Below, piece after piece: positions 1 through 64,000 of a DNA stretch of 64,000 nt. Positions within the stretch are counted from its first letter, which is position 1. Every line of letters begins with the position of its first letter. Both the position numbers and the translations under genes were made by a program. Source of the DNA: Bacteroidota bacterium (lineage in GTDB: Bacteria; Bacteroidota; Bacteroidia; B-17B0; Aurantibacillaceae); contig JAFDYB010000057.1 of assembly GCA_018267655.1 (NCBI GenBank), positions 1 through 64,000 on the forward strand. The letters run 5' to 3'. The notes beneath the pieces are model-generated. The model did not search any database, was not told the origin of the DNA, and worked only from the letters and a program-made list of their open reading frames with translations.

Positions 1-204
1 ACAAACTAAGGTGTTTGTTGCTGTTACTGTGTTAGATGCAGGTGTACCGCTACATGAAGGTAATGTTATTACTGAAATATCATCAAACGATAAATACCAA
101 GGCGCAGAACTTCCTATGCATTTTACAGCAATGTAATAAATACCGCTAGTTGGTGCTACAAACGAGCCTCCAACGCCAACATAAGTTGTATTTGTTAATG
201 CGCG
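1..204 (-). other. out-of-frame continuation of the adhesin-like gene, incomplete
   Basis: Read on the minus strand from about position 204 to the window edge, the frame shifted by one base relative to the upstream gene is fully open. It continues the same protein in natural style: ALTNTTYVGVGGSF, then SGIYYIAVKC, then WYLSFDDISV, then a PSCSGTPASN linker. These are the last strands of the MAM/jelly-roll-like domain begun upstream and the start of another repeat unit. I infer that this was one gene, split by a single surplus base near position 205. The rest of the protein lies outside the window. Confidence 0.7.
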
Positions 205-1255
205 TAGTTGCTGATACAACAGTTAAAGCTGTTGGGGTTTGAGCTGTTCCATATAAAATTGAAAAGTTACTCCAACCCGAAAGCCCATCTGTTATATAAT
301 AAGCACCTGCTGAATATGTTTGACCTGCTGTTAAATACACGCCATTTGAATAAAAATAATCGCCTGAAGCGTTAGTACCATACCTAAACGATGCGTATTT
401 ACTGCCTGTGTGAGGGATTTGATTGTATGAACCAGTAGCAACAGTATATGTTCTGCACACACTGCCTAATGAGCTTGCTGCCCAAGAACAATTTGGCAAT
501 AGGTTATTTTGCGTAATGCCTTCAAAACCTTCGGCGTAAGGTATGGTGTTAGTTGTTGTGCCGGCAATATTTACCTGTACTACAGATGTTGTTGCGCTTA
601 ATGCACTGGCAGTACATGTTACCACAAACTGGTAGTACGTGGTGGTTGTAAGTGAAATTGTTGTTAAGGTAGGCGTGTTATAGCCACTTCCTGTAGATAC
701 GTTTGTCCAAGGACCAGATGAAGATGCTGATTGTTGCCATTGGTAAATTAAGCCTGATGCTGCTGTAGCTCCATTAGTTGAGATAACAGCGTTTGCACCT
801 GAACAAATGGTATAACTTGGTGTAACTGTACCTGCAGATGGAGCTCCACTACAAAGCGATAAAGGCACAAAAACAACTGAAGTTCTACAGCTTGAATTTG
901 TAGCGCATAAAGTAGGGCCACTAGCCGAAATGTGCATACGATATACCCCAACCGAAGGTATTGTAACCGCCATTAAGGGGCTATTACCAAAGGCAATAGG
1001 TGTGTTTGACGCATTTGTAACTGTGATGTAATCACCTGCTGCCGTTGTGCTAAAGCTAAATACCCCCGTTGTAGAAAAGGTAATAGTAGCATATTCGGCC
1101 GCATAATTGCAAGTACTGGCAGTGTATGAAGCGCCGGCCAATGATGAACTCACTGTAGCGGAGCCGAACGAAGACGACATTATACACTGTGCATGGCTTG
1201 TTTTATGCATAAATGCAAAAAACGCCATCATAAAAAGTAGTAATTTGTTTTTCAT
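146..1255 (-). CDS. secreted adhesin-like multidomain protein, N-terminal part, frameshifted
   Basis: The 369-residue frame starts with a signal peptide (MKNKLLLFMMAFFAFMHKT, cleaved near SHA-QC). A beta-rich domain with paired cysteines follows (about 25-135), then a short Ig/PKD-like segment (136-230) and a MAM-like jelly-roll domain beginning PYAEGFEG (about 240 on). The last 15 or so residues (INKYNLCWRWRLVC...) do not fit the domain, while the +1 frame restores it, so the TAG at 146-148 is an artefact of a frameshift near 205. Such proteins are exported in Bacteroidota, often by T9SS, but the C-terminus that would show a sorting domain is missing. No enzymatic motif was seen, and a role in adhesion is only inferred from architecture. 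Confidence 0.75.
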   Translation of the reverse strand: MKNKLLLFMMAFFAFMHKTSHAQCIMSSSFGSATVSSSLAGASYTASTCNYAAEYATITFSTTGVFSFSTTAAGDYITVTNASNTPIAFGNSPLMAVTIPSVGVYRMHISASGPTLCATNSSCRTSVVFVPLSLCSGAPSAGTVTPSYTICSGANAVISTNGATAASGLIYQWQQSASSSGPWTNVSTGSGYNTPTLTTISLTTTTYYQFVVTCTASALSATTSVVQVNIAGTTTNTIPYAEGFEGITQNNLLPNCSWAASSLGSVCRTYTVATGSYNQIPHTGSKYASFRYGTNASGDYFYSNGVYLTAGQTYSAGAYYITDGLSGWSNFSILYGTAQTPTALTVVSATTRINKYNLCWRWRLVCSTN

Positions 1256-1278
1256 GATTTGTTAATTTATACATTCTG

Positions 1279-1286
1279 CAAATGTA
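1279..1286 (-). promoter_or_regulatory. possible -7 element of the adhesin-like gene
   Basis: The minus strand reads TACATTTG, a perfect match to the Bacteroidota TAnnTTTG element, 24 bases before the ATG at 1255. No TTG lies 17-23 bases upstream, so the match is partial. Confidence 0.3.
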
Positions 1287-1449
1287 AGCTAAAATGATTT
1301 AAGATATTTAAGAAAATTTAGCGGATGTAAAATTGTTAATAACTTTAATTAAACCTTTCATTAAAATGGGAGTCCGTAAAATATTTGTATTTTTATATGA
1401 AAACACAAATACCTGTCTTTCAAATTGTTACGTTTTTGGCAGTTTTAAT

Positions 1450-3162
1450 TTATGAAGTAAATTTTTTGCGTCGTAAAAAGAATTGAAGTATTGCAAATGC
1501 GGTTAATAATAAAAGAGGAACTGCTACATTTATAAATTGCCATTTAGTTTTATGCAAGGCTACTTTCTTTTTATCGAGCAACCTTAATTTTACTTCTCTG
1601 GTACGCAATTGTAATAAGCCTTCATCGTCGAGCAAATAATTTACACAGTTTAATAAAAAAGTTTTATTAGCAAAAAACTGATTGGTGTATTTGTCGTAAC
1701 CCATTTCGCGAAACTGTCCGGTTGAGTTATTTACATCGTTGCGTGCAATTTCGCCATTAGCTACAACAATCATTTTGGTGTTTTTTCCTTTATCAATGTA
1801 TTTAAAATTTGTATCCCCTAAAAGGCTATTGGGCAATCGAAATTCAACAAAACTGTTAAATTCGCCTTCTAACAAGCAAGCAAGAGGTTGATAGCTATTA
1901 TTATATAAGTTTTCTTGCGGACGAAATGTTAGGAGTTGTAGCGAAATTCTTGCGGGCGCAGGCTGCACTTTTGTGTAGCGTGAAGTTTTTAAAAGAATTG
2001 TTTTTTTAATGCCTTTGTTTTTAATAGTATCAATTGTATTGCAAAATTCTGTTTTTATTAAATCTAAATTGCGCGTAATGGGGTGGTTGCCTTCGGGCAT
2101 AATTAAAGGTGAGAAAAAATTTGGGAACAATTTAAAATTTGCCTGTCCTTTTGAAAAGCCTACATTTATTGGTATTTGGGCGCATTGTAAATCTTGAACA
2201 ATTACAGGATTAACCCTTACCCCATACTTAAACAACATATCTTCGATATTTAATTTTTTAGTTAATCCTAAGCTGTAGCCTTTTAATTTGAGCGTGTCGC
2301 GATTAACATTTACCATATCGAGTAACCAAAGCACTTTACCGCCTTTCATAATGTATTGGTCAATTATGAATTTATCTTTATCTGAAAAGGCGCTATCGGG
2401 TGCAGTAATTATTATTCCATCTGAACCATCTAAAGCATTAAGTTTACCATTAATAAAAGTTCGGTTTACATTATAATACTCGCTGAGCGACCTCATAAAA
2501 TCATATTGCTCAAGCGTATCCAGTTCGCTATGACCTTGAATAAAGGTAACTTCTGTTTTTTTAATTCTTTGTAATTTTCTAATAGTGTTAGTTAAAGAAT
2601 ATTCGAGTTCTTCAACGCTATTATTGATACACTCATCGGCACTTATACCTATTTGTCTTTTAAAGATTTGCCAAACCCCTTCCCTTCCTTTATAATTAAC
2701 TATAGCTCCTGGAAAAATTAAGTTTTGCTGTACTTTGTTATTCGCTCTTGTTGTAATTTCTTCGGGGATTAATCCTTTTTCATAAAGTTGTTTTTCGAGA
2801 TTTGTTTTTTCTTCTTGTGTTAAACCGTCGCCCGGTTTAATAAAATCGTATTGAATATTGTTTTTAGAATAGGCTCTAAACTCATCGAGCATTTCTTTTG
2901 TTTCGTTTTTAAGTCGTGTAAATGCAGGGTTAAAATCGCCTTGTAAATACACTTTAAAATACACCTCATCATCGAGCGATGCGAGTAATTTTTTTGTTGT
3001 TTCGGCTAGCGTGTATTTTTTTTCACTTGTTAAATCGAAACGTTTAAACACTAAGGTTGATAAAAAGTTAAGCAATATAACTACCAAGAGCCAACCGAAA
3101 AAAACAAGAATGTTTTTCTTTTTAAGATGATTAAGTTTTTGTTTTTCGTTTTGGTTTACCAT
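1450..3162 (-). CDS. gldG: gliding motility ABC-transporter auxiliary protein GldG
   Basis: The 570-residue protein matches GldG, the periplasmic/auxiliary component encoded next to the GldF permease. One membrane helix lies near the N-terminus (about 18-40). A long extracytoplasmic region of the ABC_transp_aux type follows (FKVYLQGDFNPAFTRLKNE near the start, IIITAPDSAF and LWLLDMVNV in the middle). A second helix lies near the C-terminus (about 540-565) before a basic RRKK tail. The start overlaps the end of gldF by 7 bases, so the two are probably translationally coupled. GldA, the ATPase partner, is not in the window. In Flavobacterium GldAFG is needed for gliding; in other Bacteroidota the transporter's substrate is unknown, so gliding is not proven here. 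Confidence 0.9.
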   Translation of the reverse strand: MVNQNEKQKLNHLKKKNILVFFGWLLVVILLNFLSTLVFKRFDLTSEKKYTLAETTKKLLASLDDEVYFKVYLQGDFNPAFTRLKNETKEMLDEFRAYSKNNIQYDFIKPGDGLTQEEKTNLEKQLYEKGLIPEEITTRANNKVQQNLIFPGAIVNYKGREGVWQIFKRQIGISADECINNSVEELEYSLTNTIRKLQRIKKTEVTFIQGHSELDTLEQYDFMRSLSEYYNVNRTFINGKLNALDGSDGIIITAPDSAFSDKDKFIIDQYIMKGGKVLWLLDMVNVNRDTLKLKGYSLGLTKKLNIEDMLFKYGVRVNPVIVQDLQCAQIPINVGFSKGQANFKLFPNFFSPLIMPEGNHPITRNLDLIKTEFCNTIDTIKNKGIKKTILLKTSRYTKVQPAPARISLQLLTFRPQENLYNNSYQPLACLLEGEFNSFVEFRLPNSLLGDTNFKYIDKGKNTKMIVVANGEIARNDVNNSTGQFREMGYDKYTNQFFANKTFLLNCVNYLLDDEGLLQLRTREVKLRLLDKKKVALHKTKWQFINVAVPLLLLTAFAILQFFLRRKKFTS

Positions 3163-3896
3163 TTTCTGCTTTGCAAGGTGAGCTTTGTGAGTAAATTAAA
3201 AATAATTATAACACTAAAAAAGTAAACCACATCGCGTGTGTCAATAACCCCTCGGCTCATACTAACGTAGTGATCATTAATACCAAATTTTTTTGCCAGA
3301 GCATCGTACTTACCTAATACACCGCTTTGCGCAATGTAATCAAAACCAATAAAGCAAAGGTAGCACATGAGCATTGCAATAATAAAGGCAACCACTTGGT
3401 TTTCGGCTAAGGCGCTTGAAAAAATACCGATTGAAACAAACCCTGCACCTAAAAATAATAAGCCAATATATGAGCCCCACATACCTCCTGTATCAATGTT
3501 TCCTTTAGTAGCACCTAACTGGTGTATGCTATAAAAATAAATTAAGGTAGGCAATAATGAAAAAGCAACAAGCGTAACGCCTGCTAAATATTTAGCAAGT
3601 ACAATTTGTAAATCACTCAGCGGACGCGTTAAAAGCAATTCAATAGTGCCTATTTTTTTTTCATCAGAAAATGAGCGCATTGTAATTGCAGGAATTAAAA
3701 ATAAATACACCCAAGGTGCAGTTGAAAATAAAGGGTCAATGTTTGCAAAGCCATTATCTAACACATTTGCACCGCCTCCTTCTGATGGTATTATCCACAT
3801 AAAAACACCAATTAATGTAACAAATACGCCAACAGTTATATAGCCAATTAATGAACTTAAAAATGATCTAATTTCTTTTAAATAAAGTATAAACAT
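3156..3896 (-). CDS. gldF: gliding motility ABC transporter permease GldF
   Basis: This ABC-2 type permease of 246 residues, the usual GldF length, has about six hydrophobic helices. It carries the family's cytosolic signature after the second helix, MRSFSDEKKIGTIELLLTRP, followed by LSDLQIVLAKYLAG. It is the membrane channel of the GldAFG exporter and is the first gene of a gldF-gldG pair overlapping by 7 bases. A TAAATTTG sequence (3904-3911, minus strand) lies only 8 bases before the ATG. If it is the -7 promoter element, the transcript would be nearly leaderless; there is no TTG at the right spacing, so this is uncertain. Confidence 0.9.
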   Translation of the reverse strand: MFILYLKEIRSFLSSLIGYITVGVFVTLIGVFMWIIPSEGGGANVLDNGFANIDPLFSTAPWVYLFLIPAITMRSFSDEKKIGTIELLLTRPLSDLQIVLAKYLAGVTLVAFSLLPTLIYFYSIHQLGATKGNIDTGGMWGSYIGLLFLGAGFVSIGIFSSALAENQVVAFIIAMLMCYLCFIGFDYIAQSGVLGKYDALAKKFGINDHYVSMSRGVIDTRDVVYFFSVIIIFNLLTKLTLQSRKW

Positions 3897-3929
3897 TAAG
3901 CAGCAAATTTAGCAGTATTTTTAATTAAT

Positions 3930-5093
3930 TTAATCTTCATCAACATTAAGTTCTGAATCAAATTTATCATCTATCACCTGAAACACCTTATATGTTTGGT
4001 ATGCCGATTTATTTAATTGATTGCTTAAAATAACAACGGTTACACTATCACTCAAACGCCTATGAAATGCGGTACGATAGCCATGCCACCAACCATTGTG
4101 GTACACTTCCTTTCTTAACGAGTCTTTAAAATTATTCATTCGCCAACCAAAGCCGTAATTAGAATTTATTTTTTCGCGGCTGTAGGGCGTGTAGGCTAAT
4201 TGTTGCGTTTCTTTACTAATAATTTTATTTTCGAAAAGTGCTTTGCTTAATAAAAACATATCGTAGGCGGTGCTGTATGTGCTTTTATCGCCAAGCACAT
4301 AATCACTAGCATCAAATTTAACAGGCCTCCATCTTTGATCATAAGGCTTTGCTATTTGCGTAGCGTTTAAATCTAAATCAGCAATTGTACATGAGTTTTT
4401 CATACCAAGTGGTGTAAAAATTTCATCTTTTAAAAATACATTAAACGGCTTGTTGCTTATTTTTTCAACTAACATTGCTAAAAGGGCATAATTAGTGTTG
4501 CAATAATAAAAACGCTTATTAGGTTTTAAATACTCTTTAGGATTTTTTGCAAGCATGTACTCGTACATTATTTTATTATCCATTTTTAAATTTGGTGTAT
4601 ATATTTCAGAATTTAAAAAGTATAGGTAGTTTGGTAAGCCGGAGCGATGATTGAGAAGGCATTTAACAGTTATATTTTTATATGGAAAATCGGGTAAATA
4701 AAATTCAATGTTTTTTTCTAAATCAATTTGTTTATGCTCATAAAGTATCAAAATTGCAAGTGCGGTAATAACCTTGCTTACAGAGGCTAATTGAAACTTA
4801 CTGGAATCATTTAATAAAATAGCATTTTCTTTATTAGCGTAGCCAAACGAGTGTTGGTATAAAATTGTTGTTCCCTTGGCTACTAATACACAGGCGTTGA
4901 GGCCTAACTTGCTGTGCATGGTTTCAAACATTGTATCTAAATTAGTGCTTAGTTTTTTAAACAAACTGTTATTATTAGACTTGATTTTTTCAGTATAAGA
5001 TGGTTTTTCTTTAATTTTTAAATTGATATTGCCTGAGTTGCCACAACCCAAAAACATTAATAACAATATCCATATAGCAATGTTCTTATTCAT
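3930..5093 (-). CDS. serine hydrolase of the class C beta-lactamase family, lipoprotein
   Basis: The protein (387 residues) begins with a lipoprotein signal whose lipobox FLGC gives lipidated Cys17. The penicillin-binding fold motifs are present: SVSK (Ser104/Lys107 as nucleophile and base), YCN (Tyr197-Asn199) and a C-terminal HNGWWHG in the KTG-box position. This places it among the Beta-lactamase (PF00144) serine hydrolases, which include D-aminopeptidases, esterases and beta-lactamase-like proteins; the substrate cannot be read from sequence. Its ATG abuts the stop of the upstream mtgA gene, so the two are probably co-transcribed. That neighbour favours a role in peptidoglycan or envelope metabolism, but this is inference. 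Confidence 0.85.
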   Translation of the reverse strand: MNKNIAIWILLLMFLGCGNSGNINLKIKEKPSYTEKIKSNNNSLFKKLSTNLDTMFETMHSKLGLNACVLVAKGTTILYQHSFGYANKENAILLNDSSKFQLASVSKVITALAILILYEHKQIDLEKNIEFYLPDFPYKNITVKCLLNHRSGLPNYLYFLNSEIYTPNLKMDNKIMYEYMLAKNPKEYLKPNKRFYYCNTNYALLAMLVEKISNKPFNVFLKDEIFTPLGMKNSCTIADLDLNATQIAKPYDQRWRPVKFDASDYVLGDKSTYSTAYDMFLLSKALFENKIISKETQQLAYTPYSREKINSNYGFGWRMNNFKDSLRKEVYHNGWWHGYRTAFHRRLSDSVTVVILSNQLNKSAYQTYKVFQVIDDKFDSELNVDED

Positions 5094-5849
5094 TTATCTT
5101 TTAATATCTTCGTCATCGTTAAACTTATCATATTCCAATTTATTGCCCCAAAAATCCATTTGTTGTTTTATCCAAATTTTTCTTTTTTGAATATAATTAC
5201 TCGGTGGATTTATGATATATTTAAGCGGATTGGGTAAAATTGCGGCAATAGCTGCCGACTCATCTTTAGTTAGTTTATGGCAAGGTTTATTAAACCAGTA
5301 TTGTGATGCAGCCTCAGCACCATAAACACCATTTCCCATTTCTATACTATTTAGATATACTTCCATAATTCGCTCTTTACTCCAAAACAGTTCAATTAAA
5401 AATGTAAACCAAACTTCAAATGCCTTGCGAATATAGCTTCTGCCGGGCCATAAAAAAACATTTTTTGCAGTTTGCTGGCTAATGGTGCTAGCTCCCCTAA
5501 TTGTTTTTCCCGCTTTGTTTGATTCAATAGCTTTTTCAATGGCTTTAAAATCAAATCCAAAATGATTTATATAATTTTGATCTTCACTACATACAACGGC
5601 CAATTGCAATTTAGGCGATATCGCTTTTAAATTTCGCCAATTATGCTTCATTTTCATTTCTTTACCATCGGCTTTTTGTTGAATGCACCGTATAATCATT
5701 AATGGCGTTGCAGGCACCGGAACCCATTTAAATAAAATAACACCCGCCAATGAAAAAACAGCAAAGGCTATGAATAACCTAAGCAACCAGCGCAATATGA
5801 ATTTAAGAACAAACATGCCTAATTTTACAAAACTATACGAATACAACAT
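5094..5849 (-). CDS. mtgA: monofunctional biosynthetic peptidoglycan transglycosylase
   Basis: This GT51 family enzyme of 251 residues polymerises lipid II into glycan strands at the cytoplasmic membrane and lacks a transpeptidase domain. One N-terminal membrane helix (about 14-42) anchors it. The catalytic motif SEDQNYINHFGFD contains Glu89. Further family motifs follow: GASTISQQTAKN, RKAFEVWFT, KERIMEVYLN and GVYGAEAASQYWF. Length agrees with MtgA. A second ATG (residue 12, position 5816) just before the hydrophobic helix is a possible alternative start. The gene diverges from the thioredoxin-like gene at 5908 and leads into the serine hydrolase gene without a gap. Confidence 0.92.
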   Translation of the reverse strand: MLYSYSFVKLGMFVLKFILRWLLRLFIAFAVFSLAGVILFKWVPVPATPLMIIRCIQQKADGKEMKMKHNWRNLKAISPKLQLAVVCSEDQNYINHFGFDFKAIEKAIESNKAGKTIRGASTISQQTAKNVFLWPGRSYIRKAFEVWFTFLIELFWSKERIMEVYLNSIEMGNGVYGAEAASQYWFNKPCHKLTKDESAAIAAILPNPLKYIINPPSNYIQKRKIWIKQQMDFWGNKLEYDKFNDDEDIKR

Positions 5850-5907
5850 TAATAAATCGTAATTTTGAACGGATAATTAACTACCCACTTTTAATTTCTT
5901 AAATAAA

Positions 5908-6399
5908 ATGAAACCCTCTAAAATACTATTACTCATTGCACTTTGCATTATAGCTCTAGTTGGCACTTATTTTTATCAAAAATTTAACACAGCGCCTACC
6001 ATTCAACTTAGTACTTTACCTTTAAAAACATTAGACGGAAAAAATTTTGACATTAATTCCTTAAAGGGCAAAAAAATAGTTTTTAGCTTTGGCGCCAGCT
6101 GGTGTCCAAATTGCGTAAAAGAGTTAAATAATTTGACTAAAAATAAATCTAACTTAACCGATATTGAGATTATTTGCATAAGCGATGAAGCCATAGAAAC
6201 TATTATTGAGTGGAAGCAAAAAAAAGCGTATCCTTTTTTGTTTTTAAAACTAGACGCTACATTTTCAACATATAGCATTAATGCTATTCCTACAAACTAT
6301 ATTGTTAACAAGCAGTTAGAAGTAAAAGCCAGTAAGGTAGGTGAAATAGATTGGAATGATTTAACCGTTTCAGGGCAGTATTTAAAATTAATGAATTAA
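5908..6399 (+). CDS. TlpA-like thioredoxin-fold protein, membrane-anchored
   Basis: A 163-residue protein with an uncleaved or signal-type helix (about 5-24) followed by an AhpC/TSA-Redoxin/TlpA thioredoxin fold. The redox motif is WCPNC (Cys66, Cys69), preceded by KKIVFSFGAS. The cis-proline loop AIPTNYIV is at about 131-138. It is expected to face the periplasm and to exchange disulfides or reduce a client protein; the partner is unknown. It stands alone between divergent mtgA and glmS. A TAATTTTG (5860-5867) 40 bases upstream resembles the Bacteroidota -7 element but lacks a TTG at the right spacing. Confidence 0.85.
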   Translation: MKPSKILLLIALCIIALVGTYFYQKFNTAPTIQLSTLPLKTLDGKNFDINSLKGKKIVFSFGASWCPNCVKELNNLTKNKSNLTDIEIICISDEAIETIIEWKQKKAYPFLFLKLDATFSTYSINAIPTNYIVNKQLEVKASKVGEIDWNDLTVSGQYLKLMN

Positions 6400-6474
6400 T
6401 TATTTAGTTATGAAATTAAAAATTGTTTAATAATTTTTCGTACCTTAATCAACTGAATTTTTTGAACTTATTTT

Positions 6475-8319
6475 ATGTGTGGAATTGTTGGTTATATTGG
6501 AAGCAGAGAGGCTTATCCAATTTTAATAAAAGGTCTTCAAAGACTTGAATATCGCGGATACGACAGCGCAGGTGTTGCCTTGCTCGACAAAAAAAACAAC
6601 CTTAATGTATATAAAAAGAAGGGGAAAGTGAGCGATTTGCACAGCTTTGCAAAAAACAACGATTGCACCGGCACTATTGGCATAGGCCATACACGATGGG
6701 CTACTCATGGCGAACCTAGCGATATTAACTCGCACCCTCATTTTTCGCAAAACAAAAATTTAGTAATTATACATAATGGTATTATTGAAAACTACGCTAC
6801 CATAAAAGAGCGCTTGATAAAAAGAGGCCACGTTTTTCAATCTCAAACCGATACGGAAGTGCTTATCCATTTAATTGAAGAGATACAAATACACGAAAAA
6901 TGCAAATTAAGTATAGCCGTTCAAATTGCACTTAAGCAAGTTATAGGCGCGTACGCTATTGTTATTATTGATAAAAACGACCCAAATATTTTAGTAGCCG
7001 CTAAAAAAGGCAGCCCAATGGTAATTGGCATTGGAAATAACGAATTTTTTATTGCCTCAGATGCCTCTCCAATAATTGAATATACAAAAAATGTTGCGTA
7101 CTTGGAAGATGAGCAAGTTGCATCGCTAAGATTAGGAGAAGATTTAAAAATCAGAAATCTTAAAGACAAAGAAATTACACCTTACATACAAGAACTAACT
7201 TTAGAGCTAGAGCAAATTGAAAAAGGAGGTTTTGATCACTTTATGCTCAAAGAAATATACGAGCAACCCCGTTCTGTACTTGACAGTTTAAGAGGCCGAT
7301 TAAATACCGGCGAAGGTAAAATTAAGTTGGGCGGAATAGATGATTATTTAAAACGACTTGAAAAAGCAAAGCGCCTAATTTTTGTCGCCTGTGGCACAAG
7401 TTGGCATGCCTGCTTAGTAGCAGAATATTTATTTGAAGAGTTTGCCCGCATTCCGGTTGAGGTAGAATACGCTTCTGAATTTAGATACAGAAACCCGGTT
7501 ATTTATTCAGACGATGTAATTATTGCTGTATCGCAAAGTGGTGAAACTGCTGATACTTTAGCCGCTATTGAATTAGCAAAATCAAAAGGCGCAACTGTAC
7601 TTGGTGTTTGCAACGTAGTTGGTTCTTCTATTGCAAGGGCTACACATGGTGGCAGCTACACTCACGCAGGTCCTGAAATAGGCGTTGCTTCAACCAAAGC
7701 ATTTACTGCACAAATAACTGTTTTAACCTTAATGGCATTAGAGCTTGCCAGTATTAAAGGCACTTTAGTTGAAAGCGCTTTTAGAGAACTTCTATTTGAA
7801 ATGGAATTAATTCCTAAAAAAATTGAAGAAGTTTTAAAGTTAAACGATAAAATAAAAGAAATTGCTTACACATATCGCGAAAGCCGAAATGCTCTTTACT
7901 TGGGCAGAGGAGTGTCTTTTCCTGTTGCGCTGGAGGGAGCCCTTAAATTAAAAGAAATAAGCTACATACATGCTGAGGGCTACCCAGCAGCTGAAATGAA
8001 ACATGGACCTATTGCTTTAATAGACGATGAAATGCCCGTTTTTGTAATTGCAACAAAAGGGGCTAACTATGAAAAAGTAATTAGTAATATACAGGAAGTA
8101 AAAGCCCGCAAAGGAAAAATAATAGCTGTTGTTACAAAAGGGGACACTGATGTTAAAAAAATGGCTGATTACGCCATTGAAATTCCGGAATCGCACGAAT
8201 TGCTAGTACCTTTAATTGCCGTTGTACCACTTCAGTTATTATCATACCATATTGCCGTAATGCGCGGGTGTAATGTTGACCAACCTCGCAACCTTGCAAA
8301 AAGTGTAACTGTTGAATAA
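6475..8319 (+). CDS. glmS: glucosamine-fructose-6-phosphate aminotransferase (isomerizing)
   Basis: A full-length 614-residue GlmS that makes glucosamine-6-phosphate from fructose-6-phosphate and glutamine, the first step toward UDP-GlcNAc for peptidoglycan and LPS. The N-terminal glutaminase (class II amidotransferase) starts MCGIVGYIGS, with Cys2 as the nucleophile after Met removal. GIGHTRWATHG and HNGIIENY follow. Two SIS sugar-isomerase domains follow (about 290-430 and 460-610), with CGTSWHA, SQSGETADT and the C-terminal DQPRNLAKSVTVE signature. Only 7 bases separate it from the holB start, so the two are probably co-transcribed. I see no glmS ribozyme upstream. Confidence 0.98.
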   Translation: MCGIVGYIGSREAYPILIKGLQRLEYRGYDSAGVALLDKKNNLNVYKKKGKVSDLHSFAKNNDCTGTIGIGHTRWATHGEPSDINSHPHFSQNKNLVIIHNGIIENYATIKERLIKRGHVFQSQTDTEVLIHLIEEIQIHEKCKLSIAVQIALKQVIGAYAIVIIDKNDPNILVAAKKGSPMVIGIGNNEFFIASDASPIIEYTKNVAYLEDEQVASLRLGEDLKIRNLKDKEITPYIQELTLELEQIEKGGFDHFMLKEIYEQPRSVLDSLRGRLNTGEGKIKLGGIDDYLKRLEKAKRLIFVACGTSWHACLVAEYLFEEFARIPVEVEYASEFRYRNPVIYSDDVIIAVSQSGETADTLAAIELAKSKGATVLGVCNVVGSSIARATHGGSYTHAGPEIGVASTKAFTAQITVLTLMALELASIKGTLVESAFRELLFEMELIPKKIEEVLKLNDKIKEIAYTYRESRNALYLGRGVSFPVALEGALKLKEISYIHAEGYPAAEMKHGPIALIDDEMPVFVIATKGANYEKVISNIQEVKARKGKIIAVVTKGDTDVKKMADYAIEIPESHELLVPLIAVVPLQLLSYHIAVMRGCNVDQPRNLAKSVTVE

Positions 8320-8326
8320 TTAAAAA

Positions 8327-9448
8327 TTGAAATACGCTGATATTATAGGACAACAAGAGGCTAAATTACGCCTTGCTAAAATGGTTCATGAAAAACGAGT
8401 GCCCCATGCACTCTTATTTTCAGGGCCCGAAGGTTGTGGAAATTTACCAACTGCACTAGCATTTTTACAGCACTTATTTTGTACTGAACCCTTGGCCAAT
8501 GATTCTTGCGGAACTTGTAACTCTTGCGCTAAAATTTCGAAATTAATTCACCCCGACGTGCATTTTGTTTTTCCAATTGCAAAGAGTAAATCGGTTAAAA
8601 ACAGTAATGATCTTATAAAAGAATTTCGCGAAGCTTTTTTAAATAATCCTTACTTATCACTCAACGATTGGTTTAATGAAATAGTTGCTGAAAATAAACA
8701 ACCAATAATTCCGGTTGAAGAAGCCGGAGACATTTTAAAAAAATTAAGTTACACAAGCTACGAAGGTGGTTACAAAACAATGTTAATATGGCTGCCAGAA
8801 AAAATGAATGCCGAAGCAGCTAACAAATTATTAAAGATATTAGAAGAGCCACCTGAAAAAACTGTTTTTGTTTTAGTTTGCAACCAAGCAGATGCATTGC
8901 TTTCAACTATTATTTCGAGAGTGCAACAAATTAATTTTTTTAAACTACCCGATAGTGAAATAGCAAACGAACTCGAAAAAAAATATAATATACCTAAAGC
9001 ACAAGCTACCGAAATAGCATTGCTTTGCGACGGTAACTTTTCAGAAGCATTAAACAGTATAAATCTTAATACTGAAGACAACTCGCTATTGCTTTTATTT
9101 CAAAATTTTATGCGAACTGCATTGAAGTTTGATTGCTCAAAAGCCTTACAAATAGTTGAAGAAATTGATTCGCTTGGAAGAGAAAGACAAAAACAATTTT
9201 TAAAATATGGCTTAGAAATTTTTAGGGACGCACTTATGTTTAATTTTGGCTCTAAAGAATTAATACGTTTAGGAGAAAACGAAAAACTTTTTTTAGAAAA
9301 ATTCTCAACGTTTATAACTATAAAAAATTACGAGCAATTGATAGAAGATTTTAACTCTAATTATTATTACATAGAGCGAAACGCCAATTCAAAAATAATT
9401 TTTTTAAATGCTTTGTTAAAAGCAAATGAGTTATTAAACACAAAATAA
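8327..9448 (+). CDS. holB: DNA polymerase III delta' subunit
   Basis: The 373-residue protein is the clamp-loader delta' subunit. The family's N-terminus KYADIIGQQEAKLRLAKMV requires the TTG at 8327; the next in-frame ATG (8381) would cut into the conserved first helix. The P-loop position reads GPEGCGNLPTA, lacking the Walker lysine, as expected for a non-ATPase delta'. Four cysteines (52, 61, 64, 67; CGTCNSC) form the zinc module. Later it has LLKILEEPPEKTVFVLV, NQADALLSTIISR and the sensor-like C-terminal half. It follows glmS by 7 bases. Bacteroidota delta' proteins share the degenerate P-loop, so this is not a defect. Confidence 0.92.
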   Translation: MKYADIIGQQEAKLRLAKMVHEKRVPHALLFSGPEGCGNLPTALAFLQHLFCTEPLANDSCGTCNSCAKISKLIHPDVHFVFPIAKSKSVKNSNDLIKEFREAFLNNPYLSLNDWFNEIVAENKQPIIPVEEAGDILKKLSYTSYEGGYKTMLIWLPEKMNAEAANKLLKILEEPPEKTVFVLVCNQADALLSTIISRVQQINFFKLPDSEIANELEKKYNIPKAQATEIALLCDGNFSEALNSINLNTEDNSLLLLFQNFMRTALKFDCSKALQIVEEIDSLGRERQKQFLKYGLEIFRDALMFNFGSKELIRLGENEKLFLEKFSTFITIKNYEQLIEDFNSNYYYIERNANSKIIFLNALLKANELLNTK

Positions 9449-9454
9449 ATAACA

Positions 9455-9493
9455 GAAAGTTTTAATAAGCTTTCTTCAAAAAACGAAACTTTC
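9455..9493 (+). terminator. possible hairpin downstream of holB
   Basis: GAAAGTTT (9455-9462) and AAACTTTC (9486-9493) are exact complements, 23 bases apart. An alternative short stem GAAAG/CTTTC (9455-9459 with 9470-9474) competes with it. There is no clear T-run after it, so terminator function is weakly supported. Confidence 0.25.
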
Positions 9494-9579
9494 ATACCAA
9501 AAGAGTTTAACCGTTATATAATAACACTAATTAACAAAACTGTAATTAAAAATTCTTTTTCTTAGCGAAACTCTAACCA

Positions 9580-11991
9580 ATGAAAAAATTATCGCTTATT
9601 GCCCTTTTATCAGGGGCTTTACAATCTGAGGCACAAAACAGTGTTGAAGGAAAAATTATAGATAAAAAACGTGAAGCGGTACCTTATTGCCCAATAGCCT
9701 TGCTTAATAGTGCCGACAGTAGCATTGCAAAGGGCACAATAACAAATGAAAACGGAAAATTTGTTTTTGAAAATATTAAACCAAATAGTTATTTAATTAA
9801 AATAAATTATACAGGTTATACTGACACATTGTTCTCAATTGGTACTATTGACACTTTAAGAAAAGTAAATTTACAAGCTATCACACTAAAAGAAAGTTCG
9901 GTTAATTTAAATGAAGTTTCAGTTACTGTAATGAAAAAGCCAATGGAATTTAAAAATGGCAACATAATTGTAAATATAGATGGTAGCCCAATGGCTATTG
10001 GAAATACTGTTTATGACTTGCTCATGCGGCTTCCGGGTGTAATTGTAACTGATGGCGTAATTAGCATTCAAGGTAAATCGGGGGTTAAAGTGTTGATTGA
10101 CGATAGAGTGCAGCAACTTTCTGGCATACAATTAATGGCAGTGCTAAAAAGCATGAGCGCAAATTCAATTTTAAAAATCGAGATTTTAAAAAACCCTCCG
10201 GTTAAATACGATGCCGCTGGAAATGCAGGAATTATAAATATTGTAACAAAAAAAATAAACATAACCGGTTTTAGCGGAAGCGCAAATTTTTCAAATCAAC
10301 AAGGTTTTTACGATATACAAGCAGGTGGGATAACGCTAAATTATAAAGCTAAAAAAGTTACTTTTTTTAGTGGTATAAATATATACAACAATGGTCAGCG
10401 CAATGTAAATCATAAAGAAAGAGCTATAACCTATAATGGTAATACCACTATCGTGGACGAAATTTCATACACGCATGAAAAAGGGCCTTCGGCAAATATT
10501 TTTATTGGTGCAGATTGGTTTGTAAACGAAAAAAACACCATTGGCGTCAGAGTAGAGGACATACCCGGTAACGATCAATCCGTGCGCTATGGCAGTAGTG
10601 CTATAAGCGACAATTCATTGGGCTACAGCCAACTCAACTTTCAATCAAAAATTCCTAATTATTGGAATTATGTTTACACTAATATAAATGCTGAACACCG
10701 CTTTGACACACTAGGTACAAAATTAAAATTTAACGGCGATATATATAGCCCATATAATGATGAATACCCCGGTTCGTTTCAAAATAATTATATAACCGGA
10801 GCATTAGCTCCTATACCCCCAACCGACTTTAAAAACAGTAATACAATACGCTTAAATACTTTTATTGGGCGCTTAGATTTTGAAAAAAAGATTTTTAAAA
10901 CCATTAGTTTTGAGACAGGCCTTAAAGGTACGTTTGATAATATGAGCAGCAGTTACATATTACAAAATTTAAATAACATATCCGGGGCGTATATTACCGA
11001 TACTAATTTTACAAATACCTTTACATATAAAGATCAAATTTTAGCAGGCTACATAAATGCTCAAAGGCAGATTAAAAAATTTAATTTACAAGCAGGTTTA
11101 AGAGCGGAAAACACGAGCATACAAACATTAAGCATCTCAAAAGGCATTGCATATACACGGCAGTATTTTTATTTATTTCCAAATGCAAGCATTAGTTACA
11201 GTAAAAATGACAAACACACATTTCAATTTGCATTTAATAGAAGAATAGACAGGCCCGATTACAATAATTTTAACCCTTATAGGCAGTTTAATGGAAATAT
11301 ACTTAGTTATGGTATAGGCAATCCATTTTTATACCCTTCGTTAACCAGTAATATTGAACTCTCGCATAATTATAAAGGCGTTGTGGGAGGCTCTGTTTCA
11401 TACGCTCGTACTACAAATTTTATGATGGGATACGCCACACAAAACGATACTACAAAAGTAGCTGTTGGAAAAATAGGAAACTTACAACTTTTTGAAACAT
11501 TTGCTTTGTCTTCTTTTTTTCAAAAAGATATTGCAAAATGGTGGTCGCTTTCAATTAGCGCAACCGGTTACTTTTTTAAATTTACAGGCGTTTTAAATAA
11601 TGTTGATTACACACGCTCTGCGCCATCAGGTTACGCTAACATGTCGAACACAATTATTTTTCCAAAGGGCATTAAGGCTGAAATAAGCGGCGTTTATATA
11701 GCTCCATGGTTATCTGGCGCAAATGCAATAAGCAGTAGGTGGGCTGCAAATTTTGCAATAAAAAAATCGATGTTTAACGATAAATTAAATCTATCGGTAG
11801 GAATAAACGATATGTTTTTTACACTAGGAATACGTAATACAATGTATGTGCCGGGACAAACTTTTAAAGTAAACTACACCTTTGATTCGCGCCGTTACGT
11901 AGTGGGGTTAATATACACTTTTGGAAAAATTAAAATAGAAAAAAGAGAAATTAAAGGGAATGATGAGGATAAAAAACGGTTAGGACATTAA
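9580..11991 (+). CDS. TonB-dependent receptor-like outer membrane beta-barrel protein
   Basis: An 803-residue outer-membrane protein. After a signal peptide (about 1-18) comes a carboxypeptidase-regulatory-like domain (about 21-100; GKIIDKKREAVPYCPIALL, then GKFVFENIKPNSYLIKINYTGY). A plug-like domain follows (about 115-225; TVYDLLMRLPGV, GKSGVKVLIDDR). The rest is a beta-barrel of the OMP_b-brl_3 kind, with RRIDRPDYNNFNPYRQF and a closing region VGLIYTFGKIKIEKRE. These proteins are common in Bacteroidota, and many have no known ligand. No SusD-like partner lies next to it, so uptake of glycans is not supported. It is a monocistronic unit that meets the ABC transporter genes tail to tail. Confidence 0.85.
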   Translation: MKKLSLIALLSGALQSEAQNSVEGKIIDKKREAVPYCPIALLNSADSSIAKGTITNENGKFVFENIKPNSYLIKINYTGYTDTLFSIGTIDTLRKVNLQAITLKESSVNLNEVSVTVMKKPMEFKNGNIIVNIDGSPMAIGNTVYDLLMRLPGVIVTDGVISIQGKSGVKVLIDDRVQQLSGIQLMAVLKSMSANSILKIEILKNPPVKYDAAGNAGIINIVTKKINITGFSGSANFSNQQGFYDIQAGGITLNYKAKKVTFFSGINIYNNGQRNVNHKERAITYNGNTTIVDEISYTHEKGPSANIFIGADWFVNEKNTIGVRVEDIPGNDQSVRYGSSAISDNSLGYSQLNFQSKIPNYWNYVYTNINAEHRFDTLGTKLKFNGDIYSPYNDEYPGSFQNNYITGALAPIPPTDFKNSNTIRLNTFIGRLDFEKKIFKTISFETGLKGTFDNMSSSYILQNLNNISGAYITDTNFTNTFTYKDQILAGYINAQRQIKKFNLQAGLRAENTSIQTLSISKGIAYTRQYFYLFPNASISYSKNDKHTFQFAFNRRIDRPDYNNFNPYRQFNGNILSYGIGNPFLYPSLTSNIELSHNYKGVVGGSVSYARTTNFMMGYATQNDTTKVAVGKIGNLQLFETFALSSFFQKDIAKWWSLSISATGYFFKFTGVLNNVDYTRSAPSGYANMSNTIIFPKGIKAEISGVYIAPWLSGANAISSRWAANFAIKKSMFNDKLNLSVGINDMFFTLGIRNTMYVPGQTFKVNYTFDSRRYVVGLIYTFGKIKIEKREIKGNDEDKKRLGH

Positions 11992-12007
11992 TCCACACAG
12001 TTTTAAT

Positions 12008-12688
12008 TTACACTAAACCCAATTTTTCAATTTTATTTCCAACAGTTAGTTGTTTCATTTCCTTTTCTAACTTACCAAAATCTTCTTTTTGAACCGACTT
12101 AACAAAATTTCCATTGCTTAGTAGGTGAATTTCATCACATGTATCGCTTAAAGTTGAAAATATATGAGATGAAATAATTACTGTTTTGCCAAGACCTTTT
12201 AGTTTAAGAATTATTTCAGTTATGATAATATTACTTTGTATATCTACTCCGTTAAATGGCTCGTCGAGTACAAAAAAATCATTGCCCTGTAAAAGAATTG
12301 CTGTTAGCGCCAGTTTCTTTTTCATTCCTGTTGAATAAGTATGCGCGTACCTGGCTAAAGGCAAATCAAATATATTTCGACTTGTAATATCTGCAATTTT
12401 TACACTTCTTGCATTACACAATAATTGAATATACTCTTTTCCGGTAATTTTAGAAAAAAAGAATGGCTCTGTAAATAATATACCAAGATGGTTTTTAAGA
12501 GGATGAGGAACAGATTGTATTTTTCCTTCATAAGATTCTAAGCCTGCAATACAACGAAAAAAAGTAGTTTTTCCTGCGCCGTTTTCACCAACAATACCAT
12601 AAACTTTCCCTTTTTCAAATTGAATGTTTATATTTTTGAGAACTTCATTTGTACCAAATTTTTTTATCAGATTTCTAATTTCTATCAT
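12008..12688 (-). CDS. ABC transporter ATP-binding protein
   Basis: A 226-residue ABC ATPase with Walker A GENGAGKTT (34-42), a degenerate signature YSTGMKKKL (118-126) and Walker B FFVLDEP (138-144), followed by SSHIFSTL with the switch histidine. The ATG overlaps the TGA of the upstream permease gene by 4 bases (ATGA), so they form one transporter. The layout resembles ABC-2 exporters of the CcmA/YxlF kind. The substrate is unknown; a drug, peptide or lipid exporter are all possible. Confidence 0.88.
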   Translation of the reverse strand: MIEIRNLIKKFGTNEVLKNINIQFEKGKVYGIVGENGAGKTTFFRCIAGLESYEGKIQSVPHPLKNHLGILFTEPFFFSKITGKEYIQLLCNARSVKIADITSRNIFDLPLARYAHTYSTGMKKKLALTAILLQGNDFFVLDEPFNGVDIQSNIIITEIILKLKGLGKTVIISSHIFSTLSDTCDEIHLLSNGNFVKSVQKEDFGKLEKEMKQLTVGNKIEKLGLV

Positions 12689-13605
12689 TCTAATACTGTA
12701 TTAAGTTGGGCTTCTGCTTTTTTGAAAAAATAGGGTATAAATATAGTAAGCAAAAACGGGAACATAATGCAGGTAGCAAATATAATCCCAAACCCAATAT
12801 TAATTTCATTTGGGTATGTAGAGTATTTACCAAGTATCATTAAAATTAAAAAAGCCATGCCAATTAAGAAAGTAAGCAAGAATGTATCAATATTTTGGTG
12901 AAAAAAAACGCTAAGAATTACTAGTGCCGGTAAAATCAACAAGGTTGAAAATTGTAATAAAATTTTTATTTTACGGTATAAAAAGGTTTTTGCGTTTACA
13001 TTATATATCCAAATAAAATATTCGTTTTCTGGTTTTTGATAATAACTTAATATGATTGTAAATATCACTATCATTGCAAAAACACCAACTTTGTAGTTTT
13101 CAGCTGCAAATACAGATATAATAGACATAAAATATGCAATAAAAAACAAATAAAATGTTTTTCTAAATCCAATTACAAATTCAAATGGTTTTTTTGAAAA
13201 GGGAGTCCAAATAGTAAAATTTATATGTGTACGAAAGTTTATAAGTGCTAAAATAATTATTAACACAAACAATATGCTTGCTGTAATAAACAAATGCTTA
13301 TAAAGCATAAAAAATATAAAAGGTATAGAGCAAATGAGGTTTTCTAAAATTCTAATTTTTTTAAATTGTAAACTACCAAAACAGATTTTTAGAAATTCGC
13401 CCCTTTGAGTTTCTGAAAGTTTTCCTATGAGTATTAAAGCAAAAAACAAATAAATGTATTGAGCATATTCTGTTTTACGAAAAAGATAAATTGAAAGTCC
13501 CACAAAAATAAGGGTCAAAAGCACGTAAGCAAATAAAGGTGTAATACCGGTATCTTTAAACTTACGGTTTATCATTTTATATTGAAGTTTAAAATATGCT
13601 ACCAT
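12685..13605 (-). CDS. multi-pass membrane protein, probable ABC-2 type permease
   Basis: The 306-residue protein is almost entirely hydrophobic helices (about eight or nine), with basic loops between them. It has no motif that I can name. Because its stop codon overlaps the start of the ATPase gene, it is most likely the membrane half of that exporter. The N-terminal stretch MVAYFKLQYKMINRKFKDTG, preceding the first helix, resembles the cytosolic leader of Bacteroidota ABC-2 permeases. The ATG lies 35 bases after the end of the small membrane-protein gene upstream, and all three may be one operon. Confidence 0.7.
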   Translation of the reverse strand: MVAYFKLQYKMINRKFKDTGITPLFAYVLLTLIFVGLSIYLFRKTEYAQYIYLFFALILIGKLSETQRGEFLKICFGSLQFKKIRILENLICSIPFIFFMLYKHLFITASILFVLIIILALINFRTHINFTIWTPFSKKPFEFVIGFRKTFYLFFIAYFMSIISVFAAENYKVGVFAMIVIFTIILSYYQKPENEYFIWIYNVNAKTFLYRKIKILLQFSTLLILPALVILSVFFHQNIDTFLLTFLIGMAFLILMILGKYSTYPNEINIGFGIIFATCIMFPFLLTIFIPYFFKKAEAQLNTVLE

Positions 13606-13639
13606 GATATAGTTTACATAGTTTATAAAGCATCATGCT

Positions 13640-14161
13640 CTAACTACCAACTTTACGTTTTGCCCTAATTTGATAAAATATAGCAATTATAATTCCAACT
13701 ACGCCACCTATATGTGTAAATTCGCTCATGGTAGCTACTGCAATAAAGTCATTTCTGTTAATGATTTTAGTTGGTACATGCCAATTAACGCTGTAGTGGG
13801 CCATATAAATCCCACCAAATACTAATCCTATTATACCTATTGCTATTGCAATTAAAAACACTAAACCAATTGAGTTAGCTACTATTTTCAACATTTTTGC
13901 TTGTCGTATAATTAAGCCCTCTACACCTAAAATAAAACCAATAATTAAGCCTGCCCACCAATTTGATAACCAGCCAATAGTGGCTACACCCAATAATGTA
14001 GGCGTATTAGAATCAATATTATAGTGTAAAAATTTATAATCAATAAAATACTCGGCATTAATTATATAAATAAATAAATTGTAAACAATTCCGAGTAAGC
14101 CGGATATAATTGGCGTTATTGCAACAGCTAAAAGCAATACTCCAAATTTTTTAGTAGTCAT
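13640..14161 (-). CDS. small multi-pass membrane protein of unknown function
   Basis: From the ATG at 14161 this is a 173-residue protein with four hydrophobic helices, which read as FGVLLLAVAITPIISGLLGI, WWAGLIIGFILGVEGLI, ANSIGLVFLIAIAIGIIGL and IGGVVGIIIAIFYQI. It ends in a short basic tail (RAKRKVGS). A TTG at 14224 would add 21 basic residues, but there is no reason to prefer it. I do not recognise the family. It lies upstream of the ABC-2 exporter pair on the same strand, 34 bases away, so an accessory role in that transporter is possible but unproven. Confidence 0.6.
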   Translation of the reverse strand: MTTKKFGVLLLAVAITPIISGLLGIVYNLFIYIINAEYFIDYKFLHYNIDSNTPTLLGVATIGWLSNWWAGLIIGFILGVEGLIIRQAKMLKIVANSIGLVFLIAIAIGIIGLVFGGIYMAHYSVNWHVPTKIINRNDFIAVATMSEFTHIGGVVGIIIAIFYQIRAKRKVGS

Positions 14162-14348
14162 AAAAGAAATATTAGTTGAACGAATTAATTTTAATTTCAA
14201 TTTGTTTTGATGCCTAATATTCAATTAAAAACTAGAACTAAACCAACAACAAAACAACTTGAATAATCACAAATTATGTGTTGATTTAAAGTTACGCAAT
14301 AATTAAAAAACCAAAGTGTTTATTAAGCGAAAAATTATGTTAAATTAT

Positions 14349-16682
14349 TTAATTCTTTACAAATCGTATTGTTTTACTTTGGTTGTTTTTAGAAATTACT
14401 TTTACAAAATAAATTCCATTTGAAAATCTTGAAACATCAAAATTTGCAGACTGTTCTCCATCAATAAAGTTTTGACTAAGTATAGATTTACCTAGCACAT
14501 CAACTACACTAATAGAAGATATTTCACTTTGATTTAATGCTATGGTAATATTATCATTTGATGGATTTGGGTAGAGTAATACATTTTGTAAATCTATTCC
14601 GGTTGTTTTAATTCCGGTAACTGCATTTGCAGAAATATTAATGTCGTCTATATAAAGCCACTCGCCCCAATCAGATACGTTTACAAAAGCAAAAAGTACG
14701 TTTGATTGTCCTGAGAGTGCCGAAACATTTACCGCATCTACCCTCCACTGGCTTGATGATGCAGGTGCCCAGCCAACTGAGGTATTGGTTGCAGTTGGAG
14801 CGGTAGCTAAAACCGTTCCGGTTTTTTTATAAATCTGGTGCCATGTTGCGCCGCAATCAGTTGAATACTTAACTTCTAGTGTATCGGCATATAGTGTTGA
14901 ACTGTAAGTCATAGGGGCATAGGCAACAGCAAAACTTAAAGATGCTGAACCGATGGAAGTAAAATCATAATTTTTAGTTACAAACCAATCTACCCTTCCT
15001 GTCATATCAGTTGTATTATCTCCATTAAAATTATTAAAAGCAATGCAGTTAGTTCCGGTATGTGCTACGGTACTATTTACAGTCCATGCACAATCATTAT
15101 TTGGGTTGTATAAAGTCCAGCCATTCGGCAAACTCATTGAGCTTTCAAAACCTTCAATTAAAGGTAAGGCTAAAGGAGCTCCATTTATATTAAACAATAC
15201 GCTTGACTTGTCATTTAATGGGTTTGCATCTGTTACACCATTTGGCATACTTGTAGCGCTTGTAAAGGTATGTGTACCTGCACCTGAAACAGCCATTGAT
15301 GGCAATATTACATTTATGGTTGAGCCGGTAATAAGTACGCCTGTCCATGTATAAGTTGAATTTGCGGTATTATCAATATTATAAGTAATTAAACATTTTT
15401 TTAAAGTATCGGCACCAAAATTTTTTAAAATAACTGTGGGCGATATACTAAAAGAACAAGACGTACCCGATGGATTTACAATTGCACTTATTCCTGAATC
15501 ATCATTGGTTGTTGCCATAGGCTTTATGCCTATTAAGGCTTCTTGGCCTTGAACAGGATTATAACCACTCGAGGTAGTAAGGTTTGAAAGTGGAAAGTAA
15601 CCATCATCTTGGCCACCCCAACCCCAGTTCATGTGAAAATTATCGTTTGAATCAAAACCATCGCATACCCAAGTATGCCCGCCTTGGCTTGGGTCATTAC
15701 CAACATATTGTATTGGGCGACCAATATTTAATTCGTTTCTTAAAAGCGCAACCCAAGCTGAATCTGTATAATTTGACTTTGATAATCCTTGTATTGTGGT
15801 GGGATCGTAGCTAAAATAAGTTGTGTAAGAATTTTGAGCGCATATAGGATTATCGGCAGAAATAACCCATGCGCCACTCCCATTAGGACCATAATCCATA
15901 TTTACACTAACACCACATTGGTACATCAATTGCGCTACAGGTGGATTTGGACCACTTACGTTTAAAGGCATAGCAGACCAGTTGTAAGATGTAATTCCGA
16001 AATTTGCAGATAATGTTCCATACTGTGTTGAAAATCCAGAGCCTGTACAATCGCAATATGAAGCAGAGCTTGTTCCGGCAGCAGGATAATTCCAAAATTT
16101 CATTATTTGAGCCATTGCAGTAGCAACACACCCGGTAACAGCTTGATTGCTTCCTACGCCCGGGCACGAATCGTTATAAAAAGGTAATTGATTCCAAGTA
16201 GTTGAAATAAGAGGTGCAACACTCATGGTTGAGTTATTATTGTTTTTGTTTTTTAAATTTGATGTTTTTCCAAAATTTCCACTCCATTCATTTTTAATGG
16301 CATTGGTTGCGGTTATATTTGCAGATCTGATAGTTTCAATTTCATTAGCACGGCGTTTCATCCAATTACCTATAGTGCTACCGTTTACAGGTATAACATA
16401 TTTTTTTTGAGTAGAATACCCGAGTATGGGGCGTGTTGCATCTTCAGCAGATACGATTACAAAACCATCATTTGTATTAACGTTAAACACATAGTAAATA
16501 GCCTGTCCTGTTTTTGACAATTCAGTATGAAATAGATTTAAATTATTTATTGGTTTGTTTGAATGTTGGTTGTAAAACATTGATGCCAAATTTTTTGCAT
16601 CACTGATAGGCACCACCGCAGCTTTTGTAGTTATTGTTATTAATACAAATGCCACAATAAAGTAAATGTTTCTTTTTTTCAT
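14349..16682 (-). CDS. C10 (streptopain-like) cysteine peptidase with T9SS sorting domain
   Basis: A 777-residue secreted peptidase. Signal peptide about 1-21; Spi/SpeB-type propeptide about 25-120 (GQAIYYVFNVNTNDGFVIVS); peptidase C10 domain about 155-385 with nucleophile Cys185 (QAVTGCVATAMAQI) and catalytic His336 (GGHTWVCDGFD), then HMNWGWGGQDDGYF. A CARDB-like stretch (about 395-500) and a MAM-like jelly-roll domain (about 510-690; LPLIEGFES, YIDDINISA) follow. The last 80 residues form a type A T9SS sorting domain (LYPNPSNDNITI, then GIYFVKVISKNNQSK, ending IRFVKN). It should be exported through T9SS and anchored or released at the cell surface. It was complete and shows no broken motif. 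Confidence 0.93.
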   Translation of the reverse strand: MKKRNIYFIVAFVLITITTKAAVVPISDAKNLASMFYNQHSNKPINNLNLFHTELSKTGQAIYYVFNVNTNDGFVIVSAEDATRPILGYSTQKKYVIPVNGSTIGNWMKRRANEIETIRSANITATNAIKNEWSGNFGKTSNLKNKNNNNSTMSVAPLISTTWNQLPFYNDSCPGVGSNQAVTGCVATAMAQIMKFWNYPAAGTSSASYCDCTGSGFSTQYGTLSANFGITSYNWSAMPLNVSGPNPPVAQLMYQCGVSVNMDYGPNGSGAWVISADNPICAQNSYTTYFSYDPTTIQGLSKSNYTDSAWVALLRNELNIGRPIQYVGNDPSQGGHTWVCDGFDSNDNFHMNWGWGGQDDGYFPLSNLTTSSGYNPVQGQEALIGIKPMATTNDDSGISAIVNPSGTSCSFSISPTVILKNFGADTLKKCLITYNIDNTANSTYTWTGVLITGSTINVILPSMAVSGAGTHTFTSATSMPNGVTDANPLNDKSSVLFNINGAPLALPLIEGFESSMSLPNGWTLYNPNNDCAWTVNSTVAHTGTNCIAFNNFNGDNTTDMTGRVDWFVTKNYDFTSIGSASLSFAVAYAPMTYSSTLYADTLEVKYSTDCGATWHQIYKKTGTVLATAPTATNTSVGWAPASSSQWRVDAVNVSALSGQSNVLFAFVNVSDWGEWLYIDDINISANAVTGIKTTGIDLQNVLLYPNPSNDNITIALNQSEISSISVVDVLGKSILSQNFIDGEQSANFDVSRFSNGIYFVKVISKNNQSKTIRFVKN

Positions 16683-16819
16683 GAGGTAAAGTTTTAGGTT
16701 AATAATATAAAATCCTTACTACGAATGTAATAAATAATCAAACAAAATGCAAGTTAATTTACATAAGCGAGAATATTTGAAGATAAGCGGAAGTGAATTT
16801 GTTAAAAAACTAGCGTTGA

Positions 16820-16837
16820 TTTTTTAATATTAAAAAA
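16820..16837 (-). terminator. perfect AT palindrome after the LytTR regulator gene
   Basis: T6-AATATT-A6 is an 18-base perfect palindrome beginning 9 bases beyond the minus-strand stop of the regulator gene at 16847. On the minus strand it could form an A/T stem-loop at the end of that transcript. All-AT stems are weak, so the terminator call is tentative. Confidence 0.3.
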
Positions 16838-16846
16838 TTCGGTATT

Positions 16847-17590
16847 TTATTTTGGTGATACTGCTCTATGTCTTATAAATTCAGAAAAGTCTTGTATTCT
16901 AGCTTTACTAACTTGCACTCGGGAGCCATCACCCAAAATAACTTCGCCGCCTTCATGGTTACTATACTCTTTAATAAAATTTACATTAATAAGTGCTGAG
17001 CGATGAATTCTAAAAAAATCAGTTGAAGGTAGAATTGCTTCAAATTCTTTTAATGTTTTACTGGCAACAATTTTCTTTTGACCATTTAAGTATATATTAG
17101 TGTAGTTGTCGCTTGCTTCAAGCCACACAATATCTTTTAAATCAACCAAGGTAAAACCTTTGCTGTGAGATATAAGCACTAAGTTTTTATCGCCCTCTTG
17201 TTTTGATTGATGTGAGGGTTTATTATCAAAATATTGAATTACTTTTTTAATAGCGCTTTGCAGTTCGCTTAACATCAAGGGCTTTAAAAGGTAATCGGTA
17301 GCACCCGCTTTTACAGCATTTATACCATGTTCGCTATATGCCGTTAAAAATATTACGCAAAAATCTCGTTCATAAATTCCCTCCAGCATTTGAAAGCCAT
17401 TCATGCCGGGCATATTAATGTCAAGAAATATAAGATTTGGTTTAAGTTCTTGAATTTTTAATTTTCCCTCAATACCATTTGAGGCTTCACCTATAACTTC
17501 AACTTCTGGACAGTAGTTTTGAAGCATGCTTTTAGTGTTGTTTCTACTGTCTTCTTCATCATCAATTATTAATGTTCTATATTTTTGCAT
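16847..17590 (-). CDS. LytTR-family DNA-binding response regulator
   Basis: A 247-residue regulator of the AgrA/LytR type. The receiver domain (about 4-120) has the acidic pair IIDDEED, the phosphoacceptor Asp57 in IFLDINMPGMNG, Thr in FLTAYSEHG and the conserved lysine in ATDYLLKPLML. The LytTR DNA-binding domain (about 140-240) shows the ILWLEA-like DIVWLEASDNYTNIYL, FFRIHRSALINV and LGDGSRVQVSK. Its histidine kinase partner (usually a LytS/7TMR-type kinase) is not adjacent. This makes it an orphan within this window; targets are unknown. A perfect AT palindrome follows the stop codon. Confidence 0.93.
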   Translation of the reverse strand: MQKYRTLIIDDEEDSRNNTKSMLQNYCPEVEVIGEASNGIEGKLKIQELKPNLIFLDINMPGMNGFQMLEGIYERDFCVIFLTAYSEHGINAVKAGATDYLLKPLMLSELQSAIKKVIQYFDNKPSHQSKQEGDKNLVLISHSKGFTLVDLKDIVWLEASDNYTNIYLNGQKKIVASKTLKEFEAILPSTDFFRIHRSALINVNFIKEYSNHEGGEVILGDGSRVQVSKARIQDFSEFIRHRAVSPK

Positions 17591-17731
17591 AACAATTTTT
17601 CACTAAAGTAATCATTAAATCTACTAAAAATAAATGACTTATCAAAACATAGCTTTGATTGAGTGAATCGACTTTTTGTAAAGATGAGAAAAATTTTAAA
17701 ACAATTTGTTTGTGAAAAATACTGCTTGCAA

Positions 17732-18394
17732 TTATTGAATTTTTATTTGCCCAATATTTATTTGACTAGGATAATAATTATGAAGTATGCCAAATAAGCC
17801 AAAGCCTATAACCAATCCACAAGTGCCTCCTATAACGGATTGTATGCGCCTTTTTTGGCGTGCTACGCGCTCGTATCCTAATATATATCCATCACTTTCA
17901 ACATAAGCCGGATTACTGATAGTTTTTGCTTTTATTCTAACTTTAGGTAGCCCGCAAAGGGCTAAAAAGCTATAAGGTAAAATGGGCGAGAAAAAAGAAC
18001 CCGCCATACCACCAACTATTCCACATATTCCAGAGCCAATAAGAGCACCCCTTGCAGTAAAGCCTTTATGAGCATCGCGTTCACCTTTCATAAACATCCA
18101 CATTTCGTCGCGTGTAAACCAATTGTGTTTTAGTGAATCTTGTTCGTAATAAAATCGTTTAAAGCCATTTGAATAACGAACCATGTATAATTGATCCCAT
18201 TCATAGTGAATGCGTTTTGGTTTGTTTTTTATGGTATCAATAATAGTAACAGCGCCTAAAAGTGTATCATATACATGATGCGGTACAATTTTTCCATTCA
18301 TAAGATAAATGGTGTCTTTTGTTGATTGACTATACAGCGCTTTTCCGAAAAAAAGTAAACAAGTTATAAAGAAGATAAGCTTGTGCTTAAACAT
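17732..18394 (-). CDS. secreted/membrane protein with glycine-rich helices, unknown function
   Basis: A 220-residue protein with a signal peptide (about 1-22), a beta-rich extracytoplasmic region that contains DTIYLMNGKIVPHHVYDT and a strongly charged KRFYYEQD stretch, then two glycine-rich hydrophobic segments (about 113-145, ARGALIGSGICGIVGGMAGS; and about 188-207). The loop between them carries YILGYERVARQKRR. The same architecture occurs in the unrelated-position gene at 50064-50735. I recognise it as a type of Bacteroidota hypothetical protein without known function. It lies 11 bases downstream of mqnC and may share its transcript. Confidence 0.65.
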   Translation of the reverse strand: MFKHKLIFFITCLLFFGKALYSQSTKDTIYLMNGKIVPHHVYDTLLGAVTIIDTIKNKPKRIHYEWDQLYMVRYSNGFKRFYYEQDSLKHNWFTRDEMWMFMKGERDAHKGFTARGALIGSGICGIVGGMAGSFFSPILPYSFLALCGLPKVRIKAKTISNPAYVESDGYILGYERVARQKRRIQSVIGGTCGLVIGFGLFGILHNYYPSQINIGQIKIQ

Positions 18395-18405
18395 GTTTAA
18401 AGGGT

Positions 18406-19533
18406 TTAATAATTAATTACTTGTTCTACAATATTTTCGGGAAGTTGCCTTTCTTCGTATTGCTGGTTTCTTAATTGAGGTTCAAACCCTGCTTCTTTAA
18501 TAGCTTCTTGAATTTGTTTATAAGTAAAACGATGTGGTGCTCCTGCAGCGCTTACTACGTTTTCTTCAAGCATAATGCTGCCAAAATCGTTTGCGCCGCC
18601 ATGTAAGCATATTTGTGCCGTGGCTTTTCCTACGGTAAGCCAACTTGCCTGTATGTTTTCAATGTTTGGAAGCATCATTCTACAAAGTGCAATCATACGA
18701 ATATATTCATCGGCAGAAGTGTTATTGTTTATCCCTTTTACTTTTTTTAATAAAGTGCCATCGTCTTGAAATGGCCATGGTATAAAGGCTAAAAATCCTT
18801 TTGCATGTTTTGGTTTTTCTGCTTGAACTTCTCTTAACCAAACCAAATGTTCAAAACGTTCGTATATACTTTCAACGTGTCCAAACATCATAGTTGCGCT
18901 GGTGGTTAAATTAAGTTGATGGGCTGCACGCATTATATCGAGCCATTCACGTCCTGTGCATTTTCCTTTACTTATGAGGCGTCTTACTCTGTCATTTAAT
19001 ATTTCTGCACCGGCACCGGGAAGACTATCTAAACCGGCATCAATTAAAGCTTGTAAAACTTTTGCATGTGTGCTTTTTTCAAGCTTTGTTATGTGAGCTA
19101 TTTCCGGTGGACCAAGAGCATGTAGTTTTAAATTTGGAAATAAACGTTTTAATTCTTTAAATAAATCTACATAATAGCTTAATCCTAAATTGGGATGATG
19201 CCCGCCTTGTAACAAAAGTTGCTCGCCTCCATATTTAAATGTTTCTTCTATTTTTCGTTTATACGTTTCTATGTCTGTAATGTACGATTCGGCATGACCC
19301 GGTATGCGATAAAAATTACAAAATTTACAATTAGCAGTACAAACATTAGTTGTATTAGCATTTCTATCAATTAACCAAGTAACTTTTTTTGAATTATTTT
19401 TTTTTTGATTTCGTAATTCGTTGGCAACAAACATTAAATCAGCAGTTGCGGCTTGTTCGTACAAGAGCACACCTTCTTCAATACTTAAAAAATCTTGTGC
19501 GAGCGCTTTACTTAATAACGAATCTACTTCCAT
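18406..19533 (-). CDS. mqnC: cyclic dehypoxanthine futalosine synthase
   Basis: A radical SAM enzyme of 375 residues in the futalosine pathway; it cyclises dehypoxanthine futalosine on the way to menaquinone. The [4Fe-4S] site is CTANCKFC (Cys65, Cys69, Cys72). Family-typical blocks include WLIDRNANTTNVC, LLQGGHHPNLGLSYYVDLF, DSLPGAGAEIL, TTSATMMFGHVES, FIPWPFQ and GANDFGSIMLEENVVSAAG. MqnE and CofH are related, but the RN-x-NxTNVC start and the overall match favour MqnC. The partner genes mqnB and mqnD lie about 21 kb away (39.5-41.0 kb); mqnA and mqnE are not in the window. Confidence 0.9.
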   Translation of the reverse strand: MEVDSLLSKALAQDFLSIEEGVLLYEQAATADLMFVANELRNQKKNNSKKVTWLIDRNANTTNVCTANCKFCNFYRIPGHAESYITDIETYKRKIEETFKYGGEQLLLQGGHHPNLGLSYYVDLFKELKRLFPNLKLHALGPPEIAHITKLEKSTHAKVLQALIDAGLDSLPGAGAEILNDRVRRLISKGKCTGREWLDIMRAAHQLNLTTSATMMFGHVESIYERFEHLVWLREVQAEKPKHAKGFLAFIPWPFQDDGTLLKKVKGINNNTSADEYIRMIALCRMMLPNIENIQASWLTVGKATAQICLHGGANDFGSIMLEENVVSAAGAPHRFTYKQIQEAIKEAGFEPQLRNQQYEERQLPENIVEQVINY

Positions 19534-19572
19534 TTGCTAAAGTTAGTAAAGATTTTTAAGCTGCGTAAAATG

Positions 19573-22221
19573 TTATTTTAATTCGGCAAGCATTTGTTTT
19601 AGCGCATCTTTTGTGTCGTTTGTGCTTTTATAATCGGCGCTTTCTGGTTTTGCTGCTTTAGCTTTTGTTTCCCAAACCGCAGTTAAATCTTTTAGAGCTT
19701 TTAAAGCTCCAAATTTTGTGAATTTACTTCCTGATTTAGCAATTGATTTAAAATCATTAGCGGCCGATAGTGCATTTGCGGGATTATTAAACTTTTTAGC
19801 GCATTTTGAATAATAGCTCAAAAAGGTAACTGTTTCAAAGCCACCCATTTTTTTAAGATTATTTTTATAGAAGTCGGCTTGTGCATCGCCTCCGTTGCTT
19901 GCATATAAATCAGCTATTGGAAATAAAATAGTATTGCTTTCTTCGTTTTCAAACTGTTTTGCTTTTTCCATTCCCTCTTTTTGGTCGTTTTTTATGATTG
20001 CCTCTAATGCCGCACCTTTTATAGCGTAGCTTTGTTCACTTAAAGCTTTGTTGGTTAGCTCTTTTACATCGGCATCTTTTCCAAATTGAGTGTTAAGTGT
20101 TTTTATAATAATGGCCTTGTTTGTTGTTTTTTTATCTGTGCTATATGCGCTGATTAAAAAAGGTTTTAAAGATGATTTGTCATTTATTTGATCTAAAGTA
20201 TTTAAGCAATTTCTACGCATGATAAAATAAGGGTTGTTTTTTGCTAAGTCTTTTACGGCAGATAAAACGGCAGGGTCGTTTATTTCTTTATCTAATTTTT
20301 TAAGTGCTTCTGATTTGTCTAAGTAAAGAGGCGCATTTGTTAATTGAAATAAGTACTCTTCTTTTGATTTAGGAAAATCAATGTTAGCAAGCAATTGGCG
20401 CTCTGCATCAAAATTAACAAGTTGAGGTACTCCGGTTGTTTTTATTTTGAAATTTTGTTTAGCTTCATTAATTAGTATGCGCGTACGGGTTGCTTTTCCA
20501 TTAACATATATATCAATATCAATTGGTAAGGTATATAAGGGTGCTTTACTAAAATCTTGTGTCTGTTCAACACTCAACTCTACTTCATTTGAAGTTGCGT
20601 TATAGTTTTTACTTATTTTTAATTTAGGACGGCCTTTGTTTAAAAACCATTGATTAAAAAACCAATTTAAATCTAATCCGGTTGTTCTTTCAAAAGCAAG
20701 GCGCAAGTCATGAATTTCGGCTGATTTAAATTTATTAGTTTCTAAGTAATTTTTTAGTGATGTAAAAAAAGCGTCATCGCCAACTGCTTTACGCAACATG
20801 TGAAGCACTTGACCTCCTTTGTTGTAACTAAATTGGTCAAACATTTCTTCTTTATCGCCATACTCAAAACGAATTAAATTAACTTCTTTATCGCCTGCCA
20901 TGTAACCTTGTTGACTTTGATAGTGGTGGCGGTCGGCGGCATCACGGCCATATTTATATTCTTCCCACAAATACTCGCCGTAAGTTGCAAAGCTTTCATT
21001 AAGCGGTAAATTACTCCAACTTTCGCAAGTTACTAAATCGCCAAACCATTGGTGAAACAGTTCATGGGCAATAATTGAGTTTCCTTTTTTGCCATCAATT
21101 GTATCGCGTGTGGTTTCATATACAGCAAAGTCGCCGTGTAGTGTAGCGCTAGTATTTTCCATTGCACCGCTTACATAATCACGCACAACAATTTGTGCAT
21201 ATTTTGGCCAAGCATAATCAACCCCTAGACGTTTTGAGAAAAAATCAATCATTTGTTTTGTATCACCAAATATTGCTTTTGCATGAGGCTCATATTCTTT
21301 TTCAACATAGTAGCTTACTTCTTTACCATTCCATGGCTCATCGGTTACTTTTTTAAATTCGCCTACAGCCATCATAAATAAATAAGGCGCATGTGGTAAA
21401 TCCATTTTCCAGTGGTCGGTACGTGTGCCGTTATTATTTGAAATACTTTCTATTAGCAAACCATTTGAAAGGGTAGTGTACTTATTATCAACTGTCATGA
21501 AAATTTCTTCGGTTGTTTTTTGATTAGGGCTGTCAATTGTAGGGAACCAAACTGAGTTTGATTGAGTTTCACCTTGTGTCCAAATTTGAGGCATTTTATT
21601 TTTATCTTCACCTTTTGGGTTAATGAAATATAAACCTTTATCACTTGATATTGCTGCGCTTCCGCCTTCTTTTAATTCGTTAGGTTTAGAAATATAAGAA
21701 ATAGAAACCATATATACTTGCTCGCGTGTAAAGGTTTGACCTAGGTTTATTTTTAAAGAATCGTGCTCGTAAACAAAACTTGCGTTATTTATTTTCGTAT
21801 AGTTTTCTTGCATTTCAGGAACTATTTTTTTACCTATAGTTTTGTTTACAGTTATGTAATTTAGGTTAAATACTTCAAGGGATTTTATCTCCATGCCGCG
21901 TGCGTTTAAGTACAACGTGTTTGTAGGATAAAAATGTGGTTTTAATTTAATACTTGCCTTTCCATTTAAGTAAGCGTGTTCCCAATCAAAGCTCACTTCA
22001 AGTTTTGTGTGAATTAAATCGTTTGAAATTGGATTTGAGTTGCGGTAATTTTTTTTATCGGGTGCTTTGTTTGCGTTTACTGTAATAGTATCCATTTGTA
22101 TTATTGGCGCATCAATAATTTGTTTGGCATTAGTAGCTTTAGACGTTGCGGTTGTTTTTTTAGATTTGCAATAAGATAGGGCAATAATTGCGATAAAAAG
22201 AGTAATAAATTTTTTAATCAT
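19573..22221 (-). CDS. M1 family metallo-aminopeptidase, lipoprotein
   Basis: From the ATG at 22221 the protein has 882 residues and begins MIKKFITLFIAIIALSYCKS, a lipoprotein signal with Cys18 as the lipidated residue. An upstream in-frame ATG (22275) would add 18 residues and bury this signal, so it is not preferred. The M1 peptidase core shows the substrate motif GAMEN (352-356), the zinc site HELFH (386-390) and the downstream Glu409 in NESFATYGEYLWEEY. A C-terminal alpha-helical repeat region (from about 640) resembles HEAT-like tails of Bacteroidota M1 enzymes. It is probably in the periplasm and takes part in peptide degradation. Confidence 0.93.
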   Translation of the reverse strand: MIKKFITLFIAIIALSYCKSKKTTATSKATNAKQIIDAPIIQMDTITVNANKAPDKKNYRNSNPISNDLIHTKLEVSFDWEHAYLNGKASIKLKPHFYPTNTLYLNARGMEIKSLEVFNLNYITVNKTIGKKIVPEMQENYTKINNASFVYEHDSLKINLGQTFTREQVYMVSISYISKPNELKEGGSAAISSDKGLYFINPKGEDKNKMPQIWTQGETQSNSVWFPTIDSPNQKTTEEIFMTVDNKYTTLSNGLLIESISNNNGTRTDHWKMDLPHAPYLFMMAVGEFKKVTDEPWNGKEVSYYVEKEYEPHAKAIFGDTKQMIDFFSKRLGVDYAWPKYAQIVVRDYVSGAMENTSATLHGDFAVYETTRDTIDGKKGNSIIAHELFHQWFGDLVTCESWSNLPLNESFATYGEYLWEEYKYGRDAADRHHYQSQQGYMAGDKEVNLIRFEYGDKEEMFDQFSYNKGGQVLHMLRKAVGDDAFFTSLKNYLETNKFKSAEIHDLRLAFERTTGLDLNWFFNQWFLNKGRPKLKISKNYNATSNEVELSVEQTQDFSKAPLYTLPIDIDIYVNGKATRTRILINEAKQNFKIKTTGVPQLVNFDAERQLLANIDFPKSKEEYLFQLTNAPLYLDKSEALKKLDKEINDPAVLSAVKDLAKNNPYFIMRRNCLNTLDQINDKSSLKPFLISAYSTDKKTTNKAIIIKTLNTQFGKDADVKELTNKALSEQSYAIKGAALEAIIKNDQKEGMEKAKQFENEESNTILFPIADLYASNGGDAQADFYKNNLKKMGGFETVTFLSYYSKCAKKFNNPANALSAANDFKSIAKSGSKFTKFGALKALKDLTAVWETKAKAAKPESADYKSTNDTKDALKQMLAELK

Positions 22222-22398
22222 AACATTAAAATAAAGCATCAAATTTGCTATAAATTTTAGCAATTTGCAAAACAAATAGTTAAAAGGCTAAATTTCTTTT
22301 TACTGTTTGTAAAACGCTATTTAAACGGATTATTGTCTTTAAGATAATGGTAAATTAACCTTATTTTTTTAACGTTTTTTAATGGAAAACGCAGCGAT

Positions 22399-23889
22399 TT
22401 ATGGATTCATTTTTTTCGCTTCATCTTGACTTATGCGTTTTCCGTTATACATAATAATTACAAAACAATCTGACATACCGCTTGAGCGAAGTGCTGCTTG
22501 ATGTGTTGCGGCCTCACTCATGGTATTAAATTGCCCTGAAAAATATTTTAATTGGTCGCCTTGCTTATAATATTGAGGGTTAATGAGAGCGGCGTATTTT
22601 TTATCGGTAAATTTTCGCTCCTTATCACTTGATAAAAATTGAACACAATATGTAATTTTGCCAGCTGAATTTATTTTTTCAGATTTTTTTTGATTTTCTT
22701 GTTTGAATTTTTCTATGATAGTTTTTGCATTTAGTGTGTCTTCTTTTACAGATTTTACGGAGTTTTTAGCTGTGCTATCAAAAACTTTAAGCGTTGAATT
22801 TTGAGTTATTTGTTTATCTTCTTTTTCTTTAACGCTATCTTTAGGCTGCTGTGTATTTTTGTTTTTTTTAATTTCAGGACCTTCTTTTTCATCATCATCA
22901 TCATCATCATCCACATCATCGTCGCTCATTTTTTTTCTAAGGCCCGGTAAATTGCCGGCTTTTACATTTTCATTTTCGAGAGGTATTTGATTTTCAATAT
23001 CGTCATTATATGTTTTTTTAGTTCCTTCTACCTCGTCTTTGTATCTCCTTAGCCCTCTATAAATAGCTTTTGCTAAATAATCTTGTCCGTTTTCGCTTGC
23101 TAAAAATTCTTCTTCTAAAGGATTAGTTAAGTAACCAATTTCGGTTAAAATACTTGGCATGGCTGTGCGCCAAAGCACCCAAATACTTTGTCTATGCACG
23201 CCTTTATCAATTCTGCCTGCTTTTTTGGTGTACTCTTCTTGAATTTTTAGGGCTAAAGTAGCGCTTTGTAGAACATAAGCGCTTGTATAATTACTCATGA
23301 TAATATAGCTTTCTGGGCTATCAGGGTCAAAGCCATCGTATTTTTTTTCATAATCATCTTCATAAAAAATAGCGGAGTTTTCGCGTTGAGCAACTTTCAT
23401 TTTTCCTTCTTCATTTTTTAATCCCATTACATAAGTTTCTGTACCAAAAGGTTCTGGGTTTGTTTGTTCCACCGGCACCATTTTACCTTTTTTATTTTTG
23501 TACATTTTTTTTTGTTTTTTTCGAGTTTTTTTATTGATAACATACACGGGTTTCCCGGCTGCGTTGCAGTGAATGCTGATAAATAAATCAGCTTTAGCTT
23601 TATTGGCAATTTGAGCTCTGTCTTCTAACTCTACAAAAATATCGCTGGTTCGAGTGTAAATTACTTTAACATCTTTTAAATTATTTTCAATAAGCTTTCC
23701 TAATTTAAGGGCAACGCCTAATGAAACATCTTTTTCGAGATTTTTAGCACCGTGGCAGCCAGGATCTTTACCACCGTGGCCCGCGTCAATCACAATTGTT
23801 TTAATGCGGCCCCCATTATTATAGTTAAATGAACTTAATGTGAAATAAATAAGTGCTAAAATTGTAATGTATTTAATTTTTTTAACCAT
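22399..23889 (-). CDS. N-acetylmuramoyl-L-alanine amidase with SPOR-like C-terminus
   Basis: This 496-residue Amidase_3 (AmiC-like) enzyme cuts the amide between MurNAc and the stem peptide. Signal segment about 6-22. The zinc and catalytic residues are His38 (VIDAGHGGKDPG), Glu52, His107 (ISIHCNA) and Glu250 (LTEIGYLTN). A lysine-rich insert lies at about 119-135. After the catalytic domain comes a charged, disordered linker with a poly-Asp run (323-333), encoded by a tcatcat triplet repeat. The last 85 residues (TYCVQFLSSDKERKF...) look like a SPOR-type peptidoglycan-binding domain. It diverges from lptD. It is likely to act in daughter-cell separation. Confidence 0.93.
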   Translation of the reverse strand: MVKKIKYITILALIYFTLSSFNYNNGGRIKTIVIDAGHGGKDPGCHGAKNLEKDVSLGVALKLGKLIENNLKDVKVIYTRTSDIFVELEDRAQIANKAKADLFISIHCNAAGKPVYVINKKTRKKQKKMYKNKKGKMVPVEQTNPEPFGTETYVMGLKNEEGKMKVAQRENSAIFYEDDYEKKYDGFDPDSPESYIIMSNYTSAYVLQSATLALKIQEEYTKKAGRIDKGVHRQSIWVLWRTAMPSILTEIGYLTNPLEEEFLASENGQDYLAKAIYRGLRRYKDEVEGTKKTYNDDIENQIPLENENVKAGNLPGLRKKMSDDDVDDDDDDDEKEGPEIKKNKNTQQPKDSVKEKEDKQITQNSTLKVFDSTAKNSVKSVKEDTLNAKTIIEKFKQENQKKSEKINSAGKITYCVQFLSSDKERKFTDKKYAALINPQYYKQGDQLKYFSGQFNTMSEAATHQAALRSSGMSDCFVIIMYNGKRISQDEAKKMNP

Positions 23890-23901
23890 TACGCTATATA
23901 T

Positions 23902-23936
23902 TTGATTTTTAGGTTAGTTAAACTATTGTAGCTTTG
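23902..23936 (+). promoter_or_regulatory. candidate lptD promoter
   Basis: TTG (23902-23904) and TAGCTTTG (23929-23936) match the Bacteroidota -33 and -7 boxes with a 24-base spacer, one base longer than the usual range of 17-23. The leader to the TTG start at 24024 would be about 80 bases. A second TATATTTG at 23897-23904 overlaps the -33 box. Confidence 0.35.
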
Positions 23937-24023
23937 TGCGTTATGCCATTTTAGTTATAAATGTAATATGATTTATAATTTCAGAATGGGTTAATGCCAA
24001 TTATATAAAATTATAAATATAAA

Positions 24024-26585
24024 TTGATAAAAAGTTGGAGGATAAAACTATTTTTCTTCTTACAGATGTTAATATCTGTGGGGTTTAGTAAGTATTACGC
24101 TCAAACTAAAGACACCTTAGTAAAATCAAAAATTGATTCTCTTAAAACACCTTGGCAAAAAGAAGAAGAGCAGGAGGGAGGGCTTGATCAAAAAATTGTT
24201 TACGAAGCTGCCGACAGTGTTGTGGCACTACCTAAACAACAGCGGGTTTTATTTTACGGGAAATCAAAAGTAGATTATGGTAGTTTTAAATTACAGGCCG
24301 AAGTAATTGATTTAGAATACGGGAAAAACATTGTTACCGCTTATGGAATGCCCGACAGCTCAGGCAAATTAACAGGTAATCCTAAGTTTAATGATGGAAG
24401 TCAAGAGATGGAGGCCGAAAAAATTAAATACAATATAAAAACAAAAAAAGGTAAAATATATAATGCGCTCACAAAACAAGGTGAGCTGTTAGTAAGAGGG
24501 CAGCAAATAAAAAAAGACAGCACTAATATTATTTATATGAATAACATGGAGTGCATTCCTTGCAAAGAAAGTGATGCCCGCACTATTTTTAAAGCAACTA
24601 AGGCTAAAATAATTCCGAATGATAAAATAGTTACAGGACCTATGTATCTTGAAATTGGCGGAGTTCCAACGCCTTTAGCATTACCTTTTGGTTTTTTCCC
24701 TAACACAAAAAAACAAAAAAATGGTATTTTATTTCCAACTTTTGGAAATAGTACTTACGGCTATCAATTGCGCGACCTAGGTTTTTATTGGGGTATTAAC
24801 AATAAAACCGACATGGTGGCATATACAAATTTATACACAAATGGTAGTTTTGCTGTTAGAACAATAAATAATTATAATGTTTTATATAAAGCCAGGGGTA
24901 GTGTTGGGTTAGAGTATAGCACTTATGTAAACGGAGATAAAGATATTCCCTCATCATATTCAGTAAATAAAGGATATAAAATTTCTTGGTTACATACCCA
25001 GGATAATAAAAATAATCCAAGTATTCGCTTTAGTGCGCAAGTAAATTTTGTAAAAAATCAATCAGCAGTTCGATTTAACTCAGGCACTAGCGGCGGATAC
25101 TTACAAAATAGCTTTAACTCACAAATTAGTTTTAGTAAAACATTTAAAGTAGGTGTTTTAACACTTAGTGGCTCGCATAATCAAAGCGCTATAGGCACAA
25201 AACAAATTAATCTAACACTGCCTCAATTAACTTTTAATGCTAACCGTTTTTTTCCATTTAAACGAGCAAATGCCATAGTTCCAAATGTAATTGATAAAAT
25301 TGGGGTTACTTATTTGCTTGATGCTAAAAATAATTTAGTGGATTATGATTCAACATTTTTGATGGGCAATATTGGAAAAAAACTATCGAATGGAATGCAA
25401 CACACATCGAGTATTTCAACCAATTTTAATGTGCTAAAATATTTTACACTCACGCCGTCAATTAATTTAAGAGCAACCATGTTTACTCAAAAAATATCGC
25501 AACATTATTTAAGAGATAATACTACCCCCATTAACGGCTTAATAATATCAGATACTACATCAGGCTTTAATATGGGCTACGAGGCATCATTTAGTACTAA
25601 TTTAAACACAAAAGTTTTTATTGACAATGTATTTAAAAAAGGAAAATTAAAACAAATCAGGCACATGATAATTCCTAATCTTACTTATGTATATCGCCCT
25701 GATTTTAGTAGTCCGCAATTTGGTTTTTATAAAAAAGTACAGCGCGATACCTTAGGCAATATGAATTTGTATAATAAGTTTCCTATATCAATGTATCCTG
25801 CACCGGCAGCAGGAGCACAAAATGCTTTAAACTTTTCAATTAGTGATAATATAGAAGCTAAAATAAAACAGAAAACGGACACAGGAATTTCGTATAAAAA
25901 AATAACACTTATTCAAAACATGGCATTAACAGGTGGGTATAATTTTGCTGCTGACAGTTTTCAAATGAATATCCTTGCGTTTACAGCGCGTACAGTTTTA
26001 TTTAAATATATTGACGTGGTTACTAACGGCAATTTTGATCCGTACGCATATAATGCGAGCATAGGGAGGAGAGTTAATAAACTTCAATACGATGTTAATG
26101 GATTGCCGGCGCGCCTAGTTAACGCCGGATTAAACCTTGGTGCAACACTTAGCTCTGACAAAAAAACTGCCCAAAAAGATATACGGCAAGCACCCAATCA
26201 AACTAATGGTGCAGAAGCCGGAACAAACAATACTCCCGATTTTCAAAAACAACCTTGGAATTTAAGAATAGGTTATGCCTTAACTATTATGCCTGACTTT
26301 AATGGTACGTTGCAGCCCTTGCACACCATTCAACTAACGGGAGATTTTAAACCTACAAAATTTTGGAAACTAGGTCTTAGTACAAACTACGATTTAAATC
26401 ATCAAAAAATTGCTTACACAAAAATTAGCATTCATCGCGATTTAAAATGCTGGGAAGCCAGGATTGATTGGGTGCCATTTGGTTTGGCAAGGCAGTATTT
26501 ACTTACTATTAACTTACGTTCAAGTTTATTTACAACACCATTTAATTACAATAATTATAATATTAATAAACGCATTGATTTGTAA
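24024..26585 (+). CDS. lptD: LPS-assembly outer membrane protein LptD
   Basis: The 853-residue protein matches the Bacteroidota type of LptD, which with LptE inserts LPS into the outer leaflet. It has a signal peptide (about 1-27) and an N-terminal OstA-like periplasmic domain (about 70-240; DYGSFKLQAEVIDLEYGKN, EMEAEKIKYNIKTKKGKIY). It then has the family block GPMYLEIGGVPTPLALPFGFFP and a long beta-barrel ending DWVPFGLARQYLLTINLRSS. The start is TTG: the next Met is residue 15, inside the signal helix. A CIPC cysteine pair at about 178-181 could be relevant to disulfide assembly, as in E. coli LptD, but the arrangement differs. It is divergent from the amidase. Confidence 0.88.
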   Translation: MIKSWRIKLFFFLQMLISVGFSKYYAQTKDTLVKSKIDSLKTPWQKEEEQEGGLDQKIVYEAADSVVALPKQQRVLFYGKSKVDYGSFKLQAEVIDLEYGKNIVTAYGMPDSSGKLTGNPKFNDGSQEMEAEKIKYNIKTKKGKIYNALTKQGELLVRGQQIKKDSTNIIYMNNMECIPCKESDARTIFKATKAKIIPNDKIVTGPMYLEIGGVPTPLALPFGFFPNTKKQKNGILFPTFGNSTYGYQLRDLGFYWGINNKTDMVAYTNLYTNGSFAVRTINNYNVLYKARGSVGLEYSTYVNGDKDIPSSYSVNKGYKISWLHTQDNKNNPSIRFSAQVNFVKNQSAVRFNSGTSGGYLQNSFNSQISFSKTFKVGVLTLSGSHNQSAIGTKQINLTLPQLTFNANRFFPFKRANAIVPNVIDKIGVTYLLDAKNNLVDYDSTFLMGNIGKKLSNGMQHTSSISTNFNVLKYFTLTPSINLRATMFTQKISQHYLRDNTTPINGLIISDTTSGFNMGYEASFSTNLNTKVFIDNVFKKGKLKQIRHMIIPNLTYVYRPDFSSPQFGFYKKVQRDTLGNMNLYNKFPISMYPAPAAGAQNALNFSISDNIEAKIKQKTDTGISYKKITLIQNMALTGGYNFAADSFQMNILAFTARTVLFKYIDVVTNGNFDPYAYNASIGRRVNKLQYDVNGLPARLVNAGLNLGATLSSDKKTAQKDIRQAPNQTNGAEAGTNNTPDFQKQPWNLRIGYALTIMPDFNGTLQPLHTIQLTGDFKPTKFWKLGLSTNYDLNHQKIAYTKISIHRDLKCWEARIDWVPFGLARQYLLTINLRSSLFTTPFNYNNYNINKRIDL

Positions 26586-26787
26586 AAAACCATAATTTAA
26601 GGTAATATAAATGATTTGCTGGTAATAAAAAGGCATAAAGGCAATCGAAACATTGTTTAAACAAAGGCTTAGTTTTTTGTAAAAAAACTTACAGTTATGA
26701 AAGATAGGCGTTTGTTAAACTGCCGTGATAGTTTGCCTGAGAGTTTTCTAAAAATTAAACGTTCTGTTAAACAAAGATAATTTGCAA

Positions 26788-27927
26788 TTAGTAGTTCCAA
26801 TAAATTACCACAGTTCCGTTAGTTCCTGCAGTAGCATTACCTCCGCCGCTAGTAGAGCTTCCATTCCCCCCTTGTGCACAGCCTGCACACAAATCAGGGT
26901 CAGCATTATTTCCGGGAATTTGACCTGCGCCATTTGTAATAGTTCCAAAACTATTTCCGCCACCACCACCACCACCGCCGTAATCTGAAGATGATCTGTT
27001 TACTATACCGCCGCCGCCGCCATTAGTATATCCGCCACCGCCGCCACCACCTGCACCACCATCACCTGCACCTCTACTTAACCCAAGGCTACCTGTACAA
27101 ACACTATTAGCACTATTTATGCCGCCGGTAGAGCCTGTTCCCCCTATAGAGCCATTTACCCCGCCGGCACCACCTGCGCCGCCTTTACAATTTCCAGATG
27201 TGTTACCGGCACCGCCTCCGCCTCCGCCTCCTGCTGCTACAGCAATAAGTACACCAGATGTACTATTTTTCACAGCTGAAGAAGCCCCACCTGCTGCACC
27301 GGCTCCTGAAGATCCTGAAGATCCTGAATTACCACCATTGCCGCCATTACAAAATCCAAAACCTCCTGCTCCTCCACCGCCGCCAGAAACATTACTTTGA
27401 CCAATAGCTCCACCTTTGCCAACGTATATATTTAAAACGTCTCCCGGATTTACAACAGCTACAGCTGTTGAGTAGGCTCCGCCTCCACCATTTCCTCCGG
27501 GTTGGCACGCATCGTATCCACCACCTCCACCACCTGCACCCCATACTTTTACTGTAACAGTAGAAACGCAGCCTGGTATATTAAATATTTGCATTGCGCC
27601 TGTATAATTAAACGTTTGTGAGGTTAAGCCCACAGTAGGATAATTTGAACTTGCTATTTTTGACCAATAGGAACCATTCCAATATTCAAAAACATTACAA
27701 TCAGTATTATAAATTAAAAGTCCTGTTGCAGGCGAGGCAATTGCATTACGCTGTGCTGTATTCATGCGTGGTAGCAGTAAACCAGATGTGGTTGACGACA
27801 CATCAAGCATTGCGCTTGAATTAGGTATAGCACCCGTACCATTTACAGCAACATTTTGTGCCTTAGTTAAAAAAATAATTATTAAAAAATTAAAGAGAAA
27901 AAATAATCTTTTGTTGATAAAAGTCAT
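26788..27927 (-). CDS. secreted glycine-rich surface protein
   Basis: A 379-residue protein. After the signal peptide (about 1-23; FLTKAQ) is the repeat block [20 protein letters not shown], then [20 protein letters not shown]. This N-terminal module is widespread in Bacteroidota surface and tail-fibre-like proteins. The segment [14 protein letters not shown] starts a glycine-rich domain (about 125-375) with many GGGG and NGG runs. The DNA is much richer in G and C than its neighbours because glycine codons dominate. No T9SS sorting domain is visible. The function is unknown; a structural or adhesive role is likely. TATATTTG at 27947-27954 (minus) could be its -7 element. Confidence 0.8.
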
Positions 27928-28017
27928 AGTTTTTTATTTGAAAAATCAAATATAACTAAAATTTTAACAATATAAACTTTAATATGTTTTTAGTAAAATC
28001 CTATGCACATTAAAAAA

Positions 28018-28073
28018 TGCAAGTGTCTTTCTTGAATTTTTAAAGAAAATAGATTTATGCTAATTCACTTGCA
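28018..28073. repeat. 8-base inverted repeat between the glycine-rich gene and sdhB
   Basis: TGCAAGTG (28018-28025) and CACTTGCA (28066-28073) are exact complements 40 bases apart, with TTTCTT and AAGAAA inside the loop region. It may be a second structure in the 3' region of the sdh transcript or part of the leader region of the neighbouring gene. No function can be assigned. Confidence 0.3.
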
Positions 28074-28160
28074 CTAAAACTTTTTTGACTTGTGCACAAA
28101 ATTCCAAATCTTTGAAAAATAACTCAAATAAACTAAAGATTGGTTTGAGCGCAGGTACAA

Positions 28161-28200
28161 TATTTTAAAGAAGCAAAATTATTTTTGCGCCTTTAAAATA
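28161..28200 (-). terminator. long two-part hairpin terminating sdhCAB
   Basis: This 40-base palindrome has an outer 10-bp stem (TATTTTAAAG with CTTTAAAATA), a 2x2 internal mismatch, an inner 6-bp stem (GCAAAA with TTTTGC) and a TTAT loop. It starts 8 bases after the minus-strand sdhB stop. The T-tract after it is weak, so it may act more as a 3' stabiliser than as a strict intrinsic terminator. Confidence 0.65.
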
Positions 28201-28207
28201 GCTCATA

Positions 28208-28981
28208 TTATTTATTTTGAGTAAAACTGGCACCTAAATATTCACGGTTCATGCGAGCAATGTTTTCTAAACTAATTCCTTTTGGACACTCAGCTTCGCA
28301 GGCACCCGTGTTAGTGCAATTTCCAAATCCTTCTTCGTCCATGTGCTTTACCATATTTAAAACGCGATCTTGTTTTTCAACCTGGCCTTGAGGTAATAAC
28401 GCTAACTGCGACACTTTAGCACTAACAAACAACATAGCGCTTCCGTTTTTACAAGCCGCAACACATGCGCCACAACCAATACAAGCGGCCGCTTCAAATG
28501 CTTTATCTGCTGCATCTTTAGGGATTAAAATATTATTTGCATCTTTTGCATTACCTGTATTTACGCTTATAAATCCACCTGCCGAAATAATTCTATCAAA
28601 TGCACTACGGTTAACTGCTAAATCTTTAATAACAGGAAAAGCAGCGCTGCGCCAAGGTTCAACAATAATTGAATCGCCATCGCTAAAACTACGCATGTGT
28701 AATTGGCATGTAGTAACGCCTTGCTTTGGGCCATGAGGTTGACCATTAATGTACATGCTACACATTCCACAAATACCTTCGCGGCAGTCATGATCAAATG
28801 CAATAGGATCTTTACCTTCGGTAATTAATCTATCGTTTAAAACATCAAACATTTCAAGAAAGGACATGTCGGTTGATACGCCTTTCATTTCATAGTTTTC
28901 AAATTTTCCTTTTTCGTTAGCGTTACGTTGGCGCCAAACTTTTAAGGTTACATTTATTGTTTTTTCAGAATTTCCTCCCAT
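28208..28981 (-). CDS. sdhB: succinate dehydrogenase/fumarate reductase iron-sulfur subunit
   Basis: A 257-residue iron-sulfur subunit that passes electrons from the flavin of SdhA to the membrane subunit and menaquinone. Cysteines for the [2Fe-2S] cluster are Cys66, Cys71, Cys74 and Cys92 (CREGICGMC). Those for the other clusters are Cys167, 170, 173 and 177 ([11 protein letters not shown]) and Cys222, 228 and 232 ([11 protein letters not shown]). It is last in the sdhC-sdhA-sdhB operon, 15 bases after sdhA, and a strong hairpin follows it. In Bacteroidota this enzyme can work as fumarate reductase or succinate dehydrogenase, so the direction is not known. Confidence 0.96.
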
Positions 28982-28996
28982 ACAATTAGGTTTTAA

Positions 28997-31009
28997 TTAT
29001 TTGTAACTCCTTTGAGCAATTTTAATATTTTCGTATTTAAGTTCTTCTTTGTGTAGTTCCCAATTACTAACATCTTTCATCTCCCAAGCGGCAACGTATG
29101 TAAAATTATCATCATCGCGTTTTGCCTCTCCCTCTTCGGTTTGAAACTCTTCGCGAAAATGTCCTCCACAACTTTCATTTCTATGTAAGGCATCAATACA
29201 CATTAACTCACCTAACTCTAAAAAGTCGGCAACACGACCTGCTTTTTCTAATTCAGGATTAAACTCATCGGCTTTACCGGTAACCCTTACATCTTTCCAA
29301 AACTCTTCTCTAATTTTTTGTATATCTGTTATTGCAGATTTTAAGTCGGCTGCATTACGCGCCATGCCACATTTCTCCCACATTACCTTCCCTAAATGAC
29401 GATGAAAATAATCAACAGGCTTAGTACCATTTACTGCAAATAATTTTTCGATTCGCGCCTTAACTTCTTGCTCAGCTTTTTCAAAAGCTTCGTGTGTAGT
29501 AGGTATTGGTTTTGTACGAATTTCGCCTGATAAATAAACGCCTACTGTGTAAGGTATTACAAAATAGCCATCGGCTAAACCTTGCATTAAGGCACTAGCG
29601 CCTAATCTATTTGCGCCATGGTCGCTAAAATTTGCCTCACCTAATGCGTATAGACCAGGCACAGTGGTCATTAAATTATAATCAACCCAAAGTCCGCCCA
29701 TTGTATAGTGTACGGCAGGATATATTTGCATTGGGTTTTGATATGGGTTAACACCGGTAATTTGCTCATACATATCAAACAAATTGCCATATTTTTCTTT
29801 TATAACAGCTCTTCCCAAATCTTCGAGTTGTTTTTCGCTTGGATTTTCGATACCTTGAATGGTTGCTTCTACTTTACCATATTTAAATTTCATATTATAT
29901 GAAAAATCTAAATATACAGCTTGCCCGGTTTTATTTACACCAAAACCTGCATCGCAACGCTCTTTAGCAGCTCTACTCGCCACATCGCGTGGCACTAAGT
30001 TTCCAAAGGCAGGATAACGACGTTCTAAATAATAATCGCGATCATCTTCTTTTAAACTATTTGGACTTAATTTGCCTGCACGAATAGCTTCGGCATCTTC
30101 TTTTCTTTTAGGAACCCATATACGGCCATCGTTACGTAACGACTCGCTCATAAGAGTTAATTTTGATTGATGCTCGCCACTAACAGGAATACAAGTTGGG
30201 TGAATTTGAGTATAACAAGGGTTGCCAAAAAAGGCCCCTCTTTTATGTGCTTTCCAAGCTGCGGTTACATTACTTCCCATTGCATTAGTAGAGAGGAAAA
30301 ACACATTACCATAACCGCCTGTGCATAATAATACTGCATGTCCGAAATAGCGCTCTAACTTACCGCTAATTAAATTGCGTGCAATAATTCCTCTACACTT
30401 TCCTTCAATATTAACAATGTCAAGCATCTCGTGGCGGGTATAAAGCGAAACTTTTCCCATACCTACCTGGCGCTGTAATGCAGAGTATGCGCCTAACAAA
30501 AGTTGTTGCCCTGTTTGCCCCGCTGCATAAAACGTGCGCTGAACTTGCGTTCCGCCGAAGCTACGGTTACTTAATAATCCACCATACTCACGTGCAAAAG
30601 GAACTCCTTGCGCCACGCATTGGTCAATTATATTACCTGATACTTCTGACAAACGGTGTACATTAGCTTCACGTGCGCGATAATCGCCTCCTTTAACTGT
30701 TTCGTAAAATAAGCGATAAATGCTATCGCCATCATTTTGGTAATTTTTTGAAGCGTTTATGCCGCCTTGTGCAGCAATTGAATGTGCACGACGTGGAGAG
30801 TCTTGAAAACAAAACACTTTTACCGAATAACCTAATTCGGCTAAAGTAGCAGCTGCCGAAGCTCCTGCTAAGCCCGAACCAACAACAATAACCTCGAGGT
30901 TGCGTTTATTGGCAGGGTTAATAAGAGGCATTGTGCTTCTGTATTTGGTCCACTTTTGTTCAAGTACCCCTTCAGGGATTTTTGAATCGAGTTTTGGTGA
31001 AGTAGCCAT
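28997..31009 (-). CDS. sdhA: succinate dehydrogenase/fumarate reductase flavoprotein subunit
   Basis: A 670-residue flavoprotein of the B. subtilis-like (type B) enzyme. The FAD-binding dinucleotide fold is near the N-terminus ([21 protein letters not shown]-like at about 36-56), followed by [11 protein letters not shown] with the covalent flavin histidine. The substrate site includes [19 protein letters not shown] and the [12 protein letters not shown] region, and a later block is [20 protein letters not shown]. Family length and domain order (FAD/capping/C-terminal helical) agree. The gene lies between sdhC (24-base gap) and sdhB (15-base gap). Confidence 0.96.
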
Positions 31010-31033
31010 ATTAAATTGAAATTTTACGATTAA

Positions 31034-31705
31034 TTATTTAATGATTCCTAAAAACATGGTAATAGGCATTGCTGCAAATAAAAGACAAACAATAACGCTA
31101 AACCATATACCAACTTTTTTTATTGCCGGAGTATATTTTTTATGATTAACTCCTAATGTTTGAAATGCTGATTGAAAGCCATGAAGCAAATGATACATTA
31201 AACTAAAAACTCCAATTAAGTAAATTATTACAAAATACCACTTACTAAATACTTCACGTAATTCATCAAAAGTATTATGTTCGTTAATTGTGCCATTAAA
31301 TTGAGCCATTTTTGTTCCAATCCAAAAATTTCCTAAATGCACCACTAAAAACAGCAATAGCAAAGATCCTAAAATTCCCATTGAACGACTATACCACGAG
31401 CTATTTGCCGAACCTTTTACAATTGCATAGGCTATAGGGCGTGCTTTTTTATTTTCGAGTGTTAATGTTAAAGCTTGAAATACGTGCAATAACAATCCAA
31501 GAAATAATCCTATCTCCATAATGCGAATAATAGGGTTTGTTGCCATAAAATGCGCTGCGGCATTAAATGTTTCGCCGTTATCATTAAAAAATATGCAAGC
31601 ATTAATGCCTACGTGTACAACTAAAAACGAAACTAAAAATAAACCGGTAAGACCCATTAAAAATTTTTTACCGATGGACGAATGAAGAAACCCTTTTTTA
31701 CTCAT
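31034..31705 (-). CDS. sdhC: succinate dehydrogenase cytochrome b558 subunit
   Basis: The 223-residue membrane subunit has five hydrophobic helices. It has histidines suited to ligate two hemes in helices I-IV: VVHVGIN, LLHVFQAL, VVHLGNFW and MYHLLHGF. It anchors SdhAB and reduces or oxidises menaquinone. It is the first gene of the operon and has a good promoter (31733-31765) with a leader of about 20 bases. The N-terminal MSKKGFLHSSIGKKFLMGLTG is typical of Bacteroidota SdhC. Confidence 0.93.
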   Translation of the reverse strand: MSKKGFLHSSIGKKFLMGLTGLFLVSFLVVHVGINACIFFNDNGETFNAAAHFMATNPIIRIMEIGLFLGLLLHVFQALTLTLENKKARPIAYAIVKGSANSSWYSRSMGILGSLLLLFLVVHLGNFWIGTKMAQFNGTINEHNTFDELREVFSKWYFVIIYLIGVFSLMYHLLHGFQSAFQTLGVNHKKYTPAIKKVGIWFSVIVCLLFAAMPITMFLGIIK

Positions 31706-31732
31706 AAAAATTTGAGAATGTATTTAACGCAG

Positions 31733-31765
31733 CAAATTTAACAGTTAAACGAACATTGGCAACAA
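31733..31765 (-). promoter_or_regulatory. sdhCAB promoter
   Basis: On the minus strand, TTGTTG (31760-31765) and TAAATTTG (31733-31740) match the Bacteroidota -33 and -7 boxes, with spacers of 19 or 22 bases depending on which TTG is used. The start site should be near 31727, about 20 bases before the sdhC ATG. Between this promoter and the end of the pcrB-like gene (31957) I see no gene. Confidence 0.65.
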
Positions 31766-31956
31766 TTAAAAATAAACTAAAGACTTTTAATGATTACTTT
31801 TTATTGACAACCAATAAGTTTAACATTTTATTTAGAATGGTTTTAAATTATTATTGGGCTTAATTTCTAACAGAAGGTAAAAATACTTAATCATTAAAAA
31901 AATGAGGTTTACATTTCAATATTCTTATTGCGAGTAAAATAAATATTAAACATCAG

Positions 31957-32691
31957 TTATACGGCTTGTTTTTGTGCTTCAATTTGTGCTTTAATAACGT
32001 TTAAAAAATTAAAGTTAGTTTCTAAAATGTTGCCAATAACAATCACGTTTGCCCCAGATTTGTATGCATCAACAAATTTTTTGGGAGTATTTATTCCTCC
32101 ACCAATAATTATAGGCAAGGCGCAATGTTTTTTTATTTTTTTTACAAATTGTGATCGTACACTATGTTTAGCGCCACTCCCAGCTTCTAAATAGATTGCT
32201 TTTAGGCCTAATAAGCTTGCTGCAATAGCAATATTTTCTAATAACAAATTGTTTTTGAGAGGCTTATTTTTGGTAATTTTTTGAGTTTCTGATATTTTTT
32301 TGCCATCAAATAAAATATAAGCAGTTGCTAAGCAATTTGCTTTAAAGTAATTAATTTTTTTAGCAGCCAAAATAGCTTTACCGCTTATATATTCTGCGTT
32401 TGTGCCGGCAATCATGCAGGGGAGCAGTAAGGCATCAGCTTTTTTTGAAATTTGGTGTTCATCGCCCGGGAAAAGTACAACCGGCAAAGGGCTTAGTTTT
32501 TTTATTTTACTTACTGTTTGATTTATATTACCGCTGTATAGCCTGCTTCCGCCAACTAAGAAAAAACTAATGCCGGCACTTTGCGCGTTAATAATAACCG
32601 TTTCATTAAATTTATCAGGATCAATGAGCACTGCAACGCAAGTTTTTTTGCGTTTAATAAAGGTATTTATATTAAACATTTGCTTTAACAT
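31957..32691 (-). CDS. geranylgeranylglyceryl phosphate synthase-like (PcrB family) protein
   Basis: A 244-residue TIM-barrel enzyme of the GGGP synthase/PcrB family. It joins a prenyl diphosphate to sn-glycerol-1-phosphate in archaea; Bacteroidota homologues have GGGP or heptaprenylglyceryl phosphate synthase activity. Visible motifs are IDPDKF near the N-terminus, YLEAGSGAK (substrate/phosphate loop), PIIIGGGINTPKK and the phosphate-binding ANVIVIGN. The start overlaps the phosphopantetheinyl transferase gene by 7 bases. A bacterial ether-lipid precursor is a plausible product, but the real product is not known from sequence. Confidence 0.85.
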   Translation of the reverse strand: MLKQMFNINTFIKRKKTCVAVLIDPDKFNETVIINAQSAGISFFLVGGSRLYSGNINQTVSKIKKLSPLPVVLFPGDEHQISKKADALLLPCMIAGTNAEYISGKAILAAKKINYFKANCLATAYILFDGKKISETQKITKNKPLKNNLLLENIAIAASLLGLKAIYLEAGSGAKHSVRSQFVKKIKKHCALPIIIGGGINTPKKFVDAYKSGANVIVIGNILETNFNFLNVIKAQIEAQKQAV

Positions 32692-33224
32692 GTAAATGCC
32701 ATTACGTGAGTGTTTAAGTATTCAATGTTTAAATTAATTTCTTTTTTAAGCAACTTAGATTCTTTTGTTTGATAATAAATAACTTCTGCAAAATTACTTG
32801 TTGGTTCAAATTTATTAATATAAAGTTGGTTTTTAAAACTTACATTTTTTTCTCCTATTGCCTTATACGCAGCTTCTTTACAAGCCCAAAAATAAGTTAA
32901 GTTTAATGTTGAGGTTTCAAACTTATTCAATTCAACATCGCTTAAAAATTTTGTTTTTAGGGCTGTAATTTTTTCTCTTATAAGTTCAATATCAATTCCT
33001 ATAAACGATTCATTAGAAACAATTATTGCTAAAAGACCGTGCGAATGACTTATGGAGAGAGTTAAATCACTGTCTATTAAAAAAGGCTTGCCACTATTTT
33101 CATAACCAATACCTTTAAATGCGCTGCCAAGCTGCTTACTTAACACAAATAAACTTGCGTTTTTTTCAAGCTCTCGTTTTTTTAAATGAGGATTTATTGT
33201 TGAGTACTCATTTAGATTGAGCAT
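32685..33224 (-). CDS. 4'-phosphopantetheinyl transferase superfamily protein
   Basis: From the ATG at 33224 the protein is 179 residues long. A TTG at 33266 would add 14 residues but would leave almost no leader after the TAAGTTTG at 33285-33292. The Sfp/AcpS-type motifs are GIDIELI (Asp78, Glu80 for Mg2+) and FWACKEAAYKA (Trp113, Lys116, Glu117, Lys121). It transfers the phosphopantetheine arm from CoA to a carrier protein. It overlaps the PcrB-like gene, and no carrier-protein gene lies nearby, so the target is not known; fatty-acid ACP is most likely, with a secondary-metabolite carrier possible. Confidence 0.85.
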   Translation of the reverse strand: MLNLNEYSTINPHLKKRELEKNASLFVLSKQLGSAFKGIGYENSGKPFLIDSDLTLSISHSHGLLAIIVSNESFIGIDIELIREKITALKTKFLSDVELNKFETSTLNLTYFWACKEAAYKAIGEKNVSFKNQLYINKFEPTSNFAEVIYYQTKESKLLKKEINLNIEYLNTHVMAFTC

Positions 33225-33284
33225 ATAAAGATGTTTAAATGGATTTATGCGTTTGATTTGAAGCAATTTATTTTTTATTTATTG

Positions 33285-33292
33285 CAAACTTA
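33285..33292 (-). promoter_or_regulatory. candidate -7 box of the phosphopantetheinyl transferase gene
   Basis: The minus strand reads TAAGTTTG, matching TAnnTTTG, and would give a leader of about 55 bases to the ATG at 33224. No TTG sits at the usual spacing upstream. It lies only 4 bases from the divergent ahcY -7 box. Confidence 0.4.
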
Positions 33293-33296
33293 TTAA

Positions 33297-33304
33297 TATC
33301 TTTG
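33297..33304 (+). promoter_or_regulatory. candidate -7 box of ahcY
   Basis: TATCTTTG matches TAnnTTTG and gives a leader of about 22 bases to the ATG at 33333. The -33 region is A/T-rich without a clear TTG at 17-23 bases. Confidence 0.45.
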
Positions 33305-33332
33305 TTACCCTAAAAAATTTAATTACACAAAA

Positions 33333-34652
33333 ATGGCAACAGCAACAGAAACAAAATTTATTCCTTACAAAGTAAAAGATTTATCGCTTGCAGAGTGGGG
33401 TAGAAAAGAAATAAAATTGGCAGAAGAAGAGATGCCGGGTTTAATGGCATTACGTAAAGAATATGGCGCTAGCAAACCACTTAAAGGCTCTCGTATTGCA
33501 GGATGTTTACATATGACCATTCAAACAGCCGTTTTAATTGAAACATTGGTTGAATTGGGGGCAGAAGTTACTTGGAGTTCTTGCAATATTTTTTCAACAC
33601 AAGACCATGCTGCTGCTGCTATTGCTGCTGCTGGCATTCAAGTATATGCTTGGAAAGGCATGAATGCCGAAGAGTTTGACTGGTGTATTGAGCAAACATT
33701 ATGGTTTGGAAAAGACCGCACACCCCTAAATATGATTTTAGATGATGGTGGCGATTTAACTAATATGGTATTTGATAAGTTTCCTGAATTGGCAAAGGGC
33801 ATTCGTGGTTTAAGCGAAGAGACAACTACCGGAGTGCATCGTTTATATGAGCGCATGAAAAATGGAACTTTATTATTACCTGCAATTAATGTGAACGATT
33901 CGGTTACTAAATCTAAATTCGATAATAAATACGGCTGTCGCGAAAGTTTGGTTGATGCCATTCGTCGTGCTACCGATGTTATGCTTGCCGGAAAAGTAGC
34001 TGTTGTGGCAGGTTATGGCGATGTTGGAAAAGGCTCTGCACAATCTTTATCAAGTCAAGGTGTTCGCGTAATTGTTACCGAAATCGACCCTATTTGCGCC
34101 TTACAAGCTTGTATGGACGGGTACCAAGTAATGAAAATGGACAATGCCGTAAAAATTTCTGATATTATTGTAACTACAACGGGCAATAAAGATATTGTTG
34201 TTGGTCGCCATTTTGAAAGCATGAAACACGGTGCTATTGTTTGTAATATTGGCCATTTTGATACTGAAATTGATGTTGCTTGGTTAAATAAAAATTATGG
34301 GAACACAAAAGATGTTATTAAACCGCAAGTTGACAAATACACCATTAAAGGAAAAGATATTATTTTATTAGCCGAAGGACGCCTTGTAAATTTAGGTTGC
34401 GCAACTGGTCACCCAAGTTTTGTAATGAGCAATTCATTTACTAACCAAACTTTAGCACAGTTAGAACTTTGGACAAACACCGCAGCCTACGAGAAAAAAG
34501 TTTATACTTTACCAAAACACTTAGACGAGAAAGTTGCGCGTTTACACTTAGGTAAAATTAATGCAGAATTAGATGTATTAACGCAAGATCAAGCTGATTA
34601 TATTGGCGTGAAAGTTGCAGGTCCATTTAAATCAGATATGTACAGATACTAA
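33333..34652 (+). CDS. ahcY: adenosylhomocysteinase
   Basis: A 439-residue S-adenosylhomocysteine hydrolase that splits SAH into adenosine and homocysteine and so keeps methylation going. It has [15 protein letters not shown] near the N-terminus, the substrate stretch [12 protein letters not shown], the NAD-binding [12 protein letters not shown] and the C-terminal [10 protein letters not shown] ending, which carries the conserved Lys-Tyr that completes the NAD site of the neighbouring subunit. Length agrees with the bacterial family. It stands alone, with its own promoter and a very strong terminator at 34670-34699. I see no SAH riboswitch in the short leader. Confidence 0.98.
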
Positions 34653-34669
34653 TCTTTCAGTGATTTTTT

Positions 34670-34699
34670 AAAGCCCGTTTAATTGTTTAAACGGGCTTT
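34670..34699 (+). terminator. intrinsic terminator of ahcY
   Basis: A perfect 13-bp stem (AAAGCCCGTTTAA with TTAAACGGGCTTT) around a TTGT loop, followed by T-rich sequence. It begins 18 bases after the ahcY stop codon. Confidence 0.92.
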
Positions 34700-34744
34700 T
34701 CTTTCGTCTCAAATTCTCATATTAGTATTTTGCTTTGGATAAAG

Positions 34745-34763
34745 ACTTGGACTAATACCAAGT
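34745..34763. repeat. short inverted ACTTGG/CCAAGT sequence, related to the 41-bp repeat ends
   Basis: ACTTGG (34745-34750) and CCAAGT (34758-34763) form a small inverted repeat; the right part reads ATACCAAGT, the same as the end of the 41-bp repeat at 50019. It may be a remnant of that repeat family, but the match is short. Confidence 0.3.
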
Positions 34764-34866
34764 GCGAACAAACATTTTTTTCATTAACGACGCTTAGTTA
34801 AGAGTATTCGGACATTCTATGAATTTCAAAATATTTTTTATTTAACTTAAATTCTAAACAAAAGCA

Positions 34867-35172
34867 ATGAAAAAAATAATCATATTAATAAGCATCTTTT
34901 TTGCAAACAGAACCTTTGCACAAACTAACACAAAGCTAACTGGCAAAACAGAACGCAGACATTTACAATCTTTATCTAAAAGAAGAAAAAGCGCACTGTA
35001 TTTTGAAAGTAAGGCTCTTTCGGCTTGGGAAAGATATAGTGCCGACAAAGAGTTTATTTATATTCATAAAATTATTAGAGTTTATGGTATAATGGACAAA
35101 AATTACGCGTCTCATTGCTTTGCAAAATTTGCAAACGACAAAGAACTTTCTGGCGGCATAGTTTTTTTTTGA
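34867..35172 (+). CDS. small secreted protein, probably frameshifted
   Basis: A 101-residue frame with a signal peptide (MKKIIILISIFFANRTFAQ) and a basic region (RRHLQSLSKRRKSALY). It ends at a TGA directly after a run of nine T. Removing one T joins the frame to one that stays open to 35329, giving a protein of about 154 residues (see next entry). Both the signal peptide and the downstream stretch look coding, so I think this is one gene with an indel in the homopolymer. I do not recognise the family. It lies in the accessory-looking region between ahcY and mqnD. Confidence 0.5.
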   Translation: MKKIIILISIFFANRTFAQTNTKLTGKTERRHLQSLSKRRKSALYFESKALSAWERYSADKEFIYIHKIIRVYGIMDKNYASHCFAKFANDKELSGGIVFF

Positions 35173-35329
35173 ACCGAAGTATTATTTACACCCGGTAACA
35201 TTAATACTTTTAAAGCTAATGATTACGAAAAAAAGAATTTCTATCCTTGAGCTTGAATTACTTGAGTTAAAACAACAGTTTAATAAATTACTAAAAGTAA
35301 TTGAAAGAATAATTATAGCAATTTATTAA
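35161..35329 (+). pseudogene. out-of-frame remainder of the small secreted gene
   Basis: With one T fewer in the run at 35162-35170 the frame continues as FEPKYYLHPVTLILLKLM, then an amphipathic helix rich in Leu and Glu (ISILELELLELKQQFNKLL) and ends at TAA 35327-35329. The regular hydrophobic spacing suggests real coding sequence. Whether the indel is a genuine mutation, a slippage switch or a sequencing error cannot be decided from one sequence. Confidence 0.45.
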
Positions 35330-35360
35330 ACAATTTTAAATATTTTTACAGCTCATTACT

Positions 35361-36773
35361 TTGAATTTAAAACTGCAATATTTTAACGCCATCGGCAAAA
35401 AGCGAAAAAAACGCAACTTCGGTCAATACTATTGGAATGAAATAAGTAATTACTGTGCTTACTTTTCACACCCGGATAGCAGTGTACTTGAAATTGGTTG
35501 TGGGTCGGGCGATTTACTTTCAAAATTACAAGGCAACATTAAAACCGGAATTGACTTTAGCGAAGAGCAAATAAACTGGGCTAAAGAAAAACATAAAAAC
35601 ATTCGGTTTGAAGTAATGGACGCGGATAACATAACACTTAATGAGACGTATGATTTAATAATATTAAGCAATCTAATTGGCTTTGTTGATGACATACAAC
35701 ATGTTTTTGAAGAAGTAAAAAAATGTTCGCACGCTAATACAAAAATTATAGTTCAATATTATAATTCGTTTTGGGAGCCCTTAATTAAATTTTCAGAGTT
35801 AATTGGAATTAAAACAAAAACTCCCGTTCAAAATTGGCTGAGTACGCGTGATATAAATAACCTTCTATATGTTTCCGGCTACGATGTTTATCGAAACACA
35901 AAACGATTAATCTTTCCGTTTTATATTCCGGTACTCTCTTTTATTTTAAATAAGTATTTTGCAAAATTTCCTTTCTTTCGCTTTTTTAGTTTAAATAATT
36001 ACAGCTTTGCAAAGCCCTTATTAACTGAAAGTAAAGCTGAGTTTGAAAAAAAATACTCTGTAAGCATTGTTATACCTGCCCGTAATGAAAGTGGTAATAT
36101 TGAAAATGCAATTTTGCGAATGCCAAAATTTTCAAAAGAATTAGAAATAATTTTTATTGAAGGCAATAGTACTGACGATACATGGAATAAAATTCAAGCA
36201 ATTCAAAAAAAATACGCCTCAACGCACAATATAAAAATAGGAAGGCAAAAAGGAAAAGGAAAAGGAGACGCCGTGCGCGAAGGCTACGCCATTGCAAGTG
36301 GCGACATATTAATGATATTAGATGCAGATTTAACAGTACCCCCTGAAGATTTACCTAAATTTTACAATACTATTGCCAGCGGGAAAGGTGATTTTATTAA
36401 CGGTACTCGCCTTGTTTATCCTATGGATAAAGAAGCTATGCGCTTTTTAAATTATTTAGGAAATCATTTTTTTAGCTGGGCTTTTACATGGCTATTGGAG
36501 CAACGGTTTAAAGACACTTTATGTGGCACTAAAGTTATGTTTAGAAAAGATTATATTAAATTAAGTAAAAACAGAATTTATTTTGGCGATTTCGATCCCT
36601 TCGGTGATTTTGACTTATTATTTGGCGCCCACAAACTAAATTTAAAAATAGTTGAAGTGCCCATTCGTTATAAAGAGCGAACCTACGGAACAACTAATAT
36701 TTCTCGCTTTAAACACGGATTAATTTTATTGCGCATGTGCCTTTTTGCAAGCAGAAAATGTAAATTTATTTAA
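35361..36773 (+). CDS. fused SAM methyltransferase and family 2 glycosyltransferase
   Basis: A 470-residue two-domain protein. Residues about 20-185 are a class I methyltransferase, with SAM motif I VLEIGCGSG (43-50) and IDFSEEQINWA as motif II. Residues about 232-470 are a GT-A glycosyltransferase of the DPM1/polyprenyl-phosphate type: SIVIPARNESGNIENAI, FIEGNSTDD, the DAD metal-binding triplet (321-323), NGTRLVYPM and the C-terminal YKERTYGTTNISRFKHG. The start is TTG; no ATG lies near it. The order (MTase then GT2) suggests modification of a lipid-linked sugar or surface glycan, but the substrate is unknown. It is in the accessory-looking region and a 41-bp repeat follows immediately. Confidence 0.85.
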   Translation: MNLKLQYFNAIGKKRKKRNFGQYYWNEISNYCAYFSHPDSSVLEIGCGSGDLLSKLQGNIKTGIDFSEEQINWAKEKHKNIRFEVMDADNITLNETYDLIILSNLIGFVDDIQHVFEEVKKCSHANTKIIVQYYNSFWEPLIKFSELIGIKTKTPVQNWLSTRDINNLLYVSGYDVYRNTKRLIFPFYIPVLSFILNKYFAKFPFFRFFSLNNYSFAKPLLTESKAEFEKKYSVSIVIPARNESGNIENAILRMPKFSKELEIIFIEGNSTDDTWNKIQAIQKKYASTHNIKIGRQKGKGKGDAVREGYAIASGDILMILDADLTVPPEDLPKFYNTIASGKGDFINGTRLVYPMDKEAMRFLNYLGNHFFSWAFTWLLEQRFKDTLCGTKVMFRKDYIKLSKNRIYFGDFDPFGDFDLLFGAHKLNLKIVEVPIRYKERTYGTTNISRFKHGLILLRMCLFASRKCKFI

Positions 36774-36813
36774 TGCCAAATACAAATATATTGTAGCCCA
36801 ATCTACTTGTTAT
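36773..36813 (+). repeat. 41-bp dispersed repeat, degenerate copy
   Basis: It matches 37 of 41 positions with the copy at 50019-50059 and shares an identical 22-base core that includes TTGTAGCCCAAT. The terminal inverted repeat is imperfect here (ATGCCAAATA at the left end, TACTTGTTAT at the right). It begins on the last base of the methyltransferase-glycosyltransferase stop codon. A separate AACTTGGTAT lies at 36868-36877. Confidence 0.75.
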
Positions 36814-36905
36814 TTTTCGTTATCTAAACAAAAACCACCTAAGTATCTTTAGACTAAAAAACATTTGAACTTGGTATAAGCAGGTATTTTTAATACAAAT
36901 TTTGC

Positions 36906-36940
36906 AGTAGAAAAAAAGAGTCGTTTTTTGGTAGCTTACA
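36906..36940. repeat. 33/35-bp repeat, copy 1
   Basis: This sequence, from AGTAGAAAAAAAGAG to GGTAGCTTACA, recurs at 39069-39101 with a two-base (AG) difference. On the minus strand it begins 9 bases after a stop codon and contains A6-CGAC-T7, which could fold as a small A/T hairpin. Confidence 0.75.
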
Positions 36941-36948
36941 GTGGTTAA

Positions 36949-37641
36949 CTACCTTAAAAAATTAATTAATACCCCCGCATTAATATTTATCTGATATCCT
37001 AAATCACTTAATGCAACTTTTGAAACATTAATAAAGCCTTTTTGAGCTGAAAAATCAAGGGCTACAAATTTATTTAGATAAATTGTTGCGCCAATTTTTG
37101 CGCCAATGTCAAAATGATTTAAAAACGGTGCTGAATTGTAATAACCATAAATTTGATAATTAATTTGATTAAGTATTTTATTTTCGCTAAAAAAGTATTG
37201 CGAATACGTATCTCGTAGCATATAAGAAAAAACAGCGCCAACATTTATTGATATTTTTTTGCTTTTAAATAAATATTTAAACTCAATAGGTAAAACAGCG
37301 TAATGAAATTTATAAGAGTAATTGTTAATAATTTTAGAATTATTATCTTCAAATTCTTCATTTGACCTGTAGCCATTTGATGTATAATAGAGTTTAGCGG
37401 TATATAAAAAATTTTTATACAAAGTGTCAGTAAATGCAAACCCGAGTATTGGACTACAAATATTATTTTGATAACTACCAATTGCTTGGTATTTAATATT
37501 ATGTTGCATACTGTAATTAAATCCTAGCACACAATCAAATTTGTTTAAAAACAAGTTTTGCGACAAAGCGTAGCTTTGTATAAAAATAAATACAATTGCA
37601 ATGTAAAAGCCAATTACATTAAATACCCTTTTTACTATCAT
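36949..37641 (-). CDS. PorT-like outer membrane beta-barrel protein
   Basis: A 230-residue protein with a signal peptide (about 1-28, ending near ALSQ) and a repeating pattern of amphipathic strands with aromatic residues at the girdle, for example FHYAVLPIEFKYLF, FDIGAKIGATIYL and VALDFSAQKGFINV, closing in GVLINFLR. This is the PorT/outer-membrane beta-barrel fold of Bacteroidota. It is the last of three same-strand genes; the two upstream genes encode a lipoprotein and a second barrel. No ligand or partner can be named from sequence. Confidence 0.7.
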   Translation of the reverse strand: MIVKRVFNVIGFYIAIVFIFIQSYALSQNLFLNKFDCVLGFNYSMQHNIKYQAIGSYQNNICSPILGFAFTDTLYKNFLYTAKLYYTSNGYRSNEEFEDNNSKIINNYSYKFHYAVLPIEFKYLFKSKKISINVGAVFSYMLRDTYSQYFFSENKILNQINYQIYGYYNSAPFLNHFDIGAKIGATIYLNKFVALDFSAQKGFINVSKVALSDLGYQININAGVLINFLR

Positions 37642-37702
37642 GTATTTTTATTCTTTTATTAATACTGTTATTCTCCCTGTTATCATATAATTAAATCAAT
37701 GC

Positions 37703-38227
37703 TCAGTAGGTTCCATTATAAGAATCACCTCCATTGCCATTTTGCGCGCAAGTATATATAACCTTAGGATCTTCTGTTATTGTTAAACTATATTGTATTC
37801 CATTAATTGGGTCAATAAATACACCAGAAGCGTTTGTTGAGCCAGTTGTACAAAAAACATCTAAAGAAAAACACATGCCATTAGGCCCACATGGCGGATT
37901 ATAAATATACGCAATAACTTGACTACAATTATTTGAGTAGTAAACATAAATACTTGAAGTTCCGCTATATGCCCCAGAACTTGAAGGTGATGATACAGAC
38001 CAATTTACAGTATGCGTTCCAATAAATCCATTTAAGCATGCTAAAGAAGCACTATTACAAAAAACAGGTGCAACAGTTTGATATGGGCAGGGCTGAGCCA
38101 CCAATTTTTCAGGGAGCTTAGTTCCTTTGCCCTGGTTTGGATACAATACAACTTTCTTTTTATCTAAAAAATACTTATCGCACCCAGAAATAAAAATCAG
38201 AATTAAAACTGCATAGATGAACCTCAT
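37703..38227 (-). CDS. lipoprotein of unknown function in a barrel cluster
   Basis: A 174-residue protein with a lipoprotein signal (MRFIYAVLILIFISGC, lipidated Cys16). The mature part is rich in cysteines, Ser/Gly and aromatic residues (CPYQTVAPVFC, CLNGFIGTHTVNW, CGPNGMCFSLDVFC), which suggests a disulfide-stabilised beta domain. It does not resemble a family I recognise. It sits between two barrel genes, 2 bases from the upstream one, so the three probably form one envelope complex or pathway. Confidence 0.65.
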   Translation of the reverse strand: MRFIYAVLILIFISGCDKYFLDKKKVVLYPNQGKGTKLPEKLVAQPCPYQTVAPVFCNSASLACLNGFIGTHTVNWSVSSPSSSGAYSGTSSIYVYYSNNCSQVIAYIYNPPCGPNGMCFSLDVFCTTGSTNASGVFIDPINGIQYSLTITEDPKVIYTCAQNGNGGDSYNGTY

Positions 38228-38229
38228 GT

Positions 38230-38883
38230 TTAAAATTTAAAATTTAACCCTATTCTGTTGTCTAAATAATGTATCGTTGAAATAAAATTTGAATTTGTAA
38301 TACTTAAAGGATAAAAATAAAACGAATATGAGAGGCTCAATTTATTAATCAGATGGTACTCTACCATAAACCATGAATTAAGGCTGTATTTTTTAATTAA
38401 GTTCGACCCGGTAGGCATATAAGCATTATATTTTTTTCGTATTTGAGTATCGTTAATTCCATACGATCCCTGTATTTCATGAAATAAAAGTGAATTTACA
38501 TTCATAAGAGTGCTCGCACCCACTAAAAAATCTAAATGCTTACTAATTTTATAACCAATTGCAAAAGGTATTTCAAGATTAAGAAGGCTTAAATTTGTTT
38601 TAAAGAAAACAGACTGGTTATATTGATCATCAAGTTGCCATTCATTTAAATAATTTATCTCAGCATAAGTACATTTTAGCCCCTGTAATAACAGTAAAGA
38701 ATTTTTTGTTTTTTTAAAACTTATGCCAAAAGAAAATCCGGCATTAGAGGCATTATCATACGCATTATAGGATATATTCTGATTTATTGAAATGTTTAAT
38801 TGTTTTTCAATGCCATTAGTTTGCGCATTTAAAACCTGAGCAAAATAAAATAAAATAAAGAATGTGCAAAATTTTGTGTGCAT
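38230..38883 (-). CDS. PorT-like outer membrane beta-barrel protein
   Basis: From the ATG at 38883 the protein has 217 residues, starting with a signal peptide (MHTKFCTFFILFYFAQVLNAQ). An ATG at 38898 would add five residues before the signal and is less likely. The mature protein shows barrel strands (FSFGISFKKTKNSLLLLQGL, LEIPFAIGYKI, LDFLVGAS) and a closing NRIGLNFKF. It is the first gene of the three-gene cluster and has (TAAA)6 about 78-101 bases upstream. Confidence 0.7.
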   Translation of the reverse strand: MHTKFCTFFILFYFAQVLNAQTNGIEKQLNISINQNISYNAYDNASNAGFSFGISFKKTKNSLLLLQGLKCTYAEINYLNEWQLDDQYNQSVFFKTNLSLLNLEIPFAIGYKISKHLDFLVGASTLMNVNSLLFHEIQGSYGINDTQIRKKYNAYMPTGSNLIKKYSLNSWFMVEYHLINKLSLSYSFYFYPLSITNSNFISTIHYLDNRIGLNFKF

Positions 38884-38960
38884 ACAATTAAAATCCATTA
38901 TTTATTTTAAAATGAAATTTTATTTAAAAACACATTAATAAATAATTTTATTAGCAAAAA

Positions 38961-38984
38961 TAAATAAATAAATAAATAAATAAA
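38961..38984. repeat. (TAAA)6 microsatellite upstream of a barrel gene
   Basis: Six perfect TAAA units (24 bases), preceded by five A and followed by a partial unit. They lie about 78-101 bases upstream of the ATG at 38883 on the minus strand, in the promoter region. Simple tetranucleotide repeats here can change promoter spacing by slippage. Confidence 0.9.
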
Positions 38985-39068
38985 TACGAAAATATTTATA
39001 ACAATTTGATTATTAGATGATTAATTTTTAAAAATTAATTATATCTGACTTTTAGCCATATATTCCGA

Positions 39069-39101
39069 AGTAGAAAAAAAGTCGTTTTTTGGTAGCTTAC
39101 A
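39069..39101. repeat. 33/35-bp repeat, copy 2
   Basis: Second copy of the repeat at 36906-36940, from AGTAGAAAAAAAGTCG to GGTAGCTTACA. It starts 10 bases after the minus-strand stop of the alkyltransferase-like gene (39111). Both copies therefore lie in the same position relative to a minus-strand stop codon. Confidence 0.75.
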
Positions 39102-39110
39102 ACATTAGCA

Positions 39111-39449
39111 TTAAAGTTTTAATTCGATATTTGGATCCCAAAATAACTTTTTAAAATCTACAACGCTATCGCTTTCAACTTTAATATTTTCGTTTTCGAG
39201 TAACTCTTGCATTTGAGTTGGGTAGCTAAAATGATGTTTGCCTGTTAGCAAACCATTTCGGTTTACGACTCTGTGGGCGGGCACTTTAGGTTTTTTTGCG
39301 TGCGAGGCGTTCATTGCGTAACCAACAGTTCTACTACTTTTTTTGGCCCCTAAATAAGCTGCAATAGCTCCATAGCTTGTTACTCTCCCTTTAGGTATTA
39401 GCCTCACGACTTGAAATACTTGTTCAAAAAAATCACTGTTGTTTGCCAT
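39111..39449 (-). CDS. alkyltransferase-like (ATL) DNA-binding protein, MGMT family
   Basis: A 112-residue protein of the O6-alkylguanine-DNA alkyltransferase C-terminal fold. The helix-turn-helix region GRVTSYGAIAAYLGAKKSSRTV is intact. At the active site, where MGMT has PCHRV, it reads PAHRVV, with Ala58 in place of the Cys. Without the Cys it cannot take up the alkyl group, so it should be an ATL that binds damaged bases and channels them into nucleotide excision repair, as in E. coli (YbaZ) and fission yeast (Atl1). It follows mqnD by 20 bases, probably as one transcript. Confidence 0.88.
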   Translation of the reverse strand: MANNSDFFEQVFQVVRLIPKGRVTSYGAIAAYLGAKKSSRTVGYAMNASHAKKPKVPAHRVVNRNGLLTGKHHFSYPTQMQELLENENIKVESDSVVDFKKLFWDPNIELKL

Positions 39450-39469
39450 GATTATTTTTTATAATAGAG

Positions 39470-40330
39470 TTAAATTAGTTCTATTTCAGTTTTTGTTTTA
39501 GAAATAATATCTGCATTACGCGCATAATTAAATAAAGTTTGAACAGCGTTTTTTCCTTGCTCTGCTAAATTTATGCTGTATTTATTTACATATAGCGCTA
39601 TGTGTTTTTTTATAACATCATCGCTCATTTCTTGTGCATGATTTTTAACGTAATTATTACTTTCGTTTGGATGCTCAAATGCAAATGCCACGCTTTTTGC
39701 AATCAATGCACTTACTTCTTTTTTTAACCCTTCCGGTAAATTATTACGAATTGCAATTCCTCCTAATGGAATAGGGCAATTGGTTTTTTGTTGCCACCAC
39801 TCACCTAAATCAATCACTTTTAAAAGTCCTTTTTCTGCATATGTAAATCTATTTTCATGAATAATTAGGCCGGCATCAACATTTTCAGCAAGTACAAGAT
39901 CTTCTATTTCGCTAAAAACAACTTCTTTTTTGTTTTTATATTCAGAAAATGCAAGAGTAAATAAAAAATTTGCAGTTGTGTATCTTCCCGGAATGGCAAT
40001 GGTTAAATTTTTATTTGTACTTGGCCTGCTGTTAAATACCTCTATTACAGCGCTGTTTTTAGTAATTAACAAAGGCCCGCAATTAAAGCCAAGTGCCGCA
40101 CCAGAGTTTAATAGTGTGTAATTATTTAGTACATACAACAATGCATGAAAACTTAATTTAGTTATGTGAAGTTCGCCTTTAAATGCTTTTTGATTGAGTG
40201 TTTCAACATCAAAAAGATGAGGTATAAATTTGATGCCGTTAGTATCAATTTTATTATGCACTAAAGCATCAAAAATAAAACAATCGTTTGGGCAAGGCGA
40301 ATAGCCAATATTAAGCTCACGGTACTTCAT
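39470..40330 (-). CDS. mqnD: 1,4-dihydroxy-6-naphthoate synthase
   Basis: A 286-residue protein of the MqnA/MqnD family with a periplasmic-binding-protein-like fold; it converts cyclic dehypoxanthine futalosine to 1,4-dihydroxy-6-naphthoate in the futalosine route. The family N-terminus GYSPCPNDCFIFDALV, ALGFNCGPLLI and LGEWWQQKTNCPIPLGGIAI fit MqnD better than MqnA. It overlaps mqnB by 14 bases, so the two enzymes are encoded together; mqnC is at 18.4 kb. Confidence 0.92.
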   Translation of the reverse strand: MKYRELNIGYSPCPNDCFIFDALVHNKIDTNGIKFIPHLFDVETLNQKAFKGELHITKLSFHALLYVLNNYTLLNSGAALGFNCGPLLITKNSAVIEVFNSRPSTNKNLTIAIPGRYTTANFLFTLAFSEYKNKKEVVFSEIEDLVLAENVDAGLIIHENRFTYAEKGLLKVIDLGEWWQQKTNCPIPLGGIAIRNNLPEGLKKEVSALIAKSVAFAFEHPNESNNYVKNHAQEMSDDVIKKHIALYVNKYSINLAEQGKNAVQTLFNYARNADIISKTKTEIELI

Positions 40331-40994
40331 TGTATATAGTTTTAATAATAGTGTTTAATTCTTTATTTAAGTTTTTAATGGCAAGCTTTATTCTCCATTT
40401 GCTCTTATCGCGTTTTTCTACATAGTTTGAAATAGATCTTAATTGCGTGTATTCAGTATTAAAAAAAGCGGCAGCCATAAAAAAAGCGGCGCCCTCCATG
40501 CTCTCGAGTTCAGGTTGATATTGTTGTTTTACGTTAGCAATTGTTTTTTCGTTACCGTGTACGGTATTTACAGTAATTGCTGAAGCTGTTGGATATATTT
40601 TAAAAAATTTTGCGTACTTTTTTAGTTTATTTTTAAAATGTTGCGTACCGCCTAATTGTAATTTATCAAATGAAATAAAAGACTCCCCATCTTCTGCGCC
40701 TAATTCACTTATACAATCTTTGGTTATGTTATGCACCGCACCAAGCGTATTTTTTTTATTAAAACTCCCTGCAATACCTGCATTAATTATTAAATCGTAA
40801 TTGTTTTTGCAATATACCCCCATTGCAAAAGCTGTATTAACCATGCCTACACCGGTAATAAGAATGCTTAAATTTTTAATTTTAGCACTTTTATATAATT
40901 TCATTTTTTTTGAAACAGCAATATGATGTTTTTTTAAAAATGGAGCAATTTCAAATTCGGTAGCCGATATTATGAGTATTTGTGGTAATTTCAC
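40317..40994 (-). CDS. mqnB: futalosine hydrolase
   Basis: A 225-residue nucleosidase of the PNP/MTAN family. It removes hypoxanthine from futalosine (or the base from aminofutalosine). Typical blocks are the N-terminal SATEFEIAPFL, VGMVNTAFAMGVY, INAGIAGSF, the metal- and substrate-site region ELGAEDGESF and ESMEGAAFFMAAA. The start is GTG. It overlaps mqnD by 14 bases, which is the strongest reason to call it MqnB rather than an MTA/SAH nucleosidase. Confidence 0.87.
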   Translation of the reverse strand: MKLPQILIISATEFEIAPFLKKHHIAVSKKMKLYKSAKIKNLSILITGVGMVNTAFAMGVYCKNNYDLIINAGIAGSFNKKNTLGAVHNITKDCISELGAEDGESFISFDKLQLGGTQHFKNKLKKYAKFFKIYPTASAITVNTVHGNEKTIANVKQQYQPELESMEGAAFFMAAAFFNTEYTQLRSISNYVEKRDKSKWRIKLAIKNLNKELNTIIKTIYNEVP

Positions 40995-41031
40995 GTTTTA
41001 AATTTATTAATATTCTGTTTATTTTTAGCAA

Positions 41032-41439
41032 ATGATTTATTTAACCCGTCACGAACATTTTAACGCTGCACATAAATTATACAATCCCTCATGGACTGAA
41101 GAAAAAAACATAGAGGTATTTGGCAAATGCGCTAATCATAATTGGCACGGGCATAATTATGAGTTAATAATCACAATAAAAGGAGAGGTAAACACAGATA
41201 CAGGTTTTTTAATGGACGCCAAGTTACTAAGTAAAATAATAAAGGAAGATATTTGTGAAAAACTCGACCATAAAAATTTAAATGTAGATGTTGAAATGAC
41301 TAAAAACATTTTACCCAGCACCGAAAACCTAGCGATTGCTATTTGGAAAGAACTTACAGTTCTTTTGCCTGCAAATGTTACCTTACATTGTGTTAAACTT
41401 TACGAAACACCCTCTATTTGTGTAGAATATTTTGGATAA
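41032..41439 (+). CDS. 6-pyruvoyl tetrahydropterin synthase family protein, copy 1
   Basis: A 135-residue PTPS/QueD-family enzyme. The zinc ligands are His14 (FNAAHKL), His39 and His41 (WHGHNY), with the putative catalytic Cys33 in FGKCANHN. LDHKNLN and PSTENLAI follow. The second copy (41604) lies 164 bases downstream and folE comes after it. That order suggests a pterin pathway starting from FolE product: tetrahydropterin (BH4-like) or a folate/queuosine-type intermediate. The FGKC-NxxxHGHNY motif resembles eukaryotic-type PTPS more than E. coli QueD, but the exact product is not known. Confidence 0.85.
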   Translation: MIYLTRHEHFNAAHKLYNPSWTEEKNIEVFGKCANHNWHGHNYELIITIKGEVNTDTGFLMDAKLLSKIIKEDICEKLDHKNLNVDVEMTKNILPSTENLAIAIWKELTVLLPANVTLHCVKLYETPSICVEYFG

Positions 41440-41603
41440 TGCAAATAATCGCTTGTGTTTAATTATTAAAAGTATTATATTCGTTAAATGAAATTTTTGT
41501 ATATTAAATTTTAACTTCAGTGCAAATACACCCAAAAAATAATTGCATAAACATGTAAGTTACATACCACTAATTCGTATAAAATAAAATTAATCCTACC
41601 ACA

Positions 41604-42017
41604 TTGAACAATAAAGTAGCCGTTTACAGAAAAGAGCATTTTAATGCAGCCCACAGGCTCCATAATCCATCGCTAAGCAATAGCGAAAATCAACGCTTGT
41701 TTGGAAAATGCAATAACCCAAATTATCATGGGCATAATTATTTTTTAGAAGTTTGCGTAATTGGTGTAATTGACAATACTACCGGCTATGTAATGGACAC
41801 AAAAATTCTTAGCGATTTAATTAAAAGAGAAATTATAGAAGTGTTTGACCATAAAAATCTTAACTTAGACGTGGCTGATTTTAAAAACCTAAATCCAACA
41901 GCCGAAAATATTGTAATAGTAATTTATAACCGACTTAAACCTCATCTTAAAAAAGAGTTAGAATTGAAAGTGAAATTATATGAAAATGAAAGAAATTTTG
42001 TTGAATACCCTGCTTAA
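41604..42017 (+). CDS. 6-pyruvoyl tetrahydropterin synthase family protein, copy 2
   Basis: A 137-residue paralogue of the previous gene with the same residues: His17 (FNAAHRLH), Cys36 (FGKCNNPN), His42 and His44 (YHGHNY). The block FDHKNLNLDVAD and PTAENIVI are also kept, so both copies could be active. The start is TTG. Its end overlaps folE by 38 bases. Two such genes in a row with folE suggest a division of labour (for example one in tetrahydropterin and one in queuosine or folate metabolism), but this is inference. Confidence 0.85.
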   Translation: MNNKVAVYRKEHFNAAHRLHNPSLSNSENQRLFGKCNNPNYHGHNYFLEVCVIGVIDNTTGYVMDTKILSDLIKREIIEVFDHKNLNLDVADFKNLNPTAENIVIVIYNRLKPHLKKELELKVKLYENERNFVEYPA

Positions 42018-42699
42018 AGACAAGAAAATTAGTTTAGATAAATTGTCGCCTGGTGAGATTGGCAACGAACACATTTCAACCGGCGAAGAAACGCCCTTAA
42101 AAGAGAATGCGTTTGATATGAACGATGAGGAAAAAATAAAAAACATTGAATTTCATTTTTCTAAAATAATAGAAACGCTCGGTCTTGATCTTAATGACGA
42201 TAGCATTAAAGGAACTGCTAATAGAGTTGCAAAAATGTATGTAAATGAAATTTTTAGTGGCTTAAACCCTAAAAATAAACCAAAAATTACCTTGTTCGAC
42301 AACAAATATAAATATGGGCAAATGCTGGTTGAAAAAGAAATTACATTTTATAGCAATTGCGAACACCATTTTGTTCCCATATATGGCAAAGCACACGTGG
42401 CTTATATATCATCCGGCAAGGTTATTGGGCTCTCTAAACTTAACCGCATTGTGCATTACTTTTCAAAACGACCGCAGGTGCAAGAGCGCTTAACTGTTCA
42501 AATAGCAAAAGAGCTTCAACACATTTTACAAACACCCGATGTTGCTGTGCTTATTGATGCTAAACATTTTTGTGTTTCGAGTAGGGGTATTCAAGACCAT
42601 AATTCGGCAACAGTAACTTCGTATTATGGTGGTGCATTTGAAAATGAAAGTACTAAAAAAGAGTTTTTAAGCTACATTCAATTGGCAACTAAATATTAG
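41980..42699 (+). CDS. folE: GTP cyclohydrolase I
   Basis: A 239-residue FolE, which makes 7,8-dihydroneopterin triphosphate from GTP. The zinc-binding residues are Cys127 and His130 (NCEHHFVPIYGKAHVAY) and Cys198 (AKHFCVSSRG). The block GIQDHNSATVTSYYGG is the family signature. The N-terminal 55 residues are longer than usual for the catalytic core and not conserved. Two adjacent ATGs (41980 and 41986) are possible starts. The gene overlaps the second PTPS gene by 38 bases, an unusually long overlap that ties the two in translation. Confidence 0.95.
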   Translation: MKMKEILLNTLLKDKKISLDKLSPGEIGNEHISTGEETPLKENAFDMNDEEKIKNIEFHFSKIIETLGLDLNDDSIKGTANRVAKMYVNEIFSGLNPKNKPKITLFDNKYKYGQMLVEKEITFYSNCEHHFVPIYGKAHVAYISSGKVIGLSKLNRIVHYFSKRPQVQERLTVQIAKELQHILQTPDVAVLIDAKHFCVSSRGIQDHNSATVTSYYGGAFENESTKKEFLSYIQLATKY

Positions 42700-42704
42700 C
42701 TAAC

Positions 42705-43301
42705 ATGAAATTAGTTTTTGCATCAAGTAATGAGAACAAAATTACTGAAGTTAGGCAAAGTCTCACGCAAAATGTTAGCCTTTTAGGGTTAATGGATATA
42801 GGCATTAATTACGAAATACCTGAAACAGGCAAAACAATTTCTGAAAACTCATACATTAAGGCACTTCATGTACATCAATTTCTATTACATAAAAATTTAC
42901 CACACACTGTATTTGCTGACGATAGTGGCTTAGAGGTTTCAGCATTAAATAATGAACCAGGTGTTTATAGCGCCCGGTATGCCGGATTGGAGAAAAACGA
43001 TGCTTTAAATAACGAAAAATTATTACATCGCCTTAAGCATAAAAATGATAGAAAGGCTCGCTTTGTTACCGTTATAACATTAATACTTAATGGCAGTACT
43101 TATGTTTTTGAAGGACTTATACATGGGCAAATATCTACTGAATTAAAGGGCAGTAACGGTTTTGGTTACGATCCTTTATTTATTCCGAATGGCTATAACA
43201 AAACCTTTGCAGAACTGTCATTTGAAATAAAAAACAAAATAAGCCACAGAGCCATTGCTATTAAAAAATTAAATGATTTTTTAGTAGCACAAAAACACTA
43301 A
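42705..43301 (+). CDS. rdgB: non-canonical purine NTP pyrophosphatase (RdgB/HAM1)
   Basis: A 198-residue RdgB/HAM1 family enzyme that hydrolyses ITP, dITP and XTP to monophosphates and keeps them out of nucleic acids. Signature blocks are ASSNENKITEV, ADDSGLEVSAL, PGVYSARYAG and GSNGFGYDPLFIP, and the C-terminal KNKISHRAIAIKKL. It follows folE by 5 bases and so likely belongs to the same transcript. Its stop overlaps the end of the convergent T9SS gene by 4 bases. Confidence 0.95.
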   Translation: MKLVFASSNENKITEVRQSLTQNVSLLGLMDIGINYEIPETGKTISENSYIKALHVHQFLLHKNLPHTVFADDSGLEVSALNNEPGVYSARYAGLEKNDALNNEKLLHRLKHKNDRKARFVTVITLILNGSTYVFEGLIHGQISTELKGSNGFGYDPLFIPNGYNKTFAELSFEIKNKISHRAIAIKKLNDFLVAQKH

Positions 43302-44353
43302 TTAGTTTTCACAAATTTTAGTTGCGAAACATTGTTTAATGTTGAAATTTTTAAAACATAAATCCCAACAGTTAAGGCATTCACATCAATACTTTCATCG
43401 GTATTATTTTTAATAGATAGTAATTGTTTTCCGCTTAAATCAAGAACTTCAATATCTGCATTTTTAATGTTTTTAAAATACAATTTATCTTTAACCGGGT
43501 TAGGATATAAAGCAATATTATTTTCTGCAATTACCTCGTTTATTCCGGCAAACGTTCTGTATGAATCGCGATACCTTATAGTTGTTGGGTTAAATGAAGA
43601 TCCGGTTAAAGCGCCTGTAATTTCTAAATAAGGTATTTTAGATGTGGTTGTAAGCCATTGATAGCTGCGCTGATAATTTGGAAATCCTAATTTTACAGGA
43701 AATGTATTGAATTTCACACTGTCTTGCGAGTATTGAGTGGTAATTAAACGAATACAATTAGCTGTGCCGTAAGGCGTAGTAATAGTACCCCAACCGTCAA
43801 CCTGCGTAATTCTATAGCCTGTTTTTGAATATACGAGTGGTAGAGCGGTTGTTGTTGGCGTTGAAAATTTAAACGTTGTACTGTCGTAATTTGAATATGT
43901 TAAAGGGAACACATATAGCTCATCGGGGTTAGAATAATACGCCGGTACAGGCACAGCACTCATTGTTACCCCTGCACCAACAACCTGATACGCATTAGGA
44001 GTACTTGATTTTTTATAAAAATTATAGTAATTAGTTATTTTAACAATACCTGCGTTAATCGTATCAGCAATTTTTTCGCCGTAATCATTAATGTTTAAAA
44101 AGAAAAATGAATAAGGAGTTAACAGAGCTGATTTAAAGTTTCTTACGCCTTGGCCGGTTGGCACAGCGTTTGAAAAATCCCAGGTGAAGTTTGTGCCAGT
44201 TTGTGTGTAGCTACCTAAACTGCTTAGCGTTGTGTTGCTATAACGCAGTGTATCTCCACTACCCGGCATATTACTATTGCTCAAAGTTATTGCAGTTTGA
44301 GCCTTTGCAAAAAAACTTATTAAAACTAAAAGTATAAAATAATTATTTTTCAT
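43298..44353 (-). CDS. secreted protein with type A T9SS sorting domain
   Basis: A 351-residue protein with a signal peptide (MKNNYFILLVLISFFAKAQ) and a beta-rich central region of about 240 residues, in which I see no catalytic motif. The last 75 residues are a Por/T9SS C-terminal sorting domain: IALYPNPVKDKLYF, then IEVLDLSGKQLLSI, then VGIYVLKISTLNNVSQ and the ending LKFVKTN. T9SS proteins are cleaved at this domain and attached to surface LPS or released. The function of the central region is unknown. The gene converges with rdgB and diverges from the BamA-like gene. Confidence 0.85.
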   Translation of the reverse strand: MKNNYFILLVLISFFAKAQTAITLSNSNMPGSGDTLRYSNTTLSSLGSYTQTGTNFTWDFSNAVPTGQGVRNFKSALLTPYSFFFLNINDYGEKIADTINAGIVKITNYYNFYKKSSTPNAYQVVGAGVTMSAVPVPAYYSNPDELYVFPLTYSNYDSTTFKFSTPTTTALPLVYSKTGYRITQVDGWGTITTPYGTANCIRLITTQYSQDSVKFNTFPVKLGFPNYQRSYQWLTTTSKIPYLEITGALTGSSFNPTTIRYRDSYRTFAGINEVIAENNIALYPNPVKDKLYFKNIKNADIEVLDLSGKQLLSIKNNTDESIDVNALTVGIYVLKISTLNNVSQLKFVKTN

Positions 44354-44411
44354 GTTGATTTGTTTTTGTTTTACTAAAATAATAAAAATAACTTTAATTC
44401 GTTAAATTATT

Positions 44412-46145
44412 TTGAGATTTAATTTCATACTTGTTTTTACATTGCTTTTAACAACTTTTGTTTTTAGTCAACAACTTGCTTTAAAGGTGTTTGAAAAAAG
44501 TAATGCGAAAGATGTAATAAAACTTAACTACCTTAAAAAACACGAAAGTGTTCAAAGTGCAATTAACGAAATTACCTCCATTATTGAAACCCTACACCAA
44601 AAATCATATTTACTTGCTGGCGCTGACAGTGTAAAAAATGATAGCACCACCGTATATGCTTATTTAAATTGTGGACGAAAATACAAATGGGCAAAATTAT
44701 CTTTAGGAAATCTCAATCCAAATGTTGCTTCTGAAATAAATATTTCAGAAAAATTATTTTCACAGCAAAGTTTTCGCTATAACGAAGTGCTACATACTAT
44801 TAATAAAATTATTGCTTATTACGAAAATTCCGGCTATCCTTTTGCGAGCGTTAAATTAGATAGCATTGCTTGCGAAAAAGATGAGTTATCGGCAAAGTTT
44901 GATGTAAGCGTCGGAAAATTTTTTAAAATAGATTCCATTAAAGTAGAAGGTAACATTAAAACAAAACAAAAATTTTTATTTCGCTATTTAGGCATATTTA
45001 ACGGCATGCCGTATAGTACAAAACAAGTTTCGGCAATTTCAAAAAAAGTTTTACAACTACCCTTTATTAAAGAAAAACAAGCTCCTATTGTACGCCTAAC
45101 CGATCGTAAAAATAAAATGATTTTATTTTTCGATTCAAAAAAGGCTTCGCAGTTTGATGGTATTATTGGTTTTTTGCCCGATGCTGTTACAAAAAAAACA
45201 GTAATTACCGGCGATGTAAAAATAAAACTTGTTAATGGTATTTTTAGAACCGGCGAAACGGTTGATTTACAATGGCGAAGGTTGCAGTCGCAAACACAAG
45301 ATTTAAAGGCAGCATTTATTTATCCCTATATTGCAGGAACTCCTGTAGGATTTAATTATGGTATAAAACTTTATAGAAAAGATACTACATTCATTGATGT
45401 AAATAATAACATAGGGCTTCAATATTATTTTAAAGGACTTAATAATTTTAGAGTGTTTTATAAGCAGCGCAACTCTAATTTAATAAGTACATCGGGTTAT
45501 AATTCAATTAGCACATTACCCGAGTATGCGGATATTATTACGCTTTCGTATGGCACAGGTATAACTTACGAAGTGCTTGATTATAAATTTAACCCGCATA
45601 AAGGCATTTCGTTTAATGCAAATGTGCAAACAGGCAACCGTACAATTAATAAAAACCCAAATGTAAACGATGCCGCTTATCAAGGCTTGTTATTAAAATC
45701 GATACAATATCAATACGATGCCGAATTAAATTATTTTATTCAAATTAAAGGAAATAGTGTTTTGCATATTGGCATTCAAAGCGCATCTATTTTTGGAAAT
45801 TCAACTTTATTTAGAAATGAACTTCTGCGAATAGGGGGGTTGCGAACGCTTAGAGGTTTTAATGAAGAATCTATTTACACCAGCACGTATGTAATACCAA
45901 CATTGGAGTACAGGTTTTTATATTCTCAAAATTCAAACATATTACTTTTTGCCGAAGGCGCTTGGTATGAAAATGCTAGTAGGGGTTTTTATTTAAAAGA
46001 TACGCCTTTAAGCTTTGGCGCGGGTATTAATTTTGAAACAAAAGCCGGCATATTATCGTTAAACTATGCTATTGGCAATCAGTTTGGCAGTGGTTTTGAT
46101 GCGCGTAATGGAAAAATTCATTTTGGATTAACGACATTATTTTAA
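44412..46145 (+). CDS. outer membrane BamA/TamA-like (surface antigen D15) protein
   Basis: A 577-residue Omp85-superfamily protein. The TTG start is directly followed by a signal peptide (RFNFILVFTLLLTTFVFSQ). One or more POTRA-like domains follow (about 125-230; IDSIKVEGNIKTKQKFLFRY, PYSTKQVSAISKKV). The barrel occupies the C-terminal half and contains the D15 block RIGGLRTLRGFNEES and the closing LNYAIGNQFG. It is shorter than BamA and does not carry five POTRA domains, so it is more likely a TamA-like or Bacteroidota-specific translocation/assembly factor. The substrate is unknown. Confidence 0.85.
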   Translation: MRFNFILVFTLLLTTFVFSQQLALKVFEKSNAKDVIKLNYLKKHESVQSAINEITSIIETLHQKSYLLAGADSVKNDSTTVYAYLNCGRKYKWAKLSLGNLNPNVASEINISEKLFSQQSFRYNEVLHTINKIIAYYENSGYPFASVKLDSIACEKDELSAKFDVSVGKFFKIDSIKVEGNIKTKQKFLFRYLGIFNGMPYSTKQVSAISKKVLQLPFIKEKQAPIVRLTDRKNKMILFFDSKKASQFDGIIGFLPDAVTKKTVITGDVKIKLVNGIFRTGETVDLQWRRLQSQTQDLKAAFIYPYIAGTPVGFNYGIKLYRKDTTFIDVNNNIGLQYYFKGLNNFRVFYKQRNSNLISTSGYNSISTLPEYADIITLSYGTGITYEVLDYKFNPHKGISFNANVQTGNRTINKNPNVNDAAYQGLLLKSIQYQYDAELNYFIQIKGNSVLHIGIQSASIFGNSTLFRNELLRIGGLRTLRGFNEESIYTSTYVIPTLEYRFLYSQNSNILLFAEGAWYENASRGFYLKDTPLSFGAGINFETKAGILSLNYAIGNQFGSGFDARNGKIHFGLTTLF

Positions 46146-46192
46146 ATAAAGTTTATCCAATAAAAACCCTTTTTTTGTACGCTTCGTAAATT

Positions 46193-47341
46193 TTACGCCA
46201 AATGCTTTATAATTTCCTCGCAAATAAATTCCGATGCTTTTCCATCTCCGTAAAATTGAGGATAGTTTAAGTTTTCAGTAGATGTAAAATGATTAAAGGC
46301 TGTAATAATTTTTTCTTCATTTGCATCGCAAATCAGTGCAGCCCCACATTCTACCAACTCTACCCACTCGGTTTCCGGACGTAAAATAGCACAAGGTTTT
46401 TTAAAATAAAAAGCTTCTTTTTGTACACCGCCACTATCGGTCATAACCATAAGGCAGTTTTTTTCAAGCGCAATCATTTCTAAAAAACCGGCCGGCTCAG
46501 TAATAATAAAGTTTGTGTTTAGTTTTATTTCATTTAACAAGCTTGAACTTAAATTTTTTTCGAGTAGTTTTGATGTTCGCGGGTGAAGCGGCAAAACTAT
46601 TTTTATAGAATTTGTTTTTGAAAGAGTGTTAAGTGCATTAAATAAAGCGTTTAACCTTATTGGTTCGTCTGTGTTATTATTTCTGTGAATTGTAGCAAGA
46701 ATAAATTTATTTTTTTGTAATTGTAATGCTTGAATAATATCGCTTTTTTGATCAGAAATATTACTGTAATAGATACTATTATCATACATAACATCGCCGC
46801 AATGATAAATTTTTGGATTATTTACAGTATATGGTGCGCTGTTTGCTTGTTTAAATCCTTCGTTTAATAAGTTATTAAACCCTGTTTTTGTAGGGGTAAA
46901 TAACAGTGTGCTAATATGGTCGGCCATAATACGATTAACCTCTTCGGGCATTGCTTTATTAAAGGAGCGTAAGCCGGCCTCTACGTGCACAACAGGCACG
47001 TGAATTTTAGATGCTGCAATTGCGCCGGCCAGTGTTGAATTAGTATCGCCATATAAAATAATGGCATTTGGTTTTTCTAATAATAAAATCTCTTCAATGC
47101 CTGTAATCATTGCAGCTGTTTGTTTTCCATGTCCCCCACTGCCAATGTTTAAGTTATATTTTGGTTTAGGTATTCCTAATTCATCAAAAAAAACACCACT
47201 CATATTTTCATCGTAGTGTTGCCCTGTGTGTACAATAATTTCAGTTATATCATTATTAAATTTTGTGTTAATAGCTCTACTTAGGGCAGCAGCTTTTATG
47301 ATTTGTGGCCTCGCGCCTATAATTGTAATAAGTTTAATCAT
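46193..47341 (-). CDS. wecB: UDP-N-acetylglucosamine 2-epimerase (non-hydrolysing)
   Basis: A 382-residue WecB/MnaA-type epimerase that interconverts UDP-GlcNAc and UDP-ManNAc. The N-terminal IIGARPQIIKAAAL, HTGQHYDENMS, the catalytic block EAGLRSFNKAMPEEVNR and the C-terminal TDSGGVQKEAFYFKKPC are present. The ManNAc product is used for surface polysaccharides. No other sugar-nucleotide gene lies next to it. It follows radC by 24 bases on the same strand. Confidence 0.95.
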   Translation of the reverse strand: MIKLITIIGARPQIIKAAALSRAINTKFNNDITEIIVHTGQHYDENMSGVFFDELGIPKPKYNLNIGSGGHGKQTAAMITGIEEILLLEKPNAIILYGDTNSTLAGAIAASKIHVPVVHVEAGLRSFNKAMPEEVNRIMADHISTLLFTPTKTGFNNLLNEGFKQANSAPYTVNNPKIYHCGDVMYDNSIYYSNISDQKSDIIQALQLQKNKFILATIHRNNNTDEPIRLNALFNALNTLSKTNSIKIVLPLHPRTSKLLEKNLSSSLLNEIKLNTNFIITEPAGFLEMIALEKNCLMVMTDSGGVQKEAFYFKKPCAILRPETEWVELVECGAALICDANEEKIITAFNHFTSTENLNYPQFYGDGKASEFICEEIIKHLA

Positions 47342-47365
47342 ACTAATTTTGAGGTAGATTTTGAA

Positions 47366-48058
47366 TTACAATTTTCCCTCATCGGCAAAGCTATAATATT
47401 TTTGCTCACCAACAATAATATGATCTAAAAGAGAAACATCAAATAATTTAAGAGCATCTTTAATTTGACTAGTTAATTTTATATCCGATTCACTTGGTAT
47501 AATATTGCCGCTGGGATGGTTGTGCCCTAAAACAATCGAACTTGCGCTACATTCAATAGCTTTTTTAGCAATAGCTCTAACATCAACTATGGTGGCACTT
47601 ACGCCGCCTTTACTTATCTGAAATTCTGCAATCACTTCGCTTGCGCGGTTTAGCAGTAAAATCCAAAACTCTTCATAATTTAAATCGCTAAGTCTTATCA
47701 TAAAAATATCATACGCATTTTTACTTATTAAAATTTTTACTCGTTGAGGAGTATCGCTTAAATTGCGTCTTCTTCCTAACTCAAGCGAAGCCAATATATT
47801 TATGGCTTTAACAGTACCAATGCCTTTAAATTTTTTAAAATCTGAAATGGTTAATTTAGCAATATTGGCTAAGTTATTTTGATATGAATTTAAAATGCGC
47901 TGTGCTAGCTGAATTGCAGTTTCGTTTTTATTTCCTGAACTTAAAACTATCGCTAAAAGCTCCGCATCGCTAAGTGCGCTACGCCCAAATTTTAAAAACT
48001 TTTCTCTTGGCCGATCTTCTTCGGCAAGACTCTTAATGGATATGTGTTTTTGATTCAT
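47366..48058 (-). CDS. radC: RadC family JAB1/MPN-domain protein
   Basis: A 230-residue RadC homologue with a helix-hairpin-helix region (about 70-95; KFKGIGTVKAINILASLELG) and a JAMM metalloprotease-like domain (about 110-230). The JAMM residues are His179, His181 and Asp192 in GHNHPSGNIIPSESD. The old link to DNA repair is disputed, and the function of the family is not settled. The gene leads into wecB with a 24-base gap. Confidence 0.93.
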   Translation of the reverse strand: MNQKHISIKSLAEEDRPREKFLKFGRSALSDAELLAIVLSSGNKNETAIQLAQRILNSYQNNLANIAKLTISDFKKFKGIGTVKAINILASLELGRRRNLSDTPQRVKILISKNAYDIFMIRLSDLNYEEFWILLLNRASEVIAEFQISKGGVSATIVDVRAIAKKAIECSASSIVLGHNHPSGNIIPSESDIKLTSQIKDALKLFDVSLLDHIIVGEQKYYSFADEGKL

Positions 48059-48100
48059 TTTTTTATTTAAAAATATTAATTTTTTTTATACTTAAAACTA

Positions 48101-48129
48101 TTTGTTGAACGTAATTTTAGATACATTTG
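48101..48129 (+). promoter_or_regulatory. promoter of the 48148 gene
   Basis: TTTG (48101-48104) and TACATTTG (48122-48129) match the Bacteroidota -33 and -7 boxes with a 17-base spacer. The start site should be near 48135, 13 bases before the ATG at 48148. The TTG at 48127 lies inside the -7 box, which rules it out as start codon. Confidence 0.6.
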
Positions 48130-48147
48130 TTTTTTAACACAACACCA

Positions 48148-48669
48148 ATGCTATTGCACGATGAAGCTATCTTTTACGAAAAGCAAAAATTTAATCAATG
48201 GTGGCATAAGCTTCTATTAATAGTAATTAATGGGATTTTTGTATTCTCCGTTGTTCGTCAGGTAATTTTTAATATACCATCTGGCGGTAGTGAGGGCTTA
48301 TTTGTTTCTGCAGCCACAGTGCTTATAATTTCTATTTTCATATTAAGCACAAAACTTGAAACAATTGTGAAACACAATGGCATTTATACAAGGTTTTTTC
48401 CTTTTCACTTTAAGTTTAAATATTTTAGTTGGAACTCTTTAACGGCTTGTTATATTAGAGAATACGCTCCCATAATGGAATATGGTGGATGGGGTTTAAG
48501 ATACGGTGTTTTTGGAAATGGCAAAGCCTATAATGTGTCGGGTAACAAGGGACTTCAACTCAAATTTGTAACTGATAAAAAACTTTTAATTGGCACTCAA
48601 AAACCCGAAGAGTTAGAAAAGGCGCTTAAAAACATTAAACAAAATAACAATAATGTTAAGGATATTTAA
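48148..48669 (+). CDS. membrane protein of unknown function, two-helix plus PH-like region
   Basis: A 173-residue protein. Two hydrophobic helices (about 22-40 and 52-70) are followed by a soluble beta-rich segment (about 70-160; FPFHFKFKYFSWNSLTACYI, GGWGLRYGVFGNGKAY, LQLKFVTDKKLLIGTQKPEEL). The last part resembles the PH-like domains of small bacterial membrane proteins. I do not recognise a family. The ATG is set by the promoter at 48101-48129, which removes the upstream TTG from consideration. The MFS gene follows after 47 bases. Confidence 0.6.
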   Translation: MLLHDEAIFYEKQKFNQWWHKLLLIVINGIFVFSVVRQVIFNIPSGGSEGLFVSAATVLIISIFILSTKLETIVKHNGIYTRFFPFHFKFKYFSWNSLTACYIREYAPIMEYGGWGLRYGVFGNGKAYNVSGNKGLQLKFVTDKKLLIGTQKPEELEKALKNIKQNNNNVKDI

Positions 48670-48716
48670 TTTTTATGCGCTATTTGTTTTAATTACTAAT
48701 ATTGTGCGAGTTTATT

Positions 48717-49979
48717 ATGCCTCTTATAAAAGCTGAGTCGCTCAAAATTTTTAAAATAAAAGAGTTTAGATACTATGTTATTGCTCGCTTTTTTTTAACG
48801 CTTGCAATACAAATGCAATTTGCAACTATTAGCTTACAAATTTATTACGAATACACAAAAGAAGAGTTTACACAAGGTTTGCTAGGCTTAACCGAGGCTA
48901 TTCCATTTATAATTGCTTCGTTTTTTAGCGGGCATTTTGCCGATAATTTCTCAAGAAAACGAATTTTTTTGTTTGGAATTGCGGCCTTAATTATAGGATC
49001 GGTATTGTTATTTCTTAATGCATTGCCAAACATTGCTTTATTTAAAAGCCTTGGGCAGGTTTGGCTGTTTTTTGTAATTTTTTTATTTGGTATAATTCGT
49101 TCGTTTTTGGCAGCAACAACACAGCCTTATTTAAGTCAAATTGTGCCGCGCAATATGTACACTCACTCGGCTACTTTTAACAGTACTGCATGGCATTCTG
49201 GTGCAATAATGGGGCCTGTTTTGGCCGGTATAATATATTCGTTAAATAACTCTTTTAATCCTTATTTGTGTCATGCTTTTGTAATGTTGTTTTTTTTAAC
49301 AGCATTTATTTTTATCGCACTTATTAAGCACAAGGGTATTCCTGAAAAGATTGAGCAGTCAAAAGAAGGGATAGTTGAAGGGTTAAAAGAGGGTATAAAA
49401 TTTGTTTGGGGTAATAAACTAATTTTAAGTACACTTTCATTAGATTTATTTGCAGTTTTATTTGGGGGAGCTGTTGCTTTAATACCAGCATTTACCGATA
49501 AAATTTTGCACATGGGCCCCGAAGCTTATGGTTTATTAAGAACGGCCCCTGCAGTAGGCGCAGTGGTTATGGCGGTAATTATGATTTTTATTCCCCCACA
49601 AAAAAAAGCCGGCTTAGCATTAATGTTATCGGTAATTGCGTTTGGAGTTTTTACAGTTTTATTTGCACTTTCTACCAGTTACTTTTTAGCATTTGCAATG
49701 TTATTTTTAACCGGAGCATTTGATAATGTGAGTGTAGTAGTTAGGCATAGTATTTTGCAATTAAAAACACCCGATAACATGCGAGGTAGGGTAAGTGCTA
49801 TAAATAGTGTTTTTATTGGAAGCAGCAATGAAATTGGCGCTTTTGAAAGTGGCTTTACCGCAAAATTATTTGGTTTAGTTCCCTCTATTGCAATTGGAGG
49901 CATCATGACTATTTTAGTTGTTTTTGGGGTAGATAGATTAAACCCTAAACTCAAAAAATTAAATTTAAACGACCTTTAA
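48717..49979 (+). CDS. MFS transporter
   Basis: From the ATG at 48717 this is a 420-residue protein with about twelve hydrophobic helices in two halves. It shows the MFS loop motif after helix II, GHFADNFSRKRIF, and a second conserved block, DNMRGRVSAINSVFIGSSN. The length and these motifs agree with the MFS_3 (EntS-like) group, mostly exporters. A TTG at 48702 would add five residues (MCEFI) but is unlikely. The substrate is unknown. A 41-bp repeat follows 39 bases after the stop. Confidence 0.85.
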   Translation: MPLIKAESLKIFKIKEFRYYVIARFFLTLAIQMQFATISLQIYYEYTKEEFTQGLLGLTEAIPFIIASFFSGHFADNFSRKRIFLFGIAALIIGSVLLFLNALPNIALFKSLGQVWLFFVIFLFGIIRSFLAATTQPYLSQIVPRNMYTHSATFNSTAWHSGAIMGPVLAGIIYSLNNSFNPYLCHAFVMLFFLTAFIFIALIKHKGIPEKIEQSKEGIVEGLKEGIKFVWGNKLILSTLSLDLFAVLFGGAVALIPAFTDKILHMGPEAYGLLRTAPAVGAVVMAVIMIFIPPQKKAGLALMLSVIAFGVFTVLFALSTSYFLAFAMLFLTGAFDNVSVVVRHSILQLKTPDNMRGRVSAINSVFIGSSNEIGAFESGFTAKLFGLVPSIAIGGIMTILVVFGVDRLNPKLKKLNLNDL

Positions 49980-50018
49980 AAAAAAACAGATTTAAATAAA
50001 CTTATATTTTATTGCCTT

Positions 50019-50059
50019 ATACCAAGTACAAATATATTGTAGCCCAATTTACTTGGTAT
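50019..50059. repeat. 41-bp dispersed repeat with 10-bp terminal inverted repeats
   Basis: ATACCAAGTA (50019-50028) and TACTTGGTAT (50050-50059) are perfect inverted ends around a 21-base centre. It lies between two convergent genes, so it could fold as a bidirectional terminator, or be a REP/MITE-like element. A 37/41 copy lies at 36773-36813. Confidence 0.8.
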
Positions 50060-50063
50060 TAGT

Positions 50064-50735
50064 TTAATGTTTTGAAACAAGAAAAGCTCCTGCAAAAAAA
50101 ATGCTAATAATTGAAGCTATTGATCCCACGGCAAAACTACTCCATACGTTACTTCTTTTAATTTTATGCGCTTCTTTTATATAAGCATATTTATAAATGT
50201 TATTTTTGAAATAGTCAAAGTTTGAAACATTTAAATTAATTGAATTTGGCGGACTTGAATTAACGCTTATAGCTGTAATTAACCCGCAAGGAATGCAAAC
50301 CCAGCTTACTAAGCCCGTTACTATTGAAGGCGTTTTGTTAATATAATTTGAATCAGCATTTCTAATTGCTCTTATATTAATAGCGTTTTCGTATAGTTTT
50401 TTATTTCCACAACTGTCGCCGGAAATATTAAATAGAGTGCAATCATTACTTTTTTTATTTAACAATGCGGCATTTTGAATGGTATCATTATAATAGTTAT
50501 GTATTACAAATGTTTTAGTAGTGCCATTTTTAAAAACTATTTTTTTAATATCATTGTTGTTTATGGTTATTTGTGGGCCATCATTCATTTGATAAAACAC
50601 ATATTTGGTGGTTCCGGGCAATATTTCAATTATTTTTACAAGTTCGGTGTTGTTATTGTTTAAAAATAGGGAGTCTTGTGCTTTTATTAACACAACAACT
50701 AACATGTAGTACAATATTAATAAGTTTTTTTTCAT
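50064..50735 (-). CDS. secreted/membrane protein with glycine-rich helices, similar architecture to the 17.7-kb gene
   Basis: A 223-residue protein with a signal peptide (MKKNLLILYYMLVVVLIKAQ), a beta-rich extracytoplasmic region (ITINNNDIKKIVFKNGTTKTF), and two C-terminal hydrophobic segments (about 145-165 and 196-220). The segment between them has YKYAYIKEAHKIKRSN, comparable to YILGYERVARQKRR in the gene at 17732. Overall order and spacing agree between the two; identity is low. The function is unknown. Confidence 0.6.
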   Translation of the reverse strand: MKKNLLILYYMLVVVLIKAQDSLFLNNNNTELVKIIEILPGTTKYVFYQMNDGPQITINNNDIKKIVFKNGTTKTFVIHNYYNDTIQNAALLNKKSNDCTLFNISGDSCGNKKLYENAINIRAIRNADSNYINKTPSIVTGLVSWVCIPCGLITAISVNSSPPNSINLNVSNFDYFKNNIYKYAYIKEAHKIKRSNVWSSFAVGSIASIISIFFAGAFLVSKH

Positions 50736-50892
50736 GGTAGGTTTGTTTAATTTTTTTGCAATAGAGTAAGGTAAGAATATTACAAGGCTAATAAATTACT
50801 ATACAAAAAACAAAACAGACAAAGTTAGGTTTATTTTTTTTCGTATGATGTATAGAACGTAATGCTTTTAAAAAGACGATAGATTTAAAGAT

Positions 50893-51327
50893 TTAATCAG
50901 CATGTTCTTTTTCAAAATCATGATCGTAAATTAATTGCTTAAATAAAAGTATTAATAAGGCTCCTGATGTTTGTTCAATCATTTGCCAAATACAATCAAT
51001 TATTAAATGTTCTGGTTTTAAGTTTTTAGTTAGTGAAAAATTAAGTACGGTTACTATCATAAATAAACAAAATCCGGAAATTATGCCGGTTAACAGGCCC
51101 CTTGAAAAATCGCCGCGGATTGGTTTTAAAAATTGCGATTCAAATAAAAAATAAATTACGGCACCTAAAATTAAGTAGGTAAATGCAGCAAAAACAATAA
51201 ACCACGTTAAGGGAAACATGATGCGCTGAAAATCATTAAGAAAAACACCGTGCCATAAATAAAAAAGAGAAAACATTAGGATTGAAGATCCAATCCAACT
51301 AACAAAAAATCTAAGACCAATTTTCAT
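50893..51327 (-). CDS. small membrane protein with four helices
   Basis: A 144-residue protein with four hydrophobic helices (about 6-25, 38-60, 78-100 and 118-136), short loops and a charged C-terminal tail (YDHDFEKEHAD). I do not recognise the family. It lies 116 bases downstream of polA on the same strand. Confidence 0.55.
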   Translation of the reverse strand: MKIGLRFFVSWIGSSILMFSLFYLWHGVFLNDFQRIMFPLTWFIVFAAFTYLILGAVIYFLFESQFLKPIRGDFSRGLLTGIISGFCLFMIVTVLNFSLTKNLKPEHLIIDCIWQMIEQTSGALLILLFKQLIYDHDFEKEHAD

Positions 51328-51443
51328 GTTTTTATTCCTTCTAGCAAGTAATAATAAGCAAAGTTAAGAAAAAAATAGTTTACTCTGCTTATACATTTAT
51401 AAAATACAATTTGTTATTAAACAAATTTAATATAGCTGATTTT

Positions 51444-54275
51444 TTAATGTGCCTCTAACCAATTATTGCCTGTACCTATGCCTACTTCTACGGGCACATT
51501 AAGCGGCATAGCATTTTTCATGGCATTTTCAACTAATTGTTTTACTTTTTCTAACTCTGGCTTATACACATCAAAAACAAGCTCATCGTGAACTTGCAAA
51601 AGCATTTTAGATTTTAGGTTTTCAGTTGAAAATAATTTAGCAATGTTAATCATCGCTATTTTTATCATATCGGCTGCGCTTCCTTGTATAGGAGCGTTAA
51701 TTGCATTTCGCTCGGCAAAGCCTCGCACAGTGGCGTTATTGCTATTAATATCGCGAAGCCAGCGTTTGCGTCCCATAAGTGTTTGAACATATCCTTTTTG
51801 TTTAGCTTGTAACACTTGGTTTTCCATGTAGCTTTTAATCCCGTCGTATTCTCTAAAATAATTATCAATTAATTGTTTTGCTTCGCTGCGCGAAATATTT
51901 AAATTTTCGGCTAAGCCAAATGCTCCTTGCCCATAAATAATACCAAAGTTTACACTCTTAGCCTTGTAGCGCATTTCTTTTGAAACATCGTTTTCAGAAA
52001 TGCCATAAACTTTTGCGGCAGTTGCCGTGTGTATGTCTTTATTTAAATTAAAGGCTTCACACATGTTTTTATCTCCACTAATGCTTGCTACTATTCGTAG
52101 CTCGATTTGAGAGTAATCGGCACTTAATAAAATAAAATCGTTATTTCTTGGTACAAATGCTTTGCGAATATATCTGCCTCGTTCGGTTCTGACAGGAATA
52201 TTTTGAAGATTGGGATTATCGCTGCTTAAACGACCCGTAACGGCAACAACTTGATTAAATGAGGTGTGTATGCGGCCTGTGTTTTGATTTACCATTTGTG
52301 GCAAGGCATCAACATAAGTTGATTTTAATTTTACAAGCTCGCGATAATCTAAAATTTTTGAAACAATTGGATGATTATTTTCCAGTTTTTTTAAAATGTC
52401 TTCGCCGGTTGCATACTGCCCTGTTTTTGTTTTTTTTGGTTTATCGGTTATTTTAAGCCAATCAAATAATATGTCACCTACTTGCTTTGGTGATGATATA
52501 TTAAAAGGTGAGCCTGCTAATTTTTGAATTTCAGATTCAACAGTTATTATTTCAGATTTTAATTGTTCAGAAAATTGGGAGAGCGATGCCACGTCAATAG
52601 TAATTCCTTCGCGCTCCATATTTGCCAATACAGGAATAAGTGGGGTTTCTACGGTATAAAATAAATTTTCAACTTCTGCTTTTTTAAGTTCTGGTTCAAA
52701 AACATGTTTTAATTGTAAGGTTATATCAGCATCTTCGGCTGCATAGTCTTTTATTTGATCTATTGGCACATTACGCATTGTGCCTTGTTCTTTTCCTTTT
52801 TTTCCTATTAATGTTTCTATGCTTATGGGTTGATAGTTTAAATAAGTTTGAGATAATAAGTCCATGTTATGACGCATTTCGGGCATAAATAGGAAGTGGG
52901 CAACCATTGTATCGAAGAGTTTATTTTTTAATTCGATATTATAGTTTTTAAGGATATGAAAATCGTATTTAATATTTTGCCCAATTAATGTTTTTTGCTC
53001 ATCGTTAAATATGTGTTTAAATGCTTGTAATTGATCAGTAGCATTTTGTTTATTTTCGTTTATAGGCAGGTAATATGCTTCGCCTGCTTTAACTGAAAAT
53101 GAAAGCCCAACTAATTCGGCATCAATTACGTTGAGTGATGTTGTTTCGGTGTCAAAACAAAATTGGGTGGAGTTGTTTAATTGATTAATGAGGTCAGCTA
53201 ATACAGTTTGATTGTTCACTAAAATATAGGTAGGCGCTGTATTTATTATGGTGTTATAGTTAGTTTGTGTTTGTTCTTGTTCAGTAGGTGTATTTGTAAA
53301 AAATTCGGCTGTGCTAAATAAATCAGGTTGGCTTGTTGCTGTTTTTGATGTGTATATTTTTTCTGTTTCTGTTGATGGTATATCAAGTTCTTCGTTTAAA
53401 ACTTTTTTAGCAATTGCTTTAAATTCAAGTTCAGTAAACAGTTCTTTAAGGGCTGTATGATTTGGGTTTTTGAGTTGTAATTTTTCTTCTTCAAAATTAA
53501 TTGGGCAGTCAATGATTATTGTAGCCAGTCGTTTTGATTGAATTGCCAGTTCTTTATGTTGTTCAACTTTTTCTTTTGTTTTGCCTTTTAGTTTATCGGT
53601 ATTTGCTAATAGGTTTTCGATGCTGCCAAAGTCTTTAATAAACTGAATGGCTGTTTTTTCACCAATACCGGGTATGCCGGGTATATTATCTACTTTATCG
53701 CCCATTAATCCTAAAATATCAATGAGTTGCAAAACATTTGTAATTTCCCATTTTTTACATATTTCGTTAATGCCTAAAATTTCTGCGCCGTTGCCTAAGC
53801 GCGCCGGTTTATAAATAAATGTATTGTTGTCAACAAGTTGTCCGTAATCTTTATCCGGAGTCATCATATAGGTGGTGTACCCCGTTTGTTCTGCTTTACG
53901 AGCAAGTGTTCCAATTAAGTCATCGGCTTCGTAGCCAGGCAAACCAATTACTTCAATGTTAAATCCTTTAATTAAATCAATAATCAGTGGAATTGACGAT
54001 CGTAAGTCTTCAGGCATTTCTTCTCGATTTGCTTTGTAATCTTTAAATTCTTCGTGGCGTTGTGTTGGGGCATCTGTATCAAATACAACTGCAATGTGAC
54101 TTGGTTTTTCTTTATTTAATATTTCGAGCAATGTGTTGCAAAAGCCAAAAATAGCGCTTGTGTTAAAACCTTTTGAGTTAATACGTGGGTTATTGCTAAA
54201 AGCAAAGTAACTTCTATATATTAATGCAAAGGCATCGAGTAAAAAAAGTTTTTTTGGTGTGTCTTTTGTTAACAT
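51444..54275 (-). CDS. polA: DNA polymerase I
   Basis: A 943-residue PolA. The 5' nuclease domain (1-300) has FLLDAFALIYRSYFAF, the metal-site acidic residues in GYEADDLIG and the H3TH region VDNIPGIPGIGEKTA. The 3'-5' exonuclease domain (about 350-540) keeps all key motifs: FDTET (Asp375/Glu377), GQNIKYDFHIL and YAAEDAD, so proofreading should be active. The polymerase domain (about 560-943) has TGRLSSDNPNLQNIP, motif A LLSADYSQIELRI and motif C QVHDELVFDV. The gene starts 21 bases after a small secreted-protein gene and likely shares its transcript. Confidence 0.97.
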   Translation of the reverse strand: MLTKDTPKKLFLLDAFALIYRSYFAFSNNPRINSKGFNTSAIFGFCNTLLEILNKEKPSHIAVVFDTDAPTQRHEEFKDYKANREEMPEDLRSSIPLIIDLIKGFNIEVIGLPGYEADDLIGTLARKAEQTGYTTYMMTPDKDYGQLVDNNTFIYKPARLGNGAEILGINEICKKWEITNVLQLIDILGLMGDKVDNIPGIPGIGEKTAIQFIKDFGSIENLLANTDKLKGKTKEKVEQHKELAIQSKRLATIIIDCPINFEEEKLQLKNPNHTALKELFTELEFKAIAKKVLNEELDIPSTETEKIYTSKTATSQPDLFSTAEFFTNTPTEQEQTQTNYNTIINTAPTYILVNNQTVLADLINQLNNSTQFCFDTETTSLNVIDAELVGLSFSVKAGEAYYLPINENKQNATDQLQAFKHIFNDEQKTLIGQNIKYDFHILKNYNIELKNKLFDTMVAHFLFMPEMRHNMDLLSQTYLNYQPISIETLIGKKGKEQGTMRNVPIDQIKDYAAEDADITLQLKHVFEPELKKAEVENLFYTVETPLIPVLANMEREGITIDVASLSQFSEQLKSEIITVESEIQKLAGSPFNISSPKQVGDILFDWLKITDKPKKTKTGQYATGEDILKKLENNHPIVSKILDYRELVKLKSTYVDALPQMVNQNTGRIHTSFNQVVAVTGRLSSDNPNLQNIPVRTERGRYIRKAFVPRNNDFILLSADYSQIELRIVASISGDKNMCEAFNLNKDIHTATAAKVYGISENDVSKEMRYKAKSVNFGIIYGQGAFGLAENLNISRSEAKQLIDNYFREYDGIKSYMENQVLQAKQKGYVQTLMGRKRWLRDINSNNATVRGFAERNAINAPIQGSAADMIKIAMINIAKLFSTENLKSKMLLQVHDELVFDVYKPELEKVKQLVENAMKNAMPLNVPVEVGIGTGNNWLEAH

Positions 54276-54296
54276 AGTTGAGCGTATAATTGTAAT

Positions 54297-54854
54297 TTAT
54301 TTAGGCCGATTATTGTATTTAGTAATTACATTGGCCGCACTTACTTCGTCAATATTTTTATCTCCTTCGTAATCACTGGCGTAGCTGGCTGCACCGCTCA
54401 TCATTTCTTGTAATTGTTTTTTAAGTTTAGCAGGTTTTACATCGGTCATTTTTTTATCACCCTCTCTGATTAAAAAATATTCGGGAGAAAATGATGAAGC
54501 GTTCATTCTTACCTCTTCAACAATTAATTTATACATACTAATTTCTCCTTGTGCAATAACTTTGAAAAAAAATTTTTCGCCACCAAATTCTTTAGTTTCA
54601 AAATGCGTTTTATCAAATCCGTATGCCTTTACTTTATTGGGTTTGTATGTTTTTTGTATGCCTTGAGTATCTTTAAAAATTATTTTATTATACAAATCTT
54701 GTTCTTTTTTAGAATTTAATTTAATATCTCCTTTGAGTGTGTCTGATTTTTCGGTAACAATATAGCCGGGCACAAATTGTTGTTGGGCTTTGTTTAAAAA
54801 AGGCATAGAAAGCAGAAAGGGTAAAATAAGGACTTGTTTTTTTAATTTTTTCAT
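54297..54854 (-). CDS. secreted protein of unknown function upstream of polA
   Basis: From the ATG at 54854 the protein has 185 residues and starts with a signal peptide (MKKLKKQVLILPFLLSMPFL, then NKAQ). An ATG at 54884 would add ten residues in front of the signal. The mature part begins FVPGYIVTEKSDTLKGDIKL, a pattern common in Bacteroidota secreted proteins, and is beta-rich (KVKAYGFDK, FFFKVIAQGEISMYKLIVEE). A polar C-terminal tail follows. Function is unknown. polA follows by 21 bases. Confidence 0.6.
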   Translation of the reverse strand: MKKLKKQVLILPFLLSMPFLNKAQQQFVPGYIVTEKSDTLKGDIKLNSKKEQDLYNKIIFKDTQGIQKTYKPNKVKAYGFDKTHFETKEFGGEKFFFKVIAQGEISMYKLIVEEVRMNASSFSPEYFLIREGDKKMTDVKPAKLKKQLQEMMSGAASYASDYEGDKNIDEVSAANVITKYNNRPK

Positions 54855-55000
54855 GTGTAGTATTCGTTTGTTTTTTGTTATCATTTAGGGTATTCGTGTT
54901 AGCTAATTTGAGTTTATGTGTATTGGCACACGTTTGTTTTTAATAAGATTAAGGATTTAAAGTACAACTTTTCTTACTAATTGTAATTAATGTTAGCAAC

Positions 55001-55978
55001 TTATTTTTTTCTTGAAATGGCGTAATTTATAAGCTTTTCAAGGCTGCTTCGAGATGGATTTTGGGGTAATTTATATAATTCATTAATAGCTTTTACTTTA
55101 TATTCATTCATAATTTGATTTGCGTACCTAACCCCTCCTTTATTTATCACAAAATTAATTACCTCCTGTACTTTTGGGGTTTCTTTATTATGATTTTTAA
55201 TGATGTTAATTATTTTTCGTTTTTCGTTCCACGATGCTTGGTTGAGTGAGTATATAAGTGGAAGCGTCATTTTCTTTTCTTTTATGTCTATACCTGTTGG
55301 TTTTCCAATATTATCGTCGCTGCCAAAATCAAATAAATCGTCTTTAATTTGAAAAGCTATCCCTGTATATGTTCCAAAGTTTTTGGCAATTGCTATTTGC
55401 TCTTGGTTGTTTGTTACAGATGCAGCTCCTGCTGCGCAACAAGCTGCAATTAATGTAGCTGTTTTTTTAGTGATAATGTCAAAGTAAACATCTTCGTTAA
55501 TATCTAAGCGGCGAGCTTTTTCAATTTGAAGCAATTCGCCTTCACTCATTTCTTTAACCGCTGAGCTAACTATTTTTAATAAATGAAAATCATCGTTATC
55601 AAGCGAAAGCAATAGTCCTTTTGAAAGTAAAAAATCACCTATAAGCACTGCTATTTTATTTTTCCAAATAGCATTTACGCTTAAAAAGCCGCGTCGTTCA
55701 TTACTGTCATCAACAACATCGTCGTGTACAAGTGTAGCGGTATGCAGCAATTCAATTAGCGCAGCAGCTCTGTGTGTACTTTCATTAACGCTACCTAAGC
55801 ATTGAGCTGTAAGAAACGTAAACATTGGACGTATTTGTTTTCCTTTTCGTTTTACAATGTATGCAGTAATTTTATCAAGCAAGGGTACGGTACTTTTCAT
55901 GGCGAGTTTAAATTTACCTTCAAACTCAGCAATGTGTTGATTTATGGGTTCTTTTATGCTATCTATTTCTGCGCTCAC
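55001..55978 (-). CDS. polyprenyl diphosphate synthase (trans-isoprenyl)
   Basis: A 325-residue trans-isoprenyl diphosphate synthase. The first aspartate-rich motif is HDDVVDD (Asp86-Asp91) and the second is KDDLFDF. GKQIRPMFTFL and the substrate-binding KKTATLIAACC also fit. It makes a long prenyl chain, most likely the menaquinone side chain (7-8 units), because the futalosine genes are also in the window. The start is GTG. It is the last gene of the dapB operon. Confidence 0.9.
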   Translation of the reverse strand: MSAEIDSIKEPINQHIAEFEGKFKLAMKSTVPLLDKITAYIVKRKGKQIRPMFTFLTAQCLGSVNESTHRAAALIELLHTATLVHDDVVDDSNERRGFLSVNAIWKNKIAVLIGDFLLSKGLLLSLDNDDFHLLKIVSSAVKEMSEGELLQIEKARRLDINEDVYFDIITKKTATLIAACCAAGAASVTNNQEQIAIAKNFGTYTGIAFQIKDDLFDFGSDDNIGKPTGIDIKEKKMTLPLIYSLNQASWNEKRKIINIIKNHNKETPKVQEVINFVINKGGVRYANQIMNEYKVKAINELYKLPQNPSRSSLEKLINYAISRKK

Positions 55979-56015
55979 CGGCTTAAATTTAATTATTTAA
56001 AATAATGCAGCTTAT

Positions 56016-57347
56016 TTATTTCATAAAATTCTTTTTTATTTCGGAATATGTAGGAAAATTGTTATAATGCCAATTCATTATTACAGTTCCTTTTTTCATG
56101 AGCATTAATCCGGGATTACTTCTAATCATTGTTTTTAAAACAGTGGCATCAACCATTACAAAATCAATTAAACAGTTGTTTTGGTGTTTGAATGAATCAA
56201 TTTCTTTTGCTCCGCTGGCACTCATGCCATAAACATTTTTCCCGTCTTTTACAGCCAATTGGTATATGTCGTTCATTTTTGAAATAGTGCTTATGCTTTG
56301 ATTAATATTACTTATGTCATAAGCTATAAACCATAGGCTATAATTTTTGTCATTTAATAAAGAGTCTGTAATATCGTTTCCATCAAGGGTATTAATTTTA
56401 AAATCGGTAATTTTTGGGGCGTCAACGGCTTCTTTAATTGTTTTTGTCATCATGGTATCAAACTTCCAGCTAAGTGTATCTTCCCAAATTTTTGATTTCA
56501 TGTAATCGTCTTGAAGTAAAATTTTTTCTTCGCCTGTTTTTAAGTTTTTATAGGTAAAGGTTGTTGCAAATACAGCTTCTTTATAATTGGGGCCGGGTGT
56601 CATTTTTTCTTTAATGTTGTTTCCTATTTTGTAGGCTCTAAAGTCAATTGGTGGCAAATTTCTGATTGCATAAATTGGAAACCAAACAGAAAAAATTAGC
56701 CCAAGTGTAAACAATGTGTTTACATACATTGGATTAAAAATATTATTAATATTGTTTTTGCCGGCAATAAGGAGCGTAATTAAAATCATAAGCACTACAT
56801 CTTTCCAAAAACTTGTCCATGGCTTTAATACTAAAAAATCGCCAAAACAACCGCAGGTAGTAACTTTATTAAAGCAAGCGCTATAAAAAGTTAGAAAGGT
56901 AAAAAATGCTATTTGAGCAAATAATAGTGCAAGAGTTAGATTAGATTTAAAGCCGATCAGGAGCATTAATCCTAAAATTATTTCGCTGGCACAAAGTATA
57001 ACTGCAAGGGGTAGAGATGCCTGAGATATCCAAGTAAATAGCGAAAGACCGGTATCTGCGGTAAACACTTCAAAATATTCTTGTAATTTATAACTAAACC
57101 CAACCGGATCATTAGCCTTTATGAAACCTGAAAAAATAAATAAGCCGCCTACCAATATTCGGGCAGACTGAATTAACCAATTAATTTTTGAGAAAAATGG
57201 TGCTGCGTTTATTAAGATTATCTCGACAATAAGCAGGCTTATTAAAATTGATTTACTGAAGCATTTTGGACATATAAAATAAATTAAAACAGCAATAGCT
57301 ACAGACCAAACAAAGCGAAATATTTTTGAGGTTAAAAACTTTTTCAT
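56016..57347 (-). CDS. DoxX-like membrane protein (BT_3928 family)
   Basis: A 443-residue protein. About eight hydrophobic helices in the N-terminal half include the DoxX-like block FIFSGFIKANDPVGFSYKL and the conserved cysteines FITFYSACFNKVTTCGCFG-like (CGCFGDF). The C-terminal half is a periplasmic thioredoxin-like region without a CxxC (KGTVIMNWHYNNFPTYSEI). The BT_3928-like proteins of Bacteroidota have this architecture; the function is not known. It lies in the dapB operon, 38 bases before the polyprenyl synthase. Confidence 0.75.
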   Translation of the reverse strand: MKKFLTSKIFRFVWSVAIAVLIYFICPKCFSKSILISLLIVEIILINAAPFFSKINWLIQSARILVGGLFIFSGFIKANDPVGFSYKLQEYFEVFTADTGLSLFTWISQASLPLAVILCASEIILGLMLLIGFKSNLTLALLFAQIAFFTFLTFYSACFNKVTTCGCFGDFLVLKPWTSFWKDVVLMILITLLIAGKNNINNIFNPMYVNTLFTLGLIFSVWFPIYAIRNLPPIDFRAYKIGNNIKEKMTPGPNYKEAVFATTFTYKNLKTGEEKILLQDDYMKSKIWEDTLSWKFDTMMTKTIKEAVDAPKITDFKINTLDGNDITDSLLNDKNYSLWFIAYDISNINQSISTISKMNDIYQLAVKDGKNVYGMSASGAKEIDSFKHQNNCLIDFVMVDATVLKTMIRSNPGLMLMKKGTVIMNWHYNNFPTYSEIKKNFMK

Positions 57348-57423
57348 AATTCAGAAAATTTTAAATCTTTTTCAAATTTAGCATTTAAACACCATTTATT
57401 TTCTGAATTAGAAATTATACTTA

Positions 57424-57774
57424 TTAAAATTCCCACCATTTAGCTTCAATGCCAATATAAACGCCATCTTTTTTTGTTTCTATAGGGTAGCACTTTAGGT
57501 AAAGTGCACCACCTGAAGTAGCTTTTCCACTAGATAAATCGAATGAGTAGCGATGAATTGGGCAAACAATTTCGTTGTTTTTTGTGCAAAATCCTTTGCT
57601 TAAAAGTGCGCCGTTATGGGGGCATTTTTCTTGAAAGGCGTAAATACCTTTTTCGGTTTTTGTTAAACAAATTTTTTCATTTCGAAGTTGCATAGGTAGC
57701 AAAGTGCCTAAGGAAATTGAATTATTCATTTCAATTTCCGATTCAAAAATTTTTATCCAATGATAGTTTTTCAA
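57424..57774 (-). CDS. Rieske [2Fe-2S] ferredoxin
   Basis: A 116-residue Rieske-type protein, similar to NirD or dioxygenase ferredoxins. The cluster ligands are Cys51 and His53 (CPHNGALLS) and Cys71 and His74 (CPIHRYSFDL), with the usual proline loop (SSGKATSGGALYLKCYP). It lacks a membrane segment. The start is TTG overlapping the dapB TGA by 4 bases (TTGA), so it is translated directly after dapB. No oxygenase lies nearby; the electron partner is unknown. Confidence 0.9.
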   Translation of the reverse strand: MKNYHWIKIFESEIEMNNSISLGTLLPMQLRNEKICLTKTEKGIYAFQEKCPHNGALLSKGFCTKNNEIVCPIHRYSFDLSSGKATSGGALYLKCYPIETKKDGVYIGIEAKWWEF

Positions 57775-58478
57775 ATTATATCGGGCATGCTATAAATACC
57801 TTTTTTGTCTTTAATAAATTCTGCGGCAATTACAGCACCCAAGGCAAATCCCTTACGATTATGTGCTATATGTGAAATTTCAATATCGTCAATTTCTGAA
57901 GAGTACTTAACAATATGAGTTCCGGGAACTTCGCCCTCGCGGATATCTTTAATAAATAAAGTTTCTTTGTTTTTTTCTGTAATACTCCACTTCTTTTTAC
58001 GAGCTACTTGTTCAATTATTTGATTGGCTAGTGTAATAGATGTTCCGCTTGGTTTATCGAGTTTGTGTATGTGGTGAATCTCCTCCATGTTAATTTCATA
58101 CTCATTGTATTTATTCATCAACTGCGCTAAGTATTCATTAACTTTCATAAATAAATTAACACCTAAGCTAAAGTTAGTGGCATAAAATAGCGCAGCTTTT
58201 TTTTGGTTGCAAAGTTGAGTTATTGATTCAAAGCTTTGGTACCAGCCGGTTGTACCAACAACAATTGGTACATTGGCATCAAAACACTTTTTTATATTTT
58301 CGATTACTGAATGAGGTGTTGAAAATTCTATACACACATCTGTTTTTAATATGTCTGATTTTGAATAGGTGCTTGCATTGCTTTGCTGTACTTTTAAAGT
58401 AATCGTGTGTCCTCGTTGCAAGGCAATTTTTTCAATTTCTTTGCCCATTTTGCCATAACCAATTAAACCTATATTCAT
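57771..58478 (-). CDS. dapB: 4-hydroxy-tetrahydrodipicolinate reductase
   Basis: A 235-residue DapB, the NAD(P)H-dependent step toward meso-diaminopimelate and lysine. It has the nucleotide-binding GYGKMGKEI, EFSTPHSV, VVGTTGW and the catalytic block HHIHKLDKPSGT (His135/His136; the following Lys binds substrate). It is about 35 residues shorter than E. coli DapB, typical for Bacteroidota. It lies between DUF5683 and the Rieske gene. Confidence 0.96.
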   Translation of the reverse strand: MNIGLIGYGKMGKEIEKIALQRGHTITLKVQQSNASTYSKSDILKTDVCIEFSTPHSVIENIKKCFDANVPIVVGTTGWYQSFESITQLCNQKKAALFYATNFSLGVNLFMKVNEYLAQLMNKYNEYEINMEEIHHIHKLDKPSGTSITLANQIIEQVARKKKWSITEKNKETLFIKDIREGEVPGTHIVKYSSEIDDIEISHIAHNRKGFALGAVIAAEFIKDKKGIYSMPDII

Positions 58479-58515
58479 TAAATTATGTGTTGTTTATAAC
58501 GCTAAAAGTAATGTT

Positions 58516-59115
58516 TTAAAAAGGATTTTTAAAACACTTTTTTGTTTTGGTTTTTATGGTAATATTGAAATTTAAAGCATAAGCTACATTGCCTCCATTT
58601 GTAAAAATGGCGGTTGGCTCCCAGCGCATGGTTAAATTATCGCTAACATCAAATGTTTTTAAATGCCCATCAACATTTGCATCAATAATATTTAATAAAT
58701 AAACTAACCCTATACCAACGGCGCTCATATCGCGATATTTTTTATATTGTAGTTTTAGTAGCTGCACTTGATTTATATCGTATTGAGGATATAAATCAGG
58801 CCCAGGATCAAGCCCGCTTTTTATACGAACTATGCTTCTGTAAAATTGATATTCTTGATTATTGGTGTAAAAAAAATAGCCTAGTCCGCCAAAAAGGGTA
58901 TAAATAATAACGGGTTTAAAATATTTTTTATTGTAAATCTGCCCTAGTCCTGGTAAGGCAGCGCTCATAATAGTTGCACGTCGAATATGTTTTGTGTCAT
59001 ATTTACGAACAGGAGGGGTTTCTGCCGAATCGGGTGTAAGAGTTTGCGATTGCAATAAAGAACTTAGTGAAGCAAAAAGAAGTATGAAAAATATTTTTTT
59101 TATTTTATACGGCAT
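58516..59115 (-). CDS. DUF5683 domain protein
   Basis: A 199-residue protein with a signal-like N-terminal helix and DUF5683. The block ATIMSAALPGLGQIYNKKYFKPVIIY is typical, with a second hydrophobic stretch (IGLVYLLNIIDANVDGHLK). In Bacteroidota DUF5683 genes lie next to dapB and often parB and lepB, which agrees here. The function is unknown; membrane association is likely. The start overlaps yihY by 11 bases and dapB follows after 37 bases. Confidence 0.85.
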   Translation of the reverse strand: MPYKIKKIFFILLFASLSSLLQSQTLTPDSAETPPVRKYDTKHIRRATIMSAALPGLGQIYNKKYFKPVIIYTLFGGLGYFFYTNNQEYQFYRSIVRIKSGLDPGPDLYPQYDINQVQLLKLQYKKYRDMSAVGIGLVYLLNIIDANVDGHLKTFDVSDNLTMRWEPTAIFTNGGNVAYALNFNITIKTKTKKCFKNPF

Positions 59116-60421
59116 CTTTCACAAGCATATTTCCTAATTCATTATCAAGTGTTTTGCTAAACTCCTCCATTATTTGTTTAATACGAATGTACTCCAGCGT
59201 ATCACTAATTGGCATTTCGTTAACACCTTTTAACTCAACCGAATCAAATACAAAACGAACGGTAAATTTGCTTTCGGTTACACCCGGTTGATAGGCTATT
59301 TGCTTATTTTCTGAATGAAGTTCAACAAACACACCGGTTTCAACAAATTCGTTGATTATATTTCGAGCTAATCGTATAGGTAAGTCTAATTTTTCGGCAA
59401 TTTGCATTGCATTTAAAGGAGGGTTTGAGCTATAAAACTCTTTTGCAACTATGTTTGCTATCATTAGTGCAATGGCTTTTTTATATCGAACGCTTACATT
59501 TTTTATTTCGTTTTCGAGTTCGTAATGATCAACATTTTGATTTGCAAATGCAATTTCGGCACCAAATAAAACAACGTACCAACTGTATTGCAGCCAGATT
59601 AAAAATAAAGGTAATGCCGCAAACCCGCCATAAATTTTATTTAAACTACTTGCTCCAATTTGGAACCGAATATATGCCCATTGTAAAATTTCAAAAAGTA
59701 TGGTTGCAATTATGCCTGCAACAAATGCTGACTTAAAATTAACTTTTGTGTTTGGCAACGCCATGTATAGAAAAGTAAAAATACAGCACAGCATAAAATA
59801 AGCAAGTAGGTGCAGTAATATAACTCCTCCAATATTAAAGTGAGGTATATTTTCAATTTTAGCTTGAATTGAAACCGTAATTGCTCCTGAAATCATTAAA
59901 AAAACAGGGCTAATAAGCATAATGGTTAAGTACTCTGTTATTTTTCTTATCCAACTTCTTCCTTTTTTTATTTCCCAAATTTCATTAAAGCTGGTTTCAA
60001 TACTTACTAGTAATTTCATTACGCCCCATAATAACAGTACAACGCCAAAACCTGCAATTATACCTCCTTTTGCATTTGATAGCATAGAGTCGGCATAAAC
60101 AAAAACCTCATTTAATATGCTAGTGTAATTAGCATACTTTTGAGTAATTTCTTGTTTAATGGTTTGGTCGTATCCAAAGCCTTTTGCTATTGCAAAAATT
60201 AAAGCAAATGTTGGAACTATTGAAAACAGGGTATAGTACGTTAATGCTGATGCTTTTGAAAAACAATTATCTTCATTAAATCCTTTTACAGCTAAAGTAA
60301 AAATACGCAACTGCTTTAAAAAAATACCTTGGCGTTTATTAATTTTACTTATACGAATATGCCATATATTTTCAGATAAAAATTCCCATAATTTTTTAAA
60401 AAGAGTAACAAAATTTGGCAT
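59105..60421 (-). CDS. YihY/BrkB family membrane protein
   Basis: A 438-residue member of the YihY (virulence factor BrkB) family. Six hydrophobic helices (about 50-290) carry family blocks such as SKASALTYYTLFSIVP, WELFNEIWEIKKGR-like and YGGFAALPLFLIWLQYSWYVVLFGAEIAFA. A C-terminal soluble winged-helix-like region (about 325-438; PLNAMQIAEKLDLPIRLARNI) is present in many Bacteroidota homologues. The family was once named tRNA-processing RNase BN; that is no longer accepted. The function is unknown. It is the first gene of the dapB operon. Confidence 0.85.
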   Translation of the reverse strand: MPNFVTLFKKLWEFLSENIWHIRISKINKRQGIFLKQLRIFTLAVKGFNEDNCFSKASALTYYTLFSIVPTFALIFAIAKGFGYDQTIKQEITQKYANYTSILNEVFVYADSMLSNAKGGIIAGFGVVLLLWGVMKLLVSIETSFNEIWEIKKGRSWIRKITEYLTIMLISPVFLMISGAITVSIQAKIENIPHFNIGGVILLHLLAYFMLCCIFTFLYMALPNTKVNFKSAFVAGIIATILFEILQWAYIRFQIGASSLNKIYGGFAALPLFLIWLQYSWYVVLFGAEIAFANQNVDHYELENEIKNVSVRYKKAIALMIANIVAKEFYSSNPPLNAMQIAEKLDLPIRLARNIINEFVETGVFVELHSENKQIAYQPGVTESKFTVRFVFDSVELKGVNEMPISDTLEYIRIKQIMEEFSKTLDNELGNMLVKDAV

Positions 60422-60511
60422 AGTTGTAAATGTAGTAAAATTAACAAAATTACTTCATTTTCAATATAGTGGCATAAAAAAACAATTTATTACCTTTCGT
60501 ATCGTTAAGTA

Positions 60512-63500
60512 ATGGTGCCGAAAAACAGATGGTTTTTATTTGTATTATTTTTGCTATATGGCTCATGCGTTTTAGGCCAAGTATTTAACGCATATCAGAA
60601 AAAAAAATACAAATTATTAAGTGATACATTAGTGCTAGATAGCTTGTCGATTTTACCCGGAAGCATTAATTATACTACTTACCCCTTGTTCGATTCGCTT
60701 TCGCAACCAATTATTGATTATAGACTACATGCATTAATTTTTAAAAAAAAGCCCGATAGTATTTTAATATCTTACACTCGCTTTCCGTACAATTTTGAAA
60801 AGGCTTACTATAGGTTAAATCCAAACAGTTTGTATTCTGATTTATCAAAACCTAACAACCCATATTTAATTAATTTTAATGATAAAAGGTACCAGCAAAG
60901 CAAAATAATTGAACCCGATGGATTAACTAAAAATGGAAACATTAGTAGGGGTATCAGCTTTGGAAATACACAAGATGTGGTTTTAAATTCAAACCTTAAT
61001 TTACAAGTAAGTGGAAAGTTAACACCCGATATAAACATTTTATTAGCGGCAACCGATAATAATATTCCTTTTCAGGCAGATGGCACAACCGCTCAATTAC
61101 AAGAGTTTGATAAAGTTTATGTACAATTAAACAACGCTTCAACTAAATTAATTGTTGGTGATTTTCAATTGTCAAAGCCTACAAGTGGGTATTTTATGAC
61201 CTTTTACAAAAGAGGACAAGGAGGATACATTGAAAATATATATAAAGATAATTCCTTAAAAAACAATCCGCTTACATTTAAAACACAATTTAGTGCAGCT
61301 ATTTCAAAAGGGAAGTTTTGCCGACAGTATTTTTACGCAACCGAAAATAATCAAGGCCCTTATAGGTTGCGCGGTGCAAATAACGAACCATTTATAATTA
61401 TTTTAAGCGGAACTGAGCGAATTTATATTGATGGCGTTCCTTTAAAACGCGGCCAAGAAAATGATTATATAATTGATTATAACACTGGCGAAATAACGTT
61501 TACTGCTCGCCAACAAATTACAAAAGACAAACGTATTACTGCCGAATTTCAATATGCTGAAAGAAATTACTCGCGCTCAATGATCTATTTTAGCGAAGAA
61601 ATAAAAAGTAAAAAAGCAACGTATTTTTTCAATGCTTTTAGTGAGCAGGATAATAAAAACAGACCTTTACAGCAAACTCTCACTCAAGACCAAAAAAATA
61701 TTTTATATAACATAGGAGATACGCTTTCTAAAGCAATTTCGTCAGGAGTTCAACAAGTTGCATTTAATAACACCGATGCTTTTTATTGGAAAAAAGACAC
61801 TATTGTTGGAAGCGTTACGTATTACCCAATTTATGTGTACAGCACCAATGCTGATAGTGCAAAATATAGGGTAACGTTTAGTAATGTTGGTACAAATAAT
61901 GGTAATTATATTCAGGTAAATGCCAGTGCTAATGGGAAAGTGTATAGTTGGGTTGCTCCACAAGGCGGTGTTCCACAAGGAAATTTTGAACCAATAATTC
62001 AGTTAGTTACTCCTAAACAAACACAGATGTTTACTACCGGCGTAAATTATTCTTTAACCGAACAACATGCAATTGGCATTGAGGGCGCTTATACAAAAAA
62101 CGATGTTAATACTTATAGTCCCTATAATAAAAATAACGTATACGGCAATGGACTTAAAGTATTTAGTAAAAACGAAAAAAATTTAAGAAGCGATACATTA
62201 GGAGGCATTTTAAAATTTATATATAACGCAAACGCAGAATTAATAACAAAACAATTTAATCAAGTAGAGCGTTTTAGGAGCACCGAATTTGACAGAGATT
62301 GGAATAGGCCCTTTAATTCACCCATATATAACGATCAACAAATTAGCAATGCCGAAATAGGCCTTGTGCATAGAAATGGAAATGGGTTAACGTATAATGC
62401 CAATTATTTTAATGAGGGAACTAACTATCAAGGGTTGCGCCATAATGTTTTTGCTAAACGTTATAGAAAGTATGATGGTATGCAATATACCGGCTCGCTA
62501 TTGAACACTATTGATAACAACGCTAATCAATCAACTGAATTTTACAGGCATAAAACCCTTTTGTTTAAACAAATAAATAAATTAAAATTTAGTTTTTCTG
62601 ATGAGTTTGAGCATAATATATTTAAAAATAAACTTACCGATTTACTTGCCCCAAGGGCATATCAATTTTGGGAATATGAAACAGCTATTAGTAGTATAGA
62701 TAGCAGTAAAAATAAATTTAAAATATTTTACAAAGAACGCTACGATAAATTAAATTATGCTAATCAATTACGCGATAGCACCTACGCTCAAAATATAGGA
62801 ATTCAATCCACATTTAACTCTATTAAAAACAATCCTATTTCGTTATATGTTACTTATCGAAAATTAGAGCTAAGAAATGTTGTAGGAAACTCTTTAAAGC
62901 CTGACAATACATTTTTAAACAGGTTAGAGTACGCTCCTCGATTTTTTAAAAATTTAATTATTATGTCGGCATTTTATGAAACAGGTTATGGTTTACAAAA
63001 TAAGCAAGAGTATTATTACTTAGAAGTGCCACCAGGACAAGGGCAATACGCATGGATTGATTACAATAACGATGGCATAAAGCAATTAAATGAATTTGAA
63101 ATTGCACAATTTCCAGATCAAGCTCGGTATATTCGAATTTATACGCCAACAAATCAATATACTAAAGTGCTTCAAAATCAGGTTAGTTTATCTGCAACTA
63201 TTCGTCCATCAATCTTGGTTAAAAAAAATAAAACATTATTGCAAAAATTTGCACGTTTATGGGTATTTCAAGGTGTTTACAGAAAGGACAATAAAACAGC
63301 AGATAATGGAGACGTAAATAATTACAATCCATTTTATATTCCGCTTGACACACTTGTTTTATCGCAAAATAATAACATAAGAGGAAGTGTTTTTTTAAAT
63401 CAAACATCGGCAATATTTGGTGCTGATTATACAACAATTAATAACCGTTCAAAGCAATTACAAGTAAACGGAATTGAAACAAGAGCATTAAATAGTCATG

Positions 63501-64000
63501 AAATAAAATGGCGGTTTAATTTTTATAAAGCATGGTCGATTAACAGTGATAATATTTATAGTTTAAAAGAAAATAAATCGCAATTTTTTGTTCAGCGTAA
63601 CTATATAATACAAGGCTATGAAACTGAGCAAAAAATAATTTATCAGCCTAATACTACCTTTAGAATTTCTGGAGTTTATAAAATAGGTATTAAACAAAAT
63701 ATATACGAAGGAGGACTTCAAAAAGCTAATATTAATACCTATGGCTTAGAAATTAAATACAACCAAACAGAAAAAGGAAGTTTAAACGCTAAACTCGATT
63801 ACATTAAAATTACATATAATGGCATGCCCAACACGCCTGTTAGCTACGAAATGTTAAATGCTTTAACCGTGGGGCAAAACTTTACTTGGGAGTTGAGTTA
63901 TCAACGCAATTTAAATAGTAATATTCAAATTAGTATAACATATAATGGTCGAAAAATGCCGGGGAGTAATGTTATAAATTTAGGTGGAGCGCAAATAAGA
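60512..64000 (+). CDS. very large outer-membrane protein, incomplete at the right edge
   Basis: The frame from ATG 60512 stays open for 1163 codons to the last base. It begins with a signal peptide (WFLFVLFLLYGSCVLGQ), then a region of SprA-like character: ERIYIDGVPLKRGQENDYII, then DYNTGEITFTARQQI. A long series of beta-strand pairs suggests a large barrel. At residues 850-861 lies a perfect EF-hand-like loop, DYNNDGIKQLNE, just after GQGQYAWI. It does not match SprA in full; it is best called a Bacteroidota giant surface protein of the same general type. The true end, and any T9SS domain, lie outside the window. Confidence 0.75.
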   Translation, partial: MVPKNRWFLFVLFLLYGSCVLGQVFNAYQKKKYKLLSDTLVLDSLSILPGSINYTTYPLFDSLSQPIIDYRLHALIFKKKPDSILISYTRFPYNFEKAYYRLNPNSLYSDLSKPNNPYLINFNDKRYQQSKIIEPDGLTKNGNISRGISFGNTQDVVLNSNLNLQVSGKLTPDINILLAATDNNIPFQADGTTAQLQEFDKVYVQLNNASTKLIVGDFQLSKPTSGYFMTFYKRGQGGYIENIYKDNSLKNNPLTFKTQFSAAISKGKFCRQYFYATENNQGPYRLRGANNEPFIIILSGTERIYIDGVPLKRGQENDYIIDYNTGEITFTARQQITKDKRITAEFQYAERNYSRSMIYFSEEIKSKKATYFFNAFSEQDNKNRPLQQTLTQDQKNILYNIGDTLSKAISSGVQQVAFNNTDAFYWKKDTIVGSVTYYPIYVYSTNADSAKYRVTFSNVGTNNGNYIQVNASANGKVYSWVAPQGGVPQGNFEPIIQLVTPKQTQMFTTGVNYSLTEQHAIGIEGAYTKNDVNTYSPYNKNNVYGNGLKVFSKNEKNLRSDTLGGILKFIYNANAELITKQFNQVERFRSTEFDRDWNRPFNSPIYNDQQISNAEIGLVHRNGNGLTYNANYFNEGTNYQGLRHNVFAKRYRKYDGMQYTGSLLNTIDNNANQSTEFYRHKTLLFKQINKLKFSFSDEFEHNIFKNKLTDLLAPRAYQFWEYETAISSIDSSKNKFKIFYKERYDKLNYANQLRDSTYAQNIGIQSTFNSIKNNPISLYVTYRKLELRNVVGNSLKPDNTFLNRLEYAPRFFKNLIIMSAFYETGYGLQNKQEYYYLEVPPGQGQYAWIDYNNDGIKQLNEFEIAQFPDQARYIRIYTPTNQYTKVLQNQVSLSATIRPSILVKKNKTLLQKFARLWVFQGVYRKDNKTADNGDVNNYNPFYIPLDTLVLSQNNNIRGSVFLNQTSAIFGADYTTINNRSKQLQVNGIETRALNSHEIKWRFNFYKAWSINSDNIYSLKENKSQFFVQRNYIIQGYETEQKIIYQPNTTFRISGVYKIGIKQNIYEGGLQKANINTYGLEIKYNQTEKGSLNAKLDYIKITYNGMPNTPVSYEMLNALTVGQNFTWELSYQRNLNSNIQISITYNGRKMPGSNVINLGGAQIR

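Follow-up and report, generated by a model that had tools for sequence, protein, structure and literature searches.

Why would a methyltransferase and a glycosyltransferase of the polyprenyl-phosphate type be joined in a single polypeptide, and which pathway would such a protein serve? The question is raised by a gene in the window, by which we mean the whole stretch of 64,000 nucleotides analysed here, from a Bacteroidota bacterium of the family Aurantibacillaceae (GenBank assembly GCA_018267655.1, contig JAFDYB010000057.1). The gene reads as one uninterrupted ORF of 470 amino acids (35361..36773, +), and its fused nature is apparent from Pfam and from relatives as well. Its TTG start is plausible, since the frame is open for just seven codons further upstream (477 versus 470) and in most relatives the start lines up closely with it.

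The N-terminal half (residues 1–222, approximately; 35361..36026, +) was delimited by Pfam and VIA-align. It matches Methyltransf_23 over residues 27–176 (E 7.5e-14, above cut-off), together with Methyltransf_31, 25 and 11, and contains the SAM-binding motif VLEIGCGSG (residues 42–50; 35484..35510, +). The C-terminal GT2 half (residues 228–470, approximately; 36042..36770, +) matches Glycos_transf_2 over residues 235–398 (E 2.1e-23, above cut-off) and carries a DAD motif at residues 321–323 (36321..36329, +). Between the halves lies a hydrophobic or amphipathic stretch (residues 181–227; 35901..36041, +), a candidate membrane-contact element judging from hydropathy. The most hydrophobic 19-residue segment of the protein is found there, at residue 183; its mean of 1.48 stays under the cut-off of 1.55 for a transmembrane helix, and this simple scan found no such helix in the fusion or in its GT2 half.

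The first-pass annotation had described both domains in a single chain with intact motifs, as Pfam and an alignment of 116 fusion proteins now confirm, and had proposed that homologues revealing a gene prediction artefact, or two separate genes in all relatives, would speak against the join. Homologues reveal the opposite. Of the 21 genomes in the relatives set, 15 (that of the window counted) have the full-length fusion, and a wider genome scan confirmed 85 loci and kept 80, all of them spanning both halves; these are mostly Bacteroidota MAGs, the others being labelled Verrucomicrobiia, Opitutia, Terriglobia and, in one case, Pacearchaeota. Among 296 Bacteroidia genomes the fusion occurs in 49, from 22 families. 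Searching the same genomes with the GT2 half alone returned the same 49 fused copies, the weakest at 317 bits, and the next GT2s below that score are stand-alone proteins at no more than 118 bits. In this sample the GT2 subfamily of the window thus occurs only fused (49 of 49 copies, none stand-alone), which rules out an artefact or split genes and establishes the join as real. No match was found in 50,697 phage records, and a phage origin was discarded.

The architecture is already annotated. Plasmid searches returned 19 matching records, 16 of which are from Azospirillum, with at least 80% of the query covered. Two of the three Azospirillum records that we opened bear the RefSeq name 'bifunctional class I SAM-dependent methyltransferase/glycosyltransferase family 2 protein', the third being named 'glycosyltransferase'. 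The bifunctional proteins (WP_137143692.1 and WP_014189992.1) have the same domain order and approximately 49% identity over more than 90% of the query. Culturable carriers of the fusion include Carboxylicivirga mesophila (L082) as well as Azospirillum. A search of the open-access literature, outside which most subscription papers fall, found no paper describing the fusion.

The type of each half was assessed from an AlphaFold2 model (mean pLDDT 84.0, pTM 0.83, built from 21 sequences only). The N-terminal half aligns with many class I methyltransferases (VIA Z about 19–21) and, judging from its predicted Rossmann-type fold and motif I, is a class I SAM methyltransferase. For the GT2 half, Foldseek ranks 1–4 are DPMS and ArnC, with 5mlz, ArnC and GtrB among the matches, and superposition on ArnC (9bhc_B) gives VIA Z 22.1 and rmsd 2.5 over 199 aligned residues. 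DPMS, ArnC and GtrB are also its best PDB sequence matches, and its DADL..PPE stretch aligns with the matching stretch in DPMS. The DPM1-like assignment made at first reading therefore stands: the predicted GT-A fold and the sequence matches support a synthase of the polyprenyl-phosphate sugar type, while a fold held in common with DPMS, ArnC and GtrB is no proof of substrate. Within this half D321 and D323 are invariant in all 116 fusion proteins, as are the conserved basic residues R350 and R440, and A322 is kept in 115. The best NCBIfam match of the GT2 half is AglJ (TIGR04182), a glycosyltransferase of archaeal S-layer glycoprotein N-glycosylation; we rejected equivalence, as the match is confined to this half and reaches 103 bits against a curated cut-off of 325.

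A neighbour shared by proteins of the same domain order had been named as the clue to the substrate, and such neighbours exist. Many close relatives carry the fusion as the last gene of a tight operon on one strand, in the order GTC3, FkbM, MT2, fusion. FkbM belongs to PF05050, MT2 is a class I methyltransferase (Methyltransf_23/11) and GTC3 matches no Pfam family. Across 110 loci we counted, no more than three genes away from the fusion, MT2 45 times, GTC3 40, FkbM 35 and GTC35 seven times; GTC3 or GTC35 is found at 47 loci and at least one large polytopic protein at 52, while 36 loci, some on short contigs, have none of these. As short contigs were kept, these counts are lower bounds; the loci were not dereplicated, and they leave out L100 and L101, which were missed by an ORF caller that favours longer frames on the opposite strand. 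MT2 lies directly upstream of the fusion on the same strand at 43 loci, with a gap of −11 to +7 nt in 34 of them.

The identity of GTC3 was approached through its AlphaFold model (pLDDT 82.9, built from 10 sequences only). At E ≤ 0.001 Foldseek gave 18 matches, each of them a GT-C enzyme or a complex that includes one, and structural alignment gave VIA Z 22.3 with ALG12 (rmsd 5.8, 416 aligned) and 19.6 with ArnT (5f15; rmsd 4.9, 439 aligned). An acidic pair, D61-D62, is invariant in the GTC3 alignment. GTC3 is thus predicted to be a membrane glycosyltransferase of GT-C fold.

Outside the lineage with GTC3, FkbM and MT2 the partners of the fusion change and the theme is kept. PMT_2-type membrane proteins take their place in other lineages, and at two Opitutia-labelled, Verrucomicrobial loci (L100 and L101) the intact fusion stands with an NAD-dependent epimerase and a large protein that looks by eye to be a membrane protein, and at L101 with a methyltransferase too. 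An EamA protein adjoins the fusion at L089. The neighbours in Azospirillum differ again, being galE and a nucleotide sugar dehydrogenase, or a PF03706-type membrane protein directly upstream; in two of the three opened records this protein overlaps the start of the fusion (Pfam was run on one). At L159 a polytopic protein directly upstream (9649–11466, −) matches FRG1/Fascin-type domains in its C-terminal part. Small hydrophobic proteins near the fusion at L088, L142 and L158 were looked at by eye and did not lead to a flippase assignment.

In the window itself we saw no glycan genes flanking the fusion. The earlier remark that it stands outside any obvious polysaccharide cluster was accordingly correct for this stretch, but misleading for the genome: homologues of GTC3, FkbM and MT2 are clustered on another contig (C94:85949-89129), and the fusion is alone on its own (C54). 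The genes of the operon are present but split, the first three being on the other contig, and this is why the fusion looks orphaned here. The partner trio has an operon of ribosomal proteins beside it and a cas9 gene close by, the latter encoding a 1459-aa Cas9 with HNH_4, Cas9_a and RuvC_III domains (L110:12036-16415); approximately 0.9 kb separates it from GTC3, with a short transposase-like ORF, identified by eye, in between. Such scattered genes show how the reading of a single locus misses pathways of this kind. No GtrA flippase was found in the genome, and its single PF03706 protein, encoded on a contig other than that of the fusion, is of too widespread a family to be assigned as the flippase. 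A link between the fusion and the upstream S-adenosylhomocysteine hydrolase gene (33333–34652) was also considered and dropped as unsupported, since its cluster (c515) is confined to the window row among the loci listed in the neighbour clustering, with no homologue beside the fusion elsewhere.

The association with the partners extends across genomes. Strong MT2 homologues (E<1e-70) occur in 28 of the 296 Bacteroidia genomes, all 28 of which carry the fusion, and adjoin it in 23 of the 28 (14 of 17 families). The genome of the window is one of the five in which they do not adjoin, and in G000, G017 and G089 MT2 and GTC3 lie together, the fusion being on another contig. GTC3 is present in 35 of the 49 genomes with the fusion versus 17 of the 247 others. 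These co-occurrence tests, for MT2 and GTC3 alike, ignore phylogeny, and their p-values are uncorrected for it. Among the 49, 14 have no GTC3, 21 no strong MT2, and five neither GTC3 nor any MT2.

This context recalls three-component periplasmic glycosylation, which depends on the joint action of a synthase of polyprenyl-phosphate sugar, a flippase and a GT-C enzyme (PMC11127046). The GtrA/GtrB/Gtr and ORF15/14/12 systems, the latter with GT136, likewise link a synthase-like enzyme to a glycosyltransferase of GT-C fold (PMC11127046). The ArnC/ArnT pair, which adds aminoarabinose to lipid A, is also close, ArnC being the structure that the GT2 half matches best and ArnT being among the matches of GTC3. 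Unlike the three-component systems, the putative synthase here shares its chain with a methyltransferase, two more methyltransferases are present in the operon of the relatives, and the search for a flippase led to no assignment.

In our view the fusion is probably an enzyme with two activities in a pathway of lipid-linked sugars, a variant of the Gtr/Arn-type three-component system. On the cytoplasmic face, the GT2 half would load polyprenyl phosphate with a sugar taken from a nucleotide donor, as DPM1, ArnC and GtrB do; the N-terminal half, with MT2 and FkbM, would O-methylate the lipid-linked sugar or its glycan on the cytoplasmic side; a flippase would carry the lipid-sugar across the membrane; and the GT-C partner would attach the sugar to a glycan, lipid or protein outside the cell. 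The lipid acceptor, the sugar, the methylation target, the order of steps, the flippase and the final acceptor are those that we infer, and one and the same sugar may be both methylated and transferred, the first reading having suggested that one surface glycan or lipid-linked sugar is both methylated and glycosylated. SAM being cytoplasmic, the fused half should carry out its methylation before the flipping step, on a target that may be the lipid-linked monosaccharide, the nucleotide sugar or a longer glycan. A more specific version, which we put forward tentatively and hold to be somewhat less than an even bet, is that the fused half methylates the sugar while it is on polyprenyl phosphate, that only the pre-methylated lipid-sugar is flipped and placed by the GT-C enzyme, and that MT2 and FkbM add further methyl groups. 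If true, this would constitute a lipid-linked route to methylated glycans, beside those in which nucleotide sugars or finished chains are methylated.

The two halves might instead serve separate stages in the making of one glycan: the GT2 half would produce the lipid-sugar and the methyltransferase would cap the growing glycan elsewhere, with the fusion ensuring only co-expression or co-localisation at the membrane. The methyltransferase half does diverge much faster, having 28–73% identity to the window in the 20 other rows of alignment A1 versus 60–89% for the GT2 half, as if its substrate varied. A known fusion of this kind points the same way: A064R of Chlorovirus PBCV-1, which also holds glycosyltransferase and methyltransferase domains in one chain, methylates the end of a glycan, its third domain adding an O-2 methyl group to the terminal rhamnose (PMC9614988). 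A064R differs, however, in its domain order (GT-GT-MTase) and in that its glycosyltransferases extend the glycan, and no GT-C partner is described in the parts of the source consulted (PMC9614988). Against separate steps stand the absence of any split among the 49 copies and the co-divergence of the halves, whose pairwise distances correlate with a Pearson coefficient of 0.91 across 87 sequences (the 116 fusion proteins minus near-duplicates), a value that would be expected if both halves travel together. We regard this alternative as unlikely.

Still less probable is a GT2 half that works without polyprenyl phosphate, as a soluble enzyme of the glucosyl-3-phosphoglycerate synthase type or a GT2 that builds sugar chains. 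ArnC and GtrB carry membrane helices, which in ArnC are C-terminal; the GT2 half, about 20% identical to ArnC over the GT2 domain, has no counterpart of these C-terminal helices, and GpgS is found among its weaker sequence matches. Nevertheless, DPMS, ArnC and GtrB come ahead of GpgS in sequence and lead in fold, and the partner in the operon is of GT-C fold, enzymes of this class taking their sugars from lipid-linked donors (PMC11127046). A methyltransferase half without catalytic activity, serving as a membrane or scaffold domain, is very improbable: the half is less conserved and the SAM motif is degenerate in one divergent fusion (L157, G261:C11; 42% identity), where the methyltransferase function has possibly been lost, but E44 is kept in 114 of the 116 fusion proteins and G50 and D65 in 115 each, the two losses of E44 being L157 itself and a copy cut by a contig end (L088).

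The preferred reading bears on the timing of O-glycan methylation in Bacteroidota, although any feeding of that O-glycan by the fusion is only putative. Methyl groups are common on Bacteroidota O-glycans, and a 2025 review leaves open whether they are added to nucleotide sugars or after assembly (PMC12871550). With a synthase and a methyltransferase permanently in one chain and a GT-C enzyme linked to them, a testable third option arises, methylation at the stage of the lipid-linked monosaccharide. A search of the open-access literature for O-methylated Bacteroidota glycans with lipid carriers returned nothing. The general O-glycosylation (LFG) locus of the phylum comprises, according to the same review, metG, a wzx flippase and two conserved end glycosyltransferases (PMC12871550). 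LFG genes were not evident among the window ORFs near the fusion, and the fusion is restricted to 49 of 296 Bacteroidia genomes, unlike that general system. What is new here is the operon context of the fusion, with GT-C, FkbM and MT2, rather than the architecture that RefSeq had already named, and this context suggests a route by which methylated sugars would be added to surface glycans.

Other genes of the window merit mention. Upstream of the fusion, a PcrB-family gene (geranylgeranylglyceryl-phosphate-synthase-like) overlaps a gene of the 4'-phosphopantetheinyl transferase superfamily (31957–33266, −). Downstream, two successive 6-pyruvoyl-tetrahydropterin-synthase-like genes, of which the second was assigned by eye because it resembles the first, are followed by a GTP cyclohydrolase I gene (41032–42699, +), and a protein with a Por_Secre_tail sorting domain (43298–44353, −) is a sign of type IX secretion.
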